DNA of 45,415 bases, taken from contig CAIYJE010000051.1 in NCBI GenBank assembly GCA_903926465.1, positions 1-45,415 of the forward strand, written 5' to 3'. Each line of letters opens with the position of its first letter. Position 1 is the stretch's first letter. Below, piece by piece: positions 1 through 45,415 of this stretch. Source of the DNA: an uncultured Planctomycetales bacterium. Lineage in GTDB: Bacteria; Planctomycetota; Planctomycetia; Isosphaerales; Isosphaeraceae. Made by a program: the position numbers and the translations under genes. The notes under the pieces are model-generated. The model was given only the letters and a program-made list of their open reading frames with translations. It was not told the DNA's origin and did no database searches.

Positions 1-3000
1 CAGGGTGGCGGGGTTGGTGGTCACCGTACCGGCCATGTTCGTGAACACGGCGTGGTACTGCTTGCCGGTATCGCCGGCGGCCGTCGTGAAGCTGTAGGTC
101 AGCGAGGTGGCGCCACTGATATCCGACCAGTCGGTTCCGTTGCTGCTCACCTGCCACTGCACGGTGGGGGTGGGCGTGCCGCTGGCGGCGGCCGTGAACG
201 TGGCGGTATTGCCGGCCGTCACTGTCTGGTCGCCCGGCTGCGTGGTCACGGCGGGGGCCGTCGCCAGGGTGAGCGTGGCGGAACTGGTGGTCGTTGTGCC
301 GGCCATGTTCGTGTAGACCGCATGCCACAAAGAGCCACTATAGACCGGCAACATCGGGGCGAAGGTCAGCGTCGGGGTATTACCCAGACTGCCGCCACCC
401 GTCCAGTTCACCCAGTTTTGGGCGGCATTATTGTAATACTGCCACTGCACCGTGGGGGTTGGCGTGCCGCTGGCCGCCGACACGATGGTGACCGTTCCAC
501 CGTTCGTCACAAACACATTGCTTGGCTGCGTGGTGATTGCCGGCGCCACGGCGATGGTCAAGGTGGCCGGGTCGGTCGTCGCGGTATAGTTCGTTGAGAA
601 TATCGTGTTCGTGAACACCGCGCGGTACTGACTGCCACTATCCAGGCCACTTACAGAGGCCTTGGTATAAGTGGTGCTGGTCGCGCCCGGGATGTTATTC
701 CAGGTATTCGAGCCCGAGGTCTTTTCCTGCCACTGGACGGTGGGGGTCGGCTCGCCGGTGGCGCTGGCCGTGAACGTGGCCGTGGCACCAGAAAGCACCG
801 TGGTGCTCACGGGCTGTGTGACCACCGCGGGCACGGCGTTGAACTGCAATTGCACCTGGTCCAGGAAGATCGTATCGTCCACACCGCTGGGGTTGTTCGA
901 CACAAACTTCAGCGTGTGGTTGCCGGCCTCGGCCAGCGTGAACGGATTCGACCGGAACGCCACAAACGAGTTCGTGGAGGCCGTCGTGTACGTGCCCAGG
1001 TTGATATCGTCAATATAGACCGTGACGTTGTTGGTACTGGCTGCCGCCTGTGTACGCTGTTCCAGCCAGAAGGTCACCGCCCCCAGCGAGCCGGCCGGCA
1101 TGATCATCGTCTGGCTGAGGGATACGACGCGCTGAAAGAGGGCCGCCTGGCCACTGGTGCTCGAAGGGGAACCAGGGTTCACGGTTTGACTTGACGCGCC
1201 CGTCACGCCGAAGGCACTGCCGTTCGCGGCAATTCCAAAGTCGCCGGTCCCCGTGGTGTAAGTCCAGCCCGAACCGGCAGGTCGGTAACTCCAGGCAGTT
1301 CCACCTGACCCCTGGTTTGGCAGTTCGAATCCGTTGTTGTAGGGATAGAGATAGATGGTCGAGTTGGTAATTGTGACCGTGGCGGCGCTGGAGTTTGTGG
1401 TGCCCAGGCTGTTGGTCCAGACCGCGCGGTATTGATAATTGGGGTCGCCGGACGCCGGTGTGACCGTCAGCACCGCGTTGGTCGCGCCCGAAATGTTCGA
1501 CCAGTTCGTCCCGTTGGTGCTCTGCTGCCACTGGACGGTGGCGGTGTCACTCGCGCCAGTCACCGCCTGAGAGGTCAACGCCACCGTGGTGCCTGGGATC
1601 GCCTGGGTGTTCTGCGGCTGCGTGGTGATATAAGGCGCGCTATTTACGGACACGGTGGCCGCATTGGTCGTCGCCGTATAGTTCGTTGAGAATATCGTGT
1701 TCGTGAACACCGCGCGGTACTGGTTCTGATGATTGCTGGCGTTCAGCGCGGCCGTGGTGTAGGTGGTATTGGTGGCGCCACTGATGTTGTTCCAGGTGCT
1801 GCCACTATCCGTGCTCAACTGCCACTGCACGGTGGCGGCCGGCACGGCCGTGCCGCTGGTCGTGAACGTCGCCGTGCTCCCCGCGTTCACCGTGGCATCC
1901 GCGGGCTGGGTGAGCACCTTGGGCGCCTCGTTCCACTGCAACGAGACCTGGTCCAGGAAGATCGTGTTATCGCCGCCGTTGGGGTTGTTGGAGACAAACT
2001 TCAGTGTGTGGTTGCCGGCCTGGGTGAGCGTGAATGGATTCGACCGGAACGAGACAAACGAATTGCTGGTAGCCGTTGTGTACGTGCCCAGATTGATGTC
2101 GTCAATAAAGACCTTGATGTTATTGGTATTAAGCGTGCCGCTATTGCGCTGTTCGAGCGCGAAGTTCACCACCCCCAGCGAGCCGGCCGGCATGATCATC
2201 GTCTGGCTAAGAGCGGCGGACGCTTGAAAGAAGGCGGCCTGGCCACTGGTGCTGGTGGTCCCATACGGGTTCATGGTCTGGTTCGCCGCGCCCGTCAGGT
2301 TGAAGGCACTGCCGTTCGCTGCAACACCTGGGTTACCGGTCACGACCGTGCCGGTCCAGCCTGTTGCAGGATTGGCGGTATAGGCGGCCAATCCCGAACC
2401 CAGGTTCGGCAGTTCAAACCCATTGTTGTAGGGGTAGATGTAGTAGGTCGAGTTCGTGACCGTGCCCGTGGCTGAACCAGAGGTGACCGATCCGGCCGAG
2501 CTCGACCAGATGGCGCGGACCTGAAAGTTGCCATCCCCCGGCGCGGGGGTCGCGTCCAGGCGCGCGGGTTCATCGGCGGAACCGGCCACATTGGTCCAGC
2601 TTGTGCCGCCGTTGGTGCTCTTCTGCCATTGAACGGTGGCAGTGTCACCGGTTGTGTTTGCCAGGCAGTAGAAGGCGACCGTGGTGCCTGGAATGAGCGT
2701 GGCATCGGCCGGCGAGTACCAGATCGACGGCACGGTATTCACAAACTCGGTGGCGGCATTGGTGATGCTAGAACCGTTGGCGTTGGTGAATACGGCGCGT
2801 ACCTGAATTTTGTCGTTAGCTGCCGTGGCTACGCCGGTGGTGAAAGTTGTGCTGGTAGCGCCGCTGATGTTAGCCCAGGTGGTGCCGCCATTGTTGCTGT
2901 ACTGCCACTGCACGGTGGGGGTGGGGGTGCCGGTGGCGGCGGCCGTGAAGGTGGCGGTGGCTCCCACGTTCACGCTGGCGTTCGTCGGCTGGGTGGTGAT

Positions 3001-5223
3001 GCTCGGGCTCAGGTCGGTGAGCGTGACGGCCGTGGCCGTGTAATTGATGCGGTAGGTCTTGCCGTTGGTGGCGATGGTGGCATTGTTCGCCAGGCCGGTG
3101 AACGTGCCCGTAAGGCTGGCGGCACTGACGATCGTGAGGACGTCGCCGCCGTTGCTAGCCGCGGTGCCGCTGAGCGTCAGCGTGGCGCCCGTGATATCCA
3201 CCGGGTCATTGGCCGCGTTGAGCTGGTCGTACCCGGTATCAAGCGTGGAGCCGTTGATCCGGATGTTGAGCGGCGTGCCGCTGGCGAAGCTCAGCGTGTA
3301 GCCATCGAGGTTGAAGTCCAGGCCAGCCTTGGTGGGGTTGACCCCCTTGCCGGCCGGGCTCTCAAGAACGAGATCGCTGGCCTGAGGGGTTTGCGACACC
3401 GTGTCGGTGATGGTGATCGTACCCGTGGTGGCGCTGCCGATATACAGCGTGCCGGTCCCCTGGATGGCGTTCAGGGAAGCGACCGGCAGGTTCAACGGGC
3501 CGCCATCGACGTAGACGGTACCCAGGTTGATATTGGTCCCGCTGGTCCGTGGCTTTACCGTGAGGGTCGCGGTGTCGGGCGTGCTGATGGTCACCCCTGC
3601 CGGAACAATCTTGATGGTATCGGAGGTCAGCGTGAGGTTGCCGCCATTGGTGCGGGTGGAGACGGTGGAACTGGACGTGATGCCAATCCCCACATTTGTG
3701 GTTCCGGTCCCCTCCCGGCCGGTCAACACCAGGTCGCCGCCCCCCGTGGTGACGGTGGCCGCGGCTGTAGCCCCCACCAAAATCCCCAGGTTGTAACCGT
3801 TCGAGCCTGCGCCACCGGTGCCGGCGATTGACACCGAGCCGTTGGTGCCCGAGGTCACGGTGGCGCCGGTATCCACGACCACACCCACACCATTGTAGCC
3901 GGCGCCCGTACCGCCGCCGGTACCGACGATCGTCACGGCACCCGTACCGCCTGATCTGACCACGCCCCCACGACCGATGAGCACGCCGAACTGACTCGCA
4001 CCCTGGGCGGCTGAGCCACTGCCCGTGATGGAAACCGTGCCACTGCCACCCGAGGTGATGATGCCGGTGCCGGCCGTCGAGGCAACTTCAACTCCATAGC
4101 TATCACTGCTAGCGCCCGATCCTCCACCGGTGCCGGTCACCGAGACATTGCCACCGCCGGACGTGATCGTACCCTGGTAGACGAGGACCCCTTCGTTATA
4201 GTTACCCGAGGTGGCGCCACCGGTCCCCGTCACCGTCACAGCGCCCGTGCCGCCGGCCGTGATGGTGCCCTTGTACTGGGCTATCACACCGAGATTGTTT
4301 GCCGTCGAACCGAACCCGCCCCCCGTGCCGTTCACCGTCACGCTGGCACCACTGGACGTGATGCTGGCGCCGGTGCCGGTCACGATGACCCCTTGATTGT
4401 AGCCAGCGAAGGAGCAAGGGCCACCGGTCCCTTGAACCAGGGTCGTGCTACCGGCCGTGCCGCCCTGTATGGTGCCGGTCACGTACACGCCATTCGTTGC
4501 GTTGTTTGAGTTACCGCCCCGGCCGCGGACAGATAACGCGCCACTGCCGGTCACCTGCACGGTTCCAGCAACGTTAATTCCCGTGGAGTATCCGGTGGTG
4601 GGCGTGGCTTGCAGGTTGGCGCTCAGGCTCAGGTTGCCATTGGTGGTCGAGACATTGGCCCCCGAGGCGATTGCGATGTTGTCGGTGGTGGTGACGTTCA
4701 GACCGGCGCTGCCGGCGAACACGGTATTGCCATTGAAGCTCACGAAGCCGGGCAGACTGCCCGAGGCTCCGGTGCCATCCAGCGTGACAGTGATCGGTGT
4801 GGTGTAGGTATAGGTGGAACTGTTGATGAAGGCCACGGAATCACCGGCCGCGGAATCGGTGATGTTGATCCCGCCACCGACGTACGCCGACGCGGCGTTC
4901 ACGCTGATGGTGCTGGTGTTCACACCCGACGAATTCCCCGCCGTGCCGCTCCAAGTCAACCCGCCGCCCAGCGTCAGAGTCATCGTGCCGTTGGACGTCG
5001 CCTGGACCGACACCGTGGCGTCCGCGGCGGTGATTGCCACGTTCAGGGTCATGTTCGGCGACAGGCCAGATTCGGAATAGGTACCCCCGACCGCTAACAG
5101 CACCCGCTCTTCCAACCCCTCCATCACGGCCAGGGTGGCCCGCCGACGCATGAAGCGGACCTGGGAAACCTTGCGGGTCCGTCGGGAAAGCATCCAGCGG
5201 CGCAGACTCTTGAAGAACAGCAT
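1..5223 (-). CDS. Giant secreted repeat/Ig-like surface protein, N-terminal 1741 codons (runs off the left edge)
   Basis: An open frame runs without a stop from ATG 5223 to the window edge, so the C-terminus is missing. An AGGAG lies 10 nt before the ATG. The N-terminus is basic and carries MEGLEERVLLAV near residue 35, the N-terminal motif typical of planctomycete secreted giants. Next come Gly/Thr/Ser/Val-rich repeats of about 30 residues (TGTGG..YN.GV..TG..TSGG), roughly residues 130-510, which suggest a beta-helix. Then follow Ig-like units beginning TTQP..v..G.TATFTA..TGTP.PTVQWQ. Between them are two modules starting YPYNNGFELPN and ending in a DD-N-LGTYTTA..NSFV.FRSNPFTL beta-sandwich-like segment. 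Inferred role: surface adhesin or matrix protein. It is divergent from the sigma factor gene. No catalytic motif was seen. Confidence 0.9.
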   Translation of the reverse strand, partial: MLFFKSLRRWMLSRRTRKVSQVRFMRRRATLAVMEGLEERVLLAVGGTYSESGLSPNMTLNVAITAADATVSVQATSNGTMTLTLGGGLTWSGTAGNSSGVNTSTISVNAASAYVGGGINITDSAAGDSVAFINSSTYTYTTPITVTLDGTGASGSLPGFVSFNGNTVFAGSAGLNVTTTDNIAIASGANVSTTNGNLSLSANLQATPTTGYSTGINVAGTVQVTGSGALSVRGRGGNSNNATNGVYVTGTIQGGTAGSTTLVQGTGGPCSFAGYNQGVIVTGTGASITSSGASVTVNGTGGGFGSTANNLGVIAQYKGTITAGGTGAVTVTGTGGATSGNYNEGVLVYQGTITSGGGNVSVTGTGGGSGASSDSYGVEVASTAGTGIITSGGSGTVSITGSGSAAQGASQFGVLIGRGGVVRSGGTGAVTIVGTGGGTGAGYNGVGVVVDTGATVTSGTNGSVSIAGTGGAGSNGYNLGILVGATAAATVTTGGGDLVLTGREGTGTTNVGIGITSSSTVSTRTNGGNLTLTSDTIKIVPAGVTISTPDTATLTVKPRTSGTNINLGTVYVDGGPLNLPVASLNAIQGTGTLYIGSATTGTITITDTVSQTPQASDLVLESPAGKGVNPTKAGLDFNLDGYTLSFASGTPLNIRINGSTLDTGYDQLNAANDPVDITGATLTLSGTAASNGGDVLTIVSAASLTGTFTGLANNATIATNGKTYRINYTATAVTLTDLSPSITTQPTNASVNVGATATFTAAATGTPTPTVQWQYSNNGGTTWANISGATSTTFTTGVATAANDKIQVRAVFTNANGSSITNAATEFVNTVPSIWYSPADATLIPGTTVAFYCLANTTGDTATVQWQKSTNGGTSWTNVAGSADEPARLDATPAPGDGNFQVRAIWSSSAGSVTSGSATGTVTNSTYYIYPYNNGFELPNLGSGLAAYTANPATGWTGTVVTGNPGVAANGSAFNLTGAANQTMNPYGTTSTSGQAAFFQASAALSQTMIMPAGSLGVVNFALEQRNSGTLNTNNIKVFIDDINLGTYTTATSNSFVSFRSNPFTLTQAGNHTLKFVSNNPNGGDNTIFLDQVSLQWNEAPKVLTQPADATVNAGSTATFTTSGTAVPAATVQWQLSTDSGSTWNNISGATNTTYTTAALNASNHQNQYRAVFTNTIFSTNYTATTNAATVSVNSAPYITTQPQNTQAIPGTTVALTSQAVTGASDTATVQWQQSTNGTNWSNISGATNAVLTVTPASGDPNYQYRAVWTNSLGTTNSSAATVTITNSTIYLYPYNNGFELPNQGSGGTAWSYRPAGSGWTYTTGTGDFGIAANGSAFGVTGASSQTVNPGSPSSTSGQAALFQRVVSLSQTMIMPAGSLGAVTFWLEQRTQAAASTNNVTVYIDDINLGTYTTASTNSFVAFRSNPFTLAEAGNHTLKFVSNNPSGVDDTIFLDQVQLQFNAVPAVVTQPVSTTVLSGATATFTASATGEPTPTVQWQEKTSGSNTWNNIPGATSTTYTKASVSGLDSGSQYRAVFTNTIFSTNYTATTDPATLTIAVAPAITTQPSNVFVTNGGTVTIVSAASGTPTPTVQWQYYNNAAQNWVNWTGGGSLGNTPTLTFAPMLPVYSGSLWHAVYTNMAGTTTTSSATLTLATAPAVTTQPGDQTVTAGNTATFTAAASGTPTPTVQWQVSSNGTDWSDISGATSLTYSFTTAAGDTGKQYHAVFTNMAGTVTTNPATL
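584..2767 (-). repeat. Two-copy tandem intragenic repeat, unit about 1.09 kb (364 codons)
   Basis: Identical landmarks recur 1092 bp apart within the giant surface gene. The GTATAGTTCGTTGAG stretch sits at 584 and 1676, and CCTGGTCCAGGAAGATCGT at about 855 and 1947. A further landmark is offset by 1089, so small in-frame indels exist. Each unit encodes one Ig-like domain plus one NGFELPN module. The copies have diverged at many third positions, so the duplication is not recent. Confidence 0.85.
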
Positions 5224-5865
5224 GAAACCAAAACTCCTGGGCAGGATGGAGACTCTATGAACGAATGACTCAAAAAATTTGCAGGCCGGCCAGACAGAGG
5301 TGGCCGCGTGGTGAAACTCGAGCAGAATGCACGTCAGTTCAGTGAAGCAAAAATCACGTGAAGTTGAATTTCGGGTGCGGGATCGCTTGGGAATCGCAGG
5401 CCTGGATTCAGACCGGTCGGCTTGGGTCGATGGAGATGACTGGTGAACCTGGGCAGGATAGCCTGAACGCTTGCCCAGGATTTGACGGTCAAAAAAAGAA
5501 TCCGCTATGAGGTAATCCAGTTCTTCTGGACCGAGTCTGATAGCAGCTCTGAAATTTTTTTGAAAATTTTGCCCGAACCGGCTTTATCAGCCAGGCCACC
5601 AAACGCACATAACCTTTTGCCAAAAATAAAGATGCAGCGAACCAGGACGAATCACGGCCAGGAGATTACCAGGAAGAGAACGGCTCATGGAAAACGAGGG
5701 TTTGACTTCATAGGCTACGAATTTGATAATTCGGGTGAAGTGTAAGGGCGATCCAGGTGCCACATCTCATCAGTGCACGCGGACAGGCGTGACTTCGGTC
5801 CGATGGCCTGCTTCTGGTACACCCGACCGGTTTTCATCCCCCAGGCCGCACAAAGCAACCAGTCC
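5224..5865. other. Divergent intergenic region between the giant surface gene and the sigma factor gene
   Basis: About 640 bp with no convincing gene; a short open frame at 5482-5745 has no ribosome site or family likeness. Visible structure: inverted repeat CCTGGGCA / TGCCCAGG (5448-5455 / 5472-5479), followed directly by the palindrome TTTGACGGTCAAA (5481-5493) and an A run. These could be an operator or a hairpin for either divergent gene. The stretch around 5550-5640 is AT-rich and may carry promoters, but none was assigned. Confidence 0.4.
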
Positions 5866-6471
5866 ATGCGGTCATCGCAGAAAACCAGAATGACGCTGCT
5901 TACCCGGATTGCCGAGCACCCTGAAAATGGGGCGGCCTGGGCTGAGTTTGTCGGGATTTATGGTCCACACATCGCGGATCTTTGCCTGCGTTATGGGGTT
6001 CAGGAGGCGGATGCGCACGACCTGACCCAGGACGTGCTGATGCGGTTCTGGAAGCATGCGGCCAAGTTTCGGTACGACCCTGGGCTGCGGTTCCGGTCTT
6101 ACCTTTCCAGGATCACCCATTCGGCCTGGGCGGAGTGGCGTACCCGGCTGAAAACGGCCCACGAGGTCGACGATTCCTCAGACGCGCTCGCACGGCTGCT
6201 TGATACGCCGGCGCGGGACGATCTGGTGGCTCGGCTGGAACGGGCCTACGACCTTGAATTGTTTCAACTGGCGCTGCGTGAAGTGGAGCAGCGGGTAGAA
6301 CCCCACACCTGGCAGGCGTTCAGGATGACGGCGCTGGAGCAGCGGCCTGGGCCCGAAGTGGCCAAGGTGCTGGGTATGAAGCTGAACACCGTGCATGTGG
6401 CGCGCATGAAAGTTCAACGGCTGGTCCAGCACACCTTGCACCGGTTGGAACAGGAAGAGTTGCTGCCATGA
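5866..6471 (+). CDS. ECF-type RNA polymerase sigma factor
   Basis: About 200 residues. Region 2 is visible as EADAHDLTQDVLMRFWKHA followed by FRYDPGLRFRSYL and an aromatic-rich end (ITHSAWAEW). Region 4 is the helix-turn-helix near the C-terminus (WQAFRMTALEQRPGPEVAKV, then TVHVARMKV). This is the layout of planctomycete ECF sigma factors that pair with Ser/Thr kinases. The frame is open upstream to a GTG at 5773 and an ATG at 5803, and there is an ATG at 5890. ATG 5866 fits the usual short N-terminus before the TLL-R--EHPENGAAWAEFV start of the domain, but the start is uncertain. Its stop overlaps the kinase start (ATGA), so the two are translationally coupled. Likely role: signal-responsive transcription governed by the kinase protein. 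Confidence 0.88.
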   Translation: MRSSQKTRMTLLTRIAEHPENGAAWAEFVGIYGPHIADLCLRYGVQEADAHDLTQDVLMRFWKHAAKFRYDPGLRFRSYLSRITHSAWAEWRTRLKTAHEVDDSSDALARLLDTPARDDLVARLERAYDLELFQLALREVEQRVEPHTWQAFRMTALEQRPGPEVAKVLGMKLNTVHVARMKVQRLVQHTLHRLEQEELLP

Positions 6472-9236
6472 CAGGGCCGCCCGGCTGCCCCGATGAGCCA
6501 ACCGTACGCGCGGCCATGGATGGTTCCCTGGGCGAGTTGGCGTTCGCCGCCCTGATGGAACATCTCGAAGGGTGCGATCCGTGCTCGCGTGCCTATGAGC
6601 AAAAAGCCGGACTCTGGGGTCTGGATCCATTCCAGGACTTGAACCGGGAGCCGGACGGCGGCCCCGATACGCCTCATGAAGAGTCGATCCAGGCCATTGT
6701 GGATCAGATTTCGCAGGGGGGCCGAAGCAACCCTGGTCATTCCGGGGCCGCAGACGTTGACTGGCCGGAACAGGTGCCCGAGATCCCCGGCCTGTCTGAC
6801 TTCGAGCAGGTGAATCGGGGTGGCATGGGGGTGGTTTATCGCGCGCGTGATACCAGTTTGGATCGCGTGGTGGCGGTGAAACTGCTGTTCTCGTCGGGCC
6901 TGGGGCTGCCCACCGTGCAGAGGCGGGCCGAACGGGAAGCCAAGGCCCTGGCCCGGCTGACACACCCCAACGTGGTCCAGATCTACCGCTGGGGCGAGGT
7001 CGAAGGCCTGTTCTACCTGGTCATGGAGTGGGTGCCCGGCGGCAGCCTTCAGCAGAAAATCGACCAGGCACCGCTTCCGCCCAGGCAGGCCGCCACGGTT
7101 GTGCGTGATCTGGCCCGCGCGGTGGCCAAGGCGCACGCGATGGGAATTATCCATCGCGATGTGAAGCCCGATAACATTCTGCTGGCCCCGACACCGGCTG
7201 ACGAGAAGACCCGGCTGTTCATCCCCAAGCTGGCCGATTTCGGTCTCGCCCGGCCTGAGAATGCCAACGCCCGGCTCACCCAACAGGGGATACTGGCCGG
7301 CACGCCAGAATACATGGCACCCGAACAAACAGGGCTGAACCCTGCCGTGGGACAGGTTGGACCGGCTACCGACATTCACGGCCTGGGCGCAGTGCTTTAT
7401 GCAAGCCTGAGCGGCCACGCCCCGTTCGAGTCAAGCTCGGCTCGCAATTCGCTGAACCTGGCCGCCCAAGGGGCTGCGCCCCCGTTACGCTCACGCGTGT
7501 CGGGCGTGCCGGCCGACCTGCGCACCATCCTCGAAAAATGCCTGCAAGTCTTGCCCCAGAACCGCTACCGATCGGCCGGTGAACTGGCCGACGACCTGGA
7601 TCGCTTCCTCGAAGGGCGACCGATCCAGGCGCGGTCGGTGGGACCGATAGAGCGGCTTTCCAAGTGGGCCAGGCGGCGGCCAATCTCCGCCCTGGCCAGC
7701 CTCTTTATCGTCGCCGGTCTACTGGCCGGGGCTGCGGGGGCGGTGTTTTACTTGATCCGCATGGAGCAGGCCAACACGAAGATTTCCCAATCGCTGGACG
7801 AGGCCCGGACCGCCCGCGACACGGCCCAGAAAACGCTCGCCAGGCTGACTGATACGGCCGTGGAGCGCCTGATCCAGCGCGGCTCCGCGCTCAACGCCGA
7901 AGATCAGGCGTTCCTCCGCATGGTCCGCGACCAGTACCTGGAATGGCCGCTCACGCCCGACCCGCGTGCGGCGCTACTGTTTCGCCTGGCGGGGCTCAAA
8001 CGCGTGGCCACGCTTCTGGCCCAGATCGATCAATATGAAGCGGCGTATGATTGTCAGCAGTCGATTCTTGGCACCCTGGACGAACTGGATTCCCGAAAGC
8101 TGGCCGGCCCCACGCAGGTCGATGACCGGCTGGAGGCACTCAAGGCCTGTCGAATGCTCCTGTATCGACAAGGGAAGATTCCAGAGGCCGAGGCGATCAT
8201 TCACCGCATCGTTGCCGTTCTGGAGAATGTGGCCCCGCACCGCCCCCGGTATCAGGCCGAACTGGCTGCCTATCGTGTGGAACTCGGGCGCGAATTTATC
8301 GAACAGAAGCGGCCCGACGAATCGACCCGCATGGTTCAGAACGGGCTTGATTTACTGGACCAGCTCGGCGAACAACAGCCCGACGACGTTGAAATTCGGA
8401 AGTTCCAGACGGGGGCTCTGTTCAATGCCTCGTACTGTTCACAGCAGTGCGGACGGCCCGCGGAACGCCAGGCCAGGCTGCGCAGACAGATCCACCTGTC
8501 AGACACGTTGATCGCCCAATTTCCCGGCGAACATGCCTACTTTACCACCGGCCTGATGAACGGCCTGGGAACCCTGACCGATGCGCTTCTTGAGCAGGGC
8601 AGTCCGGAGCAGGCCTTGCCCTACCTTGAGCGGTTTCTAACACTGGTTCACGAGCATCGGAACAGTGATCCCGAGAACCCTCATTTGAACGCCGAGGCGA
8701 TCTCGGCATCCATTACGTGTTACCGCGTTCATGATGCGCTCGGGAACCCGGGGAACGCTGCTTCCGAACTGGCCAACGCCGTGACACTAGCATCCAAGAG
8801 CGCGGCTGCCGAACCGGCCGTATTCGAGCGGGCCTGGTTACTGGCGATTGTCTTGAAGCACCAGGTCGAACTTTGGGAAAAGACCGGTCAATCCCAGGCC
8901 GCGATGGCTGGCCATCGTCGCATCATGGAAACGCTGACCCCCTGGGCAGGCCTGGGAGGACATTCGGCCATGGTGATCGAGCAAATCCTTGGCGCACGCC
9001 GGGGGTTGGCCAGGCTCCAGGCCAAAGCCGGCGATCACAGGGCCGCGGCCGGCGAACTCGAACAAGCGCTGGCGTTGGCCCCCGCCGACCAGAAGCCGGG
9101 CTTGTTCTTACTCTTGGCCCGTGAACAGCAAGCGGCCGGTCAGATTGACGCCGCGCGGGCTTCCGCGGAAGAAGCGCTCAAGGATTCAAACAGCCACGAC
9201 CAGGCCCAGAATTTTTTAGAAGCGCTGGGGCGGTAA
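6468..9236 (+). CDS. Membrane-anchored Ser/Thr protein kinase with N-terminal zinc-finger-like motif and C-terminal repeat region
   Basis: 922 residues. Residues 7-45 contain H32-x3-C36-x2-C39, like the zinc-binding anti-sigma (ZAS) motif. The kinase domain spans about residues 112-385: Gly-rich loop RGGMGVVYRA, ATP-binding K138 in VAVKLL, catalytic HRDVKPDN (229-236), DFGLA (257-261) and a GTPEYMAPEQ activation-segment end, so it appears active. One membrane segment lies near 406-430. The remaining roughly 490 residues are alpha-helical, TPR-like (for example the EQALALAP region near the C-terminus), and probably extracytoplasmic. ATG 6468 overlaps the sigma factor stop. The context implies that kinase and ZAS-like parts control the partner sigma factor in response to an envelope signal. 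Confidence 0.93.
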   Translation: MTGPPGCPDEPTVRAAMDGSLGELAFAALMEHLEGCDPCSRAYEQKAGLWGLDPFQDLNREPDGGPDTPHEESIQAIVDQISQGGRSNPGHSGAADVDWPEQVPEIPGLSDFEQVNRGGMGVVYRARDTSLDRVVAVKLLFSSGLGLPTVQRRAEREAKALARLTHPNVVQIYRWGEVEGLFYLVMEWVPGGSLQQKIDQAPLPPRQAATVVRDLARAVAKAHAMGIIHRDVKPDNILLAPTPADEKTRLFIPKLADFGLARPENANARLTQQGILAGTPEYMAPEQTGLNPAVGQVGPATDIHGLGAVLYASLSGHAPFESSSARNSLNLAAQGAAPPLRSRVSGVPADLRTILEKCLQVLPQNRYRSAGELADDLDRFLEGRPIQARSVGPIERLSKWARRRPISALASLFIVAGLLAGAAGAVFYLIRMEQANTKISQSLDEARTARDTAQKTLARLTDTAVERLIQRGSALNAEDQAFLRMVRDQYLEWPLTPDPRAALLFRLAGLKRVATLLAQIDQYEAAYDCQQSILGTLDELDSRKLAGPTQVDDRLEALKACRMLLYRQGKIPEAEAIIHRIVAVLENVAPHRPRYQAELAAYRVELGREFIEQKRPDESTRMVQNGLDLLDQLGEQQPDDVEIRKFQTGALFNASYCSQQCGRPAERQARLRRQIHLSDTLIAQFPGEHAYFTTGLMNGLGTLTDALLEQGSPEQALPYLERFLTLVHEHRNSDPENPHLNAEAISASITCYRVHDALGNPGNAASELANAVTLASKSAAAEPAVFERAWLLAIVLKHQVELWEKTGQSQAAMAGHRRIMETLTPWAGLGGHSAMVIEQILGARRGLARLQAKAGDHRAAAGELEQALALAPADQKPGLFLLLAREQQAAGQIDAARASAEEALKDSNSHDQAQNFLEALGR

Positions 9237-9285
9237 ATAAATAACACCCGCCGCTTGCCGAAAAGCCCGGCACGTTCTTCCATGC

Positions 9286-9300
9286 ATGGACGGGATGGAC
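9286..9300. repeat. Short 9-nt-period repeat, ATGGACnnn x2
   Basis: ATGGAC occurs at 9286-9291 and 9295-9300, separated by GGG, in the gap between the kinase stop and the convergent HlyD-like gene. The same 9-nt-period motif (GTCCATnnn on the other strand) recurs at 10315-10338 and 25501-25524. Confidence 0.55.
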
Positions 9301-9343
9301 CAAGAAATCCTCGTCAAAACGTGCCTCGGGTAATCCGCCATGA

Positions 9344-10297
9344 TCATTGTTCTACGCCCGGATCTTGCGAATCTGAAGTAATTCGCATCAACACCTGTTT
9401 TTCGCGCATGAGTTGACCCGGCTCCACCGGCGCATCGCTGGCGCTGGTTGGCGAGGCGATTATCACACGACCATCAACTGGGGCCTTGATCGTGCAGCGG
9501 ACAACCTGTGCCTTGAGCTTGTCGCGTTTGACCTGTTCATGGCTCAAGGTGGCTTGATGCGCCTTCAAGGTTGTCTGGGCCCGTTCGATGTTGATCCCAA
9601 ACGCCCGCAACCGGCCGGACTTGACCACCTTGAATGTGTCGGCCGTCCCTTCGGCCTGGATGCGCACGACGGTTAACTGATCCAGCGTTTGTTGCGCATT
9701 GCGCACCGGGTATTCCTGGGGCGTGAGATTCTTCAAGAGCGTTTCCAGCTTCCGTTTGGCCGCGGCTTCCCCTTCGCGTGTCACACGCACCCGCCTGGCA
9801 ATCTCAGCCTCTTCCGCTTTTACCGACCCTTCGGTGTAGTTCGTCAGGGCGGATCGGGCCACCGCCAGATCGTTCTCGGCCTCGACCACAGCCTGTCTGG
9901 CCTTCTCGGTGGCAATCTCCTGTTCGGCCAGCCGCTCGCGCAGGGGGGCACTGTCTAGCTCGGCCAGCACGTCGCCTCGCTTCACGGCTGTACTGTGCGG
10001 GATCACCTCCAGCAAGGTCGTTTTTCCCTCGACTTCGCAAAGGATGACCACGGAGGTGGAAGGCCGTATCGGTTCCAGATCGGGCTTCGGCTTTGGCTTT
10101 GGCGCCTTGGTGGATGCCTGTTCGGGTTTCAGTGGGACGGCGGGGAGTTCCGGTTGCTCCGTCGCCTTCAGCATGACTTTGGCGGGCGGGGCAGAAACCC
10201 GGCCAGTGGTGTCACCGCACCCTGGGAGCGTGGCCGAAGCCAGAACCCAATGGACCATGCATACCATCATTCGACCTGAAAACACGCGGCTCAGCAT
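9344..10297 (-). CDS. HlyD-like periplasmic adaptor (membrane fusion) lipoprotein
   Basis: 317 residues. A hydrophobic N-terminus ends in a lipobox (LASATLPGC), predicting a lipid-anchored envelope protein. A Pro/Lys-rich linker (KAPKPKPKPD) follows. The first half of a biotinyl-lipoyl-like domain is visible (LLEVIPHSTAVKRGDVLAELD), then a long Ala/Glu/Arg coiled coil (about residues 120-265), then the closing half with CTIKAPVDGRVI, the typical HlyD signature. It lacks a long C-terminal beta-barrel, so it is short for the family. No inner-membrane transporter or outer-membrane channel gene is adjacent. It lies 84 bp downstream of the DUF3124 lipoprotein gene on the same strand. The substrate is unknown. 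Confidence 0.85.
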   Translation of the reverse strand: MLSRVFSGRMMVCMVHWVLASATLPGCGDTTGRVSAPPAKVMLKATEQPELPAVPLKPEQASTKAPKPKPKPDLEPIRPSTSVVILCEVEGKTTLLEVIPHSTAVKRGDVLAELDSAPLRERLAEQEIATEKARQAVVEAENDLAVARSALTNYTEGSVKAEEAEIARRVRVTREGEAAAKRKLETLLKNLTPQEYPVRNAQQTLDQLTVVRIQAEGTADTFKVVKSGRLRAFGINIERAQTTLKAHQATLSHEQVKRDKLKAQVVRCTIKAPVDGRVIIASPTSASDAPVEPGQLMREKQVLMRITSDSQDPGVEQ

Positions 10298-10314
10298 GGC
10301 AAGACTCCGTTCGG

Positions 10315-10338
10315 ATGGACGGAATGGACGGCATGGAC
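10315..10338. repeat. 9-nt-period tandem repeat, ATGGACnnn x3
   Basis: ATGGAC units at 10315, 10324 and 10333 with spacers GGA and GGC, in the gap between the DUF3124 and HlyD-like genes. This is the reverse complement of the GTCCATnnn run at 25501-25524; the middle portions match closely. Confidence 0.65.
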
Positions 10339-10381
10339 TGAACGAAAACGTGATTCCCGGCCCGGTGTTGCAGCCGCAACT

Positions 10382-11218
10382 TCAGGGCTTCATAGCACCG
10401 GTACCCAAGGGCCGGCCCCAGGTGGTGAACACCATCCCCAGGCCGCTCAGGGTATTGGCATGAACGGCCTCAGCCACCGGAGTGTCCACCAATGTCTCAG
10501 CCTGCCAGTCAATCAGGAAGCTCGCCATGGAGCCACCGTGCGTATCACTCTCGGGCACGAAGAATTCCGCGGCCGCCAGAGGAGCGATTTGCACAGGCTG
10601 GGTCAGGTATTCACGGATCAGCTTACCATCCGACCCGTGATAAGACACCTGGCGTAGCTGAATGGGTGTGCTGGCATCGGTATTACGCACACATACGGTA
10701 ACCGCCAGATTGATCGGATCGGCCTGATTGCTGGAATAAATATGTGAGTAGACTGGCAAATACACTCGCTCACCAATCGCCCGGGCCCGCTCTTCCAGAT
10801 TCGTTACCGGCGTCACGCCAGGGCCCAAGCCGCTCAGGCGTGTGGGCGTGTCGGACTCTGGACCACAGCCGGCCAGCAGGAGAAAAAAACTCAGGCCTAA
10901 CAGGACACACGTCCAGGAGACCTTGCGTGGAAGTTTGTCGTTTGTGGTGCCGGAGGCGGGCTTGTTCTGAAACCCAGGTTGCTTGCCCGATCGACCCGAT
11001 GGCGGTATCGCCTCGGCATTCGTCGTCTTGGTGAGGCGAGGTTCCACCCGAGCCCGAGAAACCTGAGACCTCCGCACTATGGTGGGCTGAACACTAAGCA
11101 GCGCTTCATGTTTTTTCATGAAACCGCGGGAATCACTCTTGTCGGGCTCGGGTGGAACCTCGCCCCACCAAAAGCAAGCATGAGCGTTTGCACCACCATC
11201 ACGGTTAGGCCAGCTCAC
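10382..11218 (-). CDS. DUF3124 family lipoprotein with an element-derived N-terminal extension
   Basis: The C-terminal 145 residues match my memory of DUF3124: VYLPVYSHIYSS, LAVTVCVRNTD, YHGSDGKLIREYL, AAEFFVPESDTHGGSMASFLIDW. Before it lies a lipoprotein signal (CVLLGLSFFLLLAGC). The roughly 97 residues upstream of that hydrophobic stretch are odd, because residues about 16-63 are translated from an inverted-repeat element (11030-11169). GTG 11218 shares a GTGA overlap with the stop of the preceding small gene and suits coupling. The next choices, ATG 11119 and two GTGs, lie inside the element, and no start codon exists between the element and the signal peptide. The element therefore appears to have inserted in frame into the N-terminus. 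Function of DUF3124 is unknown. Confidence 0.78.
   Translation of the reverse strand: MSWPNRDGGANAHACFWWGEVPPEPDKSDSRGFMKKHEALLSVQPTIVRRSQVSRARVEPRLTKTTNAEAIPPSGRSGKQPGFQNKPASGTTNDKLPRKVSWTCVLLGLSFFLLLAGCGPESDTPTRLSGLGPGVTPVTNLEERARAIGERVYLPVYSHIYSSNQADPINLAVTVCVRNTDASTPIQLRQVSYHGSDGKLIREYLTQPVQIAPLAAAEFFVPESDTHGGSMASFLIDWQAETLVDTPVAEAVHANTLSGLGMVFTTWGRPLGTGAMKP
11030..11169. mobile_element. MITE-like inverted-repeat element, about 140 bp
   Basis: A perfect 23-bp inverted repeat (11035-11057 / 11142-11164), beginning GGCGAGGTTCCACC, extends to 28 bp with one mismatch (11030-11057 / 11142-11169). Inside is a small hairpin TTCATG-TTTTTT-CATGAA (11105-11122). There is no room for a transposase. 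No clear target duplication was seen at the ends. It sits inside the coding frame of the DUF3124 lipoprotein and stays open in that frame. Confidence 0.7.
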
Positions 11219-11430
11219 CAGGGTTCCTCGGTGAAGGGTGGATCGGTTTCCGGCGGACTTTCTTCCACGGATGAGAACAGCGCGGCGATTCGGGCAGGGC
11301 GAACCTGGGCTGGCCGGCCTGGCTCGGAAACTCGGTCGGCGGCCCCTTCAAGAAACGGGAACGATTCGGGCTCGGGCCGTTCGAATTCGGAAGCTTCAAA
11401 GCTCGTCCACTCGATCGGCTCGTAAGACAC
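11215..11430 (-). CDS. Small acidic protein of unknown function (71 aa)
   Basis: The frame is open further upstream, but GTG 11430 is preferred because a perfect GGAGGA lies 6 nt before it. The product begins MSYEPIEWTSFEASEFERPE and ends FTEEPW. It is rich in Glu, Pro and Ser, with no signal peptide or membrane segment, and I do not recognise a family. Its TGA overlaps the GTG of the DUF3124 gene (GTGA). This implies a three-gene unit: small protein, DUF3124 lipoprotein, HlyD-like lipoprotein. The strong ribosome site and coupling are the main evidence that it is real. Confidence 0.6.
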   Translation of the reverse strand: MSYEPIEWTSFEASEFERPEPESFPFLEGAADRVSEPGRPAQVRPARIAALFSSVEESPPETDPPFTEEPW

Positions 11431-11525
11431 GAACGCTCCTCCATGAACGGATCCAGAACCAGATCCGCGAACCGGCGATTCCAACAGTATCATAAAAACT
11501 CTAGCTGATGATCCAGGAACTGTGT

Positions 11526-11548
11526 GAATCCCGGCCGGGCCGGGATTC
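11526..11548 (-). terminator. GC-rich hairpin just after the haem/HEAT dehydrogenase gene
   Basis: GAATCCCGGCC and GGCCGGGATTC form a perfect 11-bp inverted repeat around one base (a 9-10 bp stem in practice), 11 nt beyond the TAA at 11559-11561. No T run follows, so it may be a transcript-stabilising hairpin instead of an intrinsic terminator. Confidence 0.5.
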
Positions 11549-11558
11549 TTGTCGAGCG

Positions 11559-14500
11559 TTACTGTCCGACCACAACCTGGGCCCTGGCCGGCGAGCTGGG
11601 CACATCCACCAATTCACACCGCAGGTCGGCCGCTGGCCGTTGCGCAGGGTCGATGGAGACGATCAGGGTATGGCTGCCTGGGGCGAGGTCCAGCTTGAGG
11701 TCGGGGGTCTGATTCAGATCTACGCGGGTGCCGTCCACCCAGAGGGCGATACCGTCGAGTGAGTTGAACTGGAATCCTATCGGACCGCCGGTGGAAACGT
11801 CGAGCCCGAACCGGGCCCAGCGGCGCGAAGGGGCGGCACTCATGTTGGGCAAGGCCGGAATATCAGCGAGCGGCAGGTCGCCCGAGGTCCGACTGTAGGC
11901 TGGAACCCAGGCCACGGGAGTCGCATCGTAGGGCTGGGTGCCTCGCACCATGGCGTCAAACCCAATCCGGCTCACAGACACGGCCGTCTGCTGCGTGCCC
12001 GGCAAAACCTCCCAGTTTCGCACCACCCGGCCCGGCTGCACCGAGTAAGCTCCCGGCTTGCCCAGCTCCGAGAGAAACCGGACCAGGTCCAGGAACTCTT
12101 CACGCGTCAGGCTCTCGGTCAGCCCTTCAGGCATCAGCGATTGACCTGGCTGCTGGTCATCAATCTGGGCGGCGGCAATGGTGAACACCTTCCCCTCGGC
12201 GTCTCGCAGCGTGACCCCCTGGTCATCTTTGCGAACCACAATGCCCGTAAGGATCTGGCCGTCCTTGGTGGCCAGCACCTGAGAGTGGTACCCCTCCTTG
12301 ACCGCCTTGTTGGGTTGCAACAGCGAGTCGATCAGGTAATCCACCTGGGCACTGGCGCCAATCGATTCCAGGCCAGGGCCAACCTTGCCACCCGCGCCGG
12401 CCACGGCATGACACTTCACGCACTGGAGGTCAGCGCGGCGGAACAGGGCCTCGCCCCGCTCGGGGTTGCCAGCCGAGCGAACATCGGCCATCAAGGCGGC
12501 CATCGCCGCGGCATCGGGTAACGGTTGCGGGGCGTCAAGCTTGCCGGCCTTGGTCAGGGCGTCTACCAGACCGGGGTTGGGCTGACCGGCCGCCTTGGCC
12601 ATGCGCACGCCCAGCTTGGCCACGTCACGCGGCAACGGCTGATCGGCCAGGGCTGCCGTCAGTGACTCCGGACCATTTTTGCGGGCGAGCAGCGCCGTAT
12701 ACAGGATCGCCGCGTCATCGGCCGGCAGGCCGCCACCGAGCGCGCTCACGGCCCGGGCCGAGCCGACCGCGGCATCGAGCCCGGCCAGTCCCACCACCGC
12801 CGCACGCCTGAGCGCGGGGGCACTTTGAGACTGAGCCAACTTGTCCAGGTAACCCACGCTGGAAGGTCCACCCAGGCGAACCAAACCATCAATGGCCGCC
12901 AGTTTGACGGTGTCATCTTCGTCGGCGGTCTGAACCCGCGCTTCGAGTAATGCCCGCAACGGCTCCAGCTTCCAGGCACCCGCAGCATGGACGGCCGCCA
13001 GCCGTGAGCCCAGGTCCGACCCTTGGGCCCCGGCAGCCGGTGCCTTGAGATGCGCGGCAATGGCATCCACCAACGCTTCCGGGTTGGCCGGCTGGATGTT
13101 TCGGTTGGCCGAGGCACTGGCCAGGGCGTCAAGCGCTCGGGCCATGGCTGGGGTCGCGGCTCCAGACACCAGTTGCACCGCCTGCTTGAGCTGATCGGGG
13201 TTGCCCAGGTTACCCACAAGCCCGAAAACGTTGGGCAACTGGGCTTCGCTTAATGTCCCAGCACGGGCGGCGTCGAGCAGCGGGCCCACCACCTCGGCCG
13301 AGCCGGCGGCCTGGAGGGCAAAGGCCAGCTTGCGGGCATCTATCAGGTCGAGCTTGCCAGCCTGAAGCGCGGGCAGCCACACCGGCTGAAGCTCTCGGCA
13401 GGTCTGCCAGAGGGCGTAATCCAGGAACTTATCCACCGGCCGGTCCAGGGCCCCGAGCGCAATTGTGAGTGACTTGGCCGTGGGGAACGCCCGCAGGGCA
13501 CAGACCGCTTCCAGCCGGACCCTGGGGTTTTCATCGGCCACCCGTTCGGCCAGCAGTTCGGTGAGGTCGGGGCCAGTGATCCGGTCCTTCCAGTGCGGTA
13601 CCACCACCACGGCGGCAGCGCGGGCACGCGGTTCAGGAGAACGGAGCAGGGCGGTTAGCAGGGCCGGTTCCGGCACGTCGAGCGCCTGGTAGGTCCAAAG
13701 CGCTTCCAGCCGGTACTGTTCCAGGTTGGGATCATGGGCATCCAGCTTGGCCACCCAAGCCGCCAGCGGGGCCACCACCTTCTCGGCACCACGTTCCTTG
13801 AGCACCAGGCGAGCGAACCGCCGGGTCCAGGCCTCTGGGGCCTTCATCGCATCGAGCAGTTCGGGCACGCTGGCTTCGGTCAGCTTGGGGCGATCGACCA
13901 GCGGCCGCCCCTTGGCGGTCACCCGCCAGATCCGCCCGTGCGTGTGGTCACGGCGTGGGTCTCGGAAATCGACCTCGCCATGCTGAATGATCGGGTTATA
14001 CCAGTCGGCAATATAAAGCGCACCGTCGGGGCCCAGCACCACGTCCACCGGCCTGAACGCCGGGTGGCTGGTCTTGATCAGCTCCGGAAGTTCCCGCGAG
14101 GCAAAGCCCGAGCCATCGTCGGAAAGCTGGAACCGAGCGACCCGGTGGGCCCGGAAGTCATGGGTCACCATCACCCCTTGCATGTCCTCGGGCATGTGCC
14201 GGCCGGAAACGATCTCCAGGCCGCAATGCTTGGGACTGCCTGGATTCAGGCCGGCGATGATCCGGGCTGCACCCGGAGCCGTGAAGTAACTGGCCCCTGG
14301 AACCACGAAGTTGATCCCCTCGCCGCCGGCACCGTCGGTCTCAAAGTGCTGGCCCCAGGCGTCAATCTGGTGACCCCAAGGATTCACCAGCCCCCGGTTG
14401 AGAACCTCAAGCTGACGGGTCTCGGGCCGGAACTGCCAGATGCCGCCGCCGCCCAGTCGCCGTGGACCCCAGGGGGTTTCTACATGCGAGTGAATATAGA

Positions 14501-15050
14501 TGGACTGATTGAAGTAAAGCAGCCCCTCATGACCCCAGCGGAAGGTGTGGATAATGTGGTGGGTATCTTCGGTGCCGAAGCCGGCCAGAACCACCTCGCG
14601 GGTGTCGGCCTTGCCGTCACCGTTGGTGTCTTTCATGTGCAGCAGTTCGGTGCTGTTGGCCACGTAGGCGCCACCGTCGCCGGGAGCCACGCCGGTCGGA
14701 ATCAAAAGCCCGTCGGCAAACACGGTGGTGGAATCGGCCTTGCCGTCGCCATCCACGTCTTCCAGCACCAGGATCTTGTCATTGGCCAACTTGCCGGGCT
14801 CGATCTGGGGGTAGACTTCGCTGGAGGCCACCCAGAGCCGCCCCTTGGCGTCAAAATTGATCTGGATCGGCTTGGCCAATAGAGGGTCACCGGCGAACAG
14901 GTTGACCTCGTACCCCTCGGCCACCTCAAAGCTCTTACGCTCAATTTCGGGGTCGGGGTCGGGGACCGTGGCCTCGCGCTGGGCAAGCACCGGGGCGGCA
15001 ACCAGCAGCAGATTCAGAAATACGGCGGCTCTGGCGGTGAAACGGGTCAC
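11559..15050 (-). CDS. PVC-type haem-binding membrane-bound dehydrogenase-like protein with HEAT repeats and cytochrome c domain
   Basis: 1163 residues with a signal peptide (FLNLLLVAAPVLAQ). Residues about 38-390 form the planctomycete membrane-bound dehydrogenase N-terminal beta-propeller: FEVAEGYEVNLFAGDPLLAKPI, DVDGDGKADS, GHEGLLYFNQS, LGPDGALYIADWYNPI. About 420-830 is an Ala/Leu-rich HEAT-like array. CVKCH at 877-881 is a single c-type haem site within the PVC haem-binding domain (GEALFRRADLQCVKCHAVAG, then DYLIDSLLQPNKAVKEGY). A C-terminal beta domain of about 150 residues follows. The start is GTG 15050, which overlaps the SGNH gene stop (GTGA). Probably periplasmic; the substrate of such proteins is unknown. 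Confidence 0.92.
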   Translation of the reverse strand: MTRFTARAAVFLNLLLVAAPVLAQREATVPDPDPEIERKSFEVAEGYEVNLFAGDPLLAKPIQINFDAKGRLWVASSEVYPQIEPGKLANDKILVLEDVDGDGKADSTTVFADGLLIPTGVAPGDGGAYVANSTELLHMKDTNGDGKADTREVVLAGFGTEDTHHIIHTFRWGHEGLLYFNQSIYIHSHVETPWGPRRLGGGGIWQFRPETRQLEVLNRGLVNPWGHQIDAWGQHFETDGAGGEGINFVVPGASYFTAPGAARIIAGLNPGSPKHCGLEIVSGRHMPEDMQGVMVTHDFRAHRVARFQLSDDGSGFASRELPELIKTSHPAFRPVDVVLGPDGALYIADWYNPIIQHGEVDFRDPRRDHTHGRIWRVTAKGRPLVDRPKLTEASVPELLDAMKAPEAWTRRFARLVLKERGAEKVVAPLAAWVAKLDAHDPNLEQYRLEALWTYQALDVPEPALLTALLRSPEPRARAAAVVVVPHWKDRITGPDLTELLAERVADENPRVRLEAVCALRAFPTAKSLTIALGALDRPVDKFLDYALWQTCRELQPVWLPALQAGKLDLIDARKLAFALQAAGSAEVVGPLLDAARAGTLSEAQLPNVFGLVGNLGNPDQLKQAVQLVSGAATPAMARALDALASASANRNIQPANPEALVDAIAAHLKAPAAGAQGSDLGSRLAAVHAAGAWKLEPLRALLEARVQTADEDDTVKLAAIDGLVRLGGPSSVGYLDKLAQSQSAPALRRAAVVGLAGLDAAVGSARAVSALGGGLPADDAAILYTALLARKNGPESLTAALADQPLPRDVAKLGVRMAKAAGQPNPGLVDALTKAGKLDAPQPLPDAAAMAALMADVRSAGNPERGEALFRRADLQCVKCHAVAGAGGKVGPGLESIGASAQVDYLIDSLLQPNKAVKEGYHSQVLATKDGQILTGIVVRKDDQGVTLRDAEGKVFTIAAAQIDDQQPGQSLMPEGLTESLTREEFLDLVRFLSELGKPGAYSVQPGRVVRNWEVLPGTQQTAVSVSRIGFDAMVRGTQPYDATPVAWVPAYSRTSGDLPLADIPALPNMSAAPSRRWARFGLDVSTGGPIGFQFNSLDGIALWVDGTRVDLNQTPDLKLDLAPGSHTLIVSIDPAQRPAADLRCELVDVPSSPARAQVVVGQ

Positions 15051-16303
15051 TTGGAAGGCTCCTCCACGCGGGTCAGCTCGTAGGTATGTGCCACCGGCAC
15101 CCGAAGGCGGTTGATCTCCGCCTCCTTGTCTGCCACCAGGGGGTCAAACTTGGGAATGTCGGCCGCGTTGTTCCCTTGCTCATGCTTGCGGAAGCCGAAG
15201 ATGTAGGTCTCGTTTTGGGGCCGCCAGCGATAAAACAGCAACCGGTTCTTATCCACAATGGCCCGGCGCAGGGCGTTGAGTTGGTCGTACTCGGAACCCA
15301 CCGCAAACTGAACCCCCTTGGCCCAATCGGCGTTGTTGGCCCTGAGAATCTCCCTGCCGTCAATCGTCAGAGTGTAGGTCCCCGGCGCCAGCCCGGTCAC
15401 CCGCAACGTGCGGTCCATGATCTTGAGCCGGTCGGGGGTCTCGGCCGGTTCCGGCAGGTTGGGCAAGCGATGGTCAAGCAGCCTGAGCGAGAGTCCTTGC
15501 CCGGTCCGGTTCGACGACAAAACCTGCGAGCCGACCATGTCGCCCATCTTCACGCCATCGGCCCCCAGGTTCGCGTTCACGACCCAGAGCGGGTAGCGAT
15601 CGGGGGCCAGCTTGCCGCCCAGAAAGATGGCCGCCTGGTTGTAGCCGAACGGGTTCAGGTGAATTCCTTCGATGGTCTCACGCGTGGGCACCACCCGTTC
15701 CGGCCGGGTGCCATCACCAATTCGGGCCTGGATCAGGTCAATGAAGCCGTAGCCCCGCTCCTCGGCCAGCCGCTTGAGGCTGTCTCGGTACAGAACCAGA
15801 TCCTTGTTATGGGCGTTGGGGTCGGGCAGGGGCGGGCCCAGGTTCTCATGCACAATGGGTGAGATCAGTACCACCCGGGTTTCCGGGGTGGTCACGCTCG
15901 CGAGCATCGCCTTCAATCCTTCTTCGAACCGGGGCAAGCCGCCTGGGCCGGCAAACGATTCGTTCATGCCGTAAGCCACCAGCAGCACGGTGGGCTTGAG
16001 CTCCTTGACCACGGCCGCCCGGCGCTCAAAGCCTTCCTTGGCGGTCTCAAACGCGGCCCGGCTATCTCCCCAAACCGTGTCTCCGGTCCAGCCCAGGTTG
16101 CGGAACTGGATCGCCCGGTCGGGATAGCGGGCCGTGAGTGTGGTCTCGATCTGGGCCAGGTCATGATCCCGCTCCAGGAAGGCATCGCCAATCAACACCA
16201 CACGATCGCCGTCCTGAAATTCCAGGGCCGACGCGACCTGGGCGGGCGCAGCTTGCTGCTGGGCCGGCGCCAGCAAAGCCAGTGAAAGCAGCCATCCGTT
16301 CAT
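15047..16303 (-). CDS. SGNH/GDSL-hydrolase-like secreted protein, block-I serine absent
   Basis: 418 residues from ATG 16303 (GGGAG upstream; signal peptide MNGWLLSLALLAPAQQ). The SGNH fold is suggested by RVVLIGDAF at block I (residues about 35-42), LGWTGDTVWGDSR at block II, VAYGMNESFAG at block III (G-x-N-D/E) and GIHLNPFGYNQAA near block V. The canonical GDS nucleophile reads GDA here, so classic esterase chemistry is doubtful unless another Ser serves. It is coupled to the downstream haem/HEAT dehydrogenase gene by a 4-nt overlap, suggesting joint action in the periplasm on carbohydrate or ester substrates; that is inference. The frame is open upstream to 16393, but the signal peptide decides the start. 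Confidence 0.85.
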   Translation of the reverse strand: MNGWLLSLALLAPAQQQAAPAQVASALEFQDGDRVVLIGDAFLERDHDLAQIETTLTARYPDRAIQFRNLGWTGDTVWGDSRAAFETAKEGFERRAAVVKELKPTVLLVAYGMNESFAGPGGLPRFEEGLKAMLASVTTPETRVVLISPIVHENLGPPLPDPNAHNKDLVLYRDSLKRLAEERGYGFIDLIQARIGDGTRPERVVPTRETIEGIHLNPFGYNQAAIFLGGKLAPDRYPLWVVNANLGADGVKMGDMVGSQVLSSNRTGQGLSLRLLDHRLPNLPEPAETPDRLKIMDRTLRVTGLAPGTYTLTIDGREILRANNADWAKGVQFAVGSEYDQLNALRRAIVDKNRLLFYRWRPQNETYIFGFRKHEQGNNAADIPKFDPLVADKEAEINRLRVPVAHTYELTRVEEPSK

Positions 16304-16763
16304 CGAGCTACAACTCCCCGGGCGAACGGTGAGAATATCCAGGCGGGCAAGGTGCCAGGCAGGCTCATTCGTGGAATGCTGACCGATCGCCAAGTTTTGG
16401 ACGATCCCTGGTGTGTGAACTTACTTTAGCGTGCCCCACGGGCCGAGTCGAGCGTCCGGTTTTCTGACTTTTTGTCGGCCATCCGCTCCAGGACCAACGA
16501 CGCAGCGGGCTTCGTCTTTGGCTTGGCTTCTCCGGTGGCCTGGAGGATCGGCTTCCGATCATCCATGACGTGGTACCTTGGTGGCCCGCGAAGCATTCCT
16601 TGTTCCGCACCAATCAGAACCAAGACACGGAAAGAGCAAGCAGAGCGCCCTTGCTTCCGGTCACGGATGACATCCCCGCCACAAGAGAAAGCGGGGTATA
16701 CGCTTCTTTGAGTTGTGGTGCATTTATCGGAAGATTTCTTGATTGGTTCTACCCCGCAATAGA
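16304..16763. other. Intergenic region upstream of the SGNH-like gene
   Basis: 460 bp between the single-haem protein stop (16764) and the SGNH-like start (16303). Apart from the doubtful 46-codon frame at 16426-16566, I see no gene, strong hairpin or repeat. A promoter for the SGNH/dehydrogenase pair is expected here but was not located. Confidence 0.35.
16426..16566 (-). CDS. Possible small basic protein (46 aa), doubtful
   Basis: ATG 16566 opens a frame encoding MDDRKPILQATGEAKPKTKP and a further 26 hydrophilic residues. Lys, Glu and Arg are abundant, as in a real cytoplasmic protein, but the ribosome site is weak (AAGG about 11 nt upstream) and no family is recognised. It may equally be chance. 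Confidence 0.22.
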   Translation of the reverse strand: MDDRKPILQATGEAKPKTKPAASLVLERMADKKSENRTLDSARGAR

Positions 16764-18068
16764 TCACGGCTTCCATTCCGCGGGCAGGTCTGGTTGGGTG
16801 GCGCGGAGGATCTCCAGGATGTTCTGCCGATCCTGGTCCGAAAGATGCGCAAACTTTTCCGAGCGATCCTCGCCCTTGAGGATCTTCCAGAGCCGCCGCC
16901 AGACGTACTCTTTCATCTCTCCAGGCAGGCCGTCAAACGACTTCGACATGATCAGGTAGCTACACGGGTACTTGAACAGCCGGCGTTCCAGATCCAGATC
17001 ACGCAACGAACGCCCCTGGCCGTCTTTCGTTCCACCGGCGGCGAACACACGGGCGAACTCCGACGTGCCGCGGATCGGCGCGGTCAGCTTGGCCTCGCCC
17101 ACCAAAAGCAGAGCCTCCACCAGCTCGTCACCGGCGCTCTGAATGCGGCGGTTGGTGCTGTCGAGCCGCTTGCCTTCGGGGTTGCCCAGTGTCCGGTTCA
17201 TCATGGCGTCATAATCCAGAGCCTGCCGGGTCACAAAGTTCGCCTTGGTCAAACGATTATGCACCAGGGCCTGGTGCTCCAAGACCATCAGGGCCACGAT
17301 GTCACTATGGGGCGAAAGGTACGCCTGGGTACGGATGCGATCATCCAGTTGCAAGAGATTTTGCCCCTGGGCATTCTCGACCTGGCGCGGCACTTCCTTA
17401 CCCTGGATCACCAGATTCCCCAGGTGCTTCTGCGCCCCGTGTCGACCGGTCACATACCAGCCGCCCCAGCGGTCCTCAAGCGGAGTCTTGTGATCGACGA
17501 TCCGGCTGCCGCCCGAATAAATTGGCTGGCCGCCTGGGTCCACAAACAGGGACCGCACCAGGTGGCCCGGCACCGCCTCAGTTCGCGAGGAACTGTGGCA
17601 GAGCAGGCAGTTATCCACCTGGCGAGTGAACTTCGGTTTCTCGGCACGTTCCTGATCGAGCGTGTAAAACACCGTGCCCAACTTGGGGTCGGCTGCTGAG
17701 ATCTCCAGCACCTCGCCAGACTGGCAGAATCCAATGTAGACATCATCATTGAAATACAGGGCACGCGGGGTCCGGGGCGAGATCCGCTGAATCTGCAGGC
17801 TGGTCTTGGAAAAGACCAGCATCTGAGATTCCACCGGCACCTCTAGCGCCCGCAGCAGCGCCGGCAGATAACCCAGATCGGCCACAGGCTCCATCGCCAC
17901 TTCACCACGATCGAGCCTGTCCTGGAGCTGGGAGATTGGGTTCTCAGGCGTGCTCTGGCTATACAGAATCGGTGCCCGCTCAAACTCATCTTCCGCCCAG
18001 GCGGGAACCTGCCGCCCCACCAGCAGCAGGGCCAGGCCCAGAAGTCGCAGCATTTTTGAAACTCGCAT
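16764..18068 (-). CDS. Secreted single-haem cytochrome-c-like protein of unknown function
   Basis: 434 residues. A signal peptide is visible (LLGLALLLVGRQVPAWA). One CxxCH haem site occurs in QVDNCLLCHSSSRTE (about residues 140-155). The rest matches no named domain I know. Conserved-looking stretches include PRALYFNDDVYIGFCQSGEVLEI, VRSLFVDPGGQPIYSGG and DRWGGWYVTGRHG. The last 80 residues are helical and charged. I recall similar long single-CxxCH proteins in planctomycetes, usually unnamed. It begins 82 bp downstream of hmp on the same strand, so it may share NO-responsive transcription, which is inference. Haem attachment would place it outside the cytoplasmic membrane. Confidence 0.82.
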   Translation of the reverse strand: MRVSKMLRLLGLALLLVGRQVPAWAEDEFERAPILYSQSTPENPISQLQDRLDRGEVAMEPVADLGYLPALLRALEVPVESQMLVFSKTSLQIQRISPRTPRALYFNDDVYIGFCQSGEVLEISAADPKLGTVFYTLDQERAEKPKFTRQVDNCLLCHSSSRTEAVPGHLVRSLFVDPGGQPIYSGGSRIVDHKTPLEDRWGGWYVTGRHGAQKHLGNLVIQGKEVPRQVENAQGQNLLQLDDRIRTQAYLSPHSDIVALMVLEHQALVHNRLTKANFVTRQALDYDAMMNRTLGNPEGKRLDSTNRRIQSAGDELVEALLLVGEAKLTAPIRGTSEFARVFAAGGTKDGQGRSLRDLDLERRLFKYPCSYLIMSKSFDGLPGEMKEYVWRRLWKILKGEDRSEKFAHLSDQDRQNILEILRATQPDLPAEWKP

Positions 18069-18150
18069 GATCTAGACACTCCGCTGGCCCCAACCGGGCC
18101 GGTCCCACATTGGCCAGACCCGGAACCGACCCATACACCTGCAACCACAA

Positions 18151-19383
18151 TCAGGCCAAGGCTGTGATCTCTTCACGAGGCCCGAAGAATTCCCAGTGGA
18201 GCCGAGATTCCTCCACACCCCAGGCTTTGAGCCCCCGATACACCAACTGCATGAACGGCCGGGGCCCGCAGAAGTAGAAGTCGGCATCGTTGGTCGGCAC
18301 GACCGAACGGAGCAGGCCCAGGTCCACGAAGCCCGTACTATCACACCGCCTCTGAGATAGATCGTCAGGCAGCGGCGTGCTGTACCGAATGTGAGTATGC
18401 ATAGTGGGCATCGAGGCCGCCACCATACGCAGTTCATCGGCCATGGCGTGAACTCGGCTGTTACGGGCGCCATGAATGACATAGACGGGGGATGTCACAC
18501 GCTGATCGGCCAGATTTTTAAGCATCGCCAGCAGCGGCGTGATGCCAATCCCGCCCGCCAGCAGCACGACGGCTCGGCCGGAGGCTTGCGCGGGTTCCAG
18601 GGTGAACTCACCGCAGGGGGGACCAATTTCAAGCGTATCACCCACCTTGACCTGATCATGCAGGTGGCTGGAAACAAGCCCCTCAGGCGCACCAGGCTGC
18701 TGCGCCCCCTCACGCTGGACCGTGATCCGATAATGGCCCAGCCCCGGTCGATCCGAGAGGCTGTAGTTTCTGGGCGACGTGGGCGTGGGCAGGTTGTGGA
18801 ACCGGACCGTGATGTACTGACCCGGCTTGAACGGAGCCAGGGCCCCGCCATCGGTGGGCCTGAGATAAAACGATGTCACCGTTTCACTTTCAGGCACCTT
18901 GTATTCCACATAAAAACGCCGATAGCCATTCCAGCCACCAGGCACGGCAGCCTGGTCTTTGTAAATCTGGGCTTCCCGGTCAATCAGCACCGTGCTCAAA
19001 AAGCCATAAGCCTGACCCCAGGCGGCAATCACCTCATCGGTAGCCGCCGCACCCAGTACATCCCGAACCGCCACCAGCAAATGCTTGCCCACAATCGGGT
19101 ACTGGTCGGCCTGGATCCCCAGGGAACAGTGTTTCTGGGCAATCAGTTCCACGGCCGGCTCCAAAACTCCCAGGTTCTCAATATTGGCGGCATACGCACA
19201 AATGGCACCCGCTAACGCCTTCTGCTGGCCACCCGAGTGCTGGTGAGCCTGATTGAAGAAGGCTTTCACCTCGGGATTCCCCGAAAATATCAGGGAATAG
19301 AACCGCCGCGTGATCGCCTCGGCATGCGCCGCTACCGCAGGTGCTGTCGCCTTGACGATTCTGATCGTTTGTTCGCTGAGCAT
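18151..19383 (-). CDS. hmp: Flavohaemoglobin, nitric oxide dioxygenase
   Basis: 410 residues, normal for the family. It converts NO and O2 to nitrate using NAD(P)H, haem and FAD in the cytoplasm. The globin domain (1-145) keeps the proximal H85 in AQKHCSLGI, Y95 (QYPIVGK) and E137 of the proximal triad. The FAD domain has TVRF and RNYSLSD; the NAD(P)H domain has LLAGGIGITPLLAML and YVIHGARNS; the C-terminus ends YFCGPRPFM and HWEFFGP. ATG 19383 has GGAGGA 5 nt upstream. The gene is divergent from an Rrf2-family regulator, with a palindromic operator between them, so repression relieved by NO is very likely. Confidence 0.97.
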   Translation of the reverse strand: MLSEQTIRIVKATAPAVAAHAEAITRRFYSLIFSGNPEVKAFFNQAHQHSGGQQKALAGAICAYAANIENLGVLEPAVELIAQKHCSLGIQADQYPIVGKHLLVAVRDVLGAAATDEVIAAWGQAYGFLSTVLIDREAQIYKDQAAVPGGWNGYRRFYVEYKVPESETVTSFYLRPTDGGALAPFKPGQYITVRFHNLPTPTSPRNYSLSDRPGLGHYRITVQREGAQQPGAPEGLVSSHLHDQVKVGDTLEIGPPCGEFTLEPAQASGRAVVLLAGGIGITPLLAMLKNLADQRVTSPVYVIHGARNSRVHAMADELRMVAASMPTMHTHIRYSTPLPDDLSQRRCDSTGFVDLGLLRSVVPTNDADFYFCGPRPFMQLVYRGLKAWGVEESRLHWEFFGPREEITALA

Positions 19384-19484
19384 GATTCCTCCGCGTGGAG
19401 TGACCTTCCAGGTATGATTGAATGACCCAAAGGTGGGCGGCACCGGTCGCGACGCGACACCGCCCGCGGCTGATCAGCGTGAAT

Positions 19485-19514
19485 TGAATACTACACCTTT
19501 TGGTGTAGAATTCA
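19485..19514. promoter_or_regulatory. Palindromic operator between hmp and the Rrf2 regulator
   Basis: TGAATACTACACC (19485-19497), spacer TTTT, GGTGTAGAATTCA (19502-19514): a 13-bp inverted repeat with one mismatch. It lies 26 bp before the regulator ATG and about 100 bp before the hmp ATG. Position and AT-rich dyad fit a binding site for the adjacent Rrf2 protein, controlling hmp and itself. Confidence 0.82.
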
Positions 19515-19540
19515 AAGAGGTTTCTGGGAGAGGGGCCGGG

Positions 19541-19969
19541 ATGTTGCCGAAAACGGCGGAATATGCGCTTCGAACGGTGGCCTGCCTGGCTCAAGATTCC
19601 AGCCAGAGCGCCTCGGCCGACCATCTGTCTGAACAGACCAAGGTTCCCCGGCGGTATTTGCACAAAGTGCTGCAGAGCCTGGCAAAGGCTCAACTGGTCC
19701 AGTCGCGCTCGGGGCCGGGCGGGGGATACACCCTGGCCCGCCCGATGGATGAGATCACCATTTTGGACGTGGTCAACGCGGTGGCTCCCATGGAGCGAAT
19801 TCGCCATTGCCCGCTGGGCTTACCCACGCATACCAGCCTTTGCCCGCTGCATGCGGAACTGGACCGGAGTTACGCGGCCACCGAGGCGGCGTTTGCCAGG
19901 GTGACCATCGGGGAGTTGCTTCGCTCCACCAGCAAGATCATTCCGCTCTGTGATGTGGCTTGTCGGTGA
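19541..19969 (+). CDS. Rrf2-family transcriptional regulator, NsrR-like
   Basis: 142 residues. The winged helix-turn-helix is typical of Rrf2: MLPKTAEYALRTVACLA at the start, VPRRYLHKVLQSLAKAQLV as recognition region, and RSGPGGGYTLARP as the wing. C90 and C101 (HCPLG..C101PLH) are in the iron-sulphur ligand region; C137 and C141 near the C-terminus could also contribute. ATG 19541 is chosen because it follows GGGAGAGG and matches family N-termini; an upstream in-frame extension to 19418 would translate through the operator. Divergent placement from hmp argues for an NO-sensing repressor. The exact sensor type (NsrR, other Rrf2) cannot be settled by eye. Confidence 0.93.
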   Translation: MLPKTAEYALRTVACLAQDSSQSASADHLSEQTKVPRRYLHKVLQSLAKAQLVQSRSGPGGGYTLARPMDEITILDVVNAVAPMERIRHCPLGLPTHTSLCPLHAELDRSYAATEAAFARVTIGELLRSTSKIIPLCDVACR

Positions 19970-20209
19970 GTGGGAGCGGCCCGAGCCGACCGCCAGGCCG
20001 CCGTTTCCGGAGATTCCCGAGCGGTTCACGGTGGCGTGAGGGTTTGCACTGGAATGGAGGGGCCAAAATCTCGATCATGCAGAAGCGGTGCATCGGCGGT
20101 GGGTCTGGCGCGGCCCCTTCTGGACCACAGGCTTTCCGCGAGCGACCAAACCAAACCAAATCCTGGCCTCAGGGCCACGCCCAGGTCTCTTCATTCGATA
20201 GATTGAGCC

Positions 20210-20992
20210 ATGCCTACTATTCTTGACGAGATCGTGGCGACCAAGCGACGTGAGGTGGAACTGGGCCGCAAGCGGATGCCGCTGGAAGAACTGGAAGCCC
20301 AGGCGGCCGAGGCGCCCCCGGTGCGTGACTTCCGGGCGGCGGTGGCCGGGCCAGGGCCGGTTCGCCTGATCGCCGAGGTCAAGAAGGCCAGTCCCTCGGC
20401 CGGGGTGATCCGCCCCGACTTTGACCCGATTGTGATCGCTCGCACCTATCAAGCCCATGGCGCGGCCTGCCTGAGCGTGCTCACCGACGTCCCCTACTTC
20501 CAGGGGCACCTCTCGTACCTGGCCCGCATCCGCGCGGCCGTGGCTATCCCGTTACTGCGCAAAGACTTTCTGATCGATGAGTACCAGGTGGTAGAGGCCC
20601 GCGTCGCCGGGGCCGACTGCGTGCTTTTGATTGCCGAGATCCTGGATGACCACCAGCTCAAGAGCCTGCTGGAACGGGCCAGGGGGCTGGGGATGGAGGC
20701 CCTGGTTGAGCTGCACGACGCCGAGAACCTGCCTCGGGTTTTGGCCGCCGGCGCCACTCTGGTGGGGATCAATAACCGCGACCTCCGCACCTTCAAGACC
20801 GACCTCAACCACACGATCAGGCTCCGCGAGCAAGTGCCAGCCGAGGTTGTGCTGGTGGCCGAGAGCGGCATCCATACCCGGGCCGATGTCGAGCGGTTGC
20901 AGGCCGCCGGGGTCGATGCCATTCTGGTGGGCGAGAGCCTGATGCGGGCCCCCGATATCGGCCACGCGGTTGACAACCTGCTGGGCCTGTAA
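20210..20992 (+). CDS. trpC: Indole-3-glycerol-phosphate synthase
   Basis: 260 residues, full length for the monofunctional enzyme. It closes the indole ring of CdRP in tryptophan synthesis, in the cytoplasm. Visible TIM-barrel motifs: LIAEVKKASPSAGVI (beta1, catalytic Glu/Lys), ACLSVLTD..YFQG (beta2), PLLRKDFLIDEYQV (beta3 with catalytic Lys), ADCVLLIAEIL, ALVELHD (catalytic Glu), LVGINNRDLRTF, LVAESGIHTRADV, ILVGESLMRAPDI. No other trp gene is adjacent, so it stands alone. The ATG follows about 240 bp of empty sequence after the Rrf2 gene. Confidence 0.98.
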   Translation: MPTILDEIVATKRREVELGRKRMPLEELEAQAAEAPPVRDFRAAVAGPGPVRLIAEVKKASPSAGVIRPDFDPIVIARTYQAHGAACLSVLTDVPYFQGHLSYLARIRAAVAIPLLRKDFLIDEYQVVEARVAGADCVLLIAEILDDHQLKSLLERARGLGMEALVELHDAENLPRVLAAGATLVGINNRDLRTFKTDLNHTIRLREQVPAEVVLVAESGIHTRADVERLQAAGVDAILVGESLMRAPDIGHAVDNLLGL

Positions 20993-21038
20993 CTCCGCGA
21001 TCCACGTCTAACCTCACCCCCGTGAAAGCCACCCCGGC

Positions 21039-21713
21039 ATGAGCGAATCTCTGGAAAAATATGGCATCTATGCCGTACTCGGCGGCCTGCTGCTTTTGAT
21101 AGTGGGGTACGTCTGGATTTTACTGCGGGCCCGCCGTAACCGGGTGCCCAGACGGCTGTTCTTCCTGGGGTTCCCACCGGCGGCCCCGATCTATGCCGCC
21201 TTTCACGCCCGCAGTTTCAAGGGCCCGCTGGCCGTGTTTCTGATTGGCCTGGCCCTGGCCGGCTCTCCCTACTTGATCAACGCGGTTGGCCCGTACTTCA
21301 TCTCACTGGGCCCACGGGCCAAGCTGGTGGATGGCGAGCGACACCTGACCCTGACCGGCTGGGAACAGGGCGACTACCCCAGCGCCCTGCGCACGCATGC
21401 CGACGCCACCGTGGTCCAGATGGCCAACCCCGATGTGACCGATAAGACGCTGACCGGCCTGGCCGACATGACCAACCTCCGTGAACTGGACCTGAGCCAT
21501 ACGGCCGTCACCGATGCCGGCCTGGAACATCTGGCCGGGCTCAAGACGCTGGAAATTTTGCGGCTGGCCTCAACGGCCGTGACCGATGCCGGTCTGGAAC
21601 ATCTGGCCCCCCTTGAATCTCTGAAACAACTGGACGTGCGCGGTACCGCTGTCACGGCCGAAGGGCTGGCCGCCTGGCGCCAGGCAAAACCAGGCCGGCG
21701 AGGGCTGCGTTAG
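21039..21713 (+). CDS. Membrane protein with C-terminal leucine-rich repeats
   Basis: 224 residues. Two hydrophobic segments lie at about 10-30 (AVLGGLLLLIVGYVWILL) and 65-85 (GPLAVFLIGLALAGSPYL). After a short variable region come about four LRR units with the planctomycete consensus LTGLADMTNLRELDLSHTAVTDAGLEHLAGLKTLEILRL. The last repeat ends AAWRQAKP. It lies 46 bp after trpC and may be cotranscribed. The role is unknown; LRRs imply protein binding. Confidence 0.85.
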   Translation: MSESLEKYGIYAVLGGLLLLIVGYVWILLRARRNRVPRRLFFLGFPPAAPIYAAFHARSFKGPLAVFLIGLALAGSPYLINAVGPYFISLGPRAKLVDGERHLTLTGWEQGDYPSALRTHADATVVQMANPDVTDKTLTGLADMTNLRELDLSHTAVTDAGLEHLAGLKTLEILRLASTAVTDAGLEHLAPLESLKQLDVRGTAVTAEGLAAWRQAKPGRRGLR

Positions 21714-21804
21714 CGCCAACACCGCCAGCTTGTCCATGGAGAACGGCTACCCCCAGGCTGACTCGGTTTCTTCCCACATCAACCATCATCAGAGAACCAC
21801 CGCC

Positions 21805-22662
21805 ATGAGCCTGAGTTTGCACCCAGAGCCGCGCGGCGATTACCGCAACGCTCGCTTCCTTGCGCTGGCCTCAGACCTGGCGTATGAACCCGAGGTCGAT
21901 GCCCAGCCCAAGTATCGGGAACTGTTGGGCCTGGATGCGCGGCTGATCGGCGTGAACAACACCCAGGCCTACGTGGCAACCAGCTCAGAGGCCATTGTGG
22001 TGGCGTTCCGGGGGACCGAGAACCCGGCTACGCTCGATGGTCTCAAGGATTGGCTGGTAACCAACGCGCTAAACTTGCTGGTACTGCCCCAGGGCCGGCT
22101 AGGAACCGACTTCGCGGCCGCAGGCGTGGGAGCCCGGTTCCATCAGGGGTTCCTGAACGCCCTGGCCGATATCTGGGAGCCGGTGCTTGCCCTGGTCGAG
22201 GTCGAGTTCAACCAACGGGAACGACCGATCTGGGTGACCGGGCATAGTCTGGGCGGGGCACTGGCCACGCTGGCTGGCTGGCTATTCACCCGCAAGATGC
22301 TGCCAGTCCAGGCCATTTACACCTTTGGCGCGCCGATGGTGGGCAACAAGCAGGCCATGGAAGGGTTCGACCGCGACATTGGCTCAATCACCTTCCGCTA
22401 CGTGGATATTGACGACCCCATTCCCAGGCTGCCCACCATGAGCCTGATCGCCAACGCCTACACCCACTGCAAGCAAGAGAAGCAGTTGGGGAGCACCGCC
22501 AGCGGCGTGAGTGAATCTCTCTCGATGTTCGGCCAGGTTCCCGGCCAGACGGCCGATGGCCTGATCAAGGGCAAGGTTGTGGATGACCTCTGGAAAGAGG
22601 TCAACCGGCGCGTAAATTGCCACATGATGGCCAGCTACCGCAGCAAACTGCCCGAAGCCTGA
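21805..22662 (+). CDS. Class-3 (fungal-type) lipase family protein
   Basis: 285 residues from ATG 21805. Alpha/beta-hydrolase features: VVAFRGTE as oxyanion strand, nucleophile elbow GHSLGGALATLA with S148, TFGAPMVGNK, the catalytic Asp region DIDDPIPRLP (D204), and a candidate His in YTHCKQEK. All match Lipase_3. There is no signal peptide, so it would be cytoplasmic unless exported by another route. The frame is open upstream to 21730, but the first 25 residues lack family character. Likely a triglyceride or ester hydrolase; the substrate is unknown. Confidence 0.9.
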   Translation: MSLSLHPEPRGDYRNARFLALASDLAYEPEVDAQPKYRELLGLDARLIGVNNTQAYVATSSEAIVVAFRGTENPATLDGLKDWLVTNALNLLVLPQGRLGTDFAAAGVGARFHQGFLNALADIWEPVLALVEVEFNQRERPIWVTGHSLGGALATLAGWLFTRKMLPVQAIYTFGAPMVGNKQAMEGFDRDIGSITFRYVDIDDPIPRLPTMSLIANAYTHCKQEKQLGSTASGVSESLSMFGQVPGQTADGLIKGKVVDDLWKEVNRRVNCHMMASYRSKLPEA

Positions 22663-22846
22663 TCCGGAACCCTGCCCGGTTTCACCGGGGCGACAATTCT
22701 GGCATATTCGCGTGAGCCGTTGGATGACCGGCCGCTCACGCTCCACCAACGGAACGCCGCGCCTTCAAGCACCCGTTCAGGCAAAAACCCAGGTTCCATG
22801 CGGGGCCCGGGGGTCGCCATTTCCTCCCTTCAAGGAACCCTGATCC

Positions 22847-23974
22847 ATGACTTCTCGCCTGCTCTCCACCGCCTGCGGCTTGCTGGGGCTCACCCTGGCG
22901 CTGGCACCGGCTTCATCCACCCAGGCGGCCGACGGTACCTGGCCGACCGAAAAGGCCAACGCCTGGTACGCCTCCAAACCCTGGCTGGTTGGTTGCAACT
23001 TCAGCCCCAGCACAGCCATTAACCAGCTTGAGATGTGGCAGGCCGAGACCTTTGACCCCGCTACCATCGATCGCGAACTTGGCTGGGCCCAGGACCTGGG
23101 CTTCAACAGCGTGCGTGTGTTCCTGCATGACCTGCTCTGGCAGCAAGATTCCCAGGGGCTGCTCCAGCGCATGGAAGAATTCCTGACGATTGCCGACAAG
23201 CACAAGATTGGCGTCATGTTCGTGCTATTCGACAGCGTGTGGGACCCCAATCCCAAGCTGGGTCTGCAGCGCCCACCACACGCCGGCCTGCACAACTCTG
23301 GCTGGGCCCAAAGCCCAGGCCGCGCCATCTTGCAAGACCCCGCCAAGCAAGACAGCCTCAAGCCGTTCGTCCAGGGAGTACTCAAGCACTTCAAGAACGA
23401 TCAGCGGATCCACGCCTGGGACCTGATGAACGAGCCCGACAACAACAACGCCAACAGCTACGGCCTGCTCGAACCCAAGAACAAAGGCGACCTGGCGTTT
23501 GAGCTGCTGAAAAAAACGTTCACCTGGGCACGCGAGATTAACCCCGACCAGCCCCTGACCGCCGGCATCTGGATTGGTGAGTGGACAGCCGACAAGATCC
23601 ACCCCATCCACAAGTTCCAGCTTGACAATTCGGACATCATCACCTACCACTCGTACGACCCACTCGATAAGCACAAGGCCCGCGTGGCCCCCCTCAAGCT
23701 TTACAATCGGCCTATCCTCTGCACCGAGTTCATGGCCCGGCCCAACGGCAGCCAGTTCGACCCAATCCTCGCCTGGCTCAAGAGCGAGAAGATTGGGGCC
23801 TATTGCTGGGGCTTCGTGGCCGGCAAAACCAACACCATCTACGCCTGGGATACCTGGAAGCAACCGGCCACCAGCGAGCCCAAGGTCTGGTTCCACGACA
23901 TCTTCCGCGCCAACGGTACCCCGTTCGACGCCAAGGAAGTGGGCTACATCAAAAGCGTGACCGGGGCCAAGTGA
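22847..23974 (+). CDS. Secreted GH5-like glycoside hydrolase
   Basis: 375 residues with a signal peptide (LLSTACGLLGLTLALAPASSTQA). TIM-barrel clan A motifs: LGFNSVRVFLHDLLW, the acid/base E196 in HAWDLMNEPDNN, YHSYDP, and nucleophile E294 in RPILCTEFMARP, then AYCWGFVAGKTNTIYAW. The fold and both catalytic Glu residues fit family GH5-like enzymes that cut beta-linked polysaccharide outside the cell; the substrate cannot be read. A 184-bp gap separates it from the lipase gene. Confidence 0.9.
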   Translation: MTSRLLSTACGLLGLTLALAPASSTQAADGTWPTEKANAWYASKPWLVGCNFSPSTAINQLEMWQAETFDPATIDRELGWAQDLGFNSVRVFLHDLLWQQDSQGLLQRMEEFLTIADKHKIGVMFVLFDSVWDPNPKLGLQRPPHAGLHNSGWAQSPGRAILQDPAKQDSLKPFVQGVLKHFKNDQRIHAWDLMNEPDNNNANSYGLLEPKNKGDLAFELLKKTFTWAREINPDQPLTAGIWIGEWTADKIHPIHKFQLDNSDIITYHSYDPLDKHKARVAPLKLYNRPILCTEFMARPNGSQFDPILAWLKSEKIGAYCWGFVAGKTNTIYAWDTWKQPATSEPKVWFHDIFRANGTPFDAKEVGYIKSVTGAK

Positions 23975-24069
23975 TAACCCGGTCAATGGATCTGGAAAGG
24001 GCCGGCATGCGAGTAGTGGCTTCCGCCATCCGACACGCGGCCGGCTCCTTGGTCGGGAGTAATCAATCC

Positions 24070-24492
24070 ATGGCTCTTCCAGCTTCGTGCGAAGCCCGAC
24101 CCTTCTATCGATCCGCCATCCACAGGTACGAAGATGCTCTGATCTTGCTACAGGCCGCCCCAGAGCATTCAACAGGGGCTGTCTACCTGGCAGGCTATGG
24201 AATTGAATGTATTCTCAAAGCACTGATCCTGAATACGCTTGCTCAGGCAGACCGTACCGAAATGTTACGATCGTTTCGCGGTGCCAGGGCTCATGATTAC
24301 AGTTGGCTACGATATGAGTATCTCCGAAACGGCGGGCCCAGTTTCCCGGCAAACATCAGACAAGCCTTCACACTGGTTAATGATTGGTCCACGGATTTGA
24401 GGTCTGATCCAAGACAGCAAGAACAAGAAGACGCAAAGGATTTTCTCGACGCGGCCAGAACAATTCTGACCTGGGCAAAAGAGAGGATGTGA
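24070..24492 (+). CDS. HEPN-domain protein, possible RNase toxin
   Basis: 140 residues from ATG 24070 (GGGAG about 9 nt upstream); ATGs at 23986 and 24007 are alternatives. The fold is all-helical with the PF05168-like pattern VYLAGYGIECILKALIL and then FRGARAHDYSWL. R70-GARA-H75 is an R-x4-H motif, the catalytic signature of HEPN ribonucleases. Base composition looks lower in GC than neighbours. Only 1 nt separates its TGA from the ATG of the next gene, so the pair is an operon. HEPN proteins usually pair with MNT nucleotidyltransferases, but the partner here is not one. A toxin or defence role is inferred. Confidence 0.8.
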   Translation: MALPASCEARPFYRSAIHRYEDALILLQAAPEHSTGAVYLAGYGIECILKALILNTLAQADRTEMLRSFRGARAHDYSWLRYEYLRNGGPSFPANIRQAFTLVNDWSTDLRSDPRQQEQEDAKDFLDAARTILTWAKERM

Positions 24493-24493
24493 C

Positions 24494-24817
24494 ATGTCCA
24501 TCAAGGTAACACATGGCTGCAAAGACGAGACGATTGTCCTCTTGATCGAGGCTTTGAAAGCCTATCAAGCTAAACACTCCCAGGCTCAGATCGACCTATA
24601 TCGACAGAATTCTGTTTCGGTACGAATCCGAATCATCGATCCTGACCTAACTGGCCGAAGTAGGGCTGAACGCAACAAGGACGCCTGGAACTATTTAAAC
24701 TCTTTACCGGAAGAGATTCAGTCGGATGTTAGTTCTTTGATCTTGCTCACACCTGAAGAAACCAAGATGTCGTTCGCCAATTTCGAGTTCGAACACCCAA
24801 TTCCGTCAAACCTATGA
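24494..24817 (+). CDS. Small partner of the HEPN protein (107 aa), unknown family
   Basis: 107 residues, starting MSIKVTHGCKDETIVLLIEAL. No nucleotidyltransferase GS-x10-DxD motif, helix-turn-helix or membrane segment is visible. The middle, RIRIIDPDLTGRSRAERNKD followed by AWNYLNSLPEEI and LILLTPEE, has a pattern loosely like BolA-fold proteins (strand, F/L-x-G-R-S-x-x-E-R, helix, strand, LTPEE). This is only a by-eye resemblance. It ends FEFEHPIPSNL. Tight coupling with the HEPN gene suggests antitoxin or regulator, or a second subunit. Confidence 0.75.
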   Translation: MSIKVTHGCKDETIVLLIEALKAYQAKHSQAQIDLYRQNSVSVRIRIIDPDLTGRSRAERNKDAWNYLNSLPEEIQSDVSSLILLTPEETKMSFANFEFEHPIPSNL

Positions 24818-24827
24818 CCGCCTACCG

Positions 24828-25429
24828 ATGAGCTTTCCCTCCAGGATACGATCTTTATTCGACCAGCGGGCCCAACATCAAGAGGCCCAACGCAGAGCAC
24901 GGGCGAACATCCTGAATCTGATCGCAAGCCTGCCCTCTCGGAAACTCACCGGCCGCTGAACCGGCTCGGCCCGCAGAACGACGGTGGCGACGTGGTTCCT
25001 GACGACATTGAGGGGATCGCGGCCTGCTTCTCACCCGGCGTGGGCCAGATCTCAGGCTTTGAAGCCGATTGCGTCTCACGCGGCATGAAGGGCTTTCTGG
25101 CCGATGGCTCGGTGAAGGGACCCGCGCAATCCGACGCCGGCCTCCAGTTTCTCAAGAAACATGTCGGCCTGATCACCAACGGCACCACCATGGATGACTG
25201 GATGAACGCCAGCCACACGCGCCAGAACAGCGACCTGATGCTTCAGATGGATATCGAGGGATGCGAATGGCTCGCCTTGGCCAACATGTCTGGCCCGCTA
25301 CTCCAGCGTTGTCGAATTCTCCAGGAACGGTTTCCAACGTTGCTAACTCGCTCCAAGCCACCGCCGCAGGTCAGGACTCTACCTGAGCCTTTTCCCCGAA
25401 CCTTCAATCGCTTCAATCCAGTTGAATGA
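24828..25429 (+). pseudogene. Decayed FkbM-like methyltransferase gene
   Basis: ATG 24828 opens MSFPSRIRSLFDQRAQHQEA... ending ...PSRKLTGR and a TGA at 24957. The adjacent frame continues as LNRLGPQNDGGDVVPDDIEG, CFSPGVGQISGFEADCVSRG, FLADGSVKGP and DLMLQMDIEGCEWLAL. These match the order of motifs in FkbM-type methyltransferases (nDGGYvvP, SpGVG...E, DIEGaE). One missing base near 24955 explains the break. A second break near 25307 shifts the expected VVEF into another frame (VVEFSRNGF), and the C-terminus is lost. The start lies only 8 nt after the HEPN partner gene. Confidence 0.72.
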
Positions 25430-25445
25430 AGGTCTGCCCCGCGTA

Positions 25446-25490
25446 AAACTGGCGCGGACGGAAACACCCCTCCGCGCCAGTTTCTCGTTT
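25446..25490. terminator. Intrinsic terminator between convergent units
   Basis: A perfect 13-bp stem AAACTGGCGCGGA (25446-25458) / TCCGCGCCAGTTT (25471-25483) with a 12-nt loop, followed by CTCGTTTTAT. The other strand has TTTTAC on its exit side. It sits between the methyltransferase remnant (+) and the Tat-exported protein (-), so it may serve both. Confidence 0.78.
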
Positions 25491-25500
25491 TATCCAGACA

Positions 25501-25524
25501 GTCCATGCCGTCCATTCGGTCCAT
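25501..25524. repeat. 9-nt-period tandem repeat, GTCCATnnn x3
   Basis: GTCCAT at 25501, 25510 and 25519 with spacers GCC and TCG, directly after the terminator. Same family as 10315-10338 and 9286-9300. Confidence 0.65.
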
Positions 25525-25585
25525 GAAGACTGACCCGTTTTGAAGATCGGTTGGACGTGATCGACGGTATGGACCCGTTGAAATC

Positions 25586-26863
25586 TCAAGACCGCCAGAA
25601 CGTGGACTCTGGACCCACCTGGTAACGAACTTCCATCTGTGGAGTCATGACCTTTTCACCTTTGCGGAATAGAGACTCAACGCCAGCCATGGTCATGCCC
25701 GAGGTCAAGAGTGTGCGCTCAACTGGGTAAGGAACCTTGTTCGTGAGCACCATCTGCTCAACGTGATGAATCAGGGGGTTGAAGAAGTCGGCCGTGGACG
25801 ATGCCCGGCCGGGCATGGGCAAGTACATCTGGCACGAGGTGATCTTGCCGGTCTCGCCATCCAGACCCGCGTAGTTGAAGTCCTGGATCGGCAGCATGAA
25901 CAGCGTGGTCTTGAAGCCATCGCGATGCTCAATGAAATAGGCATACGCGTCTGGGAAGTTCTTGCGGGCCCAGTCCAGGCTGATCGGGTCAGTCTCATAC
26001 CCTTCGACAATCGGCAGGCTCTGTGAGCGTGTGAGCGCGGCCACCATCAACCGAGAGGTCGTTTCCTGCGTGGCCGCATGGTTCCACATTGCCTCCCCCT
26101 TGAGGGACTGCACGCTGGAGATGCCGACCTCGCCCCCCTTACGCCGTTCCGACATGCACTGGGCTGTTTCCAGGCCATGAAAATCGTAGCTATCTGGGGT
26201 GCCGTAGCCCACGCACACGCTTTCCTTGAGCGCGGATCCATGCGGCAGGTCGACCGAAGGGAGCCGCCAGGTCACCGGCAACGATGAGCCGGCCAGGAAC
26301 GGGAACCCCATCTTCTTGGCGGTGTCCACCATCGCCACGCATTCCACCCAGTTGGTGGAGAGGTGCTTGTCATTGAACACGGGCACGCTTCGGCCGCTGT
26401 TCTTGAAAACCTCGACCATCTGCTGGAAGAACGCGTACCGGGGGTAGAGGGTTTGACCCATCTCGTTCTTGGGGTAGTTGCCATGCTCGCCAATAATCAG
26501 CACCCCATCAACGGCCAGCTTGGAGGTACCGCACGTCAATGATTCGGCCACCGTGGGGTAGATGGGCACGTTGAACTGCTTGGAACGGCCGCGTGCCAGC
26601 TCGCCTTCAGGGAACTGATCGATATAGACCGACACCAGATCCACGTCGGGCTTGTGCCAGCCGCCGTCCCACTTGTAGCCCATCAGCAGCCGGTCCAGGA
26701 AATGCTGGGTGTGCGACATCTTGAAGTCCACCGTGCCGATCAGCGCCACCTTCTTGCGCTCTTTGACCACAGGTGCGCTGCCCGCGGACGCACGACTGGC
26801 TGCTAGAACCGCACCGGCCGAACCCAGAACAAACGAACGGCGAGACATGTCGGCATTCAGCAT
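25586..26863 (-). CDS. Tat-exported protein of unknown function
   Basis: 425 residues. ATG 26863 has GGGAG 8 nt upstream. The N-terminus MSRRSFVLGSAGAVLAASRASA is a twin-arginine signal. The mature part starts KVALIGTVDFKMSHTQHFLDRL and includes VDGVLIIGEHGNYPKNEMGQTLYPR, VFNDKHLSTNW, and AGSSLPVTWRLPSVDLPHG. It ends with a region that may bind a partner or cofactor. The opening resembles a Rossmann-type strand, but I do not recognise the family beyond recalling similar planctomycete secreted proteins. It is downstream of the ThuA-isochorismatase gene on the same strand (126-bp gap). Confidence 0.8.
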   Translation of the reverse strand: MLNADMSRRSFVLGSAGAVLAASRASAGSAPVVKERKKVALIGTVDFKMSHTQHFLDRLLMGYKWDGGWHKPDVDLVSVYIDQFPEGELARGRSKQFNVPIYPTVAESLTCGTSKLAVDGVLIIGEHGNYPKNEMGQTLYPRYAFFQQMVEVFKNSGRSVPVFNDKHLSTNWVECVAMVDTAKKMGFPFLAGSSLPVTWRLPSVDLPHGSALKESVCVGYGTPDSYDFHGLETAQCMSERRKGGEVGISSVQSLKGEAMWNHAATQETTSRLMVAALTRSQSLPIVEGYETDPISLDWARKNFPDAYAYFIEHRDGFKTTLFMLPIQDFNYAGLDGETGKITSCQMYLPMPGRASSTADFFNPLIHHVEQMVLTNKVPYPVERTLLTSGMTMAGVESLFRKGEKVMTPQMEVRYQVGPESTFWRS

Positions 26864-26989
26864 CTATCAATCTCCCAAGAAAGAAAGTCCGGAACGGTTG
26901 GCGAAGTCAAGACAACAGGGCCGCGAAGGCAACGGTTGTGGAGAGTCAAGGAGAGAGGAAGGGAACGAGTGTGGCTCAGTCAATCAGGC

Positions 26990-28513
26990 TCAGGGCGCGG
27001 GGGTCACCAGCTCCGTGCTCAGCACCGAGGGGCACCAGTACTTTTCGATATGTTCGATCACCAGGTTTGTGCCCTCATCGTGCGTCACCTTGGGCGTATC
27101 TTTGGGATCGTACATGGCGTCGGTCAGGTCTCGTACCAGCACGGCATGCATGCCGCGCTTGGTCATGGCCTTGATGGCGAATGTCCGGTTGAGCACGCAC
27201 ATGTTGGTATGCACGCCCATCATCAACACGTATTTGATCCCTTGCTGGCGGAACAGGTTGTAGATTTCGTCACCGTTCTCGCTCACGGCGTCCAACTCGG
27301 CCACTGTCAGCTTGGGGTTCTGGCGGGTCCAGGCCAGGTAGTTGGGGTCGTCGGTGTCGCAACCGCCGTCAGAATCATCGATCGGCAGGGGCGGTTCCTT
27401 GGGCAACTCTGGGGCAGGGGGCGGCGTGGCGGTGGGTGCCAGCTTGGCTCTGAGACGCTGCGGGGTACCGGCGTAGAATGCCATGGTGTCTGACGGCGCG
27501 TGCACGATCTGCACACCGGCCTTGCGCAGGTGATCTATCACCGGGTTCATCCGGCCGGCAATGGCATCGGCCCGTTCGGTGGCGCCCCGGCACCAGTGCA
27601 GGTCCCACATGTCGCAAATCACCACCCCAACCTCGGCCGCCGGCACGGTCTGCCGCACAGTTTCCACCCGCCACTCGCCGCTGCCTGGGGCGGTTTCTAC
27701 CCGTTTCCGCAGGTTCAACGTCAGGGTTGCTTCAGGCCGGGCCCGTAAGGGCGGTTGCTCGGCCAGCACCGGCTCGGCGGGAATGTCTCGCCTGGCCGTC
27801 CAGAACAGGGCGTTGGTCAAGAGCCGCAAAAAGCTGGCGTTCTCAAAATCTTGCTGGGCTCCCAGCGAGGTGTAGAAGATCCGACCATCACGGTCGGTGC
27901 GCACCCAGGCGGCCGGCTCGGTCGCCTCGGGCGAGGTGCTGTTCAGCAGCAGGGTGCAGTGGTTTGAGATCGGGCTGGTCCGGTACAGGCTGCCGCGTGA
28001 GGCGAGAGTTCCCACCCCCTGAAGCACCGGGTGCCCGGCCGCGTTGGGGGCCATCGCCGTGCGCTGGCTGAGATCATTGCGAAGGTGGCCCTTGTATGAG
28101 CCGCCCAGAACCTCGGCATCCAGCTCCAGCCAGTTCTGGAAAGCGTGGCTGGCCGTACGGACCGCCACCAGCGGCTTGCCGGCATGGATGTAGCGTTTGA
28201 TCCGCTCAATCTGCTCGGGCGGAAGCGTGAGCCGGCGGGTGAAGAGCAGGGCCACGTCGGTATTTTCCAGTGCTTCCAGACCGGGCAGGTCGTTGGTCCC
28301 TCGGGCCTTGAGCAGGGTGCAGGTCACCGGGTACCGAGTTTCCAGGTAGTGCTGGAAGCTGGCCAGAGTGCGGTCCGACTCATACTCTTCAGCCCCTGAA
28401 ATCAGGCAGACCCGCAAGCGGGGCGGGGTGTCGTCGGCCGGGGTTGAAGCCCACAGGAGGCCGGGAGCCAAACTGGCCAGCAGAACAATGAGAACCGACA
28501 CGCGGTGGACCAT
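26990..28513 (-). CDS. ThuA-like / isochorismatase-family fusion protein
   Basis: About 507 residues from ATG 28513 (an in-frame ATG at 28546 is possible). A signal peptide is visible (VLIVLLASLAPGLLWA). The N-terminal half is a ThuA-like glutamine-amidotransferase fold: RVCLISGAEEYESDRTLASFQHYL, DVALLFTRRLTL, IHAGKPLVAVRTASHAFQNW, LGGSYKGH. From about residue 290 a cysteine-hydrolase (isochorismatase-like) domain follows: VGVVICDMWDLHWC (catalytic Asp), then a long insert, VLMMGVHTNMCVLNR (catalytic Cys) and RGMHAVLVRDLTDAMY. The two domains are normally separate genes. Probably a secreted hydrolase acting on sugar-related or amide substrates, which is inference. Confidence 0.88.
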   Translation of the reverse strand: MVHRVSVLIVLLASLAPGLLWASTPADDTPPRLRVCLISGAEEYESDRTLASFQHYLETRYPVTCTLLKARGTNDLPGLEALENTDVALLFTRRLTLPPEQIERIKRYIHAGKPLVAVRTASHAFQNWLELDAEVLGGSYKGHLRNDLSQRTAMAPNAAGHPVLQGVGTLASRGSLYRTSPISNHCTLLLNSTSPEATEPAAWVRTDRDGRIFYTSLGAQQDFENASFLRLLTNALFWTARRDIPAEPVLAEQPPLRARPEATLTLNLRKRVETAPGSGEWRVETVRQTVPAAEVGVVICDMWDLHWCRGATERADAIAGRMNPVIDHLRKAGVQIVHAPSDTMAFYAGTPQRLRAKLAPTATPPPAPELPKEPPLPIDDSDGGCDTDDPNYLAWTRQNPKLTVAELDAVSENGDEIYNLFRQQGIKYVLMMGVHTNMCVLNRTFAIKAMTKRGMHAVLVRDLTDAMYDPKDTPKVTHDEGTNLVIEHIEKYWCPSVLSTELVTPAP

Positions 28514-28761
28514 GCCCAGGGACTCCAGTTTGCCTCGCGTTGACATTCAGGCCGACCTCGGGGTTCAATGAAGGGTGAACACGGTATGACGTTCGTCAAC
28601 CTGGCCCATCATGAGCCCAGTGAGAGAGCCGTTCAAGCCGCTACTGCCCACGCTCCTCCCGGTTCGCCAGGTTACCGCCTGCTCCTCCCGCCCGTTTTCG
28701 ATTCTCCCCGCCGTCTTGATCCGGTTCGCATGAACGGCTGAACATAGCCAGGGTGACCACA
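28514..28761. other. Divergent promoter region, ThuA fusion / PSD1 gene
   Basis: About 250 bp between divergent starts at 28513 (-) and 28762 (+). AGGGTG lies 8 nt before ATG 28762. No repeat, operator-like dyad or small gene was seen. Confidence 0.4.
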
Positions 28762-31707
28762 ATGGTGCGCTGGGTGCTAATGCTGGTGGTTTTGCTGGCT
28801 AGCCCGGAATTGATGGGCTGGCGTCAGGCGCAGGTCCAGGCCCAAGAGGCCGACCAGGCGGCCGCGACCGCGGCGGACCTGGAATTCTTTGAGAAATCAG
28901 TCAGGCCGGTTCTGATCGACCGGTGCATTAGCTGCCATGGGCCAGAAAAGGCCAAGAACGACCTGCGGCTGGACGGCCGGGCGGCCATGCTCGAAGGCGG
29001 CGTGATGGGGCCGGCCCTGGTCCCTGGCAAGCCTGAAGAAAGCCTGCTGGTGGAGGCGGTCACCTTTGAAGGCACGCTCAAAATGCCCCCCAAGGGGAAG
29101 CTCAGCGATGCCGAGATCCAGGCCCTCACCGAATGGGTCCAGCGCGGGGCTCCTTGGCCCGGTGAACCCAGCCAAGCCGCGGCCACAAGCTCGCCCAAAA
29201 CCCCCAACATCGGGCCCGAGGAATGGCAAAAGCGGGCCGGCCACTGGGCGTTTCAGCCATTGAAGCCGGCCCCCACGCCAACCGTTCAGAATTCCGACTG
29301 GTGCGCCGGGCCGATTGATGCCTGGATCTTGGCCAAGCTTGAGGAAAACCGGCTGACTCCGGCCCCTCGGGTCGAGAAGCGGACCCTGATCCGCCGCCTC
29401 AGTTTTGACCTGCTCGGGCTGCCACCCACCCCGGCCGAGGTTCAGGCCTTCCTGGCCGATACCCGGCCCGACGCTTACGAGCGACTGGTCGACCGCCTAC
29501 TGGCCAGCCCGCGGTTTGGTGAGCGCTGGGGACGGCACTGGCTAGACCTGGTTCGGTACGGAGACACCCTGGGGCATGAGTTTGACTTCGAGATCCCCAA
29601 CGCCTACCGATACCGTGACTACGTGATTGACGCCCTCAACGCCGACCTGCCGTACGACCAGTTCGTCCGCGAACAGCTTGCCGGCGATCTGCTGAAGAAC
29701 CCCCGCATTGAACCGATCACGGGCCGCAACCTGTCGATTCTGGGCACCGGCTTCGCACTGCTGGGGGAGGGGACTCACTCACCCGTCGATGCCCGTGAAG
29801 AACAGATCCGCCGGGTCGATAACCAGATCGACGTGCTGGGCAAGACCTTCCTCGGCCTCACGCTCGCCTGCGCTCGCTGCCACGATCACAAGTTTGATCC
29901 GCTCTCCCAGCGCGACTATTACGCCATGGCCGGCTTCTTCCAAAGCTCACGCTACCAGCAAGTTCCACTGGAAGACGATCAAAGTCGGGCCGCCCTGGCC
30001 GAACTCAAGGAACGCCTCAAGGAACTCCGCGCCGAGCCCGAACTCGCCCCCTTGGCCCTGGTGCCTGAAGCTGCGGCCGCCGCCAGCCCCGAGCCCAGCC
30101 TCGGAACCAGCGTGTTTGCCAGCTTCCAGCAGAATGACTTCGGGGCCTGGAAAGTGGCCGGCCCGGCCTTTGGCACCGGTCCCTCTCAGGCAGGAGACCT
30201 GCGGCTGGTCAAGATCGACAATCTACCGGCCGTACAGCCGGTCCCACCGGGCGTGGCCCATAGCGGCCTGACGGCCGACCGGCTCCGGGGTGCGCTCCGG
30301 TCGCCTACATTCACTATCACCTCCCGCTATGTGCAGTACCTGGCCTGGGGCCAAGGCGGCCGGATCAACCTCGTGGTGGATGGCTTTGAAAAGATCCGCG
30401 ACCCGATCTACGGCCCACTCACGTTTGGTGTGAACGCCCCCGACGCCCCCCGCTGGTTTGTGCAAGATGCCGGCATGTGGCTGGGCCACAAGGCGTACAT
30501 TGAAATCTCAGACGGCGCCACCACCGACTTCAACAGCTCAAGCGGCCAGATTCACGGTGGCGACGGCTTCATTGCCGTGGCTGAGATCCGCTTTTCTGAC
30601 AAACCAGACACTCCCGCGGCACCCGCCGCGGCTCCGGCCCGGCCCATCAGCAACCCCACGCTCGGGTCCCGGGCCGATGCCGTGCTGGCCCAGGCCGCAG
30701 CCTTGCCAGACGTGGCCATGGCCCTGACCCTGGCCGATGGAAGCGGCGACGATGAGCATGTGTTAGTACGCGGGAACCCCAAGAACCTGGGAGTGCTGGC
30801 CCCTCGCCGGTTCCTGGAAGTGATTGCCGGCCCCGAGCCCACCACCGACGCCTCTGGCAGCGGCCGGCTGGATCTGGCCGAGCGTATGCTTGATCCCACC
30901 GATCCCCTGCCAGCGCGGGTGATGGTCAACCGGCTCTGGCAGCACCATTTCGGCCGCGGCCTGGTGCCCACGCCCGACGACTTCGGCCACATGGGCCAGG
31001 CCCCCAGCCACCCCGAACTCCTGGACCTGCTGGCCGACGAACTGATCAGGAGCGGCTGGTCGCTCAAACATCTCCACCGTCTGATGGTTCTGTCTCAGAC
31101 CTACCAGATGAACAGCGTCCCCGACGCTCAGGGGAACGCCAACGACCCAGACAACCGCTGGCTGCACCGGGCCCGCCTGAAGCGGCTCGAGGCCGAGGCC
31201 CTGCGTGATAACCTGCTGGCCCTTTCCGGCCAGCTGGTCCAGACCATGCACGGGCCCGGGGTCATGCCCCACCTCACCCCCTCAATGGACGGACGGGGCC
31301 GGCCTGGAAGTTCCGGACCCCTGGATGGGGCAGGCCGGCGCAGCGTCTACCTGGGCATCCGCCGCAACTTCCTGCAGCCGTTCTTGCTGGCGTTTGACTT
31401 TCCGGCCCCCGCCGGCCCCATGGGCCGCCGCAATATTTCCAATGTGCCGGCCCAGGCCCTGACCCTGCTCAATGACCCGCTGGTGCTTGAACAAGCCCGG
31501 ATCTGGGCCGAACGGACCCTGGCGGAACCGGCAGCCAACCAGGATGAACGCCTGACCCGGATGTTCGAAACGGCGTTCGCCAGGCCCCCCACCGCCGAGG
31601 AACGAGCCACCGCCCATCACCTGCTGGGAGACAGCGCCGACCCGGCCGCCTGGGCCGACCTGGCCCATATCCTGATCAACGTCAAGGAATTCTCGTTCAT
31701 TCCCTGA
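28762..31707 (+). CDS. PSCyt1 / DUF1549 / DUF1553 (PSD1) secreted cytochrome c-like protein
   Basis: 981 residues with signal peptide (WVLMLVVLLASPELMGW). Planctomycete cytochrome C domain with CISCHG and LVPGKPEESLLVEAV, KMPPKGKLSDAEI. Then DUF1549: IDAWILAKLEENRLTPAPRV..LIRRLSFDLLGLPPTPAEV, FGERWGRHWLDLVRYGDT, and the conserved ACARCHDHKFDPLSQRDYYAM. A middle lectin-like insert (about 450-620) precedes DUF1553: GSGRLDLAERMLDPTDPLPARVMVNRLWQHHFGRGLV, DFGHMGQAPSHPELLDLLA, YLGIRRNFLQPFLLAFDFP, NVPAQALTLLNDPLV. Followed 73 bp later by its usual partner DUF1501. Proposed role: periplasmic substrate oxidation; the true substrate is unknown. Confidence 0.94.
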   Translation: MVRWVLMLVVLLASPELMGWRQAQVQAQEADQAAATAADLEFFEKSVRPVLIDRCISCHGPEKAKNDLRLDGRAAMLEGGVMGPALVPGKPEESLLVEAVTFEGTLKMPPKGKLSDAEIQALTEWVQRGAPWPGEPSQAAATSSPKTPNIGPEEWQKRAGHWAFQPLKPAPTPTVQNSDWCAGPIDAWILAKLEENRLTPAPRVEKRTLIRRLSFDLLGLPPTPAEVQAFLADTRPDAYERLVDRLLASPRFGERWGRHWLDLVRYGDTLGHEFDFEIPNAYRYRDYVIDALNADLPYDQFVREQLAGDLLKNPRIEPITGRNLSILGTGFALLGEGTHSPVDAREEQIRRVDNQIDVLGKTFLGLTLACARCHDHKFDPLSQRDYYAMAGFFQSSRYQQVPLEDDQSRAALAELKERLKELRAEPELAPLALVPEAAAAASPEPSLGTSVFASFQQNDFGAWKVAGPAFGTGPSQAGDLRLVKIDNLPAVQPVPPGVAHSGLTADRLRGALRSPTFTITSRYVQYLAWGQGGRINLVVDGFEKIRDPIYGPLTFGVNAPDAPRWFVQDAGMWLGHKAYIEISDGATTDFNSSSGQIHGGDGFIAVAEIRFSDKPDTPAAPAAAPARPISNPTLGSRADAVLAQAAALPDVAMALTLADGSGDDEHVLVRGNPKNLGVLAPRRFLEVIAGPEPTTDASGSGRLDLAERMLDPTDPLPARVMVNRLWQHHFGRGLVPTPDDFGHMGQAPSHPELLDLLADELIRSGWSLKHLHRLMVLSQTYQMNSVPDAQGNANDPDNRWLHRARLKRLEAEALRDNLLALSGQLVQTMHGPGVMPHLTPSMDGRGRPGSSGPLDGAGRRSVYLGIRRNFLQPFLLAFDFPAPAGPMGRRNISNVPAQALTLLNDPLVLEQARIWAERTLAEPAANQDERLTRMFETAFARPPTAEERATAHHLLGDSADPAAWADLAHILINVKEFSFIP

Positions 31708-31780
31708 CCCGGGATCAGCCGCCCAGACGTATCAAGGCAGATCGTGTCCCCTTCCATTGCGTTTCTCCAGGAACCTCGCC

Positions 31781-33211
31781 ATGCACTGCCGCCGTTTCTT
31801 GCCTGGTTCGCCAAGCCGACGCGAGGTTCTAACACGCACGGCCAACGGCTTTGGAGCCCTGGCACTGACCAGCTTGCTGGGCAAGCCAGAATTTGGCGGT
31901 GCCCTCCAGGCCGCTACCGACGATTTATCGCCAGCCACCGCCCTTCAGGGACCGCATTTCCCCCCCAAAGCACGCAACGTCATCTTTTTGTACATGGATG
32001 GTGGGCCGTCTCAGGTCGACACCTTTGACCCCAAGCCCCGGCTGGATCGCGAGCACGGCCAGCCGATCAAGACCAAGGTCCAGCCCACCCAGTTCAACAA
32101 CGTGGGCAACGTCCTCAAGTCGCCCTGGGCGTTCAAAAATTATGGCCAGAGCGGCATCCCGGTCAGCGACCTGTTCCCCAACCTGGGCCAGTGCGTGGAC
32201 GATATGGCTATTGTCCGCTCGATGGTGGCCAACTTCTCTGAACACACGCAGGGGAATTACTTCCTGCATACCGGCTCTGGCCTACAAGGCCGGCCCAGCC
32301 ATGGCGCCTGGGTGGGCTACGGCCTGGGCAGTGAGTGCCACAACTTACCCTCGTTCGTGGTCCTTAACTCAGGCCTGATCCCCCCCGGTGGGGTCGATTG
32401 CTTTGGCAACGGCTTCCTGCCCGCCACCTTCCAGGGCTCCATCTTTCAGCCCAGCGCCAACCCCATAGAGAACGTTCAGCCCACTCCCAATCAGGCCCGT
32501 AAACTCGAAGCCTTGCGCAGCCTGGACGCCGGCGTGCTGGGCCGGGTGGGCCACCACGATGCCCTGGAATCGGCCATTGCCAATTATGAGCTGGCCTCCC
32601 GCATGCAAACGGCCATCCCCGAACTGGTCGACCTCCAGGGGGAATCCAAGGCCACCCGCGAGCTGTACGGCCTGGAACACCCCTACCCGCACACCCGGGT
32701 GTTCGGTCATCAGTGCCTGGTGGCACGCCGGCTGGTGGAACGTGGAGTCCGGTTCATCGAAATTACGTGCCCCAACACCGGCAACGACCGCTGGGACCAG
32801 CACAGTAACCTCAAGGGCGGCCACGAAAACAACGCCCTGACCACCGACCAGCCGATTGCCGCCCTGCTCAAAGACCTCAAGGCACGCGGCTTGCTAGACT
32901 CAACCCTGGTCCTCTGGGCCGGCGAGTTCGGCCGCACCCCCATGGCCCAGGGCTCCGACGGCCGCGACCATAGCCCGTTCGGCTTCAGCATCTGGATGGC
33001 CGGCGGCGGCATTAAAGGGGGCACGATCCATGGTGCCACCGACGACTACGGCTACCACGCCGTTGAAAAACCGGTCACCATGCACGACCTGCACGCCACC
33101 ATGCTCCACCTGCTGGGCATTGACCACACCCGGCTGACCTACCGGTTTGGCGGCCGAGACATGCGCCTGACCGACGTCCACGGCAATGTGGTGACAGAGA
33201 TCCTGGCGTAA
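31781..33211 (+). CDS. DUF1501 family Tat-exported protein
   Basis: 476 residues from ATG 31781, with AGGAA about 8 nt upstream. The Tat-type start PSRREVLTRTANGFGALALTSLLG predicts export. Sulfatase-like fold markers of DUF1501 are present: VIFLYMDGGPSQVDTFDPKP, LFPNLGQCVDDMAIVRSM, GSGLQGRPSHGAWVGYGLG, FGHQCLVARRLVERGVRFIEI, WDQHSNLKGGHENNA, LVLWAGEFGRTPMAQ, GRDHSPFGFSIWMAGGGIKGGT, TMLHLLGIDHTRLTYRFGGRDMRLT. It pairs with the PSD1 protein upstream, the usual planctomycete arrangement. Confidence 0.95.
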   Translation: MHCRRFLPGSPSRREVLTRTANGFGALALTSLLGKPEFGGALQAATDDLSPATALQGPHFPPKARNVIFLYMDGGPSQVDTFDPKPRLDREHGQPIKTKVQPTQFNNVGNVLKSPWAFKNYGQSGIPVSDLFPNLGQCVDDMAIVRSMVANFSEHTQGNYFLHTGSGLQGRPSHGAWVGYGLGSECHNLPSFVVLNSGLIPPGGVDCFGNGFLPATFQGSIFQPSANPIENVQPTPNQARKLEALRSLDAGVLGRVGHHDALESAIANYELASRMQTAIPELVDLQGESKATRELYGLEHPYPHTRVFGHQCLVARRLVERGVRFIEITCPNTGNDRWDQHSNLKGGHENNALTTDQPIAALLKDLKARGLLDSTLVLWAGEFGRTPMAQGSDGRDHSPFGFSIWMAGGGIKGGTIHGATDDYGYHAVEKPVTMHDLHATMLHLLGIDHTRLTYRFGGRDMRLTDVHGNVVTEILA

Positions 33212-33241
33212 CGCGATGGTCCACCGTCTTTCCGCATGTGC

Positions 33242-33304
33242 GATAGCCGCCCCCGGCTCTCTGTTTCTTCAGTCCATTGTGCGACAGCCGCCCCCGGCTG
33301 TCGC
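33242..33304. repeat. Pair of GACAGCCG-type hairpin repeats
   Basis: A perfect 10-bp stem GCGACAGCCG / CGGCTGTCGC (33281-33304, loop CCCC) is preceded by an imperfect copy GATAGCCG..GGCTCTC (33242-33260). It lies between the DUF1501 stop and the metallophosphatase gene. The same paired design (one perfect, one GATAGCC copy) occurs at 38373-38439. It may also end transcription. Confidence 0.7.
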
Positions 33305-33327
33305 TTCAGTCATGGAATCGAACCGCT

Positions 33328-34971
33328 ATGGCCAATGAGCGACCACACACTGGAATTGAACCTCGGAATCGCTGGTGGATCGTAGCCTGTTTGGGTGTCC
33401 TGGCCTGGCTCGCCCCACCGCCGTGCCAGGCCGAGTCAATTCGCGTGACCTTGCTCCAGATCAACGACGTTTATGAACTTCAGGCCCGGCCGGGCACGCC
33501 GGGCGGTCTGGCGCGTGTGGCTGGCCTGCGTGCCAAGCTGGAACAAGAGAATCCCGGCCACACCTTCACCATTCTGGCCGGCGATGCGCTCAGTCCGTCG
33601 GCCCTGGGAATGCTGAACGTGGATGGTGAAAAGCTGGCCGGGCGTCAGATGGTGGCATCGCTGCGGGCCTTGGGGGTCGATTTCGCCACCTTTGGAAACC
33701 ATGAATTTGACATCACCGGTGATCAGTTCCTGGCCCGCCTGAGAGAGTCTGGATCGCGTGAAGAGACCAGCGGTACGGCCGAAATGCGCCGGATGTACTG
33801 GTTCTCTGACAATGTGACCGATCAGGCGGGCAATCCCTTTCCAGGCGTGACCCGGGAACTGGTGCTGCAGGTGCTGGGCGAATCTGGGGCCACGCTGCGG
33901 ATTGGCGTGATTGGTGTGACAACCTCCCAGAACGACCCCGATTATGCCGACTTCAAGAACCCCGTTGAAACGGCCCGCGCCCTGGCGCGCAAGTGGCATG
34001 AGAATAAAACCTGTGACGTGATCATTGCGGTGACCCACCTGACCATTGAAGAAGACGAACGGCTGGCCCTGGCGGCCCCCGAGATCAGCCTGATCCTGGG
34101 CGGCCATGAGCACGAACATAGCTACACCCACCGGCCAGGCCTGGCCCACCCGCCCATTGCCAAGGCCGACGCCAACGTGCGCACCGTTTATGTGCATGAC
34201 CTGCTGTATGACACCCAGAGCCACCAGTTGGCCCTGTCTTCTCGGCTGGAACCGGTTCTGCCCACGCTGGCCGAAGAGCCGGCCACCGCCCGGGTGGTGA
34301 ACGACTGGATGCAGCGCGGCCTGGCGGCGTTTGAAGCCCAGTACAAGTACAAGGCGGCAGATCCGGTCTTCGTCAGCCCTCATGACCTGGAAGGGCGAGA
34401 CGGCTTGGTTCGCTCCACCCCCACCAACCTCACCAAACTGGTATGCGCCTCCATGCTTGAGGCGGCCGGGCCCAGCACCGACGCCGTGGTTCTGAACAGC
34501 GGCACGATCCGGATTGATGATGTGATTCCCGCCGGGCCAGTCACCTACTATGACCTCCACCAGATTCTGCCCTACGACGGTGACATCATGACCGGTCAGG
34601 TGCGTGGCGACCTGCTCAAGAAGATCCTGGACCGGGGCGCGGCCATCCCGCAAGATGGCGGGTTCTTGCAAACCGCCAACATTGGCGGCAATACGCGGCA
34701 AGGCTGGACCGTGAAGGGGGCTCCCCTGGACGCTTCCACCTACTACAACATTGCCACCACCGCCCACTTCACCGGCGGCGTGCTCAAGAAGTTCACCGAT
34801 CTGGAACTTGATAAAACGAGCCTGATCCGCGAGCGCAAGACCCTGATGGACCAGCGCGTGGCGCTGATCCAGTACCTCAAAACCAACCCCAAGGTCGAGC
34901 CACCGGCCTCGCATCCGAACTTCGTGAAAGAGCCGATCCCGCACGAGCCGATCATTCTCACGCTGCCTTGA
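33328..34971 (+). CDS. 5'-nucleotidase / metallophosphatase family secreted protein
   Basis: 547 residues from ATG 33328, with a hydrophobic export signal (WWIVACLGVLAWLAPPPCQA). Calcineurin-like metal-binding motifs in order: LLQINDVYEL (D; the usual DxH reads DVY), ILAGDALSPS (GD), TFGNHEFDI (GNHE), IIAVTHLTIEED (H) and GGHEHEH (GHxH). The C-terminal 5'-nucleotidase domain is recognisable in TNLTKLVCASMLEAA, VVLNSGTIRIDDVIPAGPVTYYDL and ILPYDGDIM. It would hydrolyse nucleotides or related phosphoesters in the periplasm. The in-frame ATG/TTG upstream falls inside repeat DNA, so it is not used. Confidence 0.9.
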   Translation: MANERPHTGIEPRNRWWIVACLGVLAWLAPPPCQAESIRVTLLQINDVYELQARPGTPGGLARVAGLRAKLEQENPGHTFTILAGDALSPSALGMLNVDGEKLAGRQMVASLRALGVDFATFGNHEFDITGDQFLARLRESGSREETSGTAEMRRMYWFSDNVTDQAGNPFPGVTRELVLQVLGESGATLRIGVIGVTTSQNDPDYADFKNPVETARALARKWHENKTCDVIIAVTHLTIEEDERLALAAPEISLILGGHEHEHSYTHRPGLAHPPIAKADANVRTVYVHDLLYDTQSHQLALSSRLEPVLPTLAEEPATARVVNDWMQRGLAAFEAQYKYKAADPVFVSPHDLEGRDGLVRSTPTNLTKLVCASMLEAAGPSTDAVVLNSGTIRIDDVIPAGPVTYYDLHQILPYDGDIMTGQVRGDLLKKILDRGAAIPQDGGFLQTANIGGNTRQGWTVKGAPLDASTYYNIATTAHFTGGVLKKFTDLELDKTSLIRERKTLMDQRVALIQYLKTNPKVEPPASHPNFVKEPIPHEPIILTLP

Positions 34972-35004
34972 ACTGTTTACTGAACCGCTGAAGGATCCTG
35001 GAAC

Positions 35005-36114
35005 ATGGCCATGGCCTTGAAGAAACTTTCCATTCACGGCTTCAAGTCGATTGAAAAACTCCAAGATTTCGCGATTGAGAATTTGACCGTACTGATTGGC
35101 GCCAATGGCGCGGGAAAGAGTAACTTCGTAGATTTTTTTCGGATGCTTCGGGCACTGGCTGATGAAGCATTCCAGAGCTTTGTGAACGCCCAGGGGGGCG
35201 GCGACGGCCTGCTTTTCCTTGGTCCCAAGCGAACGCCCCAGATCTCGGCACACCTTGAGTTTGGACAGAATTCCTATAGCTTTGTTCTGGAACCCACGGC
35301 CGGCGGCACACTTCAGGTCAAAGAAGAACGCGTTTCTTACATACCCAGCGGTAGCGGTTCCTCCCTTTCACGTGGGGCGATGGAATCTGCACTTAAAGGC
35401 AATCGAAGCGTCCAAAGTCCGCATTGGGACGTCCCAGGTGTTCCCCATTACGTGTATGCAGCGGTCTCAAACTGGACGGTTTACCATTTTCATGATACGA
35501 GTTCCCTCGCCCTTATGCGGCGTGATCAAGCGGTGCGTGACTGGGCGCGTTTCCGGCACGACGCGTCCAATATCGCGTCATTTTTATTAAATCTTCAGAA
35601 TGAGCAGGCAGAAAGCTACACCCTGATTCGTGATACCGTGCGACTGATTGCGCCGTACTTTGATGACTTTCAGTTGCGGCCCCAAACACGTGGCGGCGAT
35701 GAGCAGGTACGGCTTGAGTGGCTACAGAAGGGGAGCGATTTCCCATTCCAGCCCAACCAGCTCTCCGATGGAACGATCCGCTTCATTTGCCTGGCAACCG
35801 CACTGTTACAACCAAACCCGCCGGCGACCATTGTGATTGACGAGCCAGAACTGGGCCTCCATCCGTTTGCGCTCGCCTTGCTGGCAGGCCTCATCAAATC
35901 GGCTTCTGAGCGCACCCAGGTCATCCTCTCTACCCAATCTCCCAATCTGCTCGATTTTTTTGAAGCTAATCAGATTGTGGTGGTAAACCGTCATAATGGG
36001 GCCTCTCTTTTTGAACGTCTCGACCCTGAAGCACTGAAGGAATGGATGGAAGAATACTCGGTGGGCGAACTCTGGCAAAAGAACGTGGTGCAGGGGGGGC
36101 CCACCCGTGAATAA
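35005..36114 (+). CDS. AAA/ABC-type ATPase (RecF/OLD-like, AAA_21) of a two-gene defence-like unit
   Basis: 369 residues. It opens LKKLSIHGFKSIEKLQDFAI, typical of RecF/SMC-like ATPases. Walker A GANGAGKSN (32-40), signature-like LSDGT (253-257), Walker B with IVIDEPELGLHP (276-287), and STQSPNLLDFF (switch His replaced by Gln). The region looks clearly lower in GC than the flanking genes. Its TAA lies inside the start of the next gene (8-nt overlap, GTGAATAA), which encodes a DUF4276/TOPRIM-like protein. Such ATPase + TOPRIM-like pairs are known in phage defence (OLD/Gabija/PARIS/AbiL-type logic). A named system cannot be fixed by eye. Confidence 0.88.
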   Translation: MAMALKKLSIHGFKSIEKLQDFAIENLTVLIGANGAGKSNFVDFFRMLRALADEAFQSFVNAQGGGDGLLFLGPKRTPQISAHLEFGQNSYSFVLEPTAGGTLQVKEERVSYIPSGSGSSLSRGAMESALKGNRSVQSPHWDVPGVPHYVYAAVSNWTVYHFHDTSSLALMRRDQAVRDWARFRHDASNIASFLLNLQNEQAESYTLIRDTVRLIAPYFDDFQLRPQTRGGDEQVRLEWLQKGSDFPFQPNQLSDGTIRFICLATALLQPNPPATIVIDEPELGLHPFALALLAGLIKSASERTQVILSTQSPNLLDFFEANQIVVVNRHNGASLFERLDPEALKEWMEEYSVGELWQKNVVQGGPTRE

Positions 36115-36789
36115 GCTGACCGTGATCGTTGAGGGACTAACCGAGCAAGCCTTCGTGCGTGATCAGCTTGATGCGCACCTTGCACGTTTCAACATCAAGG
36201 CATTCCCAATACTTCCGGGCACAAACACGGCAATCGAGGTGGAATCAGAAACTGGAACCAGGCCCGCCAGGATATTATCAAGGTCTTGAAACAAGGCGGC
36301 TATTGCTCGACCATGTTCGACTATTATGGCATGCCTGAAGACTGGCCTGGACGAGCCCAGGCGAGTTCCAGGCCTTGGGAGCAACGGGCCGCATTTGTTG
36401 AGCAGATGGTCAGCGCCGAGATTCAGAAGCAGCTGGATGACCGGTTCAATCCGCAGTTGTTCATCCCCTATGTGCAGCTTCATGAGTTTGAAGCGCTGGC
36501 GTTTGCCAAGGTTGAAACGTTGGTGGAAGTGGTGTCACCGCTTCATAAGGGCCGGGCAGACCATCTGCTTGAGAGTTTCCAAAAAATCCTCAAGCAAGCG
36601 GGGGCACCTGAAGCGATCAATGATAGCTATGAAACTTGCCCCTCACGGCGGATCCTGAAACTGGTTCCCGCGTACACGAAAACCGCACAGGGACCAATTG
36701 TGACGGGTCGAATTGGGATCGAGACCCTGCGCCAGCGGTGCCCACATTTTGCAAGCTGGCTGAGCCGGCTCGAACAACTTAACACCTGA
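36107..36789 (+). pseudogene. DUF4276 / TOPRIM-like gene split by a frameshift
   Basis: GTG 36107 opens MNKLTVIVEGLTEQAFVRDQ, with the VEGxTE acidic motif, and continues to FPILPGTN. It then runs into a stop at 36289. The adjacent frame reads GNRGGIRNWNQARQDIIKVL and KQGGYCSTMFDYYGMPEDWPG, then FIPYVQLHEFEALAF, PEAINDSYETCPSRRIL, ...IGIETLRQRCPHFASWLSRL: the rest of DUF4276. One extra base, or two missing, near 36225-36235 explains the break; rejoined length would be about 227 residues, normal for the family. No canonical slippery heptamer was found, so mutation or a sequence error is more likely than programmed shift. Confidence 0.82.
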
Positions 36790-36822
36790 CCCGATCCACC
36801 TGGCAACCGCGACTACTCCTCG

Positions 36823-38238
36823 CTACACCAGAATCTCTTGCACCACGCGGCCAGAGACGTCGGTCAGGCGGTAGTCTCGCCCAGAGTGGCGATACGTGAG
36901 CCGGGTATGGTCCAGGCCCATCAGGTGCAAGATGGTGGCATGAAAGTCATGCACATGCACCGGGTTTCGACCCACGCGAATGCCGTGCTCGTCAGACTCT
37001 CCATAGGTAATCCCCGGCTTCACCCCCGCGCCGGCCAGCCACGACGAAAACACCCAGTGGTGATGCTCACGCCCCTGGGCATTGGCCGCCGCATTGAACG
37101 GGGTCCGGCCAAACTCGGTCGTCCACACCACCAGGGTGTCGTCCAGCATGCCACGCTGCTTCAAATCTTTGAGTAGGCCGGCCGTCGCCTGGTCCACGTT
37201 TCTGGCCAGCGGCTGGTGCGTCATCATGTCGCCATGCGCATCCCAGTTATTCGAGGAACCCACGTCGATCAGCTCGATGAACCGAACCCCACGCTCGGCC
37301 AGACGCCGGGCCACCAGGCATTGCCAGGCAAACCCCTTGGTACTGCCCCGTTCCAGCCCGTAAAGCTTCAAGGTGGCGTCTGTCTCGTGCGCCAGGTCAA
37401 ACACCTCGGGCATCTCTGCCTGCATCCCGTACGCCGTTTCAAACGACCGGATGCGCGCGGCCAGTAACGGGTCGGTGGCATGCGCATGCAGATGCCGCGT
37501 GTTCATCCGGTCCATCAGACCCAGTTCCAGCTCTTGCAGCTTGGAACTGGCCGCCCGGCGCTGGATGTTGGCCACCGGGTCAGCACCCGGTACTACCAGG
37601 GTCCCCTGGTGCGAACCAGGCAAGAAGTCACTGCCCCACACCTGGCCGCCCGCGTACGGAGACTGGGGCGCAATGACCACGAACGACGGCAAGTTCCGGT
37701 TCTCGGTCCCCAGCCCATAACTGACCCAAGACCCAATGCTGGGCCTCACAAACGTGAACGAGCCGGTGTGAATGCCCAGGGTCGCCTCATAATGGTTCGT
37801 ATGGTCCGACTCCATCGAGCGAATCACGCACAAATCGTCGACATATCCGGCCATGTGTGGAAACAGGCCACTGACCTCGGTACCAGACTGGCCATGCGGC
37901 TTGAACTCCCACTGGGGCCGCTTCAGGTACATCTCATAGCTGCCCTTGCGCCCCTGAAACTCATTCACGGCCACCGTTTTGCCGGCATCGCTGAATAAAC
38001 GGGGCCGGTGGTCCCAGGAATCAACGTGCGAAACCCCGCCGCTCATGTACAGGAAGATGACGCTTTTGGCCTTGCCCGGGAAATGGCCAGGCCGGGGGGC
38101 TAGAGGATCGGCCTGAACTGGGCGCGGAGAATCTTCGGCCAGCAGTTCCGAGACCAGGCCCGGCAACAGCATCGAACCGCCCATCAAAGACCGGAGCACG
38201 CCACGGCGTGAAGGATCCACAGGTCGAAGAATGCTCAT
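36823..38238 (-). CDS. DUF1501 family Tat-exported protein (second copy)
   Basis: 471 residues. The start MSILRPVDPSRRGVLRSLMG has the twin Arg of a Tat signal followed by a hydrophobic stretch. DUF1501 markers: VIFLYMSGGVSHVDSWDHRP, LFPHMAGYVDDLCVIRSME, GSWVSYGLGTENRNLPSFVV, FAWQCLVARRLAERGVRFIEL, NNWDAHGDM, LVVWTTEFGRTPFN, REHHHWVFSSWLAGAGVKPG, ILHLMGLDHTRLTYRHSGRDYRLT. It is the partner of the large PSD1 gene upstream (270-bp gap). Its stop faces the DUF4276 gene 33 bp away. Confidence 0.95.
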   Translation of the reverse strand: MSILRPVDPSRRGVLRSLMGGSMLLPGLVSELLAEDSPRPVQADPLAPRPGHFPGKAKSVIFLYMSGGVSHVDSWDHRPRLFSDAGKTVAVNEFQGRKGSYEMYLKRPQWEFKPHGQSGTEVSGLFPHMAGYVDDLCVIRSMESDHTNHYEATLGIHTGSFTFVRPSIGSWVSYGLGTENRNLPSFVVIAPQSPYAGGQVWGSDFLPGSHQGTLVVPGADPVANIQRRAASSKLQELELGLMDRMNTRHLHAHATDPLLAARIRSFETAYGMQAEMPEVFDLAHETDATLKLYGLERGSTKGFAWQCLVARRLAERGVRFIELIDVGSSNNWDAHGDMMTHQPLARNVDQATAGLLKDLKQRGMLDDTLVVWTTEFGRTPFNAAANAQGREHHHWVFSSWLAGAGVKPGITYGESDEHGIRVGRNPVHVHDFHATILHLMGLDHTRLTYRHSGRDYRLTDVSGRVVQEILV

Positions 38239-38372
38239 ACGAATCCTCCCAAGGGACCAAGGTTGAAGGCGAAATCACACCGGGTAGAGAGCAAGGCCAA
38301 AGCGAGCGGTTCACGATTGAACTGCACCTGAACGAATGCTAAACCCTGGCGGCGATGTTCGCTTCCGGTGTA

Positions 38373-38439
38373 GGACAGCCGCCCTCGGCTGTCCTCTGAC
38401 TTGTTGACAAGCTTGAAGAGATAGCCAAAGGCGGCTGTC
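38373..38439. repeat. Pair of GACAGCCG-type hairpin repeats, second locus
   Basis: A perfect 9-bp stem GGACAGCCG / CGGCTGTCC (38373-38394, loop CCCT) and, 26 bp on, GATAGCC / GGCTGTC (38420-38439). They sit between the large PSD1 gene and its DUF1501 partner. Same design as 33242-33304 but in reverse orientation of the perfect and imperfect members. Confidence 0.7.
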
Positions 38440-38508
38440 CCCCATTCGAAAAAGCAGCGAACCGGCAAACTTCACTCGCTTCCGTGTGCAACCCCAGGGG
38501 AAACCGTT

Positions 38509-41500
38509 CTAGTTCACATGCAAAAATTCGTTACTGGCCAGCAAGGTGCGCAGGTAGGCGGCCAGGGAACGCAGCTCGGGATTGTTCAGGTTCAAGCCAG
38601 CTAGTTCACCGCGGTAGGCCGACAAAAATTGCACCGCCTCGGCCCGCTCGGCCTGGGTGGGTACCCGCCCCAAGGCCTGGCGCCAGGCCAGCTCAATCTG
38701 GGCTGGTTCATCAGTTCCGGCCACCGTCAGCAACCGCCCGGCCCACTTCTCGGATTTCTCATAGACCATGGGATCATTGAGAAAGAACAGAGCCTGGGTG
38801 GGCACGGTGGTCGTTTGCCGCTGAGGGGTCGAGGCATTGGGATCGGCCCCATCGAACAGGGCCAGAAACGGGTGCCGCTTGAGCCGCTGCGTCATCAGGT
38901 ACAGGCTGCGCTGGTTGTGGTCATACACGGCCAGGAAGGGGGCGTGCTGGCTAAAGCCCCAGCTCAACGGGGAGGGGAACGGATGCTCGCCTGATCCGCC
39001 CGGCGTCCGATCCAGCTCGCCGCTGACCGCCAGAATAGCATCGCGAATTTCTTCGGCACTCAACCGCCGCTGGGGATAGCCCACCAGAAGCCCAGCCCGA
39101 TCAAGGGCCGGGTCAGGCGAGCCGCCGTTCTGCGGATCAGACGCTTGTTGATAGGTGGAACTGTTCATGATCAAGCGGTGCATGGCCTTGATCGACCAGC
39201 CGTTCCCGACAAACTGGGTGGCCAGGTAATCCAGCAACTCAGGATGGCTGGGCGGCTGTCCACGCACGCCGAAGTCGTTGGGGGTTTTCACCAGGCCCTG
39301 GCCAAAGTGATACTGCCAGATGCGGTTCATCATCACCCGCGCGGTGAGCGGGTTTTCGGGCCGGGTCAGCCACTCCGCCAGCTCCAGCCGACCACTGCCG
39401 GTGGCACCCGGCGGCAAGGTACCGCCGCCCAGCACCTTCAAAAACCCGCGCGGCACTTCGGCCCCTGGCTGGTCAGGCTCTCCCCGCTGCTGAAGCCGCA
39501 CATTGTGGGGCGTGCCTTCAACCACGCCATAGGTCATGGGATACGGCCCGCTGACCAGCAACCGGCTCAGATCCCGGCTCAGGTCGTCGGTATGAGCTTT
39601 GAGCGCGGCAAGCTGGCCGCGAATCTCGGCGGCCCGGGCACGCCTGGCCGGCTGATCGCCAACCATCTCCACCGCCGGCGCATCGGGCAAGGGCAGGGGA
39701 CTGGCCGAGATCACGAACTGGTCCACATCCAGCGCCGGCCGCACGCCAGCCATGTGGCCATAGCTATCAATAAAGGTATAGTCAATGCCGCCATCCCAGG
39801 CGCTGACCAGCTCACCCTCAAAGTTCAGCTGGCCCGCGTCTGACGCCAGAATTCCCTGGTACGTTTTCTGGTTGAGATTGAGCGTGAGTTGCACCTGGTA
39901 CCAGCGGCCAATTTCAAGCGGGCCCACCGGGCCTATCACCGTGCCACTCTTGCGGAAGAAGGTGGTGCCATTGAAGAACAGCTCAATGGCCGCCGAATTA
40001 CCAGGCCCGTGCCCCAGATAATAGCGCCAAGTGCCCGCGCCTCCAGCCGCCTGACTGACAGGCCGGAAGTCCAAACTCACGAACAAGCGACCATCGTCGG
40101 CCGGCTTGATATTCGCCAGCGCCAGGCCAAAGCCGTCATATTCACCACGGTTCGGCGCATGAATTCCCAGCTTGCCGGCCGGGAACTGGTTCCGGAACGG
40201 GCTCTGAGAACCATCAGAAATCTTCACCACACTATTGGGACCCGGGTTCCACGGGGCCGATGGTGCCGCGCCTGCAGTTTGCAACTCCAGATCACCGTCC
40301 AGGCCGGTCAGCGTGAGCAGCTCCGCATTCAAGCCCACCACGTTCGATGCCTGGGCCGCCGTGGCTGGACGGACAGAGACCGGCGCCAAGGCCGCGTCTT
40401 GCACCGCCAGATTGTCAAATTCCAAGGCCGGTACCGCCCCTTGCCCCTGGATCTTCACAAGCGCAACCGCCGCCGTGCGCAAGCCGGCAACGGGCAACGG
40501 GGCCAGCTCAATAACCTCACCAGACGTTCCCAGCCGGCCCGCCACCGTCCCAGCCTCAAGGTCAAGCACAAGCTGAAGGTTCTGCCACAGCCCGGGCTTG
40601 AGCGACACCGGTACACCCATCGCTTCACCGGCCTGCAACGTCAACGATTCCGCCGAGATCCAGGCCGTAACCACCGGCGCACCGCCCACCGGGCCGAGCG
40701 AAAGACCATGCCGACCGGTTTGTTGAGAGGTTGCACCGGCCACCCGGAGATCCAGGTTCAAATAAACATGGGAAGCATTCCGGGCCGTGAGCGCAGGGTG
40801 AATCGCCTGCTCAATCTGGTACCCCTCTGGCCCGGCCGGAATACTGGCACCCACCCGGCCACCTGCGTACAGGTTCTGGAACGGGCTCTGGGCGGCGGCG
40901 GTTACCGCAATCTTCCCCTGGTACAGCCAAGGGGGAACCAGCACGCCGTTACTGCCGCCGGCCGCAGGGGCCTGAAGCTCAAAGTCGCCATCCATCTCGT
41001 GCAAAGACCGCAGCACGCCCGCCGGCGCAGCCTGGCCGGCGGCCGCCAGCTCGGCCCGCAATGCCGCCAGCTTCTGCTCATGCGCTCGCCAGAGTGTCTT
41101 GGACTCCGCGGGCGGTACCAGCGGCAGCATCGACCGCACTTTTTGCTTCTGTTCCGAACCTGGGAACGCATACCGGCTACTGTCAAAAATGCCATAAAGG
41201 GCGTAGTAGTCTTGCGCGGACACCGGATCAAACTTGTGATCATGGCAGCGGGCACAGCCCAGGCTCAGGCCCAGCACGCTCTGGCCCAGCGTGTCAATAG
41301 TGTCTTGGATCGTCAAATGATGATAATTCTCAGAATCGAACCCGAACCGGCGTGAGATCGCCAGGTAGCCGGTGGCGGCCGCCTGCTCTGCGTATCGCTC
41401 TACCGGGCCGGCGCCGCCCAGAATGTCGCCGGCCAACTGCTCACGCAAGAACGCGTCATAGGGCTTGTCGGCATGGAACGCGTTCACCACATACTGGCGA

Positions 41501-42276
41501 TACCGCCAGGCCAGCGGCACCGGGTAATCGGCCGTCTCACCGGCCGTATCGGCATACCGCACCACGTCCAGCCAGTGCCGTCCCCACCGCTCACCATAAG
41601 CCGGTGATTCCAGCAAACGATCAACCAGGGCCGCAAACGCCTCTGGAGCCTCATCACACTCAAACGCCTCAACCTCTTCGGCCGTGGGTGGCAACCCGGT
41701 CAGGTCAAACGTGGCCCGGCGGATCAGGGTGCGTTTGTCGGCCCGTGGCGCAGGCCCCACGCCGGCCGCTTCCTGGAGGGCCAGCACAAAACGGTCGGGC
41801 GGGGTTTGCACCCAGGCCAGGTTCTGCACGGCGGGCGGGTTGGGATTTTGCACCGGCTCAAACGCCCAGTGCCGAGCCGCCACGAATTTGGCCGTGTTTT
41901 CAGGCCAGACCGCACCGGCCTTGACCCAGGCCACAAAGTCGGCCACCTGGTCGGGCCGAAGGGTTTTGTCACGCTCGGGCGGCATGGCCGACACACCGTC
42001 GGCCCCCGTGAGCGCCAGGATGAGCAGGCTGTCTTCGGGGTTCCCCGGCTCAATCGCCGGCCCCGAGCTGCCCCCCTGAACCAGGGCGGACCGACTATCC
42101 ACCCGCAACCGAGCCGACGTCTTGAGGTCACCATGACAGCGGAAACAGGTGCCAAGCAGGACCGGCCGGATCTTGGCCTCAAAGAAATCGTCAGGGTCGC
42201 CCGCCTGCACCCCGGTCAAGGGGAGACAGAGCCAACCCAGGGTCAGCAACCAAACCGGTGCGCTGGTTCGTTTCAT
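38509..42276 (-). CDS. Large PSCyt1 / DUF1549 / DUF1553 protein with two lectin-like inserts
   Basis: 1255 residues from ATG 42276; the signal peptide (SAPVWLLTLGWLCLPLTGVQA) decides this start over an upstream one lying in repeat DNA. Cytochrome C domain: GTCFRCHGDLKTSARLRVDS and SLLILALTGADGVSAMPPE. DUF1549: LIRRATFDLTGLPPTAEEVEAF, YGERWGRHWLDVVRYADTAGE, CARCHDHKFDPVSAQDYYAL. The middle, about residues 440-870, holds two similar LamG/concanavalin-like modules (DGDFELQAP..SPFQNLYAGGRVG and DGDLELQTA..SPFRNQFPAGKLG). DUF1553 then follows: GSGRLELAEWLTRPENPLTARVMMNRIWQYHFGQGLV. It is about 270 residues longer than the 981-aa relative in this window. Confidence 0.94.
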   Translation of the reverse strand: MKRTSAPVWLLTLGWLCLPLTGVQAGDPDDFFEAKIRPVLLGTCFRCHGDLKTSARLRVDSRSALVQGGSSGPAIEPGNPEDSLLILALTGADGVSAMPPERDKTLRPDQVADFVAWVKAGAVWPENTAKFVAARHWAFEPVQNPNPPAVQNLAWVQTPPDRFVLALQEAAGVGPAPRADKRTLIRRATFDLTGLPPTAEEVEAFECDEAPEAFAALVDRLLESPAYGERWGRHWLDVVRYADTAGETADYPVPLAWRYRQYVVNAFHADKPYDAFLREQLAGDILGGAGPVERYAEQAAATGYLAISRRFGFDSENYHHLTIQDTIDTLGQSVLGLSLGCARCHDHKFDPVSAQDYYALYGIFDSSRYAFPGSEQKQKVRSMLPLVPPAESKTLWRAHEQKLAALRAELAAAGQAAPAGVLRSLHEMDGDFELQAPAAGGSNGVLVPPWLYQGKIAVTAAAQSPFQNLYAGGRVGASIPAGPEGYQIEQAIHPALTARNASHVYLNLDLRVAGATSQQTGRHGLSLGPVGGAPVVTAWISAESLTLQAGEAMGVPVSLKPGLWQNLQLVLDLEAGTVAGRLGTSGEVIELAPLPVAGLRTAAVALVKIQGQGAVPALEFDNLAVQDAALAPVSVRPATAAQASNVVGLNAELLTLTGLDGDLELQTAGAAPSAPWNPGPNSVVKISDGSQSPFRNQFPAGKLGIHAPNRGEYDGFGLALANIKPADDGRLFVSLDFRPVSQAAGGAGTWRYYLGHGPGNSAAIELFFNGTTFFRKSGTVIGPVGPLEIGRWYQVQLTLNLNQKTYQGILASDAGQLNFEGELVSAWDGGIDYTFIDSYGHMAGVRPALDVDQFVISASPLPLPDAPAVEMVGDQPARRARAAEIRGQLAALKAHTDDLSRDLSRLLVSGPYPMTYGVVEGTPHNVRLQQRGEPDQPGAEVPRGFLKVLGGGTLPPGATGSGRLELAEWLTRPENPLTARVMMNRIWQYHFGQGLVKTPNDFGVRGQPPSHPELLDYLATQFVGNGWSIKAMHRLIMNSSTYQQASDPQNGGSPDPALDRAGLLVGYPQRRLSAEEIRDAILAVSGELDRTPGGSGEHPFPSPLSWGFSQHAPFLAVYDHNQRSLYLMTQRLKRHPFLALFDGADPNASTPQRQTTTVPTQALFFLNDPMVYEKSEKWAGRLLTVAGTDEPAQIELAWRQALGRVPTQAERAEAVQFLSAYRGELAGLNLNNPELRSLAAYLRTLLASNEFLHVN

Positions 42277-42301
42277 GGCAGAACGCTCGTGCTTCACGGG
42301 G

Positions 42302-42385
42302 AATGCCGCAACGGCGTGGTGGGGATAGGCGAGCAAGATTGCAGGCGGCTGAATTCAGCTTAACCGATTCCGGGCGGGGAAGGAG
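42302..42385. repeat. 84-bp direct repeat, copy A (flanks the toxin-antitoxin module)
   Basis: Closely matches 43134-43217 in the same orientation, with about six mismatches over 84 bp. It lies between the PSD1 start and the VapC stop. On the minus strand it reads SVKLNSAACNLARLSPPRRC in one frame in both copies, but this is not a gene. Confidence 0.85.
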
Positions 42386-42399
42386 ATCGACTCTGCCCC

Positions 42400-42786
42400 C
42401 TACCAAAGCCGAGCCACGCCGTAGGCGTCAAAAGCCCGATCCGCAGAGACCAAGATCAGCCCTTCGGTTTGCGCAGTTGCACCAAGCAGACGGTCGAACG
42501 GGTCTTTATGATGCAATACCAGGGTCGTCAGCGGCTCAATATGCTGCGCTTCCATTGGAAGGAGATGAATATCAGCCGCCGTCAAGCTTGCAGGAAACAT
42601 CTGGCCAAATGGTTCTGGTAGCGGCAATTTGCCAATGCGGTTTTTGAAGGCAATCTCCAACAGGCTGATGGGCGACACCCACCGTATGTTCAGGGGATCC
42701 AGAATTGCCGTGAGCGCCACTTGGGACAACTTGGGGTCGTTGGCAAGGAACCAGAGAATGACGTGGGTATCAAGCAACAGGCTCAT
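42400..42786 (-). CDS. vapC: VapC-like PIN-domain toxin
   Basis: 128 residues. PIN-domain RNase with the acidic metal-binding residues in place: D6 (LLLDTHVILWF), E44 (SLLEIAFKNR), D98 (HHKDPFDRLLGATA) and D116 (VSADRAFDAYG). Such toxins cut tRNA or rRNA and are held inactive by the antitoxin. ATG 42786 overlaps the antitoxin TGA by 4 nt (ATGA). The module is bracketed by an 84-bp direct repeat, suggesting it arrived or could move as a cassette. Confidence 0.93.
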   Translation of the reverse strand: MSLLLDTHVILWFLANDPKLSQVALTAILDPLNIRWVSPISLLEIAFKNRIGKLPLPEPFGQMFPASLTAADIHLLPMEAQHIEPLTTLVLHHKDPFDRLLGATAQTEGLILVSADRAFDAYGVARLW

Positions 42787-43043
42787 TCCATGTACTCTCG
42801 CATTTCCTCCAGCGGTTCCTTGAAGTCCGCCGGAATCACAAGCCGGCCCTCGTACTGGCCAGCTCTGGGCACGCCTGTGACCGGGGGCCGAGGCCGCGCC
42901 GGCTGTACACGGGTGGTTCGTGAAACCATCAACCGGGCAACCGGACGATCATTTTCCATGATCGTCACACACTCACCGGGCGCAAGCCGATGGACCAGGT
43001 CCGCCAGATTCGCCTGCGCTTCCTGAAGGGTAACGATCGGCAT
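42783..43043 (-). CDS. Phd/YefM-type antitoxin
   Basis: 86 residues from ATG 43043, with GGAAGAG 5 nt upstream. The N-terminus MPIVTLQEAQANLADLVHRL and GECVTIMENDRPVARLM is the Phd/YefM DNA-binding fold. The Pro/Arg-rich middle and acidic end (ADFKEPLEEMREYME) would wrap the PIN toxin. The frame is open upstream to 43259, but that stretch is translated repeat DNA. First gene of the operon, probably autoregulated. Confidence 0.92.
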   Translation of the reverse strand: MPIVTLQEAQANLADLVHRLAPGECVTIMENDRPVARLMVSRTTRVQPARPRPPVTGVPRAGQYEGRLVIPADFKEPLEEMREYME

Positions 43044-43625
43044 CAGATCTCTTCCTGAATCCCAAAGGTGCCACTCACAATGGAACAGACACCATGTCAG
43101 TATCACGATTCTCCGCAGACGGTACCTTTGCAAAATGCTGCAACGGCGTGGCGGGGATAGGCGAGCAAGATTGCAGGCGGCTGAATTCAGTTTAACCGAT
43201 CCCGGGCGGGAAAGGGGACGCCAGCCACGGTCACTTCGACTCTTGCTCTGGTGGCACAAGCCAACCGCAATGCCCCCCTAAACCAGACCCATGCCCGCCC
43301 GCATACCTCCATCCACATTGCAAAGTCCCCAGGGCCAGAATCCAACCCCGCAACCAGCCATGCACGCAGACACGGATGGCCAATTTCTCTGAAAGTGCAT
43401 GGATGCTGACCCAATTTATTGGCCATTGAAAGAATAGGTAGCCCATTTTTTGCTATTTATAGGCTTACCCAAACTATTTTCGAAAAAATTTCGGCTCTGC
43501 TGTTAGATTTCGGCCCAAACACCCCTCTAGTACTGTGCCGAATATTACGCCCGGTTTTCGGGCGCGGTTCGCGGCCCCCGCTGGGGGGCGATTTCTGCGA
43601 GACCAGATGCACAGGAGTCCACCTT
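43044..43625. other. Intergenic region between the toxin-antitoxin module and the PEP-CTERM gene
   Basis: About 580 bp. Holds repeat copy B (43134-43217) and then, at about 43430-43540, an AT-rich stretch likely to carry the promoter of the PEP-CTERM gene. Open frames at 43187-43426 and nearby have no ribosome site or family character. Confidence 0.4.
43134..43217. repeat. 84-bp direct repeat, copy B
   Basis: Second copy of the 84-bp repeat, upstream of the antitoxin gene and in the same orientation as copy A. The 832-bp offset between copies encloses the whole toxin-antitoxin operon. Confidence 0.85.
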
Positions 43626-44402
43626 ATGAGCGTCAAGAGTTTGAGGAAGGCCGCACTGGCAGCAGTTGCCATGCTTGCAAGCATGCAGTGTGCCCAGGCA
43701 GGGGTCACCAACCTGCTGACCAACGGGAGTTTTGAGAACAACGGCGGCGTGGGCGAGATTGGCAACAATACCACGCTCGCCGACTGGAGTGCCGCCAGCG
43801 GTGCGTTCATCAACATTGCCAACGGCAATGCGGATATCAGCGGGTTTCCGACTTCGTACGGCACGATGTACCTCTATGGACCTGGTAATGGCGTGTCCAA
43901 CGGGTTCACCGGCAGCCCCGATGGCGGTAGCTTCGTGGCGTCTGACCCGGGGTTTAACCCTGGGGCGTTGTCTCAAACCGTCTCTGGCCTGACGGCTGGC
44001 ACGGATTACACCCTGAGTTTTCAATGGGCGCAAGCCGAAGCTTATGTTTCGCAATCCCATCTGGGGTCGACGACCTCGGGCTGGCAGGTGACCCTGGGTA
44101 GCGATACTCAGTCTACTGCCGTATCTACACTTCCCTCCTGGGGGTTTGCGGACTGGACGACCGAGAATTTCACCTTCACGGCCACATCTTCCTCGGAAAT
44201 GCTGTCGTTTCTGGCGATCGGTAGCGGGGCAACGGCCATGGCGTTGCTGGACGGCGTGGTTCTGTCAGAGTATTCCCCACCCGCCGCCGTGCCCGAACCG
44301 GGCACGATGGTGATGGCTGGCCTGCTGAGCCTGGGCGGCGGCATTGTTGCCGTGCGCCGGGGCAGGGCCAAGAGCAAGAACGACGCCACCCTGGTGGCCT
44401 GA
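43626..44402 (+). CDS. PEP-CTERM secreted protein
   Basis: 258 residues from ATG 43626, with AGGAG about 9 nt upstream. A signal peptide is visible (LRKAALAAVAMLASMQCAQA). The mature part begins TNLLTNGSFENNGG, followed by a DW-containing beta-sandwich (LSQTVSGLTAGTDYTLSFQW, WTTENFTFTATSS, ALLDGVVLSEY), like DUF642/CBM-type carbohydrate-binding modules. The C-terminus has VPEPGTMVMAGLLSLGGGIV followed by AVRRGRAK: the PEP motif, hydrophobic span and basic tail recognised by exosortase. No exosortase gene is in the window. A longer in-frame start at 43419 has no supporting site. Confidence 0.93.
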   Translation: MSVKSLRKAALAAVAMLASMQCAQAGVTNLLTNGSFENNGGVGEIGNNTTLADWSAASGAFINIANGNADISGFPTSYGTMYLYGPGNGVSNGFTGSPDGGSFVASDPGFNPGALSQTVSGLTAGTDYTLSFQWAQAEAYVSQSHLGSTTSGWQVTLGSDTQSTAVSTLPSWGFADWTTENFTFTATSSSEMLSFLAIGSGATAMALLDGVVLSEYSPPAAVPEPGTMVMAGLLSLGGGIVAVRRGRAKSKNDATLVA

Positions 44403-45062
44403 GCGTACTCTGAGACCTAAGGCGATGATTCGCCTCGGCCCGCTTCCACACTGACGTGGGAACGGGCGAATCCCTCTCGCGCGGCGAGCCCAATGTCTGT
44501 GCTCGCTGCGCGGGTTGGTGACTTCTTTCCCTTAGATTCCACATCTTGGGCTCGAACACCAAAGATCAGACCCGCTGCCGCCTCTGAGTCCTCAACCCGA
44601 ATAACCCATTCTGAAGATAGCACACGCTTTTTGGCACACCGCACACCAGTGCGAGATTGTTTGCGGCTCCCGCTCGCCCGGAGCGTGAGCGAGGGACGAT
44701 TTTGTCTTCGCTTCGTGTTTCTGTTCGTGCCACTGCTGTGTCAGCAGTGGGTCTTGGTCTTTGGTGAATCACAATACCACTGCTGACACAGCAGTGGCAC
44801 TAGATCAGAGAAAGCAGAAATCAAAAAGCCCACTGCTGACACAGCAGTGGCACAGGAAAAGAGCAAGATCAAGACAAACAACCCACGGTTCACGCCAACA
44901 GGCGCACAAGGGAAAAGAGTAACAACCAAACAATCGGCTTCGAAGTTTTTTCCAGAATTGAACCAGATGGTCGCCCCGCCGATTTGACCTATCTGCAACC
45001 ACGTTCAGTTAACTCGCAACTTTCCAGGATTTTCCCCTCGTTAACTTTCGATAGGTACCATC
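44403..45062. other. Repeat-rich intergenic region
   Basis: About 660 bp without a gene. Just after the PEP-CTERM stop are the hairpins GGCGA-TGAT-TCGCC (44421-44434) and CCCGCTTCCAC / GTGGGAACGGG with two mismatches (44439-44466), possible transcript ends. At 44665-44695 is a GC-rich inverted stretch (CGCTCGCCCGGAGCG, then TGAGCGAGGGA), whose translation in one frame reads LARSVSEG, a string I associate with planctomycete intergenic repeats. Three CCACTGCTG palindromes follow at 44730-44850. The remaining part is AT-richer and may hold the promoter of the truncated surface gene. Confidence 0.55.
44730..44850. repeat. Three copies of a 21-bp CCACTGCTG palindrome
   Basis: CCACTGCTG-ACA-CAGCAGTGG occurs at 44777-44797 and 44830-44850, and its reverse complement at 44730-44750. 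All share a GCAC-type flank on the same side of the unit (GTGGCAC), so orientation can be assigned. Spacing of starts is 47 and 53 bp. Each can fold as a 9-bp hairpin. Confidence 0.85.
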
Positions 45063-45293
45063 ATGACTCTGCGATCCTCGTTCCTGAAGAAGCTCTCCAC
45101 GTCCGGCACCAAGACCGTCAGCAAGCGCAAGCCACGCGCCCGCACCCGGCCCCGGCTGGAATGGCTGGAAGAGCGGATGGTGCTATCGACTCTCACGGTC
45201 ACGAACACGCTGGACGACGGCAGTACCGGCTCACTGCGCTGGGCTGTGACCCAGGCCAACACCAGCGCGGGTGACGACACCATCAATTTGTAA
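45063..45293 (+). pseudogene. Planctomycete surface protein gene, truncated after 76 codons
   Basis: MTLRSSFLKKLSTSGTKTVS, basic, then RPRLEWLEERMVLSTLTVTN (the LExLEER-xxLS motif) and LDDGSTGSLRWAVTQANTSA-GDDTINL, the classic opening of large planctomycete beta-helix proteins (compare the CSLREA-type start). Such proteins run for hundreds of residues more, yet this frame stops at TAA 45291-45293. The stop is made by the first bases of what appears to be an inserted IS66-family element, so the last native codon is about residue 75. The remainder of the gene, if kept, lies beyond the right edge. Confidence 0.8.
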
Positions 45294-45415
45294 GCGTCCG
45301 ATGAACCGCATCTGGAAAGCGGGTTGACGATTCGCAACGATCTCTCAATGCCCGATGGTACCGGGCTTGGAGGAGATCATTGATGCAGCAGCGAAAGATC
45401 ACAATCTCGGAATGG
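45290..45415 (+). mobile_element. Left end of a probable IS66-family insertion sequence (continues past the edge)
   Basis: The sequence from 45290 begins GTAAGCGTCCG; IS66-family terminal repeats characteristically begin GTAA, often GTAAGCG. It interrupts a surface protein gene abruptly. An ORF with a strong ribosome site starts 93 bp inside, where IS66 elements place their first accessory gene. If correct, the target duplication would be the 8 bp ATCAATTT at 45282-45289. The right end is outside the window. Confidence 0.68.
45383..45415 (+). CDS. First ORF of the IS66-like element (tnpA/accessory type), first 11 codons
   Basis: ATG 45383 follows GGAGGAG with a 7-nt gap. Only MQQRKITISEW is in the window. 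An early Trp after a basic, Thr/Ser-rich start resembles IS66 accessory proteins (R--xxEW--L), but 11 residues cannot prove it. Confidence 0.5.
   Translation, partial: MQQRKITISEW

Follow-up and report, generated by a model that had tools for sequence, protein, structure and literature searches.

A broken copy of the candidate defence pair HEC-01 in a planctomycete genome, and a predicted OLD-type TOPRIM fold for its effector family

The window, by which we mean the whole stretch of 45,415 nucleotides analysed here (contig CAIYJE010000051.1), belongs to a draft genome (6.89 Mb in 207 contigs) of an uncultured Planctomycetales bacterium, and its gene content, as judged by Pfam matches, includes PSCyt1/PSCyt2/PSD1 and DUF1501 genes. 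A two-gene unit on the forward strand lies between a 5'-nucleotidase-like gene (33277..34971, + strand; Pfam 5_nucleotid_C and Metallophos), whose end is 33 nt upstream of the pair, and, in convergent orientation, a DUF1501 gene of a planctomycete PSCyt/DUF1501 operon (36823..38238, - strand; Pfam DUF1501, E=1.5e-134). Both flanking genes stand outside the system, and the neighbours of the pair in the window are ordinary planctomycete genes, none of defence type. The first gene of the pair, HEC-01A (35005..36114, + strand), is an intact open reading frame of 369 aa for an ABC-type (AAA_21) ATPase, a putative sensor or regulator with the Walker A motif GANGAGKSN, the Walker B motif IDEPELGLHP and 38-52% identity to DUF4276-adjacent homologues. 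The second, HEC-01B (DUF4276), starts at a GTG at 36107 and overlaps the end of the ATPase gene by 8 nt.

This second gene is split between two frames. The start frame is family-like to about 36228 (N-terminal piece, 36107..36228, + strand, carrying the TOPRIM motif-1 VEGLTE with E9 and E13) and then runs on to a TGA at 36287-36289; it encodes MNKLTVIVEGLTEQAFVRDQLDAHLARFNIKAFPILPGTN, beyond which family likeness ends. Family sequence resumes with GNRGGIRNW... in the other frame, from about 36229 to 36786 (C-terminal piece, 36229..36789, + strand, carrying FDYYG with D73, HEFE with E128 and E130, and K197), and the corresponding ORF is listed from a TTG at 36286, so that the stop of the first frame overlaps the TTG of the second in TTGA at 36286-36289. 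Comparison with the frames of intact homologues places the exchange at 36210..36229 (+ strand), as a net shift of -1 (equivalently +2) that falls in a variable loop ahead of the conserved RGG of DUF4276. The pair has a GC content of 53.8%, and the 5-kb flanks on either side have 64.0% and 62.9%. An earlier note on this DNA, made from the letters alone, had described the intact Walker motifs, the 8-nt overlap, a DUF4276 gene split near 36230 and a lower GC content, all of which we find as it described them.

The PADLOC search that the earlier note proposed returned HEC-01 for both genes. The ATPase matches HEC-01A (PDLC04175, E=1.6e-137, residues 3-366) as well as Pfam AAA_21 (E=1.4e-38), and both effector pieces match HEC-01B (PDLC04188; 1.6e-7 for the N-terminal and 1.7e-50 for the C-terminal piece) and Pfam DUF4276 (E = 0.0068 and 1.2e-32), the first of these Pfam matches being under the family's own cut-off. 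By these profile matches the pair is HEC-01 (HEC-01A plus HEC-01B), a PADLOC candidate defence system that is already catalogued and hence not new. On the same evidence the window locus is a broken copy of HEC-01 and not a working member as assembled, because its effector is not contained in one open frame, although both genes and their order match HEC-01. HEC stands for Hma-embedded candidate, and several HECs have been tested, with HEC-04 and HEC-06 named (PMC12111858; PMC12988326). In the open literature searched, HEC-01 receives one passing mention, in Desulfovibrio piger; we found there no HEC-01 activity or phage assay and no paper that mentions DUF4276, the original guilt-by-embedding preprint, a possible place of testing, lying outside the search.

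The arrangement of the pair is not a matter of chance, because dozens of genomes preserve the gene order, the short overlap and the two protein families. The pair is the sole DUF4276 locus in its genome, Pfam DUF4276 is present in 26 of 59 relatives, and 25 of 392 genomes of the phylum have close HEC-01A matches. Homologues of HEC-01A extend to Chlorobiaceae, Nitrosomonas, Verrucomicrobia, Bacteroidota, Cyanobacteria, Myxococcota and others beside Planctomycetota, and they are found on plasmids of Aeromonas, Nostoc, Acinetobacter, Piscirickettsia and others; a search of phage records for the ATPase found nothing at E 1e-20. For the flanking DUF1501/PSCyt operon, the nearest orthologue (in genome G022; 82% identity for DUF1501, to locus L041, and 59%) is without the pair, an exact empty site being not definable there, with only the DUF1501 side syntenic. 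Across 45 genomes of the family, DNA similarity to the window is confined to the DUF1501 gene and a short stretch of the ATPase gene. The GC contrast, the flanking-operon orthologue without the pair and the homologues on plasmids and in many phyla all count for horizontal acquisition. A second lower-GC patch of the window, at 23803-24817 (52.6% for 24001-25000), holds a small helical-looking ORF ending at 24492, HEPN-like by eye, and a 107-aa ORF at 24494-24817; neither has a Pfam match, and the patch could be toxin-antitoxin-like or a mobile cassette.

What company does HEC-01 keep elsewhere? On the Aeromonas plasmid pE31A the pair, again overlapping by 8 nt, is flanked by type III Mod and Res genes; annotation shows this arrangement on another Aeromonas plasmid too, and in one further genome (G055) a type III methylase and a helicase of DrmD/SNF2 type stand next to the pair. 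At about 50 GTDB loci, only a few of the 95 nearest-neighbour ORFs, a mechanically called set with some spurious members, match defence profiles; most HEC-01 copies, that of the window included, are therefore solitary. The earlier note held that homologues which are housekeeping genes outside defence islands would speak against a defence pair, and on this point the picture is mixed: most HEC-01 neighbours are housekeeping genes, which counts against defence, and type III restriction or DISARM-like genes make up a minority, which counts for it. Other arrangements came to light in passing. Genome G023 has two HEC-01 loci, and some 9 kb from one of them lies a protein matching HEC-02B (L050:18670-19224, E 3.8e-27); a small mobilizable 10.9-kb plasmid of Acinetobacter sp. 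TR11 (L282) carries a HEC-01 pair (AAA ATPase plus DUF4276) beside VapBC and tet(39); and genomes of the same family contain many more divergent ATPase plus DUF4276 pairs (L014-L026 and similar), a single genome giving as many as 6 DUF4276 matches. Against the HEC-01B alignment these pairs have poor scores, and they possibly represent several distinct subtypes.

DUF4276 has no match in the PDB by sequence. An AlphaFold model of an intact HEC-01B relative (L054), built on a 44-sequence alignment, reached pLDDT 95.1 and pTM 0.91, and its top PDB matches are the C-terminal TOPRIM regions of the Xcc and Bp OLD proteins (Foldseek E 9.9e-4; Z 9.2-10.1), with 180-186 residues aligned at an rmsd of 4.2-5.0 Å over the TOPRIM plus helical region. 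A PARIS complex chain (8ux9_A, Z 8.9), the OLD protein of retron Eco8 (Z 7.6) and GajA (Z 6.9) follow, and unrelated folds begin at Z 6.4. The model's fold match thus backs an OLD-type TOPRIM fold for DUF4276/HEC-01B, and with it the TOPRIM guess made for this family in the earlier note. E9, E13, D73, E128, E130 and K197 are invariant among the 43-44 homologues aligned, with E9/G10/E13 present in 43 of 43. The Bp OLD site consists of E400, E404, D455, D457, T506/E508 and K562 (PMC6755086); the E/E/D/E/K order and approximate spacing of HEC-01B agree with E400, E404, D455, E508 and K562, a correspondence drawn from motif order and fold match, with no superposition of side chains. Where the second Asp of DxD would stand (position 75; D457 in Bp OLD), HEC-01B has Tyr or Phe in 44 of 44 sequences, and given this replacement its catalysis may differ or be lost. 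The window copy keeps every conserved residue and has no second lesion, with E9/E13 before the break and D73, E128/E130 and K197 after it.

The comparison with homologous loci proposed in the earlier note showed conserved gene order and short overlap, and an excess of lesions in the effector over the ATPase. We surveyed HEC-01 by six-frame profiles on four samples: family relatives (via DUF4276), GTDB species (via the ATPase), and phylum and class genomes (via both, the sampling by both genes covering Planctomycetota only). In the resulting set of 121 loci (duplicates merged), which the ATPase cut-off of at least 290 bits biases towards intact ATPases and in which many assemblies are metagenome bins, both genes are intact in 87, an intact ATPase accompanies a broken, truncated or missing effector in 17, a broken ATPase accompanies an intact effector in 4, and both genes are damaged in 6; the remainder are cut by sequence ends. 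Single lesions therefore fall in the effector in 17 of 21 cases, against 37% predicted from gene lengths (binomial p 4.7e-5, on the assumption of an equal lesion rate per base, in relatives that are not fully independent and with the effector as the distal gene). The excess holds without the ATPase-ascertained GTDB set (10/12, p 0.0014) and when the count is restricted to frame lesions, which sequencing errors can imitate (9/13, p 0.021). At one further locus (L270, G580:C249), HEC-01A is interrupted, apparently by an IS66-like antisense ORF, with HEC-01B intact; counted as a fifth ATPase lesion, it gives 17/22 (p 1.8e-4), or 10/13 without the GTDB set (p 0.0046). The lesions include frameshifts, a nonsense codon and internal and 5' deletions, with large effector deletions in six loci (L080, L098, L228, L233, L254 and L257), at sites that differ among relatives, and one break sits in a complete Sorangium chromosome. 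These counts favour effector loss that is genuine and recurrent across relatives, and the excess is consistent with an effector whose unchecked activity carries a cost.

Why is the effector frame of the window copy broken? The earlier note had left inactivation, phase variation and sequencing error side by side. Inactivation is favoured over sequencing error from the effector-lesion excess in relatives: random errors would not strike the effector more often than the longer ATPase gene, several relatives carry deletions or nonsense changes, with the Sorangium break in a finished sequence, and the site at 36210-36229 is neither a homopolymer nor a repeat. An assembly or sequencing error, with the effector intact in the living organism, would account for a single break between pieces that are otherwise fully conserved, in a draft genome of many contigs and with no same-genus genome among those compared; we regard it as doubtful, yet as a serious contender. 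Programmed frameshifting or phase variation, by which full-length effector would be made only occasionally, strikes us as highly improbable. The overlap of stop and TTG at 36286-36289 would suit it, as would the several relatives whose breaks lie in the loop ahead of RGG or ahead of TTMxDYY, but the shift zone shows, by eye, neither slippery heptamer nor repeat tract, predicted RNA structure at the break is no better than in shuffles (z -0.44), 87 of the 104 homologues with an intact ATPase have one open effector frame, and the broken copies differ in site, in kind (nonsense, deletion, shift) and in sequence. A conserved programmed slip site was likewise rejected, since the breaks of relatives differ in place and kind and the RNA structure is unremarkable.

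We therefore read the unit as a candidate defence pair of the HEC-01 kind that was acquired horizontally and has had its effector inactivated in this genome, a reading to which we give a probability of roughly 0.6. The HEC-01A ABC ATPase would be sensor and keeper, and HEC-01B a stand-alone OLD-type TOPRIM nuclease that HEC-01A restrains. On sensing infection the ATPase would free or switch on HEC-01B, which would then cut phage or host nucleic acid and so stop phage growth, as with AriA/AriB in PARIS. In PARIS the AriA ATPase keeps AriB inactive, phage proteins trigger its release, and AriB is a two-metal tRNA nuclease (PMC12409363). We infer the nuclease activity of HEC-01, its control by the ATPase, the defence role and the reality of the break as a mutation. 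Of the earlier note's proposal, an ATPase plus TOPRIM-like phage-defence pair, the catalogued status as candidate defence and the fold match stand, and the defence role itself is putative. In the window the ATPase is intact and the effector frame as assembled is broken once, between the motif-1 glutamates and the remaining active site; the break parts E9/E13 from the rest of the site, and therefore neither piece can form an active centre. No defence is therefore expected from the window locus unless the break is an error.

Two other readings concern the pair as a whole. HEC-01B might be a TOPRIM-fold regulator or nucleotide-binding protein and no nuclease, the pair having no part in defence. 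The Tyr/Phe in place of the second DxD Asp, the mostly housekeeping neighbours and the lack of a HEC-01 assay in the open literature searched would agree with this, but the other OLD-type metal-site positions and the lysine are all invariant, defence nucleases head the fold matches, and some hosts carry the pair inside a type III restriction or DISARM-like cluster, and we hold such a role to be unlikely. Less probable again is that the ATPase alone has retained a function (repair, regulation or anti-plasmid activity) for which the effector is dispensable: the 17 loci, out of 104, in which its frame is intact and the effector is broken, truncated or absent, large deletions among them, are what this would produce, but recent loss gives the identical pattern and 87 loci retain both genes. 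For the defence reading, a TOPRIM nuclease held by its sensor is the best-supported account of HEC-01, because HEC-01 shares its two parts with PARIS, its modelled fold is related and its active site is nearly equal.

The value of the window locus is comparative, and the comparative findings, an OLD-type TOPRIM whose DxD is altered, and the preferential loss of the effector, are more useful than the broken locus itself. They give DUF4276 a structural identity and named residues to mutate; the effector-lesion excess makes the idea that defence effectors are costly a countable pattern, and predicts toxicity of HEC-01B in the absence of HEC-01A. It is conceivable, and we propose it tentatively, that HEC-01 represents another split OLD system, distinct in sequence and modified at the TOPRIM active site (D-x-Tyr/Phe for DxD), whose effector is recurrently purged and whose ATPase keeper is retained. 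If so, this recurrent purging is as expected for an effector costly or toxic to its host.

Among known systems, MADS MAD3 and other AAA_21 defence ATPases share the AAA_21 domain with the window ATPase at a weaker profile match; it falls far under the MAD3 cut-off (100 vs 420 bits), and no other MADS genes were seen adjoining the pair. With OLD nucleases and Gabija GajA, HEC-01B shares the TOPRIM plus helical fold and the E, E, D, E, K site, but in HEC-01 the ATPase and the TOPRIM are on two proteins, Dx(Y/F) replaces DxD, and the UvrD-like helicase gene of Gabija is absent; membership in OLD classes 1-3 or Gabija was ruled out by the separate genes and by neighbours that are a 5'-nucleotidase and DUF1501 in place of a helicase or RT partner. 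PARIS (AriA plus AriB; class 4 OLD) likewise has separate ABC ATPase and TOPRIM genes, and its complex chain 8ux9_A matches the HEC-01B model at Z 8.9. Against this, the window ATPase scores 456 bits with HEC-01A and 121 bits with AriA, HEC-01B is about 220-235 aa long and the PARIS chain 306 residues, and AriB profiles in PADLOC gave no match to either HEC-01B piece up to E 1. On these analogies and the modelled fold, we infer that HEC-01 is a split OLD/PARIS-like sensor with a predicted nuclease. To HEC-01 (Hma-embedded candidate 01) itself the window genes correspond in both profile sets and in identical order, and they differ from it in that the effector frame is broken and the locus lies outside any Hma or restriction cluster.
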